NCBI GenBank assembly: GCA_013001695.1
Contig: JABDMC010000201.1
Span: 1-32,579, forward strand
From: Akkermansiaceae bacterium
Lineage (GTDB): Bacteria; Verrucomicrobiota; Verrucomicrobiia; Verrucomicrobiales; Akkermansiaceae
Length of the DNA: 32,579 nt
Direction of reading: 5' to 3'
In this document: piece after piece, positions 1 to 32,579 of the stretch
How positions within the stretch are numbered: position 1 is the stretch's first letter
How the letters are laid out: every line of letters begins with the position of its first letter
The notes under the pieces: model-generated
Seen by the model: the letters and a program-made list of their open reading frames with translations, nothing else
Told to the model about the DNA's origin: nothing
The model's database searches: none
Translations under genes and position numbers: made by a program

Positions 1-1191
1 CTCCAGTTCAGCTCCATCGAAGAGATCCTCGCCGAAATCGCGGCGGGGCACCTCGTCATCGTCGCGGACGATCCGGGGCGCGAGAACGAAGCCGATCTCG
101 TCGGCGCGGCCTCCCTGGCCACCACCGAGACGGTGGCCTTCATGGCCACCCACGGCCGCGGCCTCATCTGCGCCCCCATCACGAGGGAACGCGCCGAGAC
201 CCTCGATCTCCCTCCCATGACCCGCCGCAATCACGAGGGACAGAAGACCGCCTTCACCATCTCGGTCGACGCCGCGGAGGGAATCACCACCGGCATCTCC
301 GCCGCGGACCGCGCCCGCGCCATCCATCTCCTCGCCAATCCGGAAGCCGGGGCCGCCCATTTCGTGCAACCGGGGCACGTCTTCCCGTTGCAGGCCATGG
401 CCGGGGGCGTCCTCCGCCGGGCCGGCCACACCGAAGCGGCCGTCGACCTCGCCCGCATCGCCGGCCTCCCCGCCGCCGGGGTCATCTGCGAGATCATGCA
501 CGAGAACGGATCGATGGCCCGCGTCGGCGACCTCGGCGAATACCAAACCCGGCACGGACTCAAGGCCTGCACCATCGCCCAGATCATCGAGTACCGCCGC
601 CGCGCCGAAAAGCACGTCGAGCACGAAGAGACCGTGCGGCTTCCCACCGACTACGGCGAGTTCGACTGCCACCTTTACCGCGTCCTGACCGACGACTCCC
701 ACCACCTTGCCCTCAGCCGCGGACCGATCACGGCGGACGCCCCGGTGCTGGTGCGGGTCCACTCGGAATGCCTCACCGGCGACGTGTTTCTCTCCAAGCG
801 CTGCGACTGCGGCGGCCAGTTGCAGACCGCCATGAAGCTCATCGGCGAGGAAGGCGGGGTCCTCCTCTATCTCCGCCAGGAGGGCCGCGGCATCGGCCTC
901 GGCAACAAGATCCACGCCTACAAGCTCCAGGAGCAGGGGCTCGATACCGTGGAAGCCAACGAGAAGCTCGGCTTCCCGTCCGACCTGCGCGATTACGGCA
1001 TGGGGGCCCAGATCCTCCACGACCTCGGCGTCCGCCGCATCAAGCTCCTCACCAACAATCCCAAGAAGGTCGTCGGCCTCGAGGGCTACGGCCTCGAACT
1101 CGTCGAGCAGGTCCCCTTGCGCCTTCCCTCCAACCCGCACAACCAGCAATACCTCGATACCAAGCGCTCCAAGCTCGGCCACTCCCTTTAG
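1..1191 (+). CDS. ribBA: Bifunctional 3,4-dihydroxy-2-butanone-4-phosphate synthase / GTP cyclohydrolase II (5' partial)
   Basis: Riboflavin biosynthesis enzyme; the reading frame is open from base 1, so the true start lies upstream, probably by only a few codons because 396 residues are visible and RibBA is usually about 400. The RibB half shows the acidic substrate/metal motif DDPGRENEADL at visible residues 23-33, then THGRGLIC and TTGISAADRA; it makes dihydroxybutanone phosphate from ribulose 5-phosphate. The RibA half begins near residue 210, with the zinc-binding cysteines in SECLTGDVFLSKRCDCG (Cys257, 268, 270) and the conserved RQEGRGIGL and TNNPKK; it opens the GTP ring. The enzyme is cytosolic. 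It is followed by ribH and nusB, a common bacterial order. An internal GTG at 133 is not the start, because the RibB active-site motif lies upstream of it. Confidence 0.97.
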   Translation, partial: LQFSSIEEILAEIAAGHLVIVADDPGRENEADLVGAASLATTETVAFMATHGRGLICAPITRERAETLDLPPMTRRNHEGQKTAFTISVDAAEGITTGISAADRARAIHLLANPEAGAAHFVQPGHVFPLQAMAGGVLRRAGHTEAAVDLARIAGLPAAGVICEIMHENGSMARVGDLGEYQTRHGLKACTIAQIIEYRRRAEKHVEHEETVRLPTDYGEFDCHLYRVLTDDSHHLALSRGPITADAPVLVRVHSECLTGDVFLSKRCDCGGQLQTAMKLIGEEGGVLLYLRQEGRGIGLGNKIHAYKLQEQGLDTVEANEKLGFPSDLRDYGMGAQILHDLGVRRIKLLTNNPKKVVGLEGYGLELVEQVPLRLPSNPHNQQYLDTKRSKLGHSL

Positions 1192-1193
1192 CC

Positions 1194-1224
1194 CCGGATC
1201 ATCGGGTTCCCGTCGATCATCCGG
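1194..1224 (+). other. Imperfect hairpin in the ribBA-ribH spacer
   Basis: CCGGAT (1194-1199) pairs with ATCCGG (1219-1224), then a C-C mismatch, then ATCG (1201-1204) with CGAT (1214-1217), leaving a 9-base loop. It begins three bases after the ribBA stop. There is no following U-tract, so it is not a clear intrinsic terminator; it could attenuate transcription or protect the ribBA 3' end. The spacer shows none of the conserved features of an FMN riboswitch. Confidence 0.4.
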
Positions 1225-1276
1225 ACAACCGCTTCGATCCCCGGGGCCTTTCCTGCCCGTGGATCATTGCCCTGCA

Positions 1277-1311
1277 TTGACATTTCCACCCCCGCCCCCC
1301 ATACCATCACC
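1277..1311 (+). promoter_or_regulatory. Candidate leaderless promoter of ribH
   Basis: A perfect -35 hexamer TTGACA (1277-1282) is followed by 17 bases, then CATACC (1300-1305) in the -10 position, then six bases to the ATG at 1312. This would start transcription on or next to the start codon. The -10 matches the consensus poorly (3 of 6). No Shine-Dalgarno precedes this ATG, which fits a leaderless message. Inference from spacing only. Confidence 0.4.
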
Positions 1312-1821
1312 ATGTCCGCGAAGCTGCCGCCCAAACCCCGTCTGCTGAATACCCGGCGGGCGCGCCTCGCGATCGTGGCGTCGCAATACAACGAGAAGTA
1401 CACCGACGCCCTCGTCGACAGCGCCATCGACGAACTCAGCGAGTACCTTCCGCAGGCCCGCGTCGACCTCGTGCGGGTCCCCGGCGCCTTCGAGATCCCC
1501 GTCACCTCCAAGGCCATCCTCGAGCTCGACAGCCCCACCTGCCTCGTGGCGCTCGGCGTCCTGATCCGCGGCGAGACCGCCCACGCCGACCTCGTGGCGC
1601 GCTCCGTCACCGACGGGTTGCAGCAACTCGCCCTCCACTACGGCATCCCGATCATCAACGAGGTCCTCCTGCTCGACAACGAGGAGCAGGCCGCGGCGCG
1701 CTGCCTCGACGAGGACATGAACCGCGGCATCGAGGCGGCCCGATCCGCCGCCGCCATGATCGAGGTCTTCGGCGAGTTGGACCGCAGCGGGTCGCTGCGC
1801 ATGCATCCGAGCAATGCCTAG
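1312..1821 (+). CDS. ribH: 6,7-dimethyl-8-ribityllumazine synthase
   Basis: Penultimate step of riboflavin synthesis: condenses the pyrimidinedione derived from GTP with dihydroxybutanone phosphate (the RibB product of the upstream gene) to give lumazine. The 169-residue length is slightly above the usual ~155. Seen motifs: IVASQYNE (substrate loop, residues 21-28), VRVPGAFEIP (55-63) and IRGETAHADL with the catalytic His91. The usual GVLTTD strand is replaced by NEVLLLDNEEQ, keeping the EQ pair. A TTG 45 bases upstream would add 15 residues including PAP; ATG 1312 is preferred because it leaves the promoter-like TTGACA outside the gene and begins just before the family core. It overlaps nusB by 8 bases, so the two are probably translationally coupled. 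Confidence 0.96.
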   Translation: MSAKLPPKPRLLNTRRARLAIVASQYNEKYTDALVDSAIDELSEYLPQARVDLVRVPGAFEIPVTSKAILELDSPTCLVALGVLIRGETAHADLVARSVTDGLQQLALHYGIPIINEVLLLDNEEQAAARCLDEDMNRGIEAARSAAAMIEVFGELDRSGSLRMHPSNA

Positions 1822-2704
1822 TCGCCGCCAGATCCGGGAGGGCGTCATCCAGTATCTGTACGCCGAGGGCCCGGATGGGATTCCTGCCCGGGCCGAAGAC
1901 GCGGCATCCCTCGCCCTCCTCCTCGAGCCCCTCCGGCAGAAGGTCGTTCTCGCCCGGGCCCGGATCATGGTGCACGTCCAGCAGGGCCGCTCCGCCATCG
2001 CCACGGCCCTGCAACCGCTCGCCGACGAGTTGACGAAAATGCCCGCTCCGGCCCGCCGCGAACTCCAGGCCCTCGCCGATCTCGTCACCGCCGAACAGGA
2101 CCTCGCCGTCCATCTCGACGCCATCCAGCGCGAACTCCACGGCAACAAGAACCCCGCCGCCCTCGCAACCCTTCTCGACGACGTGTGCGACGCCAACCGC
2201 ACCGGCGCCTCCGCCGCCTCCCGCCTCGAGTCCACGGTGCCCGAATTTCCCGGGCCGGAAAAGCTCCGCACCGAGGCCCTTGCCATCGCGAGCGCCCTCC
2301 CGCCCTTCCGGCAGCGGTGCCACGAGGCCCTCGCCGGGGACCCCCCGCCCCACCCCGATTTCAAGGGCGTGCGGCGCGCCCTCGAGGCCGTCACCGCCCT
2401 CCGGAACGGGATCGAGGAACGCGTCGAGGCCCTCGCCCCCCATCTCGCCGCCCTCGACGAACGCATCGCCGCCGCCGTCGAGAATTACTCGCCGGAGCGC
2501 CTCGACCGCGTCGACCGCGCCATCCTGCGCCTCGCCACCCACGAGATCCTCCACGACGACGAGGTCCCCACGCCGGTCGCCATCGACGAGGCCATCGAGC
2601 TGGCCCGCCGCTTCGGCACCACCGGCTCTCCCTCCTTCGTCAACGGCGTCCTCGACCGCATCCGGAAAGCCGCCGCTTCTTCCCAATCCGAGGCCAATTT
2701 GTAA
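1814..2704 (+). CDS. nusB: Transcription antitermination factor NusB with a large internal insertion
   Basis: NusB binds boxA RNA together with S10/NusE in rRNA antitermination complexes. The C-terminal signature is clear: RVDRAILRLATHEIL near residues 233-247, followed by VAIDEAIELARRFG and SFVNGVLDRI, the canonical end of the family. The N-terminal helix is recognisable as RRQIREGVIQYLY (residues 3-16). Between them lie about 150-190 extra residues rich in Ala, Leu, Glu and Arg and predicted helical, so the protein is 296 residues against the usual 130-160. The ATG overlaps the end of ribH. Fold and core function are confident; the role of the insertion is unknown. Confidence 0.92.
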   Translation: MPSRRQIREGVIQYLYAEGPDGIPARAEDAASLALLLEPLRQKVVLARARIMVHVQQGRSAIATALQPLADELTKMPAPARRELQALADLVTAEQDLAVHLDAIQRELHGNKNPAALATLLDDVCDANRTGASAASRLESTVPEFPGPEKLRTEALAIASALPPFRQRCHEALAGDPPPHPDFKGVRRALEAVTALRNGIEERVEALAPHLAALDERIAAAVENYSPERLDRVDRAILRLATHEILHDDEVPTPVAIDEAIELARRFGTTGSPSFVNGVLDRIRKAAASSQSEANL

Positions 2705-2810
2705 TCGCGCCCCGCCGCCGACTCCTGTTAGCAGTGCCGCTCATATGCTGTCCCCGGTCCGCGCCGTGAGCTGACCGGCGCCGATCGCCTCCACCTTCCT
2801 CGCCCCGCCC

Positions 2811-4058
2811 GTGCCCGAAGACCTGCCCACCCCATACCAGAAGAAGACCCTCTGGAACGCCCTCACCGGCGTCGCCATCGTGGTCATCGGGGCCTTGTTC
2901 GTGGGGTTCATCTGGCTCCTCAGCCAGACCCTCGGGTACCTCCAGCCGGTCCTCGTCCCGCTCGCGCTGGCGGGCATTATCGCCTACCTTCTCGATCCCG
3001 TGGTCGGCTACCTGCAGCGCAGGGGCCTCTCCACCCTCCGCGCCGTGATCACCGTGTTCTGCGGGGCGGTCATCCTTCTCTGCCTCGCCGCCCTCGTGGT
3101 CATCCCGCCGATCGCCAACCAGGTCGGCGAGGTGTGGACCGGCGCCGGCGGCATCGAGGTCGACGAGGAGTTCATCGAGAAGGTCAAGGACTACCCCGTG
3201 GTCCGGATCGCATTTGAACCCGCCTCCGAGGTCATCGCGGCCAAATACGCATCCATCGGTGCCCCGGTCCCGTGGCCCGAAACCCGCCTCGGGTCCCTCC
3301 TCAACAAGAACGCCGCCGAGATCGGCGGCACCGTCTGGTCCTGGGTGCGCGGATCCACCAACAAGGTCCTCGGCGTCCTCGGCTACACCATCGGTTTCGC
3401 CATGGTCCCCATCTACCTCTTCTACTTCCTGCGCGAAAGCGCCTCCATCAAGAAGCACTGGCACAACTACGTCCCGCTCAAGGCCTCGCGCTTCAAGGAC
3501 GAGGTGGTTTCCACCCTCACCGAGATCAACGGCTACCTCATTTCCTTCTTCCGCGGGCAGGTCGTGGTGGCCCTCATCGACGGCATCCTCATCGGCATCG
3601 CCCTCACCATCTTCCGACTCCCCTACGGCCTGGTCATAGGGCTCTTCCTGGCGGTCCTCGGCGTCATCCCGTTCATCGGCAACATCATCTGCATGATTCC
3701 GGCGTGCATCATCGCCTTCATCCACTTCTCCAGCGGCGACCCGAACCACCAGTGGCTCGGGTCGAGCCCGTGGGCCTACGTGGGCGCCGTGGTCGCCATC
3801 TTCGTCATCGTCCAGCAGATCAACTCCCTCATCACCGCCCCGAAGATCGTCGGCGACTCGGTGGGCCTGCACCCCATGACGGTCATCTTTTCCATGCTCT
3901 TCTGGTCGCTGATCCTCGGCGGGTTCCTCGGGGCCCTCCTCGCCGTCCCCCTCACCGCCGCGGTGAAGGTCCTCTTCCGGCGCTACGTCTGGGTGCGCCG
4001 CATCCAGGACGAGCTCCCCCCGCGCCCGGACGACCCCGCGGCCGGCGCCCCGGCCTGA
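2811..4058 (+). CDS. AI-2E family transporter (PerM/YdiK-type inner-membrane protein)
   Basis: Polytopic inner-membrane protein of the AI-2E/UPF0118 family, 415 residues. Two N-terminal hydrophobic segments (about residues 17-62) and a third (about 75-100) precede a long soluble stretch; the C-terminal membrane half carries the family hallmarks GQVVVALIDGILIG, LAVLGVIPFIGNI, APKIVGDSVGLHP and LAVPLTAAVKVL. Members export diverse substrates or act in Na+/H+ exchange, and specificity cannot be read from sequence. The start is GTG at 2811; no in-frame ATG precedes the first membrane segment and no Shine-Dalgarno is visible. It lies 106 bases after nusB and is probably a separate unit. The order beside rib/nusB does not suggest a function. 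Confidence 0.9.
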   Translation: MPEDLPTPYQKKTLWNALTGVAIVVIGALFVGFIWLLSQTLGYLQPVLVPLALAGIIAYLLDPVVGYLQRRGLSTLRAVITVFCGAVILLCLAALVVIPPIANQVGEVWTGAGGIEVDEEFIEKVKDYPVVRIAFEPASEVIAAKYASIGAPVPWPETRLGSLLNKNAAEIGGTVWSWVRGSTNKVLGVLGYTIGFAMVPIYLFYFLRESASIKKHWHNYVPLKASRFKDEVVSTLTEINGYLISFFRGQVVVALIDGILIGIALTIFRLPYGLVIGLFLAVLGVIPFIGNIICMIPACIIAFIHFSSGDPNHQWLGSSPWAYVGAVVAIFVIVQQINSLITAPKIVGDSVGLHPMTVIFSMLFWSLILGGFLGALLAVPLTAAVKVLFRRYVWVRRIQDELPPRPDDPAAGAPA

Positions 4059-4073
4059 TCCGGCGGCCGGGCC

Positions 4074-5156
4074 TCACTTCCCGCTGAACGCCACGATCCG
4101 GTCGTTCATGCTGTCCGCAACGTGGAGCGTGCCGTCCGCGTCGTAGCGGGCCCCGTGCGGACTGTTCAGCAGCGTGTCGAGCCGCCCCCGGCCCAGCTTC
4201 TTTCCGGAGATCTCCGGAATCCCCGCCAGGAGGCTGACCACCTGGTTCTTCGGCTGATAGAGCCGGATGCAGTGGTTCTGGTCGTCCGCGATCACGACGT
4301 TCCCGTCGGGATCGAGGGAGACGTGCTTCGGCCCGTTGAGCTTCGAGACCAGGCCCGTGCCGTTGGCGTAACCCTTCGTGCCGTCCGGGTTCACCACCGT
4401 CGTGATCTGTCCATCCGGCGTGACTTCCCGCAGGGCGTTCCCTCCCCGGGAGGCGATGTAGATCGTCCTGCCGTCCGCGCCGTAACAGGCCGCCCGCGGG
4501 TCCACCAGCGGCTCGCGGATCGCCGTCCCCCCGTCCCGCGGGCTCCCCCGCCGCCCGCTTCCCGCCACCGTCCGGATGATCGTGGTCTTCAGGTCGATCT
4601 CGCGGATCCGCCGGTTCCCGAGATCCGCCACCAGGAGCCGCGAGGAGTCCGGACTGAGCGTGACGGTATGCGGCCGGTTGAGCTTCGCATTCCGCGCCGG
4701 CCCCCCGTCCCCGCCGAAGGCCCCCTTTCCCCCGGTCCCCGCGAAGGTATCGACCGTCCATGTCCCCGCGTCCTCCCCCGATCCCGGCTTGAGAATGCGG
4801 ATCCGGTTGTTGAAGGTGTCCGCGATGTAGAGCGTCCCGTCCGGGGCGATGGCGAGATCGTGCATCCCGTTGAACCGGGCCTTCTTCGCCGGCCCTCCGT
4901 CCCCCTCCGCGACATCGCCGAGCGCCTTGCCCCCCTTGCCGCCGACGCCCGCCACGATCGTGAAGGTCTTCCGGTCCGGACTGACGGCGAAGACGCGGTT
5001 GCCCTTCTCGAACTCGACCCCGTAGAGCGTCCCGTCAGCGCCGAAGACGACCGCGAACGGTTGCGCCAGGTCCCCGCGCCCGTCCATCACGGCGACCTCC
5101 GCGCCGACCAGCGCCGTCGAGGCGAGAATGATGCTGATGCAGATCGATGCGTTCAT
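4074..5156 (-). CDS. Exported NHL-repeat beta-propeller protein
   Basis: 360 residues with a signal peptide (MNASICISIILASTALVGA, cleavage probably after Ala19). The rest is six NHL-type blades, each with a P-x-x-hydrophobic...DG-x-hydrophobic-hydrophobic-A-D...N-x-I pattern, for example APDGTLYIADTFNNRIRIL and LDPDGNVVIADDQNHCIRLY. Glycine-rich turns such as GDGGPA recur between blades. NHL propellers act as binding platforms in the periplasm or outside the cell; no catalytic residues are claimed. It lies 29 bases downstream of the sulfatase on the same strand and is probably co-transcribed, so it may bind a product or partner of the sulfatase. The reading frame continues far upstream, but that part is a shadow of the sulfatase gene. 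Confidence 0.88.
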   Translation of the reverse strand: MNASICISIILASTALVGAEVAVMDGRGDLAQPFAVVFGADGTLYGVEFEKGNRVFAVSPDRKTFTIVAGVGGKGGKALGDVAEGDGGPAKKARFNGMHDLAIAPDGTLYIADTFNNRIRILKPGSGEDAGTWTVDTFAGTGGKGAFGGDGGPARNAKLNRPHTVTLSPDSSRLLVADLGNRRIREIDLKTTIIRTVAGSGRRGSPRDGGTAIREPLVDPRAACYGADGRTIYIASRGGNALREVTPDGQITTVVNPDGTKGYANGTGLVSKLNGPKHVSLDPDGNVVIADDQNHCIRLYQPKNQVVSLLAGIPEISGKKLGRGRLDTLLNSPHGARYDADGTLHVADSMNDRIVAFSGK

Positions 5157-5185
5157 GGGATTCCGAATCTCGGCGGGAAGCACGC

Positions 5186-6601
5186 CTAATTCTTCTTCAG
5201 GCGCGAGGCGTATTCCGGGCGCTTCTTCCACTCCGCGAAATACGGCCGGTAGCCCTCGACTTCGGTCCAGAACTGGCGCGGCGGCTGGGGGGTGTCCACC
5301 TTCCCTTCCGGGTAGTCCTTCCCGTCGACGCTCATCTTCACGGTCTCGTTCCACACCATGAAGGCCTTGCGCAGGCGCGCCGCGACCTCCGGATGCTCCC
5401 TGGAGGCGTCGGCACTCTCCGCCGGATCGTTTGCGAGGTCGTAGAGCACAAACCGTCCCTTCTCGATCGGGCCGGTCATCAGCTTGAAGTCGTTGTCCAC
5501 CATCGCTCCGCGCCCCGAGTAGCGGAAGCCGATCGGCTTGACGCGCTTTCCGATCTCCCCGGCGAAGAGCGGTTTCAGGCTCGTTCCGTCCTGCGGCTGC
5601 AGCATCGCCTCCGCCGGCAGCCCCGCGACCTCCGCGATGGTCGGGAAGATGTCCATCACCGCGGCGGGAAACGACGTGGCCCGGGGCTTCGCAATCCCCT
5701 CCGGCCACTCGATCACCGCCGGGACGCGCAGGCCGCCCTCGTAAAGCGATCCCTTGTAGCCCCGCAGACCCCCGACCGTGTCGGGCTCGAACCCGGACAG
5801 GCCGCCGTTGTCGCTGCAGAACCACACCAGGGTGTTCTCCGCGATGCCGTGGTCCCGCAGCCCCTTCCGCAGGGTCCCGATGCTCCGGTCCATCGCCGCC
5901 AACTCGCCGTAGTGGTCCCGCGATTTCGCGTTCAGCCCCGGGAAGAGCTCCTGGTCCTTCTTCAGGGCCATCCACGGGCTGTGCGGCGTCCCGTACCAGA
6001 TGACGGTGAACGACGGCTTCCCCTCCTTCGCCCGGCTCCGGATGAACTTCAGCGCCTCGGCCACGATGATCTCGGAGGAATCCCCCTCGAACTCCTCGAA
6101 GACGCCCTTGCGGCTCATGACCGGATCGAGGTCGAAGAAGTTCGTCATCGAGAGCCACTCGTCGAATCCCATCGCGCCCGGGTGGTGGGTGTCGTCGCCG
6201 AGGATCGGGACCCCCGGGCCGCGCAAGCCGTTCAGGTGCCACTTCCCGAAGTGCCCGGTGGCGTAGCCCGCGGCCCGCAGGGCCTGCGCCACGGTCTTCT
6301 CCTGGAGGCGCAACGGATACCCGTGGCTCTGCACCCCGGTGCGGTCGTGGGTCCGGCCCGTCAGCACCGAGGCCCGCGTCGGGGAACACACCGGACCTCC
6401 CGCGTAAAACCGGTCGAACCGCAGGCCATTCGCCGCCATGGCATCGAGGTGCGGCGTCTTCAGCACCGGGTGATCGTAGTAGCCGGTCTGCCCCCACCCC
6501 ATGTCATCCGCCATCACCAGGACGATGTTCGGACCGGCACCCCGGGCGGCGAGAACCGGGATCGTGAGGAGCGCGACGGCAACGGGTAGAAATTGTTTCA
6601 C
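5186..6601 (-). CDS. Exported sulfatase (arylsulfatase family, formylglycine type)
   Basis: 471 residues. An N-terminal signal peptide (residues 1-22) is followed by the metal-binding [13 protein letters not shown] (Asp32, Asp33) and the activation motif [11 protein letters not shown], whose Cys72 is expected to be converted to formylglycine. GKWHLNG and CSDNGG supply further active-site residues. The enzyme hydrolyses sulfate esters, most plausibly on sulfated glycans, in the periplasm; the actual substrate cannot be read. A cognate formylglycine-generating enzyme is not in the window. The start is GTG at 6601, directly ahead of a basic-hydrophobic leader; no Shine-Dalgarno is seen. The NHL protein follows after 29 bases, and the zinc-finger gene is divergent. 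Confidence 0.94.
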
Positions 6602-6741
6602 GGGCAGGTCAGGATTACGCAGGTGCTCCGCCCCTCTTGCAAGGGGAAGACGGCCCCGGGGACGATTCCTCCTCCCGGCACGATCCCGGGCGGATTAGAG
6701 TGGCGTCCGCCGTCGACACCCCCTGTGATACTGTTGCCTCC

Positions 6742-7155
6742 ATGAAGTGCCCCAGAGACCGGACTCCCTTCGAGCAGACCCTCGCCCGTGGCCACCAGGT
6801 CTACCGCTGCCCGCAGTGCCGGGGCCTCTACATGCCGGCCAATACCATCGACCCGCTCCTCGGGTCCGGCGAAATGCTCAAGCTCCGCAGCTTGTGCAGC
6901 GTGAAGCAGTCGAACCTCGCCTGCCCGTTCGACGGCAAGCCGCTCGGGGAAGGCAAGATCGGTGCCGTCACCGTTGACCTCTGCCTCGCATGCAACGCCC
7001 TGTGGCTCGACTGGGGCGAGTTGCAGCTCCTCCAGAAACGCCGCCCGCTCACGCCTCATCGTCCCGCCGCCGCCGGCAAGGCCCCGGATTCTGATCATGA
7101 CTCGGGCCTGTTCGAGGCGGCCATCCTCATCGCCCTGGGGAGCATCCTGGACTGA
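6742..7155 (+). CDS. Small protein with two TFIIB-type zinc-finger motifs
   Basis: 137 residues. Two copies of the zf-TFIIB pattern: CPRD...CPQCRGLYMP (Cys3, 23, 26) and CPFDGKPL...CLACNALWLDWGEL (Cys61, 81, 84). In both, an Asp takes the place of the fourth cysteine, a common variant in this domain. The C-terminal 25 residues are moderately hydrophobic (FEAAILIALGSIL). The family is found in many bacteria and its function is not established. The ATG at 6742 fits the domain start; an upstream in-frame extension to 6637 is rejected because it runs through the promoter region and lacks domain character. A GATACT hexamer at 6727-6732, nine bases before the ATG, could be a -10 element. Confidence 0.85.
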   Translation: MKCPRDRTPFEQTLARGHQVYRCPQCRGLYMPANTIDPLLGSGEMLKLRSLCSVKQSNLACPFDGKPLGEGKIGAVTVDLCLACNALWLDWGELQLLQKRRPLTPHRPAAAGKAPDSDHDSGLFEAAILIALGSILD

Positions 7156-7178
7156 TTGGTCGAGCCGCCCCGCCGCCG

Positions 7179-8603
7179 TCAGGCGAGGATCTCGTTCCAG
7201 ACGTGCCCGTGGACGTCGGTGAGGCGCACGTTGCGCCCGGCGTAAAGGTAGGTCAGCTCCTCGTGGTCCATCCCGAGGAGGTGCAGCACCGTGGCCCAGA
7301 GATCATAGACATTGGTCGGCTTGTCGACGGCATGGTAGCCCAGTTCATCGGTGGCCCCGTAGACCGTCCCCCCCTGCACCCCGCCGCCCGCCAGCCAGAT
7401 CGAGAACCCCTGCGGGTTGTGATCGCGCCCGTCCTTCCCCTGCGTGAACGGCGTCCGGCCGAACTCCCCGGCGAATACGATGAGCGTTTCGTCGAGCAGT
7501 CCCCGTTGCTTGAGATCCACGATGAGGGCCGCGATCGGCTGGTCGACCTGGTGTCCCATCGCCCGGTGCCCCTTTTCGAGGGCGCCGTGCTGGTCCCAGG
7601 GATTCGCCGCCCCGCCGGCCCCGATGCCCTCCGTCAGGCAGCTCAATTCGATGAAGCGCACCCCGCGCTCGACCAGGCGCCGCGCCATCAGGCACTGGTG
7701 GGCGTAGGCCGCCTTGGTCCTCTCCGGGGCGTTTAGCCCGTAAAACTCCCGCGTGGCCTCGCTCTCGCCGGACAGGTCGACCAGTTCCGGCACGGCGGCC
7801 TGCATGCGGTAGGCGGTCTCGTAGTTGCGCACCGCCGCCTCCACCTGCGCGTCCCGACCGCTCCGGCCGGTGAAGTCGCGATCGAGGGTGCGGATGAAAT
7901 CGAGCCGCCGCCGCTGCATCGCCGCGACCTCCCGCGGCACGATGTTGGGCACCGGTTCGTCCGCGCCCGCCTTGATGATCGAGGCCTGGTGCTGCGCCGG
8001 CAGGAATCCGTTGCCGAAGAGGCCCACCCCGCCGTGGGGCGCCACCGCCCCCCCGCTCTGCAGCACCACGAACCCCGGGAGGTCGCGGTTCTCGCTGCCG
8101 AGCCCGTAGCTCACCCAGGCGCCCGCACTCGGGTGCCCGATGAAGGGAAATCCGGTGTGGAAGGCGTAGTTCCCCTGGGCGTGCTCGTTCACCTTGGCGG
8201 TCATCGACCGGACCACCGCCAGCTCGTCCGGGCACCACGCGCGGAGCTTCGGGAACATCGAGCTGATCTCGATCCCGCTGTCGCCGCACTTCTTGAACTC
8301 GAACGGGCTGGCGTAGATATTTCCGTTCTTGTTGAACTGCGTCCGCTCGACTTTCACCGGCATCGGCTGCCCGTCGAGGTCCCGCAACTTCGGCTTGGGA
8401 TCGAAGGAATCGACCTGCGACACCCCGCCGGACATGTAGCAGAAGATGACGCTCCTGGCCCGCGGCCGGAAGTGGGGCGCCGGACGGGAAAGGACCCCGC
8501 CCCCGGCCCGGTCCGCCATCATGGCCGACAAGGCCACGGCGCCGAAACCCGTCGAGCAACGGGTCAGCATTTCGCGACGGCTCAGGACACGGCTATCGGA
8601 CAT
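7179..8603 (-). CDS. DUF1501 family protein, Tat-exported
   Basis: 474 residues. The N-terminus SRREMLTRC followed by a hydrophobic stretch is a twin-arginine signal. Family hallmarks: [20 protein letters not shown] near residue 50 and, near the C-terminus, [10 protein letters not shown] followed by [17 protein letters not shown], which resemble metal sites of the sulfatase/alkaline phosphatase superfamily. Family biochemistry is not established. DUF1501 genes regularly pair with DUF1549/DUF1553 cytochrome-domain genes in Planctomycetota and Verrucomicrobiota, as here: the start overlaps the end of the upstream partner by 11 bases. It has a strong Shine-Dalgarno inside the partner's 3' end. 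It is the last gene of the operon. Confidence 0.92.
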
Positions 8604-11600
8604 AAATGAACTCCTTCAGGTTGAACAAGGCGTGGGCCAGGTCGGCCCATTCGTGCGCCGGGCGGCTCGTCCCCGGCAGGGTCTCGAGCGAATCCCGCAG
8701 GCGATCCGCCTCCGCGGTGAGGGCCACCCTCGCGGCTCGCTCCTCGTCGGTCATGGCGGCCTGGAGGTCTTTCTCCAAAACGAAGTTCGCATTCCCGCCG
8801 GCGGTGGCTGCAATCTCCGCGGCCGACAGGGCCCGGTCGTAGAGCCGGGCGTCAAAGATCTTTCCGGCGAGCAGGTGTCCCGCGGCCGGGGCCCCGTGAC
8901 GGTTTCCGAACAGGACCTGCGCGTCCCGCCCCTTGAACGTGACCGGCCCCTTGCTCTTGTAGGGCCTTCCGTAAATTTTCCCGTCCCGGTAGCACGTGAT
9001 CGTGCCGTCCTGGTCCCACGTGATCGCGACGTGCACCGGCGCCTTCCCGGCGGCGCCCTCCTCAGCTCCGCCAAAGCTCTTCGTCCGCTTGTGGTGATCG
9101 CTCCCCGCCAGCCACCGGCGGGGCTCGGTCTCGCCGAAGACGATCGCGTCGAAGACATGGCCGTCCATGGTCTGCACCGCGACCACTCCCCCGCCCCTCT
9201 GGGCGAGATTGTCGAGCTGCACCCGGGCCTCCAGCGTCTTGGCCCGGAGATCGCCCCGCAGGGGCCCCGTGGAGGCGTAGCCCTTCTTCGCGCCCGTCAC
9301 GAGGGCTCCGTTCACGATCCGCGCCCCGCCGTGCAGCTCGGCGTGCAGGCCGCCGATGCGGTCCTCGGGACCGCCTTCGAAATCCCAGTGGGCGATGGGG
9401 CCGGGGCCCGCCGCCGGCGCCTCGTCGCGCCCGGCCACAACCCGCTCGCGCACCCTCTTGAGGAGGCCCGCCAGTTTCTCATCCACCTCCCGCAGTTCCC
9501 CCGCGGTCCGCCGCCGGCGGTCTCCGGCCGCCGTCCGCTCATCCGCCATGCGCGCCACGAATTCGAGAGCCGCCTCCCGTTCCCCGGCGGTCGGGGGCCG
9601 TCCCAGCGACGCCTCGAACATGCCTGCCACCCGGGCGCCGTCGTCGCCGCCATCGATCCGCGATGCCAATCGATCCGAGAGCCCAAGCACGAACTCCGAG
9701 TTCAACAGCGCCAGCGATTGCGCCGGCACGTTGGTGACATTCCGCCGCCCCATGGTGCTCGCCGGCACCGGCGCATCAAAGGCCGCCAGGAAGGGATCGA
9801 GGTCGTTGCGCTTGATCCGCATGTAGACGCTGCGCCGCGGCGTGCCGCCCGTTATCGGCGGCCCGAACATCCGCTCATCGAGGGCGCCCGCCACCGCGAG
9901 CAGGCTGTCGCGGATCGCCTCGGCCTCCAGCCGCCGGACACGGAAATGGGAGAGGAGAAGGTTCCCCGGATCGGCCTCCGCCGCCCCGGACGGAGGATCG
10001 CTCGAGCGCTTCCACGTCTCGCTCAGCACGAGATCGCGCACCAGGCCCTTCAACGACCAGCCACCGCTGCGCATCCCCGCCGCGAGGTGGTCGAGAAGCT
10101 CCGGGTGGGTCGGCTTCTCCCCGAGACGCCCGAAATTGTCCGCGGTCGCAACCAGCCCGCGCCCGAACAGGTGGTGCCAGACGCGGTTCACGATCACGCG
10201 CGAGGTGAACGGGTTGTCGGGGCGCAGGAAATCCGCGGCGAGTTCCCGCCGTCCGCTGCCCCGCGTCCGGTAGGGCTCCGGGTCAATGGCTTCCAGGAAG
10301 CGCCGCGGCACCTTCCCGGCGGGTTGCTTGTGGTCGCCGCGGACAAAGAGCGGCTGGTCGGCGGGGTCCGGCGCCTCCCACACGCCGGGCGCGCGGATCG
10401 GGACCGCGATCTCCCCCTCCAGGCGGCGGTAATCCTCCAGCAATGATTTCACCGCCGGCACTTCCTCCACGGTGTTGGGCAGGAGGCCGGCCTCGAGGAG
10501 GGCCGCCAGCAGTTCCGCCTCGGCGTCGCTCATGGTCCCGTCCCGCCACCGGCGCGTGGCTTCCGCCGCCGCCCGGCCGTAGGCCCGCAGCACATCCTCC
10601 CGCGTGACCTCGGCCGCTTCCCCCAGGGCCTCGAGGACGGGCTCCACGAAGGCGCGCGCCCCGGCCGGGGGCGCCTCCTCCCCGTCCTTCACGATGACCA
10701 CCTCCTGCACGCCGTACCACGATCGCTCCACGTTGTTCTTCACTTCCACCGGCTGATCCGCCGCCGTGGTGGCCTCGAGGTGGATGCGGTCGCCCTCCCA
10801 GTAGTCCAGCCCGTAGTTCACCCATCGCCACTTCCCGTCCTTGAGCGGCGTGATGGGAAACACCGTCCCCTTCCGCGGGTAGTTCTGCACCGAGTAGCGT
10901 ACCAACGCCTCGCCATCGCCCGCCACCCGCGCGAACAATCGATACTTCCCGTCGAGTTCGAATTGGGGCGACAGGAGCACGCCCCGGTCTTTCGTGGAGA
11001 GGAGGTGCGAGTAGGTTCCGGATGGATACAGTCCCGCGATGATCTTCCCGCCCTCCGGGGCAATCGTGATCTCTCCGGGACCCGCGGCCCGGCCGGTGCT
11101 CCGCCCGTGGGACCGCCACGCGCCGAGGTCCCCCTGCCGCCCGAGATTCCACCGCGCCGCGTAGGGGCGGGTGCGGTGCGCCCGCAGCGCCTCCCGTTGC
11201 CCCCTCCAGGCGCCCACCGCCTTTGAAAGCCCGCGCCCCTTGCCGGCGGCCCGCAGGAGATACAGTAGATCCGAGGGTTGCTTGGCCGCCTCCACCGCCG
11301 CGGCGAGATCCTTCCCCGGGGCCGCCAGACGCGCGCCCAGCTCCCCGGCCCGGACCGTCCACGCCGCTGCGAGGCCGCGCCGCATCTCCGTCTTCACCCG
11401 GGCCATTTCCTCCGCATGGTCCGCCGGCGTTGCCGCCACCGCCCGGGCATCGACCACCCCCGGCTTTGTCGAGGCCAGGATCCCATACAGGGCATAGTAG
11501 TCCGCCTGGCTGATGGCATCGAACTTGTGGTCATGGCAGCGCGCGCACGAGACGGTGAGCCCCAGGAACCCCTTCGTCAGGACGTTGATCTGGTCGTCGG

Positions 11601-12606
11601 TAAAGCGCACCTGCTCATCGAGGGCGTCGGTGGGCGCGAACCCGTGGAAGACCATCCGCAGATGCGCCGTGCCCAGCATCGACTCGTTGATGCCGTCCGC
11701 CACCCGCGGATCCTCCAGGAGATCACCCGCGAGGTGCTCCCGCACAAGCTGGTCATACGGCACCCCGGCGTTCAGGGCCCGGATCAGGTAGTCCCGGTAG
11801 CGCCACGCGTTCGCGATCATCGGGTCGCCTTCGCTGCCGTGGGAATCGGCGTAGCGCAGCCAGTCCATCCAATGCCGCGCCCAGCGTTCCCCGAACTGCG
11901 GCGAGGAGAGGTAGCGGTCCACGAGGCGCTCGTAGGCATCGGGCCGCTGGTCGTCGCAGAACTCCCGGACCTCCCCGGACGACGGCGGCAACCCGCGCAG
12001 GGCGAAACTCAATCGCCGGATGAGCGTGCGCCGGTCGGCCGGGCCGGCCGGCCTCAGCCCGGCATCCTCCAGCGCCGCCGCCACGAAGCGGTCGACCGGA
12101 TGGGGCGAATCCCCCGCCTCCGGAACCGCCGGGGACGCGACGGGCTGGAATGACCACCAGCTTTTGCGCCGCCGCATGACGGCGCTCCAATCGGTATCGG
12201 CCGCCACCTCCGCCTCGGCCGGCGGCGCGTCGCGGGGATCGGGCGCACCCATCGCGATCCACTTTTCAAAGTCCGCGATGATCTCCGCTTCGAGCTGGGC
12301 GCCCTTCCGGGGCATCTGGAGCTCTTCCGCGGTGTGCCGGATGGCCGCCATCAGCACGCTGCGCGCCGGGTCGCCCGGAACGATCGCGGGGCCGCGTTCC
12401 CCGCCTTTCAGCAAGCCGGCGCGGTGGTCGAGCGCCAGCCCGCCCTTCGTCTTCCCTCCGGTCCGGTGACATTCGTAGCAATCCTGGGCGAGCACCGGCC
12501 GGATCCGGGACTCGAAAAACTCCACCTCCCCGGGCGTGGCCGCCCCGCAAGCGGGCGCGAGGCACAACGCCGCCGCGAGATGGGCGACGAATTGGGGGGT
12601 CCTCAA
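8593..12606 (-). CDS. PSCyt1-DUF1549-DUF1553 protein with embedded LamG domain, exported
   Basis: About 1337 residues. Order: signal peptide (1-22); cytochrome-like PSCyt1 segment with haem motif CYECH at 43-47; DUF1549 from about 170; a second motif CARCH near 354 in the usual [12 protein letters not shown] context; a beta-rich carbohydrate-binding-like region (about 490-640); DUF1553 from about 785 ([12 protein letters not shown]); a LamG/concanavalin-like domain at about 1069-1255 (AHWDFEGG ... [15 protein letters not shown]); then the canonical DUF1553 end [12 protein letters not shown]. So LamG is inserted within DUF1553. The family is linked to periplasmic oxidation or breakdown of complex substrates, without a defined reaction. 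The start chosen is TTG at 12606, overlapping the preceding TGA (TTGA) and giving a clean signal peptide; GTG at 12648 would add 14 charged residues. Confidence 0.92.
8611..8616 (-). promoter_or_regulatory. Strong Shine-Dalgarno of the DUF1501 gene
   Basis: AAGGAG on the minus strand, seven bases before the ATG at 8603, inside the last codons of the preceding gene. It fixes the DUF1501 start and is the clearest Shine-Dalgarno in the window; most other genes have none. Confidence 0.85.
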
Positions 12607-13703
12607 AGCACGATCAACTCGCCGCCGTTCTGGGCCGATTTCAAGCACGCATCGAGAATACGCTGCGTCTTCAGGGAAACTTCAGGCCAAAACGGATCCG
12701 GCCGCCCGGCAGCCGCCAACTCCGCGAATTTGCGGAAGAGCTTCGTCTCCTGCGCATCCGGGTGGTTGTTCGATTCCTCCGCGACCGCCCCGTGCCGCAC
12801 GTTCGGCTTCATCGTGAAGCGGCAGCCGTCGACGACGAACTCCGGCTTGGCGATGGTGTACTCCGCCTTCCCCCCGGGATAGGGCAGCACGAAGTCATCC
12901 ACCCGGAAATGCCCCTTCGTGCCGCTCACGTGCACCCACTCCTGGTTCTCGGTCAGGAAGGAATTGTAGGTGGTCGCCGAGACCCCGCCGTCGAAGAACA
13001 TCTCGGCACTCATTTCCGTCGGCACCGCGCCGGGACTGTCGTTGCGCTCGTACTCGCCCAGCATCGTGGCCCGCACCGACTTCGGCATCGCGTAGCCCAT
13101 CACGAAAAGGACGATCCGGATCGTGTACCACCCGAGGTCGCCAAGGGCGCCGGCCGGCTCGAGGCGGCTGTCGAGACGGATGTCGCTGCCAAGGAACTCC
13201 TCTCCCCCGTGGAAGCTGAAGGCCGTCGCGATGCGCTTCACCCGCCCGATGCTTTCGCCGTCGTCGAGGACCTCCCGCAGCCTGCCGAGACGGTCGCTGT
13301 GCATGAACATCACCCCATCCATGAACTGCACGTTGTTCGCGGCGCAGGCCTCGATCATCTCCCGCAGCCCGTCGGCATCGACCGCGCAGGGCTTCTCGCA
13401 CATGACGTGCTTCCCGGCCCCCGCGGCCCGGATCACCCATTCCTTCCGCAGGCCGGTCGGCAGGGGCACGTACACCGCGTCGACATCGTCCGCGGCGACG
13501 AGGTCCTCGTAGCCTTCCACCGCCCGCGGCTTCTCCTCGAAGGGCACCTGGGCCTGGCATTCATCGATGAAGGCCCGGGCCTTCGCGCCGTCGCGACTCG
13601 CCACCGCGGTGAGCACCCCGTTGCCGGAGTTCCTGATCGCTTCCCAGTTCTTGCGCGCGATTCCCGCGGCACTGAGGATTCCCCAACGCAATGGCTCAGA
13701 CAT
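12603..13703 (-). CDS. Gfo/Idh/MocA family NAD(P)-dependent oxidoreductase
   Basis: 366 residues. The N-terminal Rossmann fold starts at WGILSAAGIARKN (a variant of the GxGxxA dinucleotide loop) and continues to the family motif CEKPCAVD with Lys104, which contributes to catalysis and cofactor binding. The C-terminal half is the usual substrate-binding alpha/beta domain. Members oxidise or reduce sugars, inositols and related diols. There is no signal peptide, so it is cytosolic, unlike the other two operon members. Its stop overlaps the TTG start of the DUF1553 gene, so it heads a three-gene translationally coupled operon and may process a sugar released by the exported partners (inference). 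The exact substrate is unknown. Confidence 0.92.
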   Translation of the reverse strand: MSEPLRWGILSAAGIARKNWEAIRNSGNGVLTAVASRDGAKARAFIDECQAQVPFEEKPRAVEGYEDLVAADDVDAVYVPLPTGLRKEWVIRAAGAGKHVMCEKPCAVDADGLREMIEACAANNVQFMDGVMFMHSDRLGRLREVLDDGESIGRVKRIATAFSFHGGEEFLGSDIRLDSRLEPAGALGDLGWYTIRIVLFVMGYAMPKSVRATMLGEYERNDSPGAVPTEMSAEMFFDGGVSATTYNSFLTENQEWVHVSGTKGHFRVDDFVLPYPGGKAEYTIAKPEFVVDGCRFTMKPNVRHGAVAEESNNHPDAQETKLFRKFAELAAAGRPDPFWPEVSLKTQRILDACLKSAQNGGELIVL

Positions 13704-13709
13704 GGGCGG

Positions 13710-13738
13710 GTTTTACGCGGCTTCGCGGCCGGAATCAA
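13710..13738 (-). promoter_or_regulatory. Candidate leaderless promoter of the oxidoreductase operon
   Basis: On the minus strand TTGATT (13738-13733) is followed by 17 bases, then TAAAAC (13715-13710), then six bases to the ATG at 13703. Each hexamer matches the sigma-70 consensus in 4 of 6 positions, with ideal spacing. Transcription would begin at or next to the A of the ATG, and no Shine-Dalgarno is present. Confidence 0.5.
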
Positions 13739-13805
13739 TCGCGGCGGGATATTCGTCCCCCGCCCCGGCCCCCGCCGGTTCGGCGGTGGTCGCCGACGCC
13801 TCCAC

Positions 13806-14555
13806 CTACTTCAGCGGAGAGTAGTCCGTGGGTTGCAGGAGCGTCGACTTCACCCCCTTCGGCACGAGAATCGGCCCCGTCTTTTGACTCGCATCCCGCG
13901 CCGCGATCCACGCGGGGTCCTTCCGGAAGGCGTCGAAGGAGGCCTCCCGCGCCTCCGCGTCCTTGTGGGCGATGAGGTAGACGAGCAGGTCGTCGGCCCG
14001 CTCCTGGTCGTCCATCAGGTCGAAGTAGATGATGTTGGTGATCCCGTGTTTTTGGAAGAGGGCGCACGTGTGGTCCCGGAAACGCTTGTGGATGTCCGGC
14101 AGCTTCCCCTCCCGCGTCGAGTACTCGCGCAATTCGAACAAGCGCGGCGGCTCCTGCGCCTCGATCTTCAGCGGCGCCGAGTAGCCGGCCGGCGTCATGA
14201 AGCGATTCTCGATCTTCGCCACCAGCTTGCCGCCCTCGATCGACGCCTTGTAGGCCGCCTTCCAGTCGGGATCCGCAAGGAATTCCTTCCACGCCTTCCG
14301 GCGGACGGCGCGGTCCGGATACGACACCAGGTACACCAGGGCGTTCTCCGGGTTGGGCGCCGGCACCCAGTAGCCGACATTGGTGATGCCGTGTTTCTCG
14401 AAGAGGGCCATGGTGTGATCCCGAAACCGGGCGTGCAGGGCGTCGAGCTTCCCGTCGTTCGCAAAGTAGGTCCGCATCTCGTAAACCCGCGGTTCCTCCG
14501 CGCCATGCAGCGGGGTGATTTGCAGGAGGAGCAAGAGGGCCGGAACGATGCGCAT
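13806..14555 (-). CDS. Exported protein with two tandem NIPSNAP domains
   Basis: 249 residues. The signal peptide is MRIVPALLLLLQITPLHG. Two homologous NIPSNAP (ferredoxin-like fold) units follow: RVYEMRTYFANDGKLDALH near residue 24 and RLFELREYSTREGKLPDIH near residue 140. Each is followed by the near-identical RFRDHT.ALF.KHGITN, showing an internal duplication. NIPSNAP proteins are small alpha/beta-barrel dimers of uncertain role; bacterial ones are often secreted in this phylum. ATG 14555 is chosen over the adjacent GTG 14558; GGGAAGAG just upstream is a fair ribosome-binding site. It lies 102 bases upstream of the oxidoreductase operon on the same strand, and is divergent from the giant gene at 14710. 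Confidence 0.9.
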   Translation of the reverse strand: MRIVPALLLLLQITPLHGAEEPRVYEMRTYFANDGKLDALHARFRDHTMALFEKHGITNVGYWVPAPNPENALVYLVSYPDRAVRRKAWKEFLADPDWKAAYKASIEGGKLVAKIENRFMTPAGYSAPLKIEAQEPPRLFELREYSTREGKLPDIHKRFRDHTCALFQKHGITNIIYFDLMDDQERADDLLVYLIAHKDAEAREASFDAFRKDPAWIAARDASQKTGPILVPKGVKSTLLQPTDYSPLK

Positions 14556-14644
14556 CACATCTCTTCCCTAGCTGGAATTCCCGGTCCCGTCACCCCCCAA
14601 GCCCCGCCAAGGGCCACGGTTTCGCAGGGCCAGCCCTATTTCCG

Positions 14645-14709
14645 TTGACCTCAGAGCCGTGTATGTGCAATGTATTCTCAAACCGATCCTCCGTTTTTCG
14701 GATAAACCC
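14645..14709 (+). promoter_or_regulatory. Upstream element shared by the two giant paralogues (copy 1)
   Basis: TTGACC (14645-14650), then TGTATGTGCAATGTA (14660-14674), then AAACCC directly before the ATG at 14710. The same series recurs before the second paralogue: 13 of 15 bases of the central motif match, and the distance from TTGAC to ATG is 65 against 67 bases. It is AT-rich in a GC-rich window. It may be a promoter with an unusual spacer or a binding site for a shared regulator. There is no Shine-Dalgarno. Confidence 0.55.
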
Positions 14710-17700
14710 ATGACGACCGTCCGCCTTTGCCCGATTCCGGCTCCAAAGCCCGGGGCCAACCGAGCTCCATGGAGAGGGGGATTTTCCCTGATCACCACCA
14801 TCACCATCCTGGTGCTCCTGGCCTTGGTGGCGGTCGGAATCCTGACCCTCTCGACCATCACGGTCCGGTCCGCGGGGCTCTCGAGCGCCCAGGCGGAAGC
14901 CCGGGCCAATGCCCGCCTCGCCCTCATGCTCGCCATCGGTGAACTGCAGAAACAGGTCGGCTCCGACCAGCGAATCACCGCCACCGCCGCGATTCTCGAC
15001 GACCGCCCGGCTTCGCCCGAAGTCGAGGGCGTCGCTCACCCCCACTGGACCGGCGTGTGGAATTCGTGGGCCGCCGGTTCCACCACCTTCGGGAACGACG
15101 CCCGCAGCGAGCACACCTCGATCACCCGCCCCCCGCGCGGAGGGCGCCGCGTCCCCGGAATGGCGCCGAGCTACGTCGACTCGCGCGAGGACCATTTTCG
15201 CGATTGGCTCGTTTCCCTCCCCCACCCGCGGCCCGCGGACCGCCCCGATCGCCTCGACCAGGCGCGCTCCCTTGCCCTCGAGGACGTGCGGTCCCCCGGA
15301 TCGGATGCCACCGCGGTGCGGCTCGTCGGCGAGGAAACCGTGGGCTCGCAGGACCCATCCCGGTTCGTGGGGGCCGCCCTCCTGGATGTCGATACCGATG
15401 CCCGGCCAAACACGGCCCGCAACGGCCGCTACGCGTGGTGGGTCGCCGATGAATCCACCAAGGCGCGCATTCTCGCCGACTCCTACGAGCTCGGAAATCC
15501 TCCCACCAACGCCGACCTCATTGCCCGCTCGCAAAGCTCGGCGTCGTCCGGCCACCGGTCCATCGCCCCGCTCGCCACCCTCAACGACCCCGCCAAGCTC
15601 CAGCGGGCCGTCACGCGCAGTTCCCTCGAACTCGCCGCCGGCGGCAACCGCGCGGTTCGCGAGGCCTTCCATGCCAGCACCCCCTACTCCTTCGGGGTGC
15701 TCGCGGACGTGCGCGAGGGTGGCCTCAAGCGCGATCTCAACGCCCTCCTCGAACGCCCCATCGATCCCGGCGAGAACAAGGACGACTGGATGCTCTACCG
15801 CTTCGGGCACCGGACCGACTTCGTCCCGATCCAGGATCTCGCGGCCTACTACCAGGCCTACCGCGAGGTCATCCGGTGGGACGGGCGGCAGGCCCGGAAC
15901 CCCCAAGCGAGGCGTTCCGTCCAGGTCAACAACATCGATTTCGGCACCGGACTGGCCAAGTCAGGTTCCATCGGGTTCAAGCGCCACTACAGCCACCTCT
16001 ACCGTTTCCCGGTCCCCATCAAGCTGCAGTACGTCCTGAGCTACGTCGCCAAGCCCCGCAACGTGCAATCCGGGGACAACAACAAGGACCCCTACAAGCT
16101 GCACATCGGCATCACCCCCGCGGTGACCCTCTGGAACCCGTACAACGTCCCCCTGGTCCTCAATCACGGCGCGAGCCGCTCCACCGAGATCCGCTATTTC
16201 AACCTTCCCTTCGGCATCCGCTGGTCGAAGGCCGGCCCGAAGGGAAACTACCAGTCCAACATGGCCACCTCCCTCTCGTGGATCACGAACCGCGACCATC
16301 ACCGGTGGGCCCGGGGGAACGGAACCAGCCGCATGAACAGCGACCGCTACACCGGTTTCGAGATCTTCTACGCCGGCAAGAACCCGATCGTCTTCGAACC
16401 GGGCGAGGTGAAGGTCTTCTCCCTCCGGAAGAGCAGCCAGTTCAATTCGAGTTCGAGCTACATCGACACCACCACCGTCTACCGGGAGGTGCGGGAGGTC
16501 GATCCCGGCTGGGATCCCAATACCTACATCGAGATGCCCCGCTCCGACCGCAACACCAGCGCCATGCACGTCGAGGAGGAAACCACGGGGCACGGCAACG
16601 ACACCACCCAGGGCGGCGGCGCCCTGACCTTCGGCCTTGGCGACCGCATTTCCTTCACGGTCGGGTCCGCGGACCACGCCGACCTCGCCAACGGCTGCGC
16701 GTTCCAGTTCTTCTGCCGGCAGTCGAGCGTGGTCCAGCTGATCAATGGCAACGAGGATCAGACCGGGGACGAGCGATGGTTGCGGCGCCTCTACACCTTC
16801 ATCTCCCGCCACCACCGCCGGGAGCACACCGATGCCGGCCGGGCCTTCGCCCGGGAACTCATGCTGAAGGGCTTCCCCGACGGCGAATCCGAGATCGCCT
16901 TCCCGCCGGTCAGGGGCAGCGAGATCGCCGACGGCGAACACCGGCCGTTCCTCCTGGTCAGTCTCGCCATGGCGAGCGAGGTCTCCTCGGAATTCTCCGG
17001 CGACGCCCGCGGCCGCCGCTTCGTGCAGCGCCCCTTCCTGCACGCCCCCCCGGTCCAGGCCATGGCCTTCGTGGACCGCGACGACCATGACTCCTTCTAC
17101 TTCCAGCCGTGGAACTGGTGGGTGCAGGGCATCAACTCCGTGCTGGAGGCCTCCATCCAGGTCGACGCGAACAATGTGAACTCGTTCTACGGCGGCGGAT
17201 ACACCCCCGAATTCGGGAACACCCACTGCGTCCAAATGGAAGTCCCGTTGGCGCCCCTGCACTCCATCGGGGCCCTGAGCCACGCCAAGCTCGGCGGTTA
17301 CAGCCTCGCCAACAACATGCTCAATGCGGGGTCGAGCCGGAAGAACGTGGATTACGCGGCCGTCACCGCCACCGGCGCCAACGGCCTCTTTCCCAACGTC
17401 TGCCAGGCCATCGGCAATTCCTACGCCCATCCCTACCTCGCGCCCGACCAGGTCGTGTCCATGTGGGAGCGCCACTTCAGCGCCCACACCGGCAAGCAGG
17501 CGGTCCCCATGGCGGACCACTCCTACCTCGCCAACAAGGCCCTGTGGGACGACTACTTCTTCTCGTCGATCGCTCCCCACGAGCGGACGTCGACGAAGCT
17601 CTACGAGCCCGGCGAGGACCGCACCGCCCGCGAGGTCGCCACGGATGCCTTTTTCGGCGGCGGGGAACTTCCAAATCGCCGCCTCGTCCCCCACACCGCC

Positions 17701-18609
17701 AACCTCACCGAGGAACGACTCGACGAGTACTTTGATGGCAAGGCCGTCAATCTCAAGGGCGCCGACGAAGTGGCGGCCCACCTCATGGTGAAGGGCCCCT
17801 TCAACGTGAACTCCACCTCCGTGGAGGCCTGGAAAGCGCTCCTCGCCAGCCTCAAGGACAAGGAGGTGGCCTCCCTCCACCTCGAGGATTCCTTCGCCCG
17901 CCAGTTGGCCCTCTCGCGGGCACGCAGCGACGGGGCGCCCGTCGGCAGCACCCTCCTGCCGAATGCCGACCCCGTCAAAGGCAGCCCCTCGGACCCCAGT
18001 GACGCCGCCCAGTGGTACTCATGGCGCGCGCTCTCGGACAAGCAGATCGAGAGCCTCGCCGCATCCATCGTCGACCAGGTCAAGCAGCGCGGCCCCTTCC
18101 TCTCGCTTTCGGAATTCGTCAACCGGCGGCTCGACGCCGGCAACCGCGATCTCGCCCTCCGCGGGGCCCTCCAGGCCGCCATCGACGACGAGTCCATCCC
18201 CGACGAATCCGCCATCAATGCCGGCTTCCGTGCCCCGGAACGACGCTTCACCCCGAAGGAAATCGCCCGCATGAAGCCCGCGTTCAAGGAGGCCCTCGAA
18301 GGACCGGTCGCCTACGGCAGCACCGCCTACATCGACCAGGCCGACATCCTGCGCCACCTCGGCGCCCAGCTCACGGTCCGCGGCGACACCTTCCTCATCC
18401 GCACCTACGGCGACTCCCTCGACGCCACAGGCACCGTGCGGGCCCGCGCCTGGTGCGAGGCGGTCGTGCAACGGGTCCCGGAATACCTCGACGTCTCCGC
18501 CGACCCCGCCCACGCCGCCTTCGACGACCTCACCTCGGAAGGCAACAGGTCCTTTGGGCGGCCCTTCCGCGTGGTCGGGTTCCGCTGGCTCGATCCCGAC
18601 GAGGTTTGA
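14710..18609 (+). CDS. Verru_Chthon cassette protein A-type giant pseudopilin-like protein (copy 1)
   Basis: 1299 residues. After a basic leader there is a prepilin-like site GGFSLI (cleavage expected after Gly24) and one membrane helix (about 25-48), then an alpha-helical stretch ending in ARANARLALMLAIGELQKQVG, the hallmark of this verrucomicrobial family. Position +5 after cleavage is Thr rather than the usual Glu, as in GspK/PilX-like minor pseudopilins. The rest is a large soluble region; near the C-terminus GPFNVNSTSVEAWKALL and RGPFLSLSEFVNRRL recall the GspK helix-hairpin (FDLNTA-type) region. The protein is probably anchored in the inner membrane and part of a type II secretion or pilus-like machine (inference). 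It is paralogous over its full length to the next gene. The usual short cassette partners B, C and D are absent. ATG 14710 is chosen by alignment with the paralogue. Confidence 0.85.
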   Translation: MTTVRLCPIPAPKPGANRAPWRGGFSLITTITILVLLALVAVGILTLSTITVRSAGLSSAQAEARANARLALMLAIGELQKQVGSDQRITATAAILDDRPASPEVEGVAHPHWTGVWNSWAAGSTTFGNDARSEHTSITRPPRGGRRVPGMAPSYVDSREDHFRDWLVSLPHPRPADRPDRLDQARSLALEDVRSPGSDATAVRLVGEETVGSQDPSRFVGAALLDVDTDARPNTARNGRYAWWVADESTKARILADSYELGNPPTNADLIARSQSSASSGHRSIAPLATLNDPAKLQRAVTRSSLELAAGGNRAVREAFHASTPYSFGVLADVREGGLKRDLNALLERPIDPGENKDDWMLYRFGHRTDFVPIQDLAAYYQAYREVIRWDGRQARNPQARRSVQVNNIDFGTGLAKSGSIGFKRHYSHLYRFPVPIKLQYVLSYVAKPRNVQSGDNNKDPYKLHIGITPAVTLWNPYNVPLVLNHGASRSTEIRYFNLPFGIRWSKAGPKGNYQSNMATSLSWITNRDHHRWARGNGTSRMNSDRYTGFEIFYAGKNPIVFEPGEVKVFSLRKSSQFNSSSSYIDTTTVYREVREVDPGWDPNTYIEMPRSDRNTSAMHVEEETTGHGNDTTQGGGALTFGLGDRISFTVGSADHADLANGCAFQFFCRQSSVVQLINGNEDQTGDERWLRRLYTFISRHHRREHTDAGRAFARELMLKGFPDGESEIAFPPVRGSEIADGEHRPFLLVSLAMASEVSSEFSGDARGRRFVQRPFLHAPPVQAMAFVDRDDHDSFYFQPWNWWVQGINSVLEASIQVDANNVNSFYGGGYTPEFGNTHCVQMEVPLAPLHSIGALSHAKLGGYSLANNMLNAGSSRKNVDYAAVTATGANGLFPNVCQAIGNSYAHPYLAPDQVVSMWERHFSAHTGKQAVPMADHSYLANKALWDDYFFSSIAPHERTSTKLYEPGEDRTAREVATDAFFGGGELPNRRLVPHTANLTEERLDEYFDGKAVNLKGADEVAAHLMVKGPFNVNSTSVEAWKALLASLKDKEVASLHLEDSFARQLALSRARSDGAPVGSTLLPNADPVKGSPSDPSDAAQWYSWRALSDKQIESLAASIVDQVKQRGPFLSLSEFVNRRLDAGNRDLALRGALQAAIDDESIPDESAINAGFRAPERRFTPKEIARMKPAFKEALEGPVAYGSTAYIDQADILRHLGAQLTVRGDTFLIRTYGDSLDATGTVRARAWCEAVVQRVPEYLDVSADPAHAAFDDLTSEGNRSFGRPFRVVGFRWLDPDEV

Positions 18610-18620
18610 CCCGGTTTTTC

Positions 18621-18634
18621 CCCGGTTTTCCGGG
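18621..18634 (+). other. Short hairpin after the first giant gene
   Basis: CCCGG-TTTT-CCGGG, a 5-bp stem 11 bases after the stop codon, following a direct repeat of CCGGTTTT. There is no U-tract. It could be a weak terminator or pause site that separates the two paralogues. Confidence 0.25.
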
Positions 18635-18668
18635 CCTCCAACGATCGTAGGAGGGGTCATCAATGTAT

Positions 18669-18735
18669 TTGACGCGAGGCCCATGTATTTGCATTGTAGT
18701 TCCTTGAGCTTATTCCCCGAAGGCTCGCAAAACCC
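18669..18735 (+). promoter_or_regulatory. Upstream element shared by the two giant paralogues (copy 2)
   Basis: TTGACG (18669-18674), then TGTATTTGCATTGTA (18684-18698), then AAACCC directly before the ATG at 18736. It aligns with copy 1 at 14645. In this copy ATGTATTTG also occurs 20 bases earlier (18663-18671 and 18683-18691). An 18-codon reading frame starts at ATG 18683 and its TGA overlaps the gene's ATG (ATGA). The presence of the element here suggests the second paralogue has its own promoter. Confidence 0.55.
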
Positions 18736-21700
18736 ATGAATTCCTTTCGAGATCTGTCGGTCCGCCGGCCTCTCTGCAAAGGGGCCGACCTGCGTCGCCC
18801 CGGCTTTTCGCTCATCGTCACGATCTCGATCCTCGTGCTGCTGGCGCTCGTCGCGGTCGGGCTCCTGACCCTCTCGACGATCACGGTGCGCTCCGCAAGC
18901 CTGACCAGCGCCCAGGCCGAGGCGCGGGCCAATGCCCGTCTCGCCCTCATGCTCGCCATCGGCGAACTCCAGAAACAGGTGGGGGCCGACCAGCGCATCA
19001 CCGCCAACGCCGCCATCCTCGACGACCAACCGGACTCCCCGGAGGTCCAGGGTGTGAACCACCCGCACTGGACCGGGGTTTGGAAGTCATGGGCCGCCGG
19101 CTCCCAGCAGTTCGGCAACGACTCCCTCAGCACGCACCAGACCATCGCGCGCCCCAACGCCCGCCAGATCGGCATGGCGCCCAGCTACGAGGAGAACCGC
19201 TTCGACCATTTCGTCGACTGGCTGGTCTCGCTCCCGCGTCCCGTCCCGCAGGACCTCCAGCAACGTCTCGACAGGGCTCGCTCCTTCCCGCTCGATGCCC
19301 AACTGTCCCCGGGGGACGGCGCCACCGGAGTGCGCCTCGTCGGCAGGAACACCATCGGAACCGACGACCCCGCCATGTTTGTCGGGGCGGCCCTTCTTGA
19401 CGTCGATACCGACTCCCGGCCCAACACCGAGCGCAATGGCCGCTATGCGTGGTGGGTGGCCGACGAATCCACCAAGGCGCGCGTCCTCGGCGATCAATAC
19501 GAGTTGCAGGAGACCCTCGCCAACAGCGACCTCATCGACCAGGCCCTCAGTGCCGGTTCCCCCGAGGCGTCCGCCATCGAGGGCCTCGACACCCTCCGCG
19601 ACAACCCGGCCGACCTGCAGCGCGCCGTGTCCCGGGACTCCCTGGACCTCCTCGCCGCGGACCCCTCCACCGTGGGCCGGGCCTTTCACTCCGCCACCCC
19701 CTTCTCCCTCGGGGTCATGACCGATGTCCGCGAGGGCGGGCTGAAGCGCGATCTCAATTCCCTCCTCGAGCGCCCCATCAACATCGATGACGACCGCGAC
19801 GACTGGATGCTCTACCGCTTCGGCCGCGACGATGACCGCGTCCCCATCCAGGATCTCTCCGCCTTCTACCAGACCTACCGGGAAGTCGTCCAATTCGACG
19901 GGCGCGCCGCTCGGAACCGCTACGCCGGCCGGTCCATGCAGGTCAACAACATCAATTTCGGTGGAGGATTCGGGTTCACCCGCGACTACACGAACCTCTA
20001 CCGCATGCCCTTCCCGGTGAAGTACCAGTTCCTCCTCAGCTACATCGGGGTGCCCCGCGACCGCAACAAGATCAAGGCGCCCAACACCGACCGCTACAAG
20101 CTCCATGTCGGCGTCACTCCCGCGGTCACCTTCTGGAATCCCTACAACGTGCCCCTCGTCCTCAACACCGGCGCCGAGCAAGCCACCCAGATGCGGATGT
20201 TCAACATCCCCTTCGGCATCGAATGGCAAAAGAAAAGCGCCAAGGGGCCATTCAACTCGCCCAAGCCGAATTCCCTCGTCTGGCTCACCAACCGCCTCAT
20301 GGAAGGGAGCGGAAACTCCGCTGACGACGGCTTTGGCGGTTCCGACCGGGACAATGGCATCACCCTTTACCTCGGCGGTGACAAGAACCACGTCATCTTC
20401 CAGCCCGGCGAGGTCCGGACCTTCTCGCTCCGCCAGACCGGCACCCGCACCGGCTACGAGGGCATCCTCAATTCCAACCGCTATCGCCCCGAGCTCGAGG
20501 CCGATCCCGGCTGGGATCCCAGCTTCTTCCTCGTGATGCCCCGTTCCGAGCGGGACAACGACACCAAGCACGTCGAGAAGGAGTTCCCGGGCGGCTCCGG
20601 GTCCAAGAAGGACGGCGGGGCCCTCACCTTCAATCCCAACGACGAAATCGGCATCACGATTCACGCCGCCTCGACCCTCGACATGGCCAATGGCGCCGCC
20701 TTCCACATCTTCCACAGGCAATCGAGCACCATGTACCCGGGCCTCGACGACAACATCGACCGCTCCCACATGCGCCGCCAGTACCAGTTCACCTCCCGCC
20801 TGCACTCCGAGCAGCAGAAGGCCAAGGACAACGGTTTCAACAAGGCCCTCATGCAACAGGCCTTCCCGGAAGGGTCCGACCGCATCGTCCTCGACCCCGT
20901 GCGGGGCAACGAACTCATCGGCGGCGACCACCGGCCGTTCATGCTGGTGAGCCTCACGGCGGGGTGCGAGATCTCGCAGGCCACCGCCGGGGATTTCCGC
21001 GGGCGCCGCTTTGTCTCCCGCCCCTTCCTGCACTCCACCCCGGCGCAGTCCGCGGTCTTTGTCGATCGCGAGGACAAGGACTCCTTTTACCACCACGGGT
21101 GGAATTGGTGGGTGCAGGACATCAACTCCGTCCTCGAAGCCTCGGTGCAGGTCGCCCCCAACAACCGCAGCGGTTACTGGGGCGGCGGCTATACCCCGGA
21201 GTTCGGCTCCACCAACGTCGTCCAGCAGGAGATTCCCCTCACCCCCGTCCACTCCATCGCCGCCCTCAGTCACGCCCAGCTCAGCGGCTACAGCCTGTCC
21301 GGAAAGATCCTCGGATACGGGGCGGGAGCCCGGACGAGCCGGAGCGTGACCGGAAATATCGGAAGCTACACCGACAACCCGTTCGCCAACACCACCGCCA
21401 CCGGGGCCAACGGGCTCTTCCCCCGCACCAGCCAGGCGATCGGAAATTCCTACGCCCACCCCTACCTGAAACCCGAAGCGGCCTTCACCGAGTGGACCCG
21501 CCACTTCAATGTCACCGACGGCCCCAAGAAGGTCCCCTTCGTCGATCACTCCTACCTCGCCAACAAGGCCCTCTGGGATGAGTTCTTCTTCTCCTCGATC
21601 GCTCCGCGCTCGACCAAGCTGTTCGCCGATCAGTTCACGGCGAAAGAGGTGGCCACCCGCTTCTTCTTCGAGGAAGAGCGCCTCCCGAACCGCCGCTTCG

Positions 21701-22638
21701 TCCCGCATGCCGACGGACTCGACGAAGAGGACCTCGCCGCCTACTTCCCGCGCAACCGCGCCAGCCTCCGGGCCGCGGATGAATTGGCCGCCTACCTCAT
21801 GGTGGAGGGGCCCTTCAACGTCAATTCGACCTCGGTGGAGGCATGGAAGGCCCTCTTCTCGAGCCTCCGTGAACGCGACGTCCCGGTCATCGGCACCAAT
21901 GAAAACTCCAACCGGCTCCCTCGCGGCGTTCCGATCAAGTCCGAGCCGATGCCCGACGGCGTCCCGCTGGGCTCCACTTCGGTGGCCAACGGACCGGGCT
22001 ACACCGGTTCCAGTCCCGAGCCAAGCGATCCCGACCAGTGGTACTGCTGGCGCCGTCTCACGACCGGGGAAATCGACGCCCTCGCCGAAGCCATGGTCCG
22101 GCAGGTGAAGCTCCGCGGACCGTTCCTCTCGCTGTCCGAGTTCGTGAACCGCCGCCTCGACCGTGACAACACCGACCTCGCCCTGAAAGGGGCCCTCCAG
22201 GCCGCCATCGATGACGAGACCATCGACAACGATGTCGCCATCAACGCCGGCTTCCGCGAATCCGAACGCCGGTTCTCGCCCGAAGAAATCCGCGAACTCA
22301 AGGAGGTCCAATTCGCCGAGGCTATCGAGGGCCCGGTCGCCTACGGATCCGCCGCTTACGTCGACCAGGCCGACATCCTGCGCAGCTTCGGCGGTCAACT
22401 CACCCCCCGCGGGGACACGTTCCTCGTGCGCACCTACGGCGACTCCATCGACGCCGCGGGAAACGTCCGGGCCCGCGCGTGGTGCGAGGCCGTCGTGCAG
22501 CGGGTCCCCGAGTACCTCGACCCGGCCGCCGACAAGGCCCATCTCGCCTACGACGATCTCGACGCCGAGGCCAACAAGTTGTTCGGCCGGCCATTCCGGA
22601 TCGTCAGCTTCCGCTGGCTTGACAGTGACGAAGTGTAG
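18736..22638 (+). CDS. Verru_Chthon cassette protein A-type giant pseudopilin-like protein (copy 2)
   Basis: 1300 residues with the same architecture as its upstream neighbour: basic leader, prepilin-like PGFSLIV (cleavage expected after Gly23, Val at +5 instead of Glu), one membrane helix, ARANARLALMLAIGELQKQVG, a long soluble body, GPFNVNSTSVEAWKALF and RGPFLSLSEFVNRRLD, and a matching C-terminus (FRWLDSDEV against FRWLDPDEV). Many blocks are identical between the two, including SMQVNNI/SVQVNNI, HSYLANKALWD and GANGLFP; the middle and a loop near residue 860 differ in length and sequence. It is therefore an old tandem duplication with divergence rather than a recent copy. It probably works in the same envelope machine, with a different partner or expression timing (inference). 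An exported 234-residue protein follows after 16 bases. Confidence 0.85.
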   Translation: MNSFRDLSVRRPLCKGADLRRPGFSLIVTISILVLLALVAVGLLTLSTITVRSASLTSAQAEARANARLALMLAIGELQKQVGADQRITANAAILDDQPDSPEVQGVNHPHWTGVWKSWAAGSQQFGNDSLSTHQTIARPNARQIGMAPSYEENRFDHFVDWLVSLPRPVPQDLQQRLDRARSFPLDAQLSPGDGATGVRLVGRNTIGTDDPAMFVGAALLDVDTDSRPNTERNGRYAWWVADESTKARVLGDQYELQETLANSDLIDQALSAGSPEASAIEGLDTLRDNPADLQRAVSRDSLDLLAADPSTVGRAFHSATPFSLGVMTDVREGGLKRDLNSLLERPINIDDDRDDWMLYRFGRDDDRVPIQDLSAFYQTYREVVQFDGRAARNRYAGRSMQVNNINFGGGFGFTRDYTNLYRMPFPVKYQFLLSYIGVPRDRNKIKAPNTDRYKLHVGVTPAVTFWNPYNVPLVLNTGAEQATQMRMFNIPFGIEWQKKSAKGPFNSPKPNSLVWLTNRLMEGSGNSADDGFGGSDRDNGITLYLGGDKNHVIFQPGEVRTFSLRQTGTRTGYEGILNSNRYRPELEADPGWDPSFFLVMPRSERDNDTKHVEKEFPGGSGSKKDGGALTFNPNDEIGITIHAASTLDMANGAAFHIFHRQSSTMYPGLDDNIDRSHMRRQYQFTSRLHSEQQKAKDNGFNKALMQQAFPEGSDRIVLDPVRGNELIGGDHRPFMLVSLTAGCEISQATAGDFRGRRFVSRPFLHSTPAQSAVFVDREDKDSFYHHGWNWWVQDINSVLEASVQVAPNNRSGYWGGGYTPEFGSTNVVQQEIPLTPVHSIAALSHAQLSGYSLSGKILGYGAGARTSRSVTGNIGSYTDNPFANTTATGANGLFPRTSQAIGNSYAHPYLKPEAAFTEWTRHFNVTDGPKKVPFVDHSYLANKALWDEFFFSSIAPRSTKLFADQFTAKEVATRFFFEEERLPNRRFVPHADGLDEEDLAAYFPRNRASLRAADELAAYLMVEGPFNVNSTSVEAWKALFSSLRERDVPVIGTNENSNRLPRGVPIKSEPMPDGVPLGSTSVANGPGYTGSSPEPSDPDQWYCWRRLTTGEIDALAEAMVRQVKLRGPFLSLSEFVNRRLDRDNTDLALKGALQAAIDDETIDNDVAINAGFRESERRFSPEEIRELKEVQFAEAIEGPVAYGSAAYVDQADILRSFGGQLTPRGDTFLVRTYGDSIDAAGNVRARAWCEAVVQRVPEYLDPAADKAHLAYDDLDAEANKLFGRPFRIVSFRWLDSDEV

Positions 22639-22654
22639 ACCGCAACTTGACCCC

Positions 22655-23359
22655 ATGCTCCTCCGATTCCCCCCTTCCCTCCTCAGCGGGCTCCTTCTCG
22701 CCGGCGGACTCGCCGCGACCCTGCCGGCGGCCGCTCAGAAGGTCCGGATCGAATGCCTTTCGTTCCCCAAGCATTCCTCCGAATCCATCGAGCTCCTCAT
22801 CGGGCCCGAAAAGGTCGTCGATGTCACCCTCCAGAGCCACGCCCTCTCGGATCCCCTCGTGGTCCCCAGTCTCCCGGTGTGGAAGTTCGGCAAGAGCCAG
22901 GTCAGCGACGAGGGAGTCTTCACCTTCAAGACCTACGGCGAGGTCAAGCCGCTCTCCGCGGCCCGGCAGCTCCTCGTCTTCATCCGGAAGGGAAAGGACG
23001 CCGCCGCTGGATTCAATATTCTCCCCCTCGACGCGAACAAGGCCGGGTTCGGCGCGAATAAGATGTTCATCATGAACCTCGCCCGCTCCAGGGTCGCCGG
23101 CGACGTCGGGGGAAAGCGCTTCATCCTCACGCCCGGCCGCCATATCATCTTCAAGCCCGCCGCCAACCGCGGGGAAAACCTCTGCTTCGCCGCCCTCCGC
23201 TTCGAGCGCGACAAGGAGTGGCGCACGTTCTTTTCAACCAACTGGCCGATCCTGAAAAATTCCCGCGGCCTCGTCTTTGTCTTCGATGATCCCCGCTCCA
23301 AGAGCCTCAAGATTCACTCCGTGGTGGATTCTCTCTTCGAGGCCCCGAAACCCGGGTGA
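22655..23359 (+). CDS. Exported protein of unknown function, downstream of the giant paralogues
   Basis: 234 residues; not assigned to a family. The N-terminus MLLRFPPSLLSGLLLAGGL followed by TLPAAAQ is a signal peptide with cleavage expected after ...AAA. The mature part is alternating beta-strand-like, with charged surface residues, no cysteine pair beyond two single cysteines, and no membrane segment, consistent with a periplasmic beta-sandwich. It begins 16 bases after the second giant gene, so it is very probably in the same transcript, and the link to a pseudopilin-like protein suggests an envelope role. The reading frame is open further upstream inside the giant gene, but that part is a shadow; the signal peptide fixes the start at ATG 22655. 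No Shine-Dalgarno. Confidence 0.75.
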   Translation: MLLRFPPSLLSGLLLAGGLAATLPAAAQKVRIECLSFPKHSSESIELLIGPEKVVDVTLQSHALSDPLVVPSLPVWKFGKSQVSDEGVFTFKTYGEVKPLSAARQLLVFIRKGKDAAAGFNILPLDANKAGFGANKMFIMNLARSRVAGDVGGKRFILTPGRHIIFKPAANRGENLCFAALRFERDKEWRTFFSTNWPILKNSRGLVFVFDDPRSKSLKIHSVVDSLFEAPKPG

Positions 23360-23390
23360 CCTCCGTGCATTTTGCGCCCCGAATTCTCGG

Positions 23391-23409
23391 TTTGCTGTAA
23401 TCTCAACCG
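23391..23409 (+). promoter_or_regulatory. Possible promoter in the region after the giant-gene operon
   Basis: TGTAAT at 23396-23401 matches the -10 consensus in 5 of 6 positions; TTGCGC (23372-23377) lies 18 bases upstream as a possible -35. The stretch TGTAATCTCAACCG also resembles TGTATTCTCAAACCG after the shared element of the first giant gene. It could start a ~200-base transcript ending at the terminator at 23606. Confidence 0.35.
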
Positions 23410-23500
23410 CGCTTTCCCGCCTGTTTGCGGCGAGACTCGTTCTTTCGTGTGAAGCGCATCGCCGATTTGCGCTTGCCCGGTCCACCCCTATCCTTGTTAC

Positions 23501-23613
23501 GTTGAGCTGCTCTTCAGAGCGGTTTCGATATAAAAACCCAGCCATAGAAAAACCCGTTTCCTCGCAGGCAATCCAGCAAAGGGGGGAGAACTTCGGTTCT
23601 CCCCCTTTTATTT
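23501..23613 (+). ncRNA. Candidate small RNA of about 110 nt
   Basis: No convincing gene occupies this stretch. A promoter-like pair, TTGCGC (23467-23472) and TATCCT (23489-23494) with a 16-base spacer, points to a start near 23501. The transcript would begin with a 9-bp hairpin (23504-23512 with 23517-23525, loop UUCA). A mostly unpaired A-rich linker with AAAAACCC twice, 16 bases apart (23532 and 23548), follows, and the RNA ends in the strong terminator at 23582-23613. This 5' hairpin, single-stranded middle, terminator layout is typical of trans-acting bacterial small RNAs. It does not resemble tmRNA, SRP RNA or RNase P RNA. An alternative is that it is only the long 3' untranslated region of the giant-gene operon, or part of a ~200-nt RNA started near 23408. 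Confidence 0.5.
23582..23613 (+). terminator. Intrinsic (Rho-independent) terminator
   Basis: A perfect 10-bp stem (23582-23591 with 23596-23605) closed by a UUCG tetraloop, followed by TTTTATTT. It is the strongest terminator in the window. It lies 223 bases after the last upstream stop codon, further than expected for a simple operon terminator, which supports a separate short transcript. Confidence 0.95.
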
Positions 23614-23636
23614 GTACCCAAGTATCAGGCTGGTGG

Positions 23637-23655
23637 GTTGTTTCGTCGAAACAAC
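23637..23655. repeat. 19-base palindrome, possible operator
   Basis: GTTGTTTCG-T-CGAAACAAC is a perfect 9-bp inverted repeat with a single central base. That symmetry is typical of a dimeric regulator's site, but no gene starts close by on either strand. As RNA the one-base loop would be strained, so a DNA site or a decayed insertion end is more likely than a hairpin. Confidence 0.6.
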
Positions 23656-23681
23656 TCAAGGGCACCTCAAATCTCAGCCTC

Positions 23682-23844
23682 CAATTTCCAGATAATTCCC
23701 ATCCGCCTCCGGCGGGCCAAATCTCAATTCCCAACCTGCGGTGACCATTCTGCTATGCGCCCTTCATCTGGCAGCTGCAAGTGCTCCCCCGTCTGAAATG
23801 ACTTGGGATCTGAGAATTGGTTCGTGGAACTTATCTGGAAATTG
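23682..23844. repeat. 163-base imperfect inverted-repeat element
   Basis: The outer arms 23682-23699 and 23826-23844 pair over 18 bp with a single bulged C. The inner arms 23717-23734 and 23803-23820 pair at 15 of 18 positions. A mini-hairpin (CCGCC-TCC-GGCGG, 23703-23715) sits between the left arms. The motif CAAATCTCA occurs at 23668 and 23718, exactly 50 bases apart. There is no reading frame of note and no target-site duplication at the ends. It may be a small non-autonomous element or a structured RNA at the 3' end of the GntP transcript, which runs into it from the other side. Confidence 0.65.
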
Positions 23845-23908
23845 ACCCGTGCTATTTTTCCGGACCGGGGCCCTGCGCCACGCGGGCGCCGATTTTCCTG
23901 ACACCCCC

Positions 23909-25387
23909 CTACACCAGGAACCACAGCAGGGAAGCCATCACCAGACCCACCACCGATATGATGGTCACCACCGGCGTCCATGTCAGCAGTGTCTCGCGTT
24001 CCGTCATCCCGAAGTAGCGACTCACGATCCAGAATCCGCTGTCGTTCACGTGGGAGAATCCCGTCGATCCCGCCGCGATCGCAATCGTGATCAGGGAGAG
24101 CTGCGCGTACGAGTAATCCACCCCGCTCGCTTCGAGCACCGGCCCGATCAAGGCCGCCCCGGTCACCATCGCCACCGTGGCCGACCCCTGCGCGACCCGC
24201 ACGATCGTCGAGAAGATCCAGGCCAGCAGCAGGGGGCCGATTCCCAGCTCGCCCAGGGCGGTCGCCAGCGCCTCCCCGACCTTCGTCTCGATCAACATCG
24301 CCTTGAACACCCCGCCCGCCCCGGTGATGAGGATGATGATCCCGGCCGGCCCCAACGCCTTGGTGGCCACGTCCATCAGGGCGTTTCCCCGCACCCCGCG
24401 GCAGATCCCGAGCACCACGATGGCGGCGCACGTCCCCAGGAGGAGCGCGATCACCGGATGCCCGAAGAAGATCATGACCTGGACCGGCAATCCGGCCTCG
24501 TGCTTCGCGGTGGACAGCGCCGCCTTCCACTCGTCCCGCGACAATCCCTCCTGCAGACCCGATGCCAGGCCCGCTTCGATCACGGAGCTCAGCACGATCA
24601 GGAGCACCGGGCCGCCGAGGATCAGCAGGATGACCCACACCGACGGCAGCGTCGCCGGTTGCGCGAGGTGCAATTCCTCCTGCGCCTGCTTTTCTTCCGC
24701 AAGCGACGGCGGGCTGATGAACATGGCGGTGCCGAACTTCCGGCAGAACGGGAGGCAGATCAGGGCGGTGGGCAGCCCCACCACCACCCCCCAGATGATG
24801 GCCGTGCCCAACGGGGCACCCAGGGTGTACGCCACGAACGTCGGTCCCGGGGTCGGCGGCACGAAGGCATGGGTCACCGCCATCCCCGCCGCCAGCGGGA
24901 GCGCGAAGACCAGCAGCGATTTCCCGCTCTTCCGGGCGAGCGCGTAGATGATCGGCGCCAGGATCACCACCCCCACATCAAGGAAGACCGGGATCGAGAT
25001 CAGGAACCCCGTCATCAGCATCGCCCAGTCGGCGCGCTTCTCGCCGAAGACGCGCAACAACCCGTTCGCAAGGCTCTGCGCCCCGCCGGAGTGCTCGATG
25101 AACTGCCCGAAGATCGCTCCCAGGCCGATGATGGTCGCAATGAATCCCAGCGCCGAACCCATCCCGTCCACGATCGTCCCGCCCACGTCCACGATCGAGA
25201 GCGTCCCGGAGGCCAGCCCCACGAAGATGGCCGCCACCAGCAGGGTCACGAAGGCCTGGATCCGGAATTTCAGGATGAGCACCAGGATCAGGACGATCGC
25301 CGCCACCAGCACCCCCACCAGCCACATCGTCGAAGGGGAATCCTGCCCGGACTGGGCGAGGAAGGATACTGCCGCGGTGCCGATCAT
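23909..25387 (-). CDS. GntP family gluconate/sugar-acid:H+ symporter
   Basis: 492 residues, polytopic, with about 12-14 hydrophobic segments across the whole length. Family signatures include GLGAIFGQFIEHSGGAQ, GFLISIPVFLDVGVVILAP, HAFVPPTPGP and, near the C-terminus, GFSHVNDSGFWIVSRYFGM. GntP transporters import gluconate and related aldonates with protons. The gene is divergent from the keto-deoxy-acid dehydratase and xylonate dehydratase genes, 94 bases away; E. coli has a comparable grouping of a GntP transporter (YjhF) with the dehydratase YjhG. Its likely substrate here is therefore a pentonate such as xylonate (inference). TTGAGG and AAGACT hexamers 18 bases apart precede the ATG at 25387 by seven bases. 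Confidence 0.94.
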   Translation of the reverse strand: MIGTAAVSFLAQSGQDSPSTMWLVGVLVAAIVLILVLILKFRIQAFVTLLVAAIFVGLASGTLSIVDVGGTIVDGMGSALGFIATIIGLGAIFGQFIEHSGGAQSLANGLLRVFGEKRADWAMLMTGFLISIPVFLDVGVVILAPIIYALARKSGKSLLVFALPLAAGMAVTHAFVPPTPGPTFVAYTLGAPLGTAIIWGVVVGLPTALICLPFCRKFGTAMFISPPSLAEEKQAQEELHLAQPATLPSVWVILLILGGPVLLIVLSSVIEAGLASGLQEGLSRDEWKAALSTAKHEAGLPVQVMIFFGHPVIALLLGTCAAIVVLGICRGVRGNALMDVATKALGPAGIIILITGAGGVFKAMLIETKVGEALATALGELGIGPLLLAWIFSTIVRVAQGSATVAMVTGAALIGPVLEASGVDYSYAQLSLITIAIAAGSTGFSHVNDSGFWIVSRYFGMTERETLLTWTPVVTIISVVGLVMASLLWFLV

Positions 25388-25447
25388 GCCGGGCAGTCTT
25401 CCCGGAATCGCCCCGATCCCTCAAGGGCGAATTTCCACCGCATTCGC

Positions 25448-25481
25448 TTCACGCCGAATCACCCGCCGTTAGACTCCTCCC
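25448..25481 (+). promoter_or_regulatory. Candidate leaderless promoter of the pentonate-degradation genes
   Basis: TTCACG (25448-25453), 16 bases, TAGACT (25470-25475), six bases, ATG at 25482. Each hexamer matches consensus in 4 of 6 positions. There is no Shine-Dalgarno. It lies in the 94-base divergent spacer shared with the GntP gene, where co-regulation would be expected; no clear operator palindrome was found. Confidence 0.4.
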
Positions 25482-26321
25482 ATGTTCCGCGTTTACCGCC
25501 ACCACGAGGCGACCTGGATCGAGTCCGGCGGCGAGTTCCGCCGCGACGGCCTCTCCCTCGATGACTTGTTCACCGCGGACGACCCCCTCGCCGTTCTCGC
25601 GGCAGCATGGAAGCACGCCGAGACCGCCCCCGCCCCGGACGGCCCGTGGCTCCCCCCCGTCGGGAACCAGGAAATCTGGGCGGCCGGCGTCACCTACTAC
25701 CGGTCGCGCACCGCCCGCATGGAGGAAAGCGAAGCGGCGGGCGGGGACCGCTTTTACGACCTCGTCTACGACGCCGAGCGCCCGGAACTCTTCTTCAAGT
25801 CCACCGCGGCCCGCGCCCGGGGCCACCGGCAACCGGTCGGTATTCGCTCCGACTCCTCGTGGGACGTCCCGGAACCCGAACTCACCCTCGCCATCAACTC
25901 CTCCGGCAAGGTGTTCGGCGCCACGGTCGGCAATGACATGTCGTCGCGCTCCATCGAGGGCGAAAACCCCCTCTATCTCCCGCAGGCCAAGATCTACAAC
26001 GGGTCCTGCGCCCTCGGCCCCGCCCTCCTCGTCGGGACCCTCCCCGGGCCGGACGACGCCATCCACATCGTCATCACCCGGGACGGCCATGACGTCTTTT
26101 CCGGGAATACCAAGCTCAACCAGCTCAAGCGCAGCTACGACGAGCTCGCGTCCTTCCTCTTCCGGGACAGCGCCTTTCCCCGCGGGGCCTTCCTCATGAC
26201 CGGCACCGGCATCGTCCCCGACCCGCCCTTCACCCTCCAACCCCGCGACGAAATCCACATCACCATCGACCAGATCGGCACTCTTTCGAATCCCGTCGCC
26301 CCGGCCGCCGATATTCGCTAG
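25482..26321 (+). CDS. FAH-family 2-keto-3-deoxypentonate dehydratase-like protein
   Basis: 279 residues, fumarylacetoacetate-hydrolase fold. The metal ligands are visible as VPEPELTL (Glu131, Glu133) and GNDMSSR (Asp152). Close motif agreement with archaeal 2-keto-3-deoxy-D-arabinonate dehydratase (KdaD) from memory: GVTYYRSR, FYDLVYDAERPELFFK, RSDSSWDVPEPEL, ENPLYLPQAKIY and TGTGIVP. That enzyme removes water from 2-keto-3-deoxypentonate to give 2-oxoglutarate semialdehyde. The neighbouring xylonate dehydratase would make its substrate, which supports a Weimberg-type route rather than the aldolase (Dahms) route. The semialdehyde dehydrogenase is not in the window. Alternatives are another FAH-fold hydrolase or isomerase. 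The 69-base gap to the next gene fits one operon. Confidence 0.82.
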   Translation: MFRVYRHHEATWIESGGEFRRDGLSLDDLFTADDPLAVLAAAWKHAETAPAPDGPWLPPVGNQEIWAAGVTYYRSRTARMEESEAAGGDRFYDLVYDAERPELFFKSTAARARGHRQPVGIRSDSSWDVPEPELTLAINSSGKVFGATVGNDMSSRSIEGENPLYLPQAKIYNGSCALGPALLVGTLPGPDDAIHIVITRDGHDVFSGNTKLNQLKRSYDELASFLFRDSAFPRGAFLMTGTGIVPDPPFTLQPRDEIHITIDQIGTLSNPVAPAADIR

Positions 26322-26390
26322 CCACGTGGCTGCGCTTTTCAATGAGTCCACCACTTTTCCACCCGTCCGCCTAGCCGCGCCCAACCAGCC

Positions 26391-28295
26391 ATGGACCTCC
26401 TCGACTCCTCCAACCCGGAGATCTACACGATCCGCACCACCGCTCCCGGGCCCACCGGCGCGCTCCCGCTCAGCGGGTCCTTCCTGAAGGACTCCCCCAG
26501 CGGCAATGTCTTCGGCTGGACCCAGAACGCCGGAATGGGCCTCGATCCCGCCCGCCTCGGGCGCCCCGAGTTCCTCATGCTCTCCACCGCGGGCGGCATC
26601 CGCAATCCCGACGGCACCCCCAAGGCCCTCGGATTCCACACCGGCCATTGGGAGGTCGCTCTCCTCATGGAGGAAGCGGCGGCCACCTTCACGGCCCACG
26701 GCGCCATTCCCTTCGCCGCCTTCTGTTCCGACCCGTGCGACGGCCGCACCCAGGGGACCACCGGCATGTTCGATTCCCTCCCCTACCGCAACGACGCCGC
26801 CATCGTCCTGCGCCGCCTCGTCCGTTCCCTCCCCACCGCCGCCGGGGTCCTCGGCATCGCCACCTGCGACAAGGGCCTCCCCGCCATGATGATGGCCCTC
26901 GCCGGTTCAGGCCATCTCCCCGGCATCCTCGTCCCCGGCGGCGTCACCCTCCTCAGCGAGGAAGGCGAGGACCTCGCCAAGGTGCAGTCCATCGGCGCCC
27001 GCTTCGCCCACGACGAGATCACCCTCGCCCGCGCCAGCGAAACCGCCTGCAAGTCGTGCGGGTCGCCCGGGGGCGGTTGCCAGTTCCTCGGCACCGCCGC
27101 CACCGCCCAGGTCGTCGGGGAAGCCCTCGGCCTCACCCTCCCGCACGCCGCCCTCGCCCCCAGCGGGTCCGAGGCGTGGCGCGACCTCGCCCGCCGTTCG
27201 GCCCTCGCCCTCCTTCACCAGCGCGAGGCCGGCACCACCCTCTCCGGCATCCTCACCGAGGCCTCCATCCGCAACGCCCTCGTCCTCCACGCCGCCTTCG
27301 GCGGATCCACCAACCTCATTCTCCACCTCCCCGCCATCGCGCACGCCGCCGGCCTCCCGCGCCCCACCGTGGCCGATTGGAAGGCGGTCAACCAGCGCGT
27401 CCGGCGCCTCGTCGACTCCCTCCCGAACGGCCCCCACGGCTATGCCACCGTGCAGGTCTACCTTGCCGGCGGCGTCCCGGAGGTCATGCTCCACCTCCGC
27501 GACCACGGCCTCCTGGACCTCGAGGCGCCCACCGTCTCCGGCCGGCCGCTCGGCGCCAACCTCGAGTGGTGGGAGCGCTCCGAGCGCCGCCGGACGTTCC
27601 GCGCCAAGCTCACCGAGCTTGACGGCATCGACCCCGACGACGTCATCCGGCCACCCGGCCGGTCCTTCTCGAGCACCGTGACCTTCCTCGAGGGCAACCT
27701 CGCCCCCGACGGCGCCGTCGTGAAGAGCACCGCCATCGACCCGTCCCTCCTCGACTCCGCCGGCGTCTTCCTGCACGAGGGGCCCGCCCGGGTCTTCCCC
27801 TCCGAAGAAGCCGCCATCGCCTCCATCAAGTCCACCGGCGACGACCGCATCCGTGAAGGCGACGTCCTCGTCCTCGCCGGCCTCGGCCCCCTCGGCGCCG
27901 GCATGCCCGAAACCTACCAGGTCACCTCCGCCCTGCGCTACCTCCAGGCCGGGAAACACGTCGCGGTCCTCACCGACGCCCGCTTCTCCGGCGTCTCCAC
28001 CGGCCCGTGCATCGGGCACGTCAGCCCCGAGGCCCTCGCCGGCGGCCCCCTCGGCAAGCTCCGTGACGGCGACCCCATCCGCATCCGCATCGACACCCGC
28101 ACCCTCGACGGTCGGGCCGACTTCACCGGCGACCCCGCCGAGCTGGCCGCCCGGCCGGTCCACCCGGACCTCGCCCCCGACCCCCGCCTGCCCGCCGACA
28201 CCCGCCTCTGGGCCGCTCTCCAGAATGCCTCCGGAGGCCCGTGGGGCGGCTGCGTCTACGACGCCGATGCCATCGCGGCCTCCCTCGGGTCCTGA
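26391..28295 (+). CDS. yjhG: YjhG/YagF-type D-xylonate dehydratase (IlvD/Edd family)
   Basis: 634 residues, close to the 655 of E. coli YjhG/YagF, and with long matching blocks such as [35 protein letters not shown] and [22 protein letters not shown]. It converts D-xylonate to 2-keto-3-deoxy-D-xylonate in the cytosol. Candidate iron-sulfur ligands are Cys116 (SDPCDG), Cys159 (TCDKG) and Cys230 (GGCQFLG), with Cys220 and Cys223 nearby. All the expected catalytic motifs are intact to the C-terminus ([12 protein letters not shown]). It follows the FAH protein that would use its product. The start is ATG 26391, with no Shine-Dalgarno. A related aldonate cannot be excluded as the physiological substrate. 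Confidence 0.93.
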
Positions 28296-28473
28296 CGACA
28301 TCCATCCCTGGCCGACCGCACCGCCTCCCGTTGGTCGGACCGGCATCGCCACCCGTGACCTCCGGCGCCCCTACTCGCCGTCCCCGCTTCCCTGCTGATC
28401 CTGGAACATCTTCTCCGCCATCCTGCCCCAGCCCATGACCACCTTTCCCGCCTGACATCCCCTCCATTCCGTG

Positions 28474-29445
28474 ATGCCCTTCCCCGTGCCCCGTTTCCTC
28501 CTTGTCATCCTCCTCGCCTGCGTCCCCGTGGCCGCCGACCCCGTCACCCGGCTCGCCTTCGGGTCCTGCTGCCGCCAGAACAAGCCGGCCCCCATCTTCG
28601 ACAGCATCTGCCAGTACAACCCCGACGTCTGGATCTGGATGGGCGACAACATCTACGCCGACACCGCCGACCCCGCCGTGGCGACCGGCAAGTACCGCCG
28701 CCTTGCCACCCACGCCGGCTACAAGGCCCTCTGCGATTCCTGCGCCGTCATCGGCACCTGGGACGACCACGACTACGGGAAGAACGATGCCGGCAAGGAG
28801 TTTCCCGGCAAGAAAGCCAGCCAGCAGCGCTTCCTCGATTTCCTCCGCGTCCCCGCTGACGACCCGCGCCGCACCCGCGAGGGTGTCTACGCCAGTCACA
28901 CCTACGGAGACGGCGACCAGGCCGTCAAGGTCATCCTCCTCGACACCCGCTACCACCGCGACCTCCCCGGTCCCGACGCCGACATCCTCGGGGACGCCCA
29001 GTGGGAGTGGCTCGAGAACGAACTCACCGGCTCCACCGCCGCCGTCCATCTCCTCGTCTCGTCCATCCAGCTCGTCCCGTGCGACCACCGCTTCGAGAAG
29101 TGGGCTGACTTCCCGCAGGCGCACCGGCGCCTGTACGGCCTCCTGGCACGCGACGGCATCCCGCCCGTCACCGTCCTCAGCGGCGACCGCCACCTCGCGG
29201 AGATCTCCGTCGAGAAGGACGCCGTCCCCTACCCGCTCCACGACATCACCTCCTCCAGCCTCAACAGCCCCGGCGGCGGCAACCAGGACGAACCCAACAC
29301 CCGCCGCCTCGGCGAGAACTATCGCGACGCCAACTTCGGCACCCTCACCATCGATTGGTCCACCACCCCGCCGACCCTCGCTTTCGCCATCCGCGACCTC
29401 GCCGGCGCCCCCGTCCGCGAGGTCACCCTCCGGCAGGAACGCTGA
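28474..29445 (+). CDS. Exported PhoD-like alkaline phosphatase family protein
   Basis: 323 residues, metallophosphoesterase of the PhoD-like group. A signal peptide (about 1-21, ending CVPVAA) is followed by LAFGSCCRQNK and then metal-site motifs MGDNIYADTAD, WDDHDYGKND, LLDTRYHRDL and LSGDRHLAEIS. PhoD enzymes are calcium/iron-dependent phosphodiesterases or monoesterases acting in the periplasm or outside. It is shorter than classical PhoD (over 500 residues) and matches the compact lineage found in many marine and verrucomicrobial genomes. ATG 28474 is preferred over GTG 28471, which is one codon longer. The 178 bases before it hold no gene I can support. The gene is convergent with the large gene at 29505. 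Confidence 0.92.
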   Translation: MPFPVPRFLLVILLACVPVAADPVTRLAFGSCCRQNKPAPIFDSICQYNPDVWIWMGDNIYADTADPAVATGKYRRLATHAGYKALCDSCAVIGTWDDHDYGKNDAGKEFPGKKASQQRFLDFLRVPADDPRRTREGVYASHTYGDGDQAVKVILLDTRYHRDLPGPDADILGDAQWEWLENELTGSTAAVHLLVSSIQLVPCDHRFEKWADFPQAHRRLYGLLARDGIPPVTVLSGDRHLAEISVEKDAVPYPLHDITSSSLNSPGGGNQDEPNTRRLGENYRDANFGTLTIDWSTTPPTLAFAIRDLAGAPVREVTLRQER

Positions 29446-29447
29446 CC

Positions 29448-29478
29448 GCGCCGGCCGGCGCCCCCGCGACACCGCGGG
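29448..29478. terminator. GC-rich hairpins between convergent genes
   Basis: A perfect 14-base palindrome GCGCCGGCCGGCGC (29448-29461) and a hairpin CCCGCG-ACAC-CGCGGG (29463-29478) fill most of the 59-base gap between two convergent stop codons. There is no U-tract on either strand, so termination efficiency is uncertain; the placement suggests a two-sided terminator or transcript-end stabiliser. Confidence 0.4.
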
Positions 29479-29504
29479 CGACCGGCGCTGTCGCCAGTTC
29501 GCGC

Positions 29505-32500
29505 CTACCGCTGGGGCACCGGGGCTTCCAGCACCGTCGCGCCGTGGTCGTCGCTCATGACGAGCACGCTGAACTTGCTGGCGTCCGCGATGTCGGAGGT
29601 GCTCACGCTCGCGAAGTCGAACTTCCCGCGCAGGTCCGTGTAGCCGTCCTTGTAGAACTTCGGCCCGGATCCCGTCATGGCGTAGACCTTCACGTAGACC
29701 GCCGGCAGGGCGCGCCCGTCACTCGCGTGCCGGACCGTCAGGATCCCGTAGCGCTCGCTCACCGCGGTCTGCAGTTCGTTCGCATAGACGGCCGCCGACC
29801 GCTTCTTCCCGCCGCCGATCACCTCCACGAGAACGTTCTTCGCCTGGTATTCGCGCGGAAGATCGAACCGGTGCACCCGCTTGTCCTCCGCCAGCTGCAC
29901 CCGCTCCGACCGGTTCGGCCGCACCACCGAGAACCCGCCGCCCTCGCTCGAGACGAACGGATTCGCGCTGAAGAGGAACTCCAGGTCCATCTCGTAGTAG
30001 TTCACCGTCACCGCCGGGATCTTCTGGTAGGTCAATTCCACCGTGGTCCCCTCGACCTTGATGTCGAGCGCCGGTTCCGCCGCGGCCCGCATGGCGTGAT
30101 CCTGGTCGCGATCCTGCTCCGCGATCACTTCGGGCCCCTTGCCCTCGATCTCGTCGGCCTGCGCGATGACAGCCGCGAAGCGCTCCCGCCACCGGTCGAC
30201 CGGGTGGTTCGCGTAGCTCGTCGCGATGGCTCGCGCTTCCCCGGGCTGCGCCTCGTAGAAGGCGGCATACGCCTGGAAATAGTCATACTGCATCCGCACC
30301 GGCAGGACGTCCGCATTCACGGCAGCCAGCCGGGTCATGGCCTCGCCGGCCCGGTCCTGGAGGAACAGGTAATACGCCGCGCTCAGCTGGTCGCCGTCAT
30401 CCAGGCCCGCCTTCTGGCTCAGGACCTCGAGGAACTGCCGGTACTGGCCGAGGATTCGCGCGTTCAGGATCTTGCGCTCCCCGCCGACGATGTGCGCCCG
30501 GTTGTTGACCAGCGGCTTGTACTCGAGGTGCTGGTAGGCGCGCCGCTCGATCGGGTCGATCGTGATCAACTCGCTCCGCAGGAACTGCCCCGTGGCATCC
30601 AGGAAATTCTCCTCCATCAGGAGGAACTGCCGGACCGCCGGCGCGTGATTGTGCCGGATCCCGTAGCTGTAGAGGGTGGCTTCGAAGATCCCGCGCCGGT
30701 CGAGCGCCTCCAGCGCCTTCTTGAAGAAGTCCTCGCTCTCGCGGCAACGCCACGCGATGCGATGCAGGTCCACGGCATGCAGGTTCTGCGTGGCAAGGTA
30801 CTCCAGCACCTGCGCCTCGGTCCCCCACTGGCTGATGTAGGCCCACGAGGTCTCGTCGACCTTCGACGCCTTCTCGACGACCTGGAAGGTGAACGCCTCC
30901 GCATGGGCCACCACCCCCCCGGCCTTCGAGACGTGCGCCGGGTAGCACGGGAACTCGCCCGCCGCCGGGAAGTAGAAGAAGGTCTCGAAACGCTGCGTGG
31001 TGTAGGGCTCCATCGCGATCCGCTGCGTGGCGGTGGCCCGGTGCCCCATCACCGGGATGGCGCCCTTCGGGATCTGCACCAGCACATCGAGCCGCTGCCG
31101 CGAACTCGTCGGGTTCGTCACCACCACCTGTCCGCCGTAGACAACCCCCGCGACGAACTCGTCCGTGACGAACTTGTCGACCTGCTCGCCGTTCTCGATG
31201 CGGTGCCGGTCGCCGTGCCGGAAGTAGCTCTGGCTCACGAGGAGCGGCGGGCGGTTCTCCGCCATCGCGGCCTCCTTCAGCTCCCGGTGAAAGGCGACGC
31301 ACGGCCCTCCCGCCGTGAAGGTCAGCTTCCCGCCGTCGATGACGGTCTTGCTCTCGGGTGCCGTGAAGCGAAGGTCCAGCACGGCCAGGGCCAGCAGCAT
31401 CTCGTGGACATTGCGGGTCGCCTCGCCGAGATACCGCGACCCGAACCCGCCGTCCCCGTCGTGCTGCGCAAAGTCGCGCCAGAACTTGCCCTCCGGAACG
31501 AGATTGTAGGTGTGTCCCTCGATGGCGAGGTGGTAGTAGTTGTTCTCGGCCCACTCCTTGGTCGTCTCGATCGCCCGGTAGAAGGGATCGTTCGCGTCGA
31601 AATCAACATCGAACTTGTCCCCGTAGGCATCGGTCTGCCCCTCCTGCTTCATGAAGAGCGCCTCGGCCTCCGCCTGGAAGGCAACCGCCTTCTCGTCCAC
31701 GATGCGACGCAGGCTCTCCGTTTCCGGCATGGGCGACGCGTCCGCGAGGGCGTCGACCGCGGCCCTGCGCATGCCCTTGCCTTGCAGCCTCCCATTGGCC
31801 AGCTCGCGGCCTTGCAAAACGCCGGGGGCGGCGTTCGGCTTGGCTGCCATTTGTTCCATTTCAAGCCGCGCCCCCAGCGCGGCCTTGGCCTCGTCCATGA
31901 GCGCCTTGCGGCCGAGACTGAGCCCCCCGGTGGCCAGGGCGCCCGAGAACCAGCTCGACTCGCGGCCGAGATCCGGCGGCACCAGCGCGAGGCGGTCCGC
32001 CAGGTCGCGGCGGATCCCGTCGATCCGGCCCGGCGTGCGCCGCGCCAGCAGGATGCGCTCGAGGACGTTCAACCGGTTGTAGGCATACGGCTCGAAGTAG
32101 CGCCCGAGATTCGTCTCGAGCAGGTAGTCGTCGAGGAAGGTCCGGTCCCGCTTGTTGGCGAGGTAGGGAGCCACGATCTCCTTGAAGAACCCGGGGTCCT
32201 TCATCGCGAGGAAGAAGCTCAGCTCGTGGCACGCGAACTCGGAATACTTGGCGCGCTTCTCGTCGTCGTCGAGCGTCGCCCAATCGACCACGAACCCGAA
32301 CTCCCGCAGGGTCGCGTCCTCCCGCATCGCGAGAAGGTAGCGGTAGGCCGTGCGCAGGTCCTCGAACACCTCGAACTGCGCGGTGAGGATGTCGGGAAGC
32401 TCCAGCGTCTCGCCCTCCTTCAGGAGCGTCACGCTGTCCTGTTCGGTGAAATGCCGGGCCGGGTCGAGGGCCGCCAGGAGGCGCAGGTCGCGGACCGCCG

Positions 32501-32579
32501 TCCCGCGGTCCGGCAGCGGGACGTCCTGGTAGGAGGCGCCGTCGGGATCGACCACCAGCACCTGCACATGCTGCCGGTC
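29505..32579 (-). CDS. Large protein of unknown function, C-terminal 1024 residues (5' end outside window)
   Basis: The frame is open to the window edge, so the true N-terminus is missing; an internal GTG at 32567 is not supported as the start. I do not recognise the family. The visible part opens with a short beta-rich segment (VQVLVVDPDGASYQDVPL), then a long helical region with a conserved-looking block around EKRAKYSEFACHELSFFLAM. A region dense in charged helices follows, with TPR-like spacing (MLLALAVLDL, AAYYLFLQDRAGEAMTRLA). The C-terminus is beta-sandwich-like, with GRALPAVYVKVYAM and a closing DHGATVLEAPVPQ resembling carboxypeptidase-regulatory or macroglobulin-type repeats. No thioester motif (GCGEQ) is seen. 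It is probably part of a giant cell-surface or periplasmic protein. It converges on the PhoD-like gene. Confidence 0.7.
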   Translation of the reverse strand, partial: DRQHVQVLVVDPDGASYQDVPLPDRGTAVRDLRLLAALDPARHFTEQDSVTLLKEGETLELPDILTAQFEVFEDLRTAYRYLLAMREDATLREFGFVVDWATLDDDEKRAKYSEFACHELSFFLAMKDPGFFKEIVAPYLANKRDRTFLDDYLLETNLGRYFEPYAYNRLNVLERILLARRTPGRIDGIRRDLADRLALVPPDLGRESSWFSGALATGGLSLGRKALMDEAKAALGARLEMEQMAAKPNAAPGVLQGRELANGRLQGKGMRRAAVDALADASPMPETESLRRIVDEKAVAFQAEAEALFMKQEGQTDAYGDKFDVDFDANDPFYRAIETTKEWAENNYYHLAIEGHTYNLVPEGKFWRDFAQHDGDGGFGSRYLGEATRNVHEMLLALAVLDLRFTAPESKTVIDGGKLTFTAGGPCVAFHRELKEAAMAENRPPLLVSQSYFRHGDRHRIENGEQVDKFVTDEFVAGVVYGGQVVVTNPTSSRQRLDVLVQIPKGAIPVMGHRATATQRIAMEPYTTQRFETFFYFPAAGEFPCYPAHVSKAGGVVAHAEAFTFQVVEKASKVDETSWAYISQWGTEAQVLEYLATQNLHAVDLHRIAWRCRESEDFFKKALEALDRRGIFEATLYSYGIRHNHAPAVRQFLLMEENFLDATGQFLRSELITIDPIERRAYQHLEYKPLVNNRAHIVGGERKILNARILGQYRQFLEVLSQKAGLDDGDQLSAAYYLFLQDRAGEAMTRLAAVNADVLPVRMQYDYFQAYAAFYEAQPGEARAIATSYANHPVDRWRERFAAVIAQADEIEGKGPEVIAEQDRDQDHAMRAAAEPALDIKVEGTTVELTYQKIPAVTVNYYEMDLEFLFSANPFVSSEGGGFSVVRPNRSERVQLAEDKRVHRFDLPREYQAKNVLVEVIGGGKKRSAAVYANELQTAVSERYGILTVRHASDGRALPAVYVKVYAMTGSGPKFYKDGYTDLRGKFDFASVSTSDIADASKFSVLVMSDDHGATVLEAPVPQR

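Follow-up and report, generated by a model that had tools for sequence, protein, structure and literature searches.

Giant GspK-like, prepilin-like proteins in an Akkermansiaceae genome belong to a multicopy family linked to a putatively exported partner

We analyzed a 32,579-nucleotide stretch of DNA (the window) from an Akkermansiaceae genome of 5.13 Mb in 399 contigs. The window encodes two giant tandem paralogues, A1 and A2, which are 58% identical, and a small gene, S, whose start lies 16 nt from the A2 stop codon (Table 1). An in-frame GTG at 14659, upstream of the A1 ATG, adjoins an operator-like site. Also upstream of A1 are ORFs that we named from their sequences as sulfatase-like, DUF1501-like, and cytochrome-type, together with genes for a MocA-type dehydrogenase and a NIPSNAP protein. 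The contig starts at window position 1 (14.7 kb left of A1) and was read rightwards to about 51.9 kb. An earlier note on this DNA had reported that no GFTLIE-type prepilin-like genes (B, C, and D of the Verru_Chthon cassette) lie beside the pair, and indeed no such short ORF was found in the window, nor is one listed within the next 19.9 kb on the right. The same contig, 12 to 13 kb past the right end of the window, encodes an 841-aa protein with a secretin domain (L183:12591-15116), with no pilin genes recognized nearby.

Table 1. Genes and predicted operator-like sites in the window and elsewhere in the source genome
Feature	Location	Strand	Remarks
A1, giant prepilin-like (GspK-like) protein, 1299 aa	14710-18609	+	ATG start; predicted cleavage site at Gly24, Thr at +5
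A2, giant prepilin-like (GspK-like) protein, 1300 aa	18736-22638	+	predicted cleavage site at Gly23, Val at +5
S, putatively exported partner, 234 aa	22655-23359	+	signal peptide, then two predicted Ig-like beta domains
Operator-like site TGTATGTGCAATGTA	14660-14674	+	36 nt 5′ of A1 start codon
Operator-like site TGTATTTGCATTGTA	18684-18698	+	38 nt 5′ of A2 start codon
One-mismatch site	contig C255		before an A gene
One-mismatch site TGTAAATACAATGTG	contig C66 (L041)		upstream of genuine Verru_Chthon_A cassette
One-mismatch site	contig C89 (L216:6801-9172)		before GFTLVEV-GFTLMES-GFTLAEL three-gene pilin operon
One-mismatch site	contig C399		before GMTLIEL pilin gene

The N-termini of A1 and A2 show the features of a class III signal, namely, a basic leader followed by a Gly|Phe-Ser-Leu-Ile cleavage site and then by a hydrophobic helix; the residues following the predicted cleavage point are F-S-L-I-T in A1 and F-S-L-I-V in A2. 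The Pfam N_methyl model itself gave no score. The earlier note had described a tandem pair of ~1300-residue proteins with a prepilin-like cleavage site and Thr or Val at position +5, and both the coordinates and the residues proved right. Its remark that these prepilin-like proteins lack Glu5 can be widened; Glu is present at this position in 0 of 76 aligned A homologues and in 0 of 12 paralogues with a readable N-terminus, which marks its absence, as far as alignments can tell, as a trait of the whole A family. The FNVNSTSVEAW block (GPFNVNSTSVEAWKAL) that had been noticed in the C-termini was found in both proteins, and GPFNVNSTSVEAW lies near the C-terminus of A1 and A2 alike.

The pair is part of a much larger set. 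Together with 10 near-complete copies, a copy that runs off a contig edge (C297), and a fragment (C112), A1 and A2 bring the A family to 13 or 14 members in the source genome, and the duplicated pair that the earlier note took as the unit therefore loses that status. At least one copy was found in 104 of the 388 Verrucomicrobiota genomes sampled, with named relatives that include Roseibacillus, Haloferula, Luteolibacter, and Akkermansia, and six closed or nearly closed genomes hold about 15, 12, 12, 4, 3, and 2 copies (counting separate places). Neither Pfam nor NCBIfam has a model for this family; a Pfam search of A gave no consistent match, and a PDB sequence search with the A profile gave no credible one. 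In three loci (L061, L062, and L098), the A gene is split into two overlapping or adjacent frames, i.e., frameshifts that may represent real decay or assembly errors. In gut Akkermansia-like loci (L143 and L144), two divergent A genes occupy a conserved place by pyrG-like and sodium-symporter-like genes, and one of them is followed by a secreted protein of ~300 aa that the S profile does not recognize.

The earlier note had described the pair as being without its usual partners. This is correct for B, C, and D, but the A family has a usual partner of its own, which is S. In named loci from other genomes, S comes next after 75 of 92 A genes, within about 0 to 130 nt (mostly 0 to 50 nt). S homologues likewise follow most A copies of the source genome at a spacing of -1 to +31 nt, and nearly every copy with a readable flank has S beside it. 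The only reversed order seen is on C48 (L022:4823-5650), where S precedes A with a 4-nt overlap; no S was recognized at the C75 copy or in the gut Akkermansia loci examined. A and S co-diverge: their distances correlate at r = 0.92 over 59 pairs (0 of 2000 permutations). Within the source genome, the nine pairs give r = 0.90 (0 of 5000 permutations), a value that leans on the closest pairs, since the rank correlation is only 0.36. S, like A, is covered by no dedicated Pfam or NCBIfam model; a Pfam search with S turned up nothing consistent, and its profile found no credible PDB sequence. Its AlphaFold model (pLDDT, 90.6) is all-beta and in Foldseek comes closest to the tandem Ig-like extracellular domains of PepT1/PepT2 (E 3e-7), which we read as a resemblance of predicted folds and no more. 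At L116, L123, and L128, where A has no S, the next gene encodes a large secreted protein that looks like an autotransporter-repeat protein.

An EM search of 87 A upstream regions yielded GTATTTACATTGTAAATACA, a nearly perfect inverted repeat (the palindromic site is also written TGTATTTACATTGTAAATACA), with a score of 251.7 versus 64 to 75 on five shuffled sets. Scores above 12 bits occur in 52% of A upstream regions versus 1.3% of 158 other genes in the same loci. The source genome was searched with the pattern TGTANNTRCANTGTA rather than with a weight matrix. Its only two exact matches in 5.13 Mb are those before A1 and A2, which bears out the suggestion of the earlier note that each gene has its own promoter element, and its four one-mismatch matches all precede prepilin-like genes. 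Assuming a G+C content of 68%, we estimate a chance expectation of about 0.1 for exact sites and about 4 for sites with one mismatch. The sites at 0 to 2 mismatches number 32 versus 97 for a reversed-pattern control; as this total is not above the control, the case rests on the location of the best six, all of which precede prepilin-like genes. Three of these six lie outside the A family and serve as an independent check because the motif was derived without them. Not all genomes with A genes have the site; in the closed relative G320, the 19-nt palindrome was not found at up to 2 mismatches, and no site precedes its A gene. In our best reading, A1 and A2 would be coregulated with other prepilin genes via a common site. 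On C89, a fourth (GspK/A-like) gene would be expected after the three pilin-like genes, at the very point where the contig stops.

GspK is the tip subunit of the type II secretion system (T2SS), and it is the next-best N-terminal match of the A family after Verru_Chthon_A; 10 of 13 paralogues match its equivalog model at E ≤ 0.1 (best, 4.5e-5), and an hhalign comparison of A with GspK over the N-terminus gives an E of 6e-4. The GspK model (NF037980) reaches 14.4 bits versus a cut-off of 130. PF03934, the T2SSK domain, matched no A gene and nothing elsewhere in the source genome, and a plasmid collection searched for GspK relatives contained none. The C-terminal block had been likened to a region of GspK, a link that we rejected; the profile-profile comparison (hhalign) of the A C-terminus with GspK was not significant (E 0.14). 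As for structure, AlphaFold (AF2) was run on the mature form of the homologue L094 (1200 aa, 51% identical to A2) together with 75 relatives, giving a model with a pLDDT of 88.9 and a pTM of 0.90. In this model, an N-terminal helix (residues 2-60, 59 residues) is followed by a large mixed insertion and by closing strands at 1129-1139, 1145-1161, and 1185-1195. Foldseek ranked E. coli GspK (3ci0_K) first among 350,542 PDB chains, at an E of 0.14, which is not significant, and XcpX (5vtm_X) 19th, with nothing at E ≤ 0.001. We take the long pilin helix predicted for this homologue and the ranks of the two GspK-type chains to favor a GspK-type layout without proving one.

We consider A1-A2-S to be one copy of a two-component A-S module, in which a giant GspK-like tip or minor pilin acts with an exported partner; we would put the probability of this at roughly one half. 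The prepilin N-terminus would place A in the inner membrane, and after cleavage by prepilin peptidase, A would join a type IV filament (a T2SS pseudopilus or a type IV-like pilus) as its tip or as a minor subunit, initiating or capping it with the ~900-residue insertion exposed. S would be exported through Sec and would work with, and perhaps contact, the A protein encoded in the same operon. Depending on the A-S module, one filament machine may then differ in what it binds or secretes, with polysaccharides the probable targets, and many of the modules may answer to a regulator common to other prepilin genes of the genome. The source genome encodes the elements of such a machine (T2SS/T4P ATPases, GspF, secretins, and prepilin peptidase), and C272 carries a T2SS-like cluster with a secretin, GspE, and GspF. 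As to the co-occurrence of A with type II secretion genes, all 8 of the 388 genomes without GspF are also without A, which is consistent but weak, as A is absent from most genomes anyway. One further, and distinctly tentative, possibility is that the A-S modules of a genome, a dozen or more in number, equip one shared type IV machine with giant, exchangeable tips, each specific for a substrate, and with their dedicated exported partners, many of the modules being under a common operator with pilin operons. A1 and A2 might in that case cap a filament interchangeably.

Several other roles for A deserve consideration. The earlier note had matched A1 and A2 to the Verru_Chthon cassette A type, which is accurate for the N-terminal ~60 to 75 residues but not for family membership. 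TIGR02600 (Verru_Chthon_A) scores 16.1 and 15.1 bits on A1 and A2, over the first 60 residues only, versus a cut-off of 332.3; N-terminal profile matches to it extend to 12 of 13 A paralogues, and hhalign relates the two families (E 6e-7) over the N-terminal ~70 residues only. Moreover, contigs C66 and C200 of the source genome encode two genuine Verru_Chthon_A proteins (991 and 850 bits), and the C66 gene (L041:1883-7530) heads a cassette with GFSLMEV and GFTLTEM pilins. We therefore rejected A1 and A2 as members. It is very improbable that they are the A subunits of an ordinary cassette whose B, C, and D genes lie elsewhere; the similar length and N-terminus and the operator-like site held in common with the C66 cassette would fit, but no homology was detected past the N-terminus, and the constant neighbor is S, with no B, C, or D genes beside A1 and A2 or the paralogues read. 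B, C, and D products might nonetheless assemble with A in trans. The name Verru_Chthon was not found in the literature searched.

Alternatively, A may be a substrate receptor of the T2SS. As a gate or tip of the GspK kind, it would choose particular enzymes for export, or assist in the display of neighboring autotransporter-like repeat proteins, and would not be a tip that binds extracellular ligands. The position of GspK at the T2SS tip, the cluster on C272, and the large secreted repeat proteins that follow some S-less A genes (PATR repeats are found in 5 of 99 neighbors) are in line with such a role, but S is the only constant neighbor, enzymes of no one family recur beside A with any regularity, and none of the loci read shows A within a gsp cluster; we think it unlikely. 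We are similarly doubtful that A is a prepilin-like inner-membrane protein that never polymerizes and acts with S as a tethered periplasmic scaffold or sensor. The huge insertion could hinder filament packing, and the placement of A in a filament is itself predicted, but the cleavage site and N-terminal helix are conserved across the family, and the operator-like site is common to A and pilin operons. Less likely still is that A tips serve specifically the Akkermansia-type MUL2 pilus (Amuc_1099-1102). The source genome does have a MUL2 locus, with homologues of Amuc_1100 (E 6e-19) and Amuc_1102 (E 2e-31); this MUL2-type locus, on C386 (L184:6848-13442 and L219:2515-3126), also encodes a PilM-like protein and a secretin. 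Akkermansiaceae have been proposed to attach to fucose-rich glycans via the MUL2 pilus with unspecified substrate-specific proteins (PMC13174399). Against this reading, an Amuc_1102 homologue is found in about 40 of 104 A-positive and about 71 of 284 A-negative genomes (lists compared by eye). Across the 388 genomes, A does not track Amuc_1102 beyond the family and so is not tied to MUL2; an obligate link was rejected given the many A-positive genomes with no detectable Amuc_1102 homologue.

The neighbors of A-S modules include sulfatases, GH29, GH95, GH81, SASA esterases, and ROK kinases, as well as GFO/IDH/MocA dehydrogenases and PATR repeat proteins. Sulfatases account for 5 of 99 A neighbors, and they are already common in marine Akkermansiaceae (1.5 to 4.1% of genes; PMC13174399), so this polysaccharide context is suggestive only. 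According to a review (PMC12418764, citing Davey et al. 2023), mucin accumulation in Akkermansia needs pilus and periplasmic-complex genes. In an alginate-degrading relative, a pseudopilin was raised on alginate, and 67 homologues of a PulG-like one were reported (PMC13274419); by its description, that family differs from A.

Among known systems, GspK and XcpX resemble A in the absence of Glu5, an N-x-N motif block, and, in the predicted fold, the N-terminal helix and C-terminal strands. A differs in being four times longer, in its lack of a PF03934 match, and in lying outside a gspHIJK operon, and the best-ranked fold match, to GspK, is not significant. Verru_Chthon_A (TIGR02600) shares with A a length of about 1300 aa, a prepilin-like N-terminus, and, in the source genome, the operator-like site, whereas its partners are those of the cassette and not S. 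The MUL2 pilus, a proposed glycan-attachment filament present in the same genome, is built of other proteins. For the binding and uptake of large sulfated and fucose-rich glycans by Verrucomicrobiota, recent work proposes a type IV-like pilus with no substrate-specific parts; multicopy, partner-linked, and jointly regulated giant tip-like pilins are a candidate for these parts. An analogy of working, with no relation claimed, may be drawn with SusC/SusD of Bacteroidota, which likewise occur as numerous co-diverging gene pairs in a genome, some of them close to genes for glycan degradation, although SusC/SusD center on a TonB-dependent transporter and A is a putative filament protein. Exchangeable tips, if real, would play a part like that of SusCD pairs in the capture of complex glycans, but on a filament.
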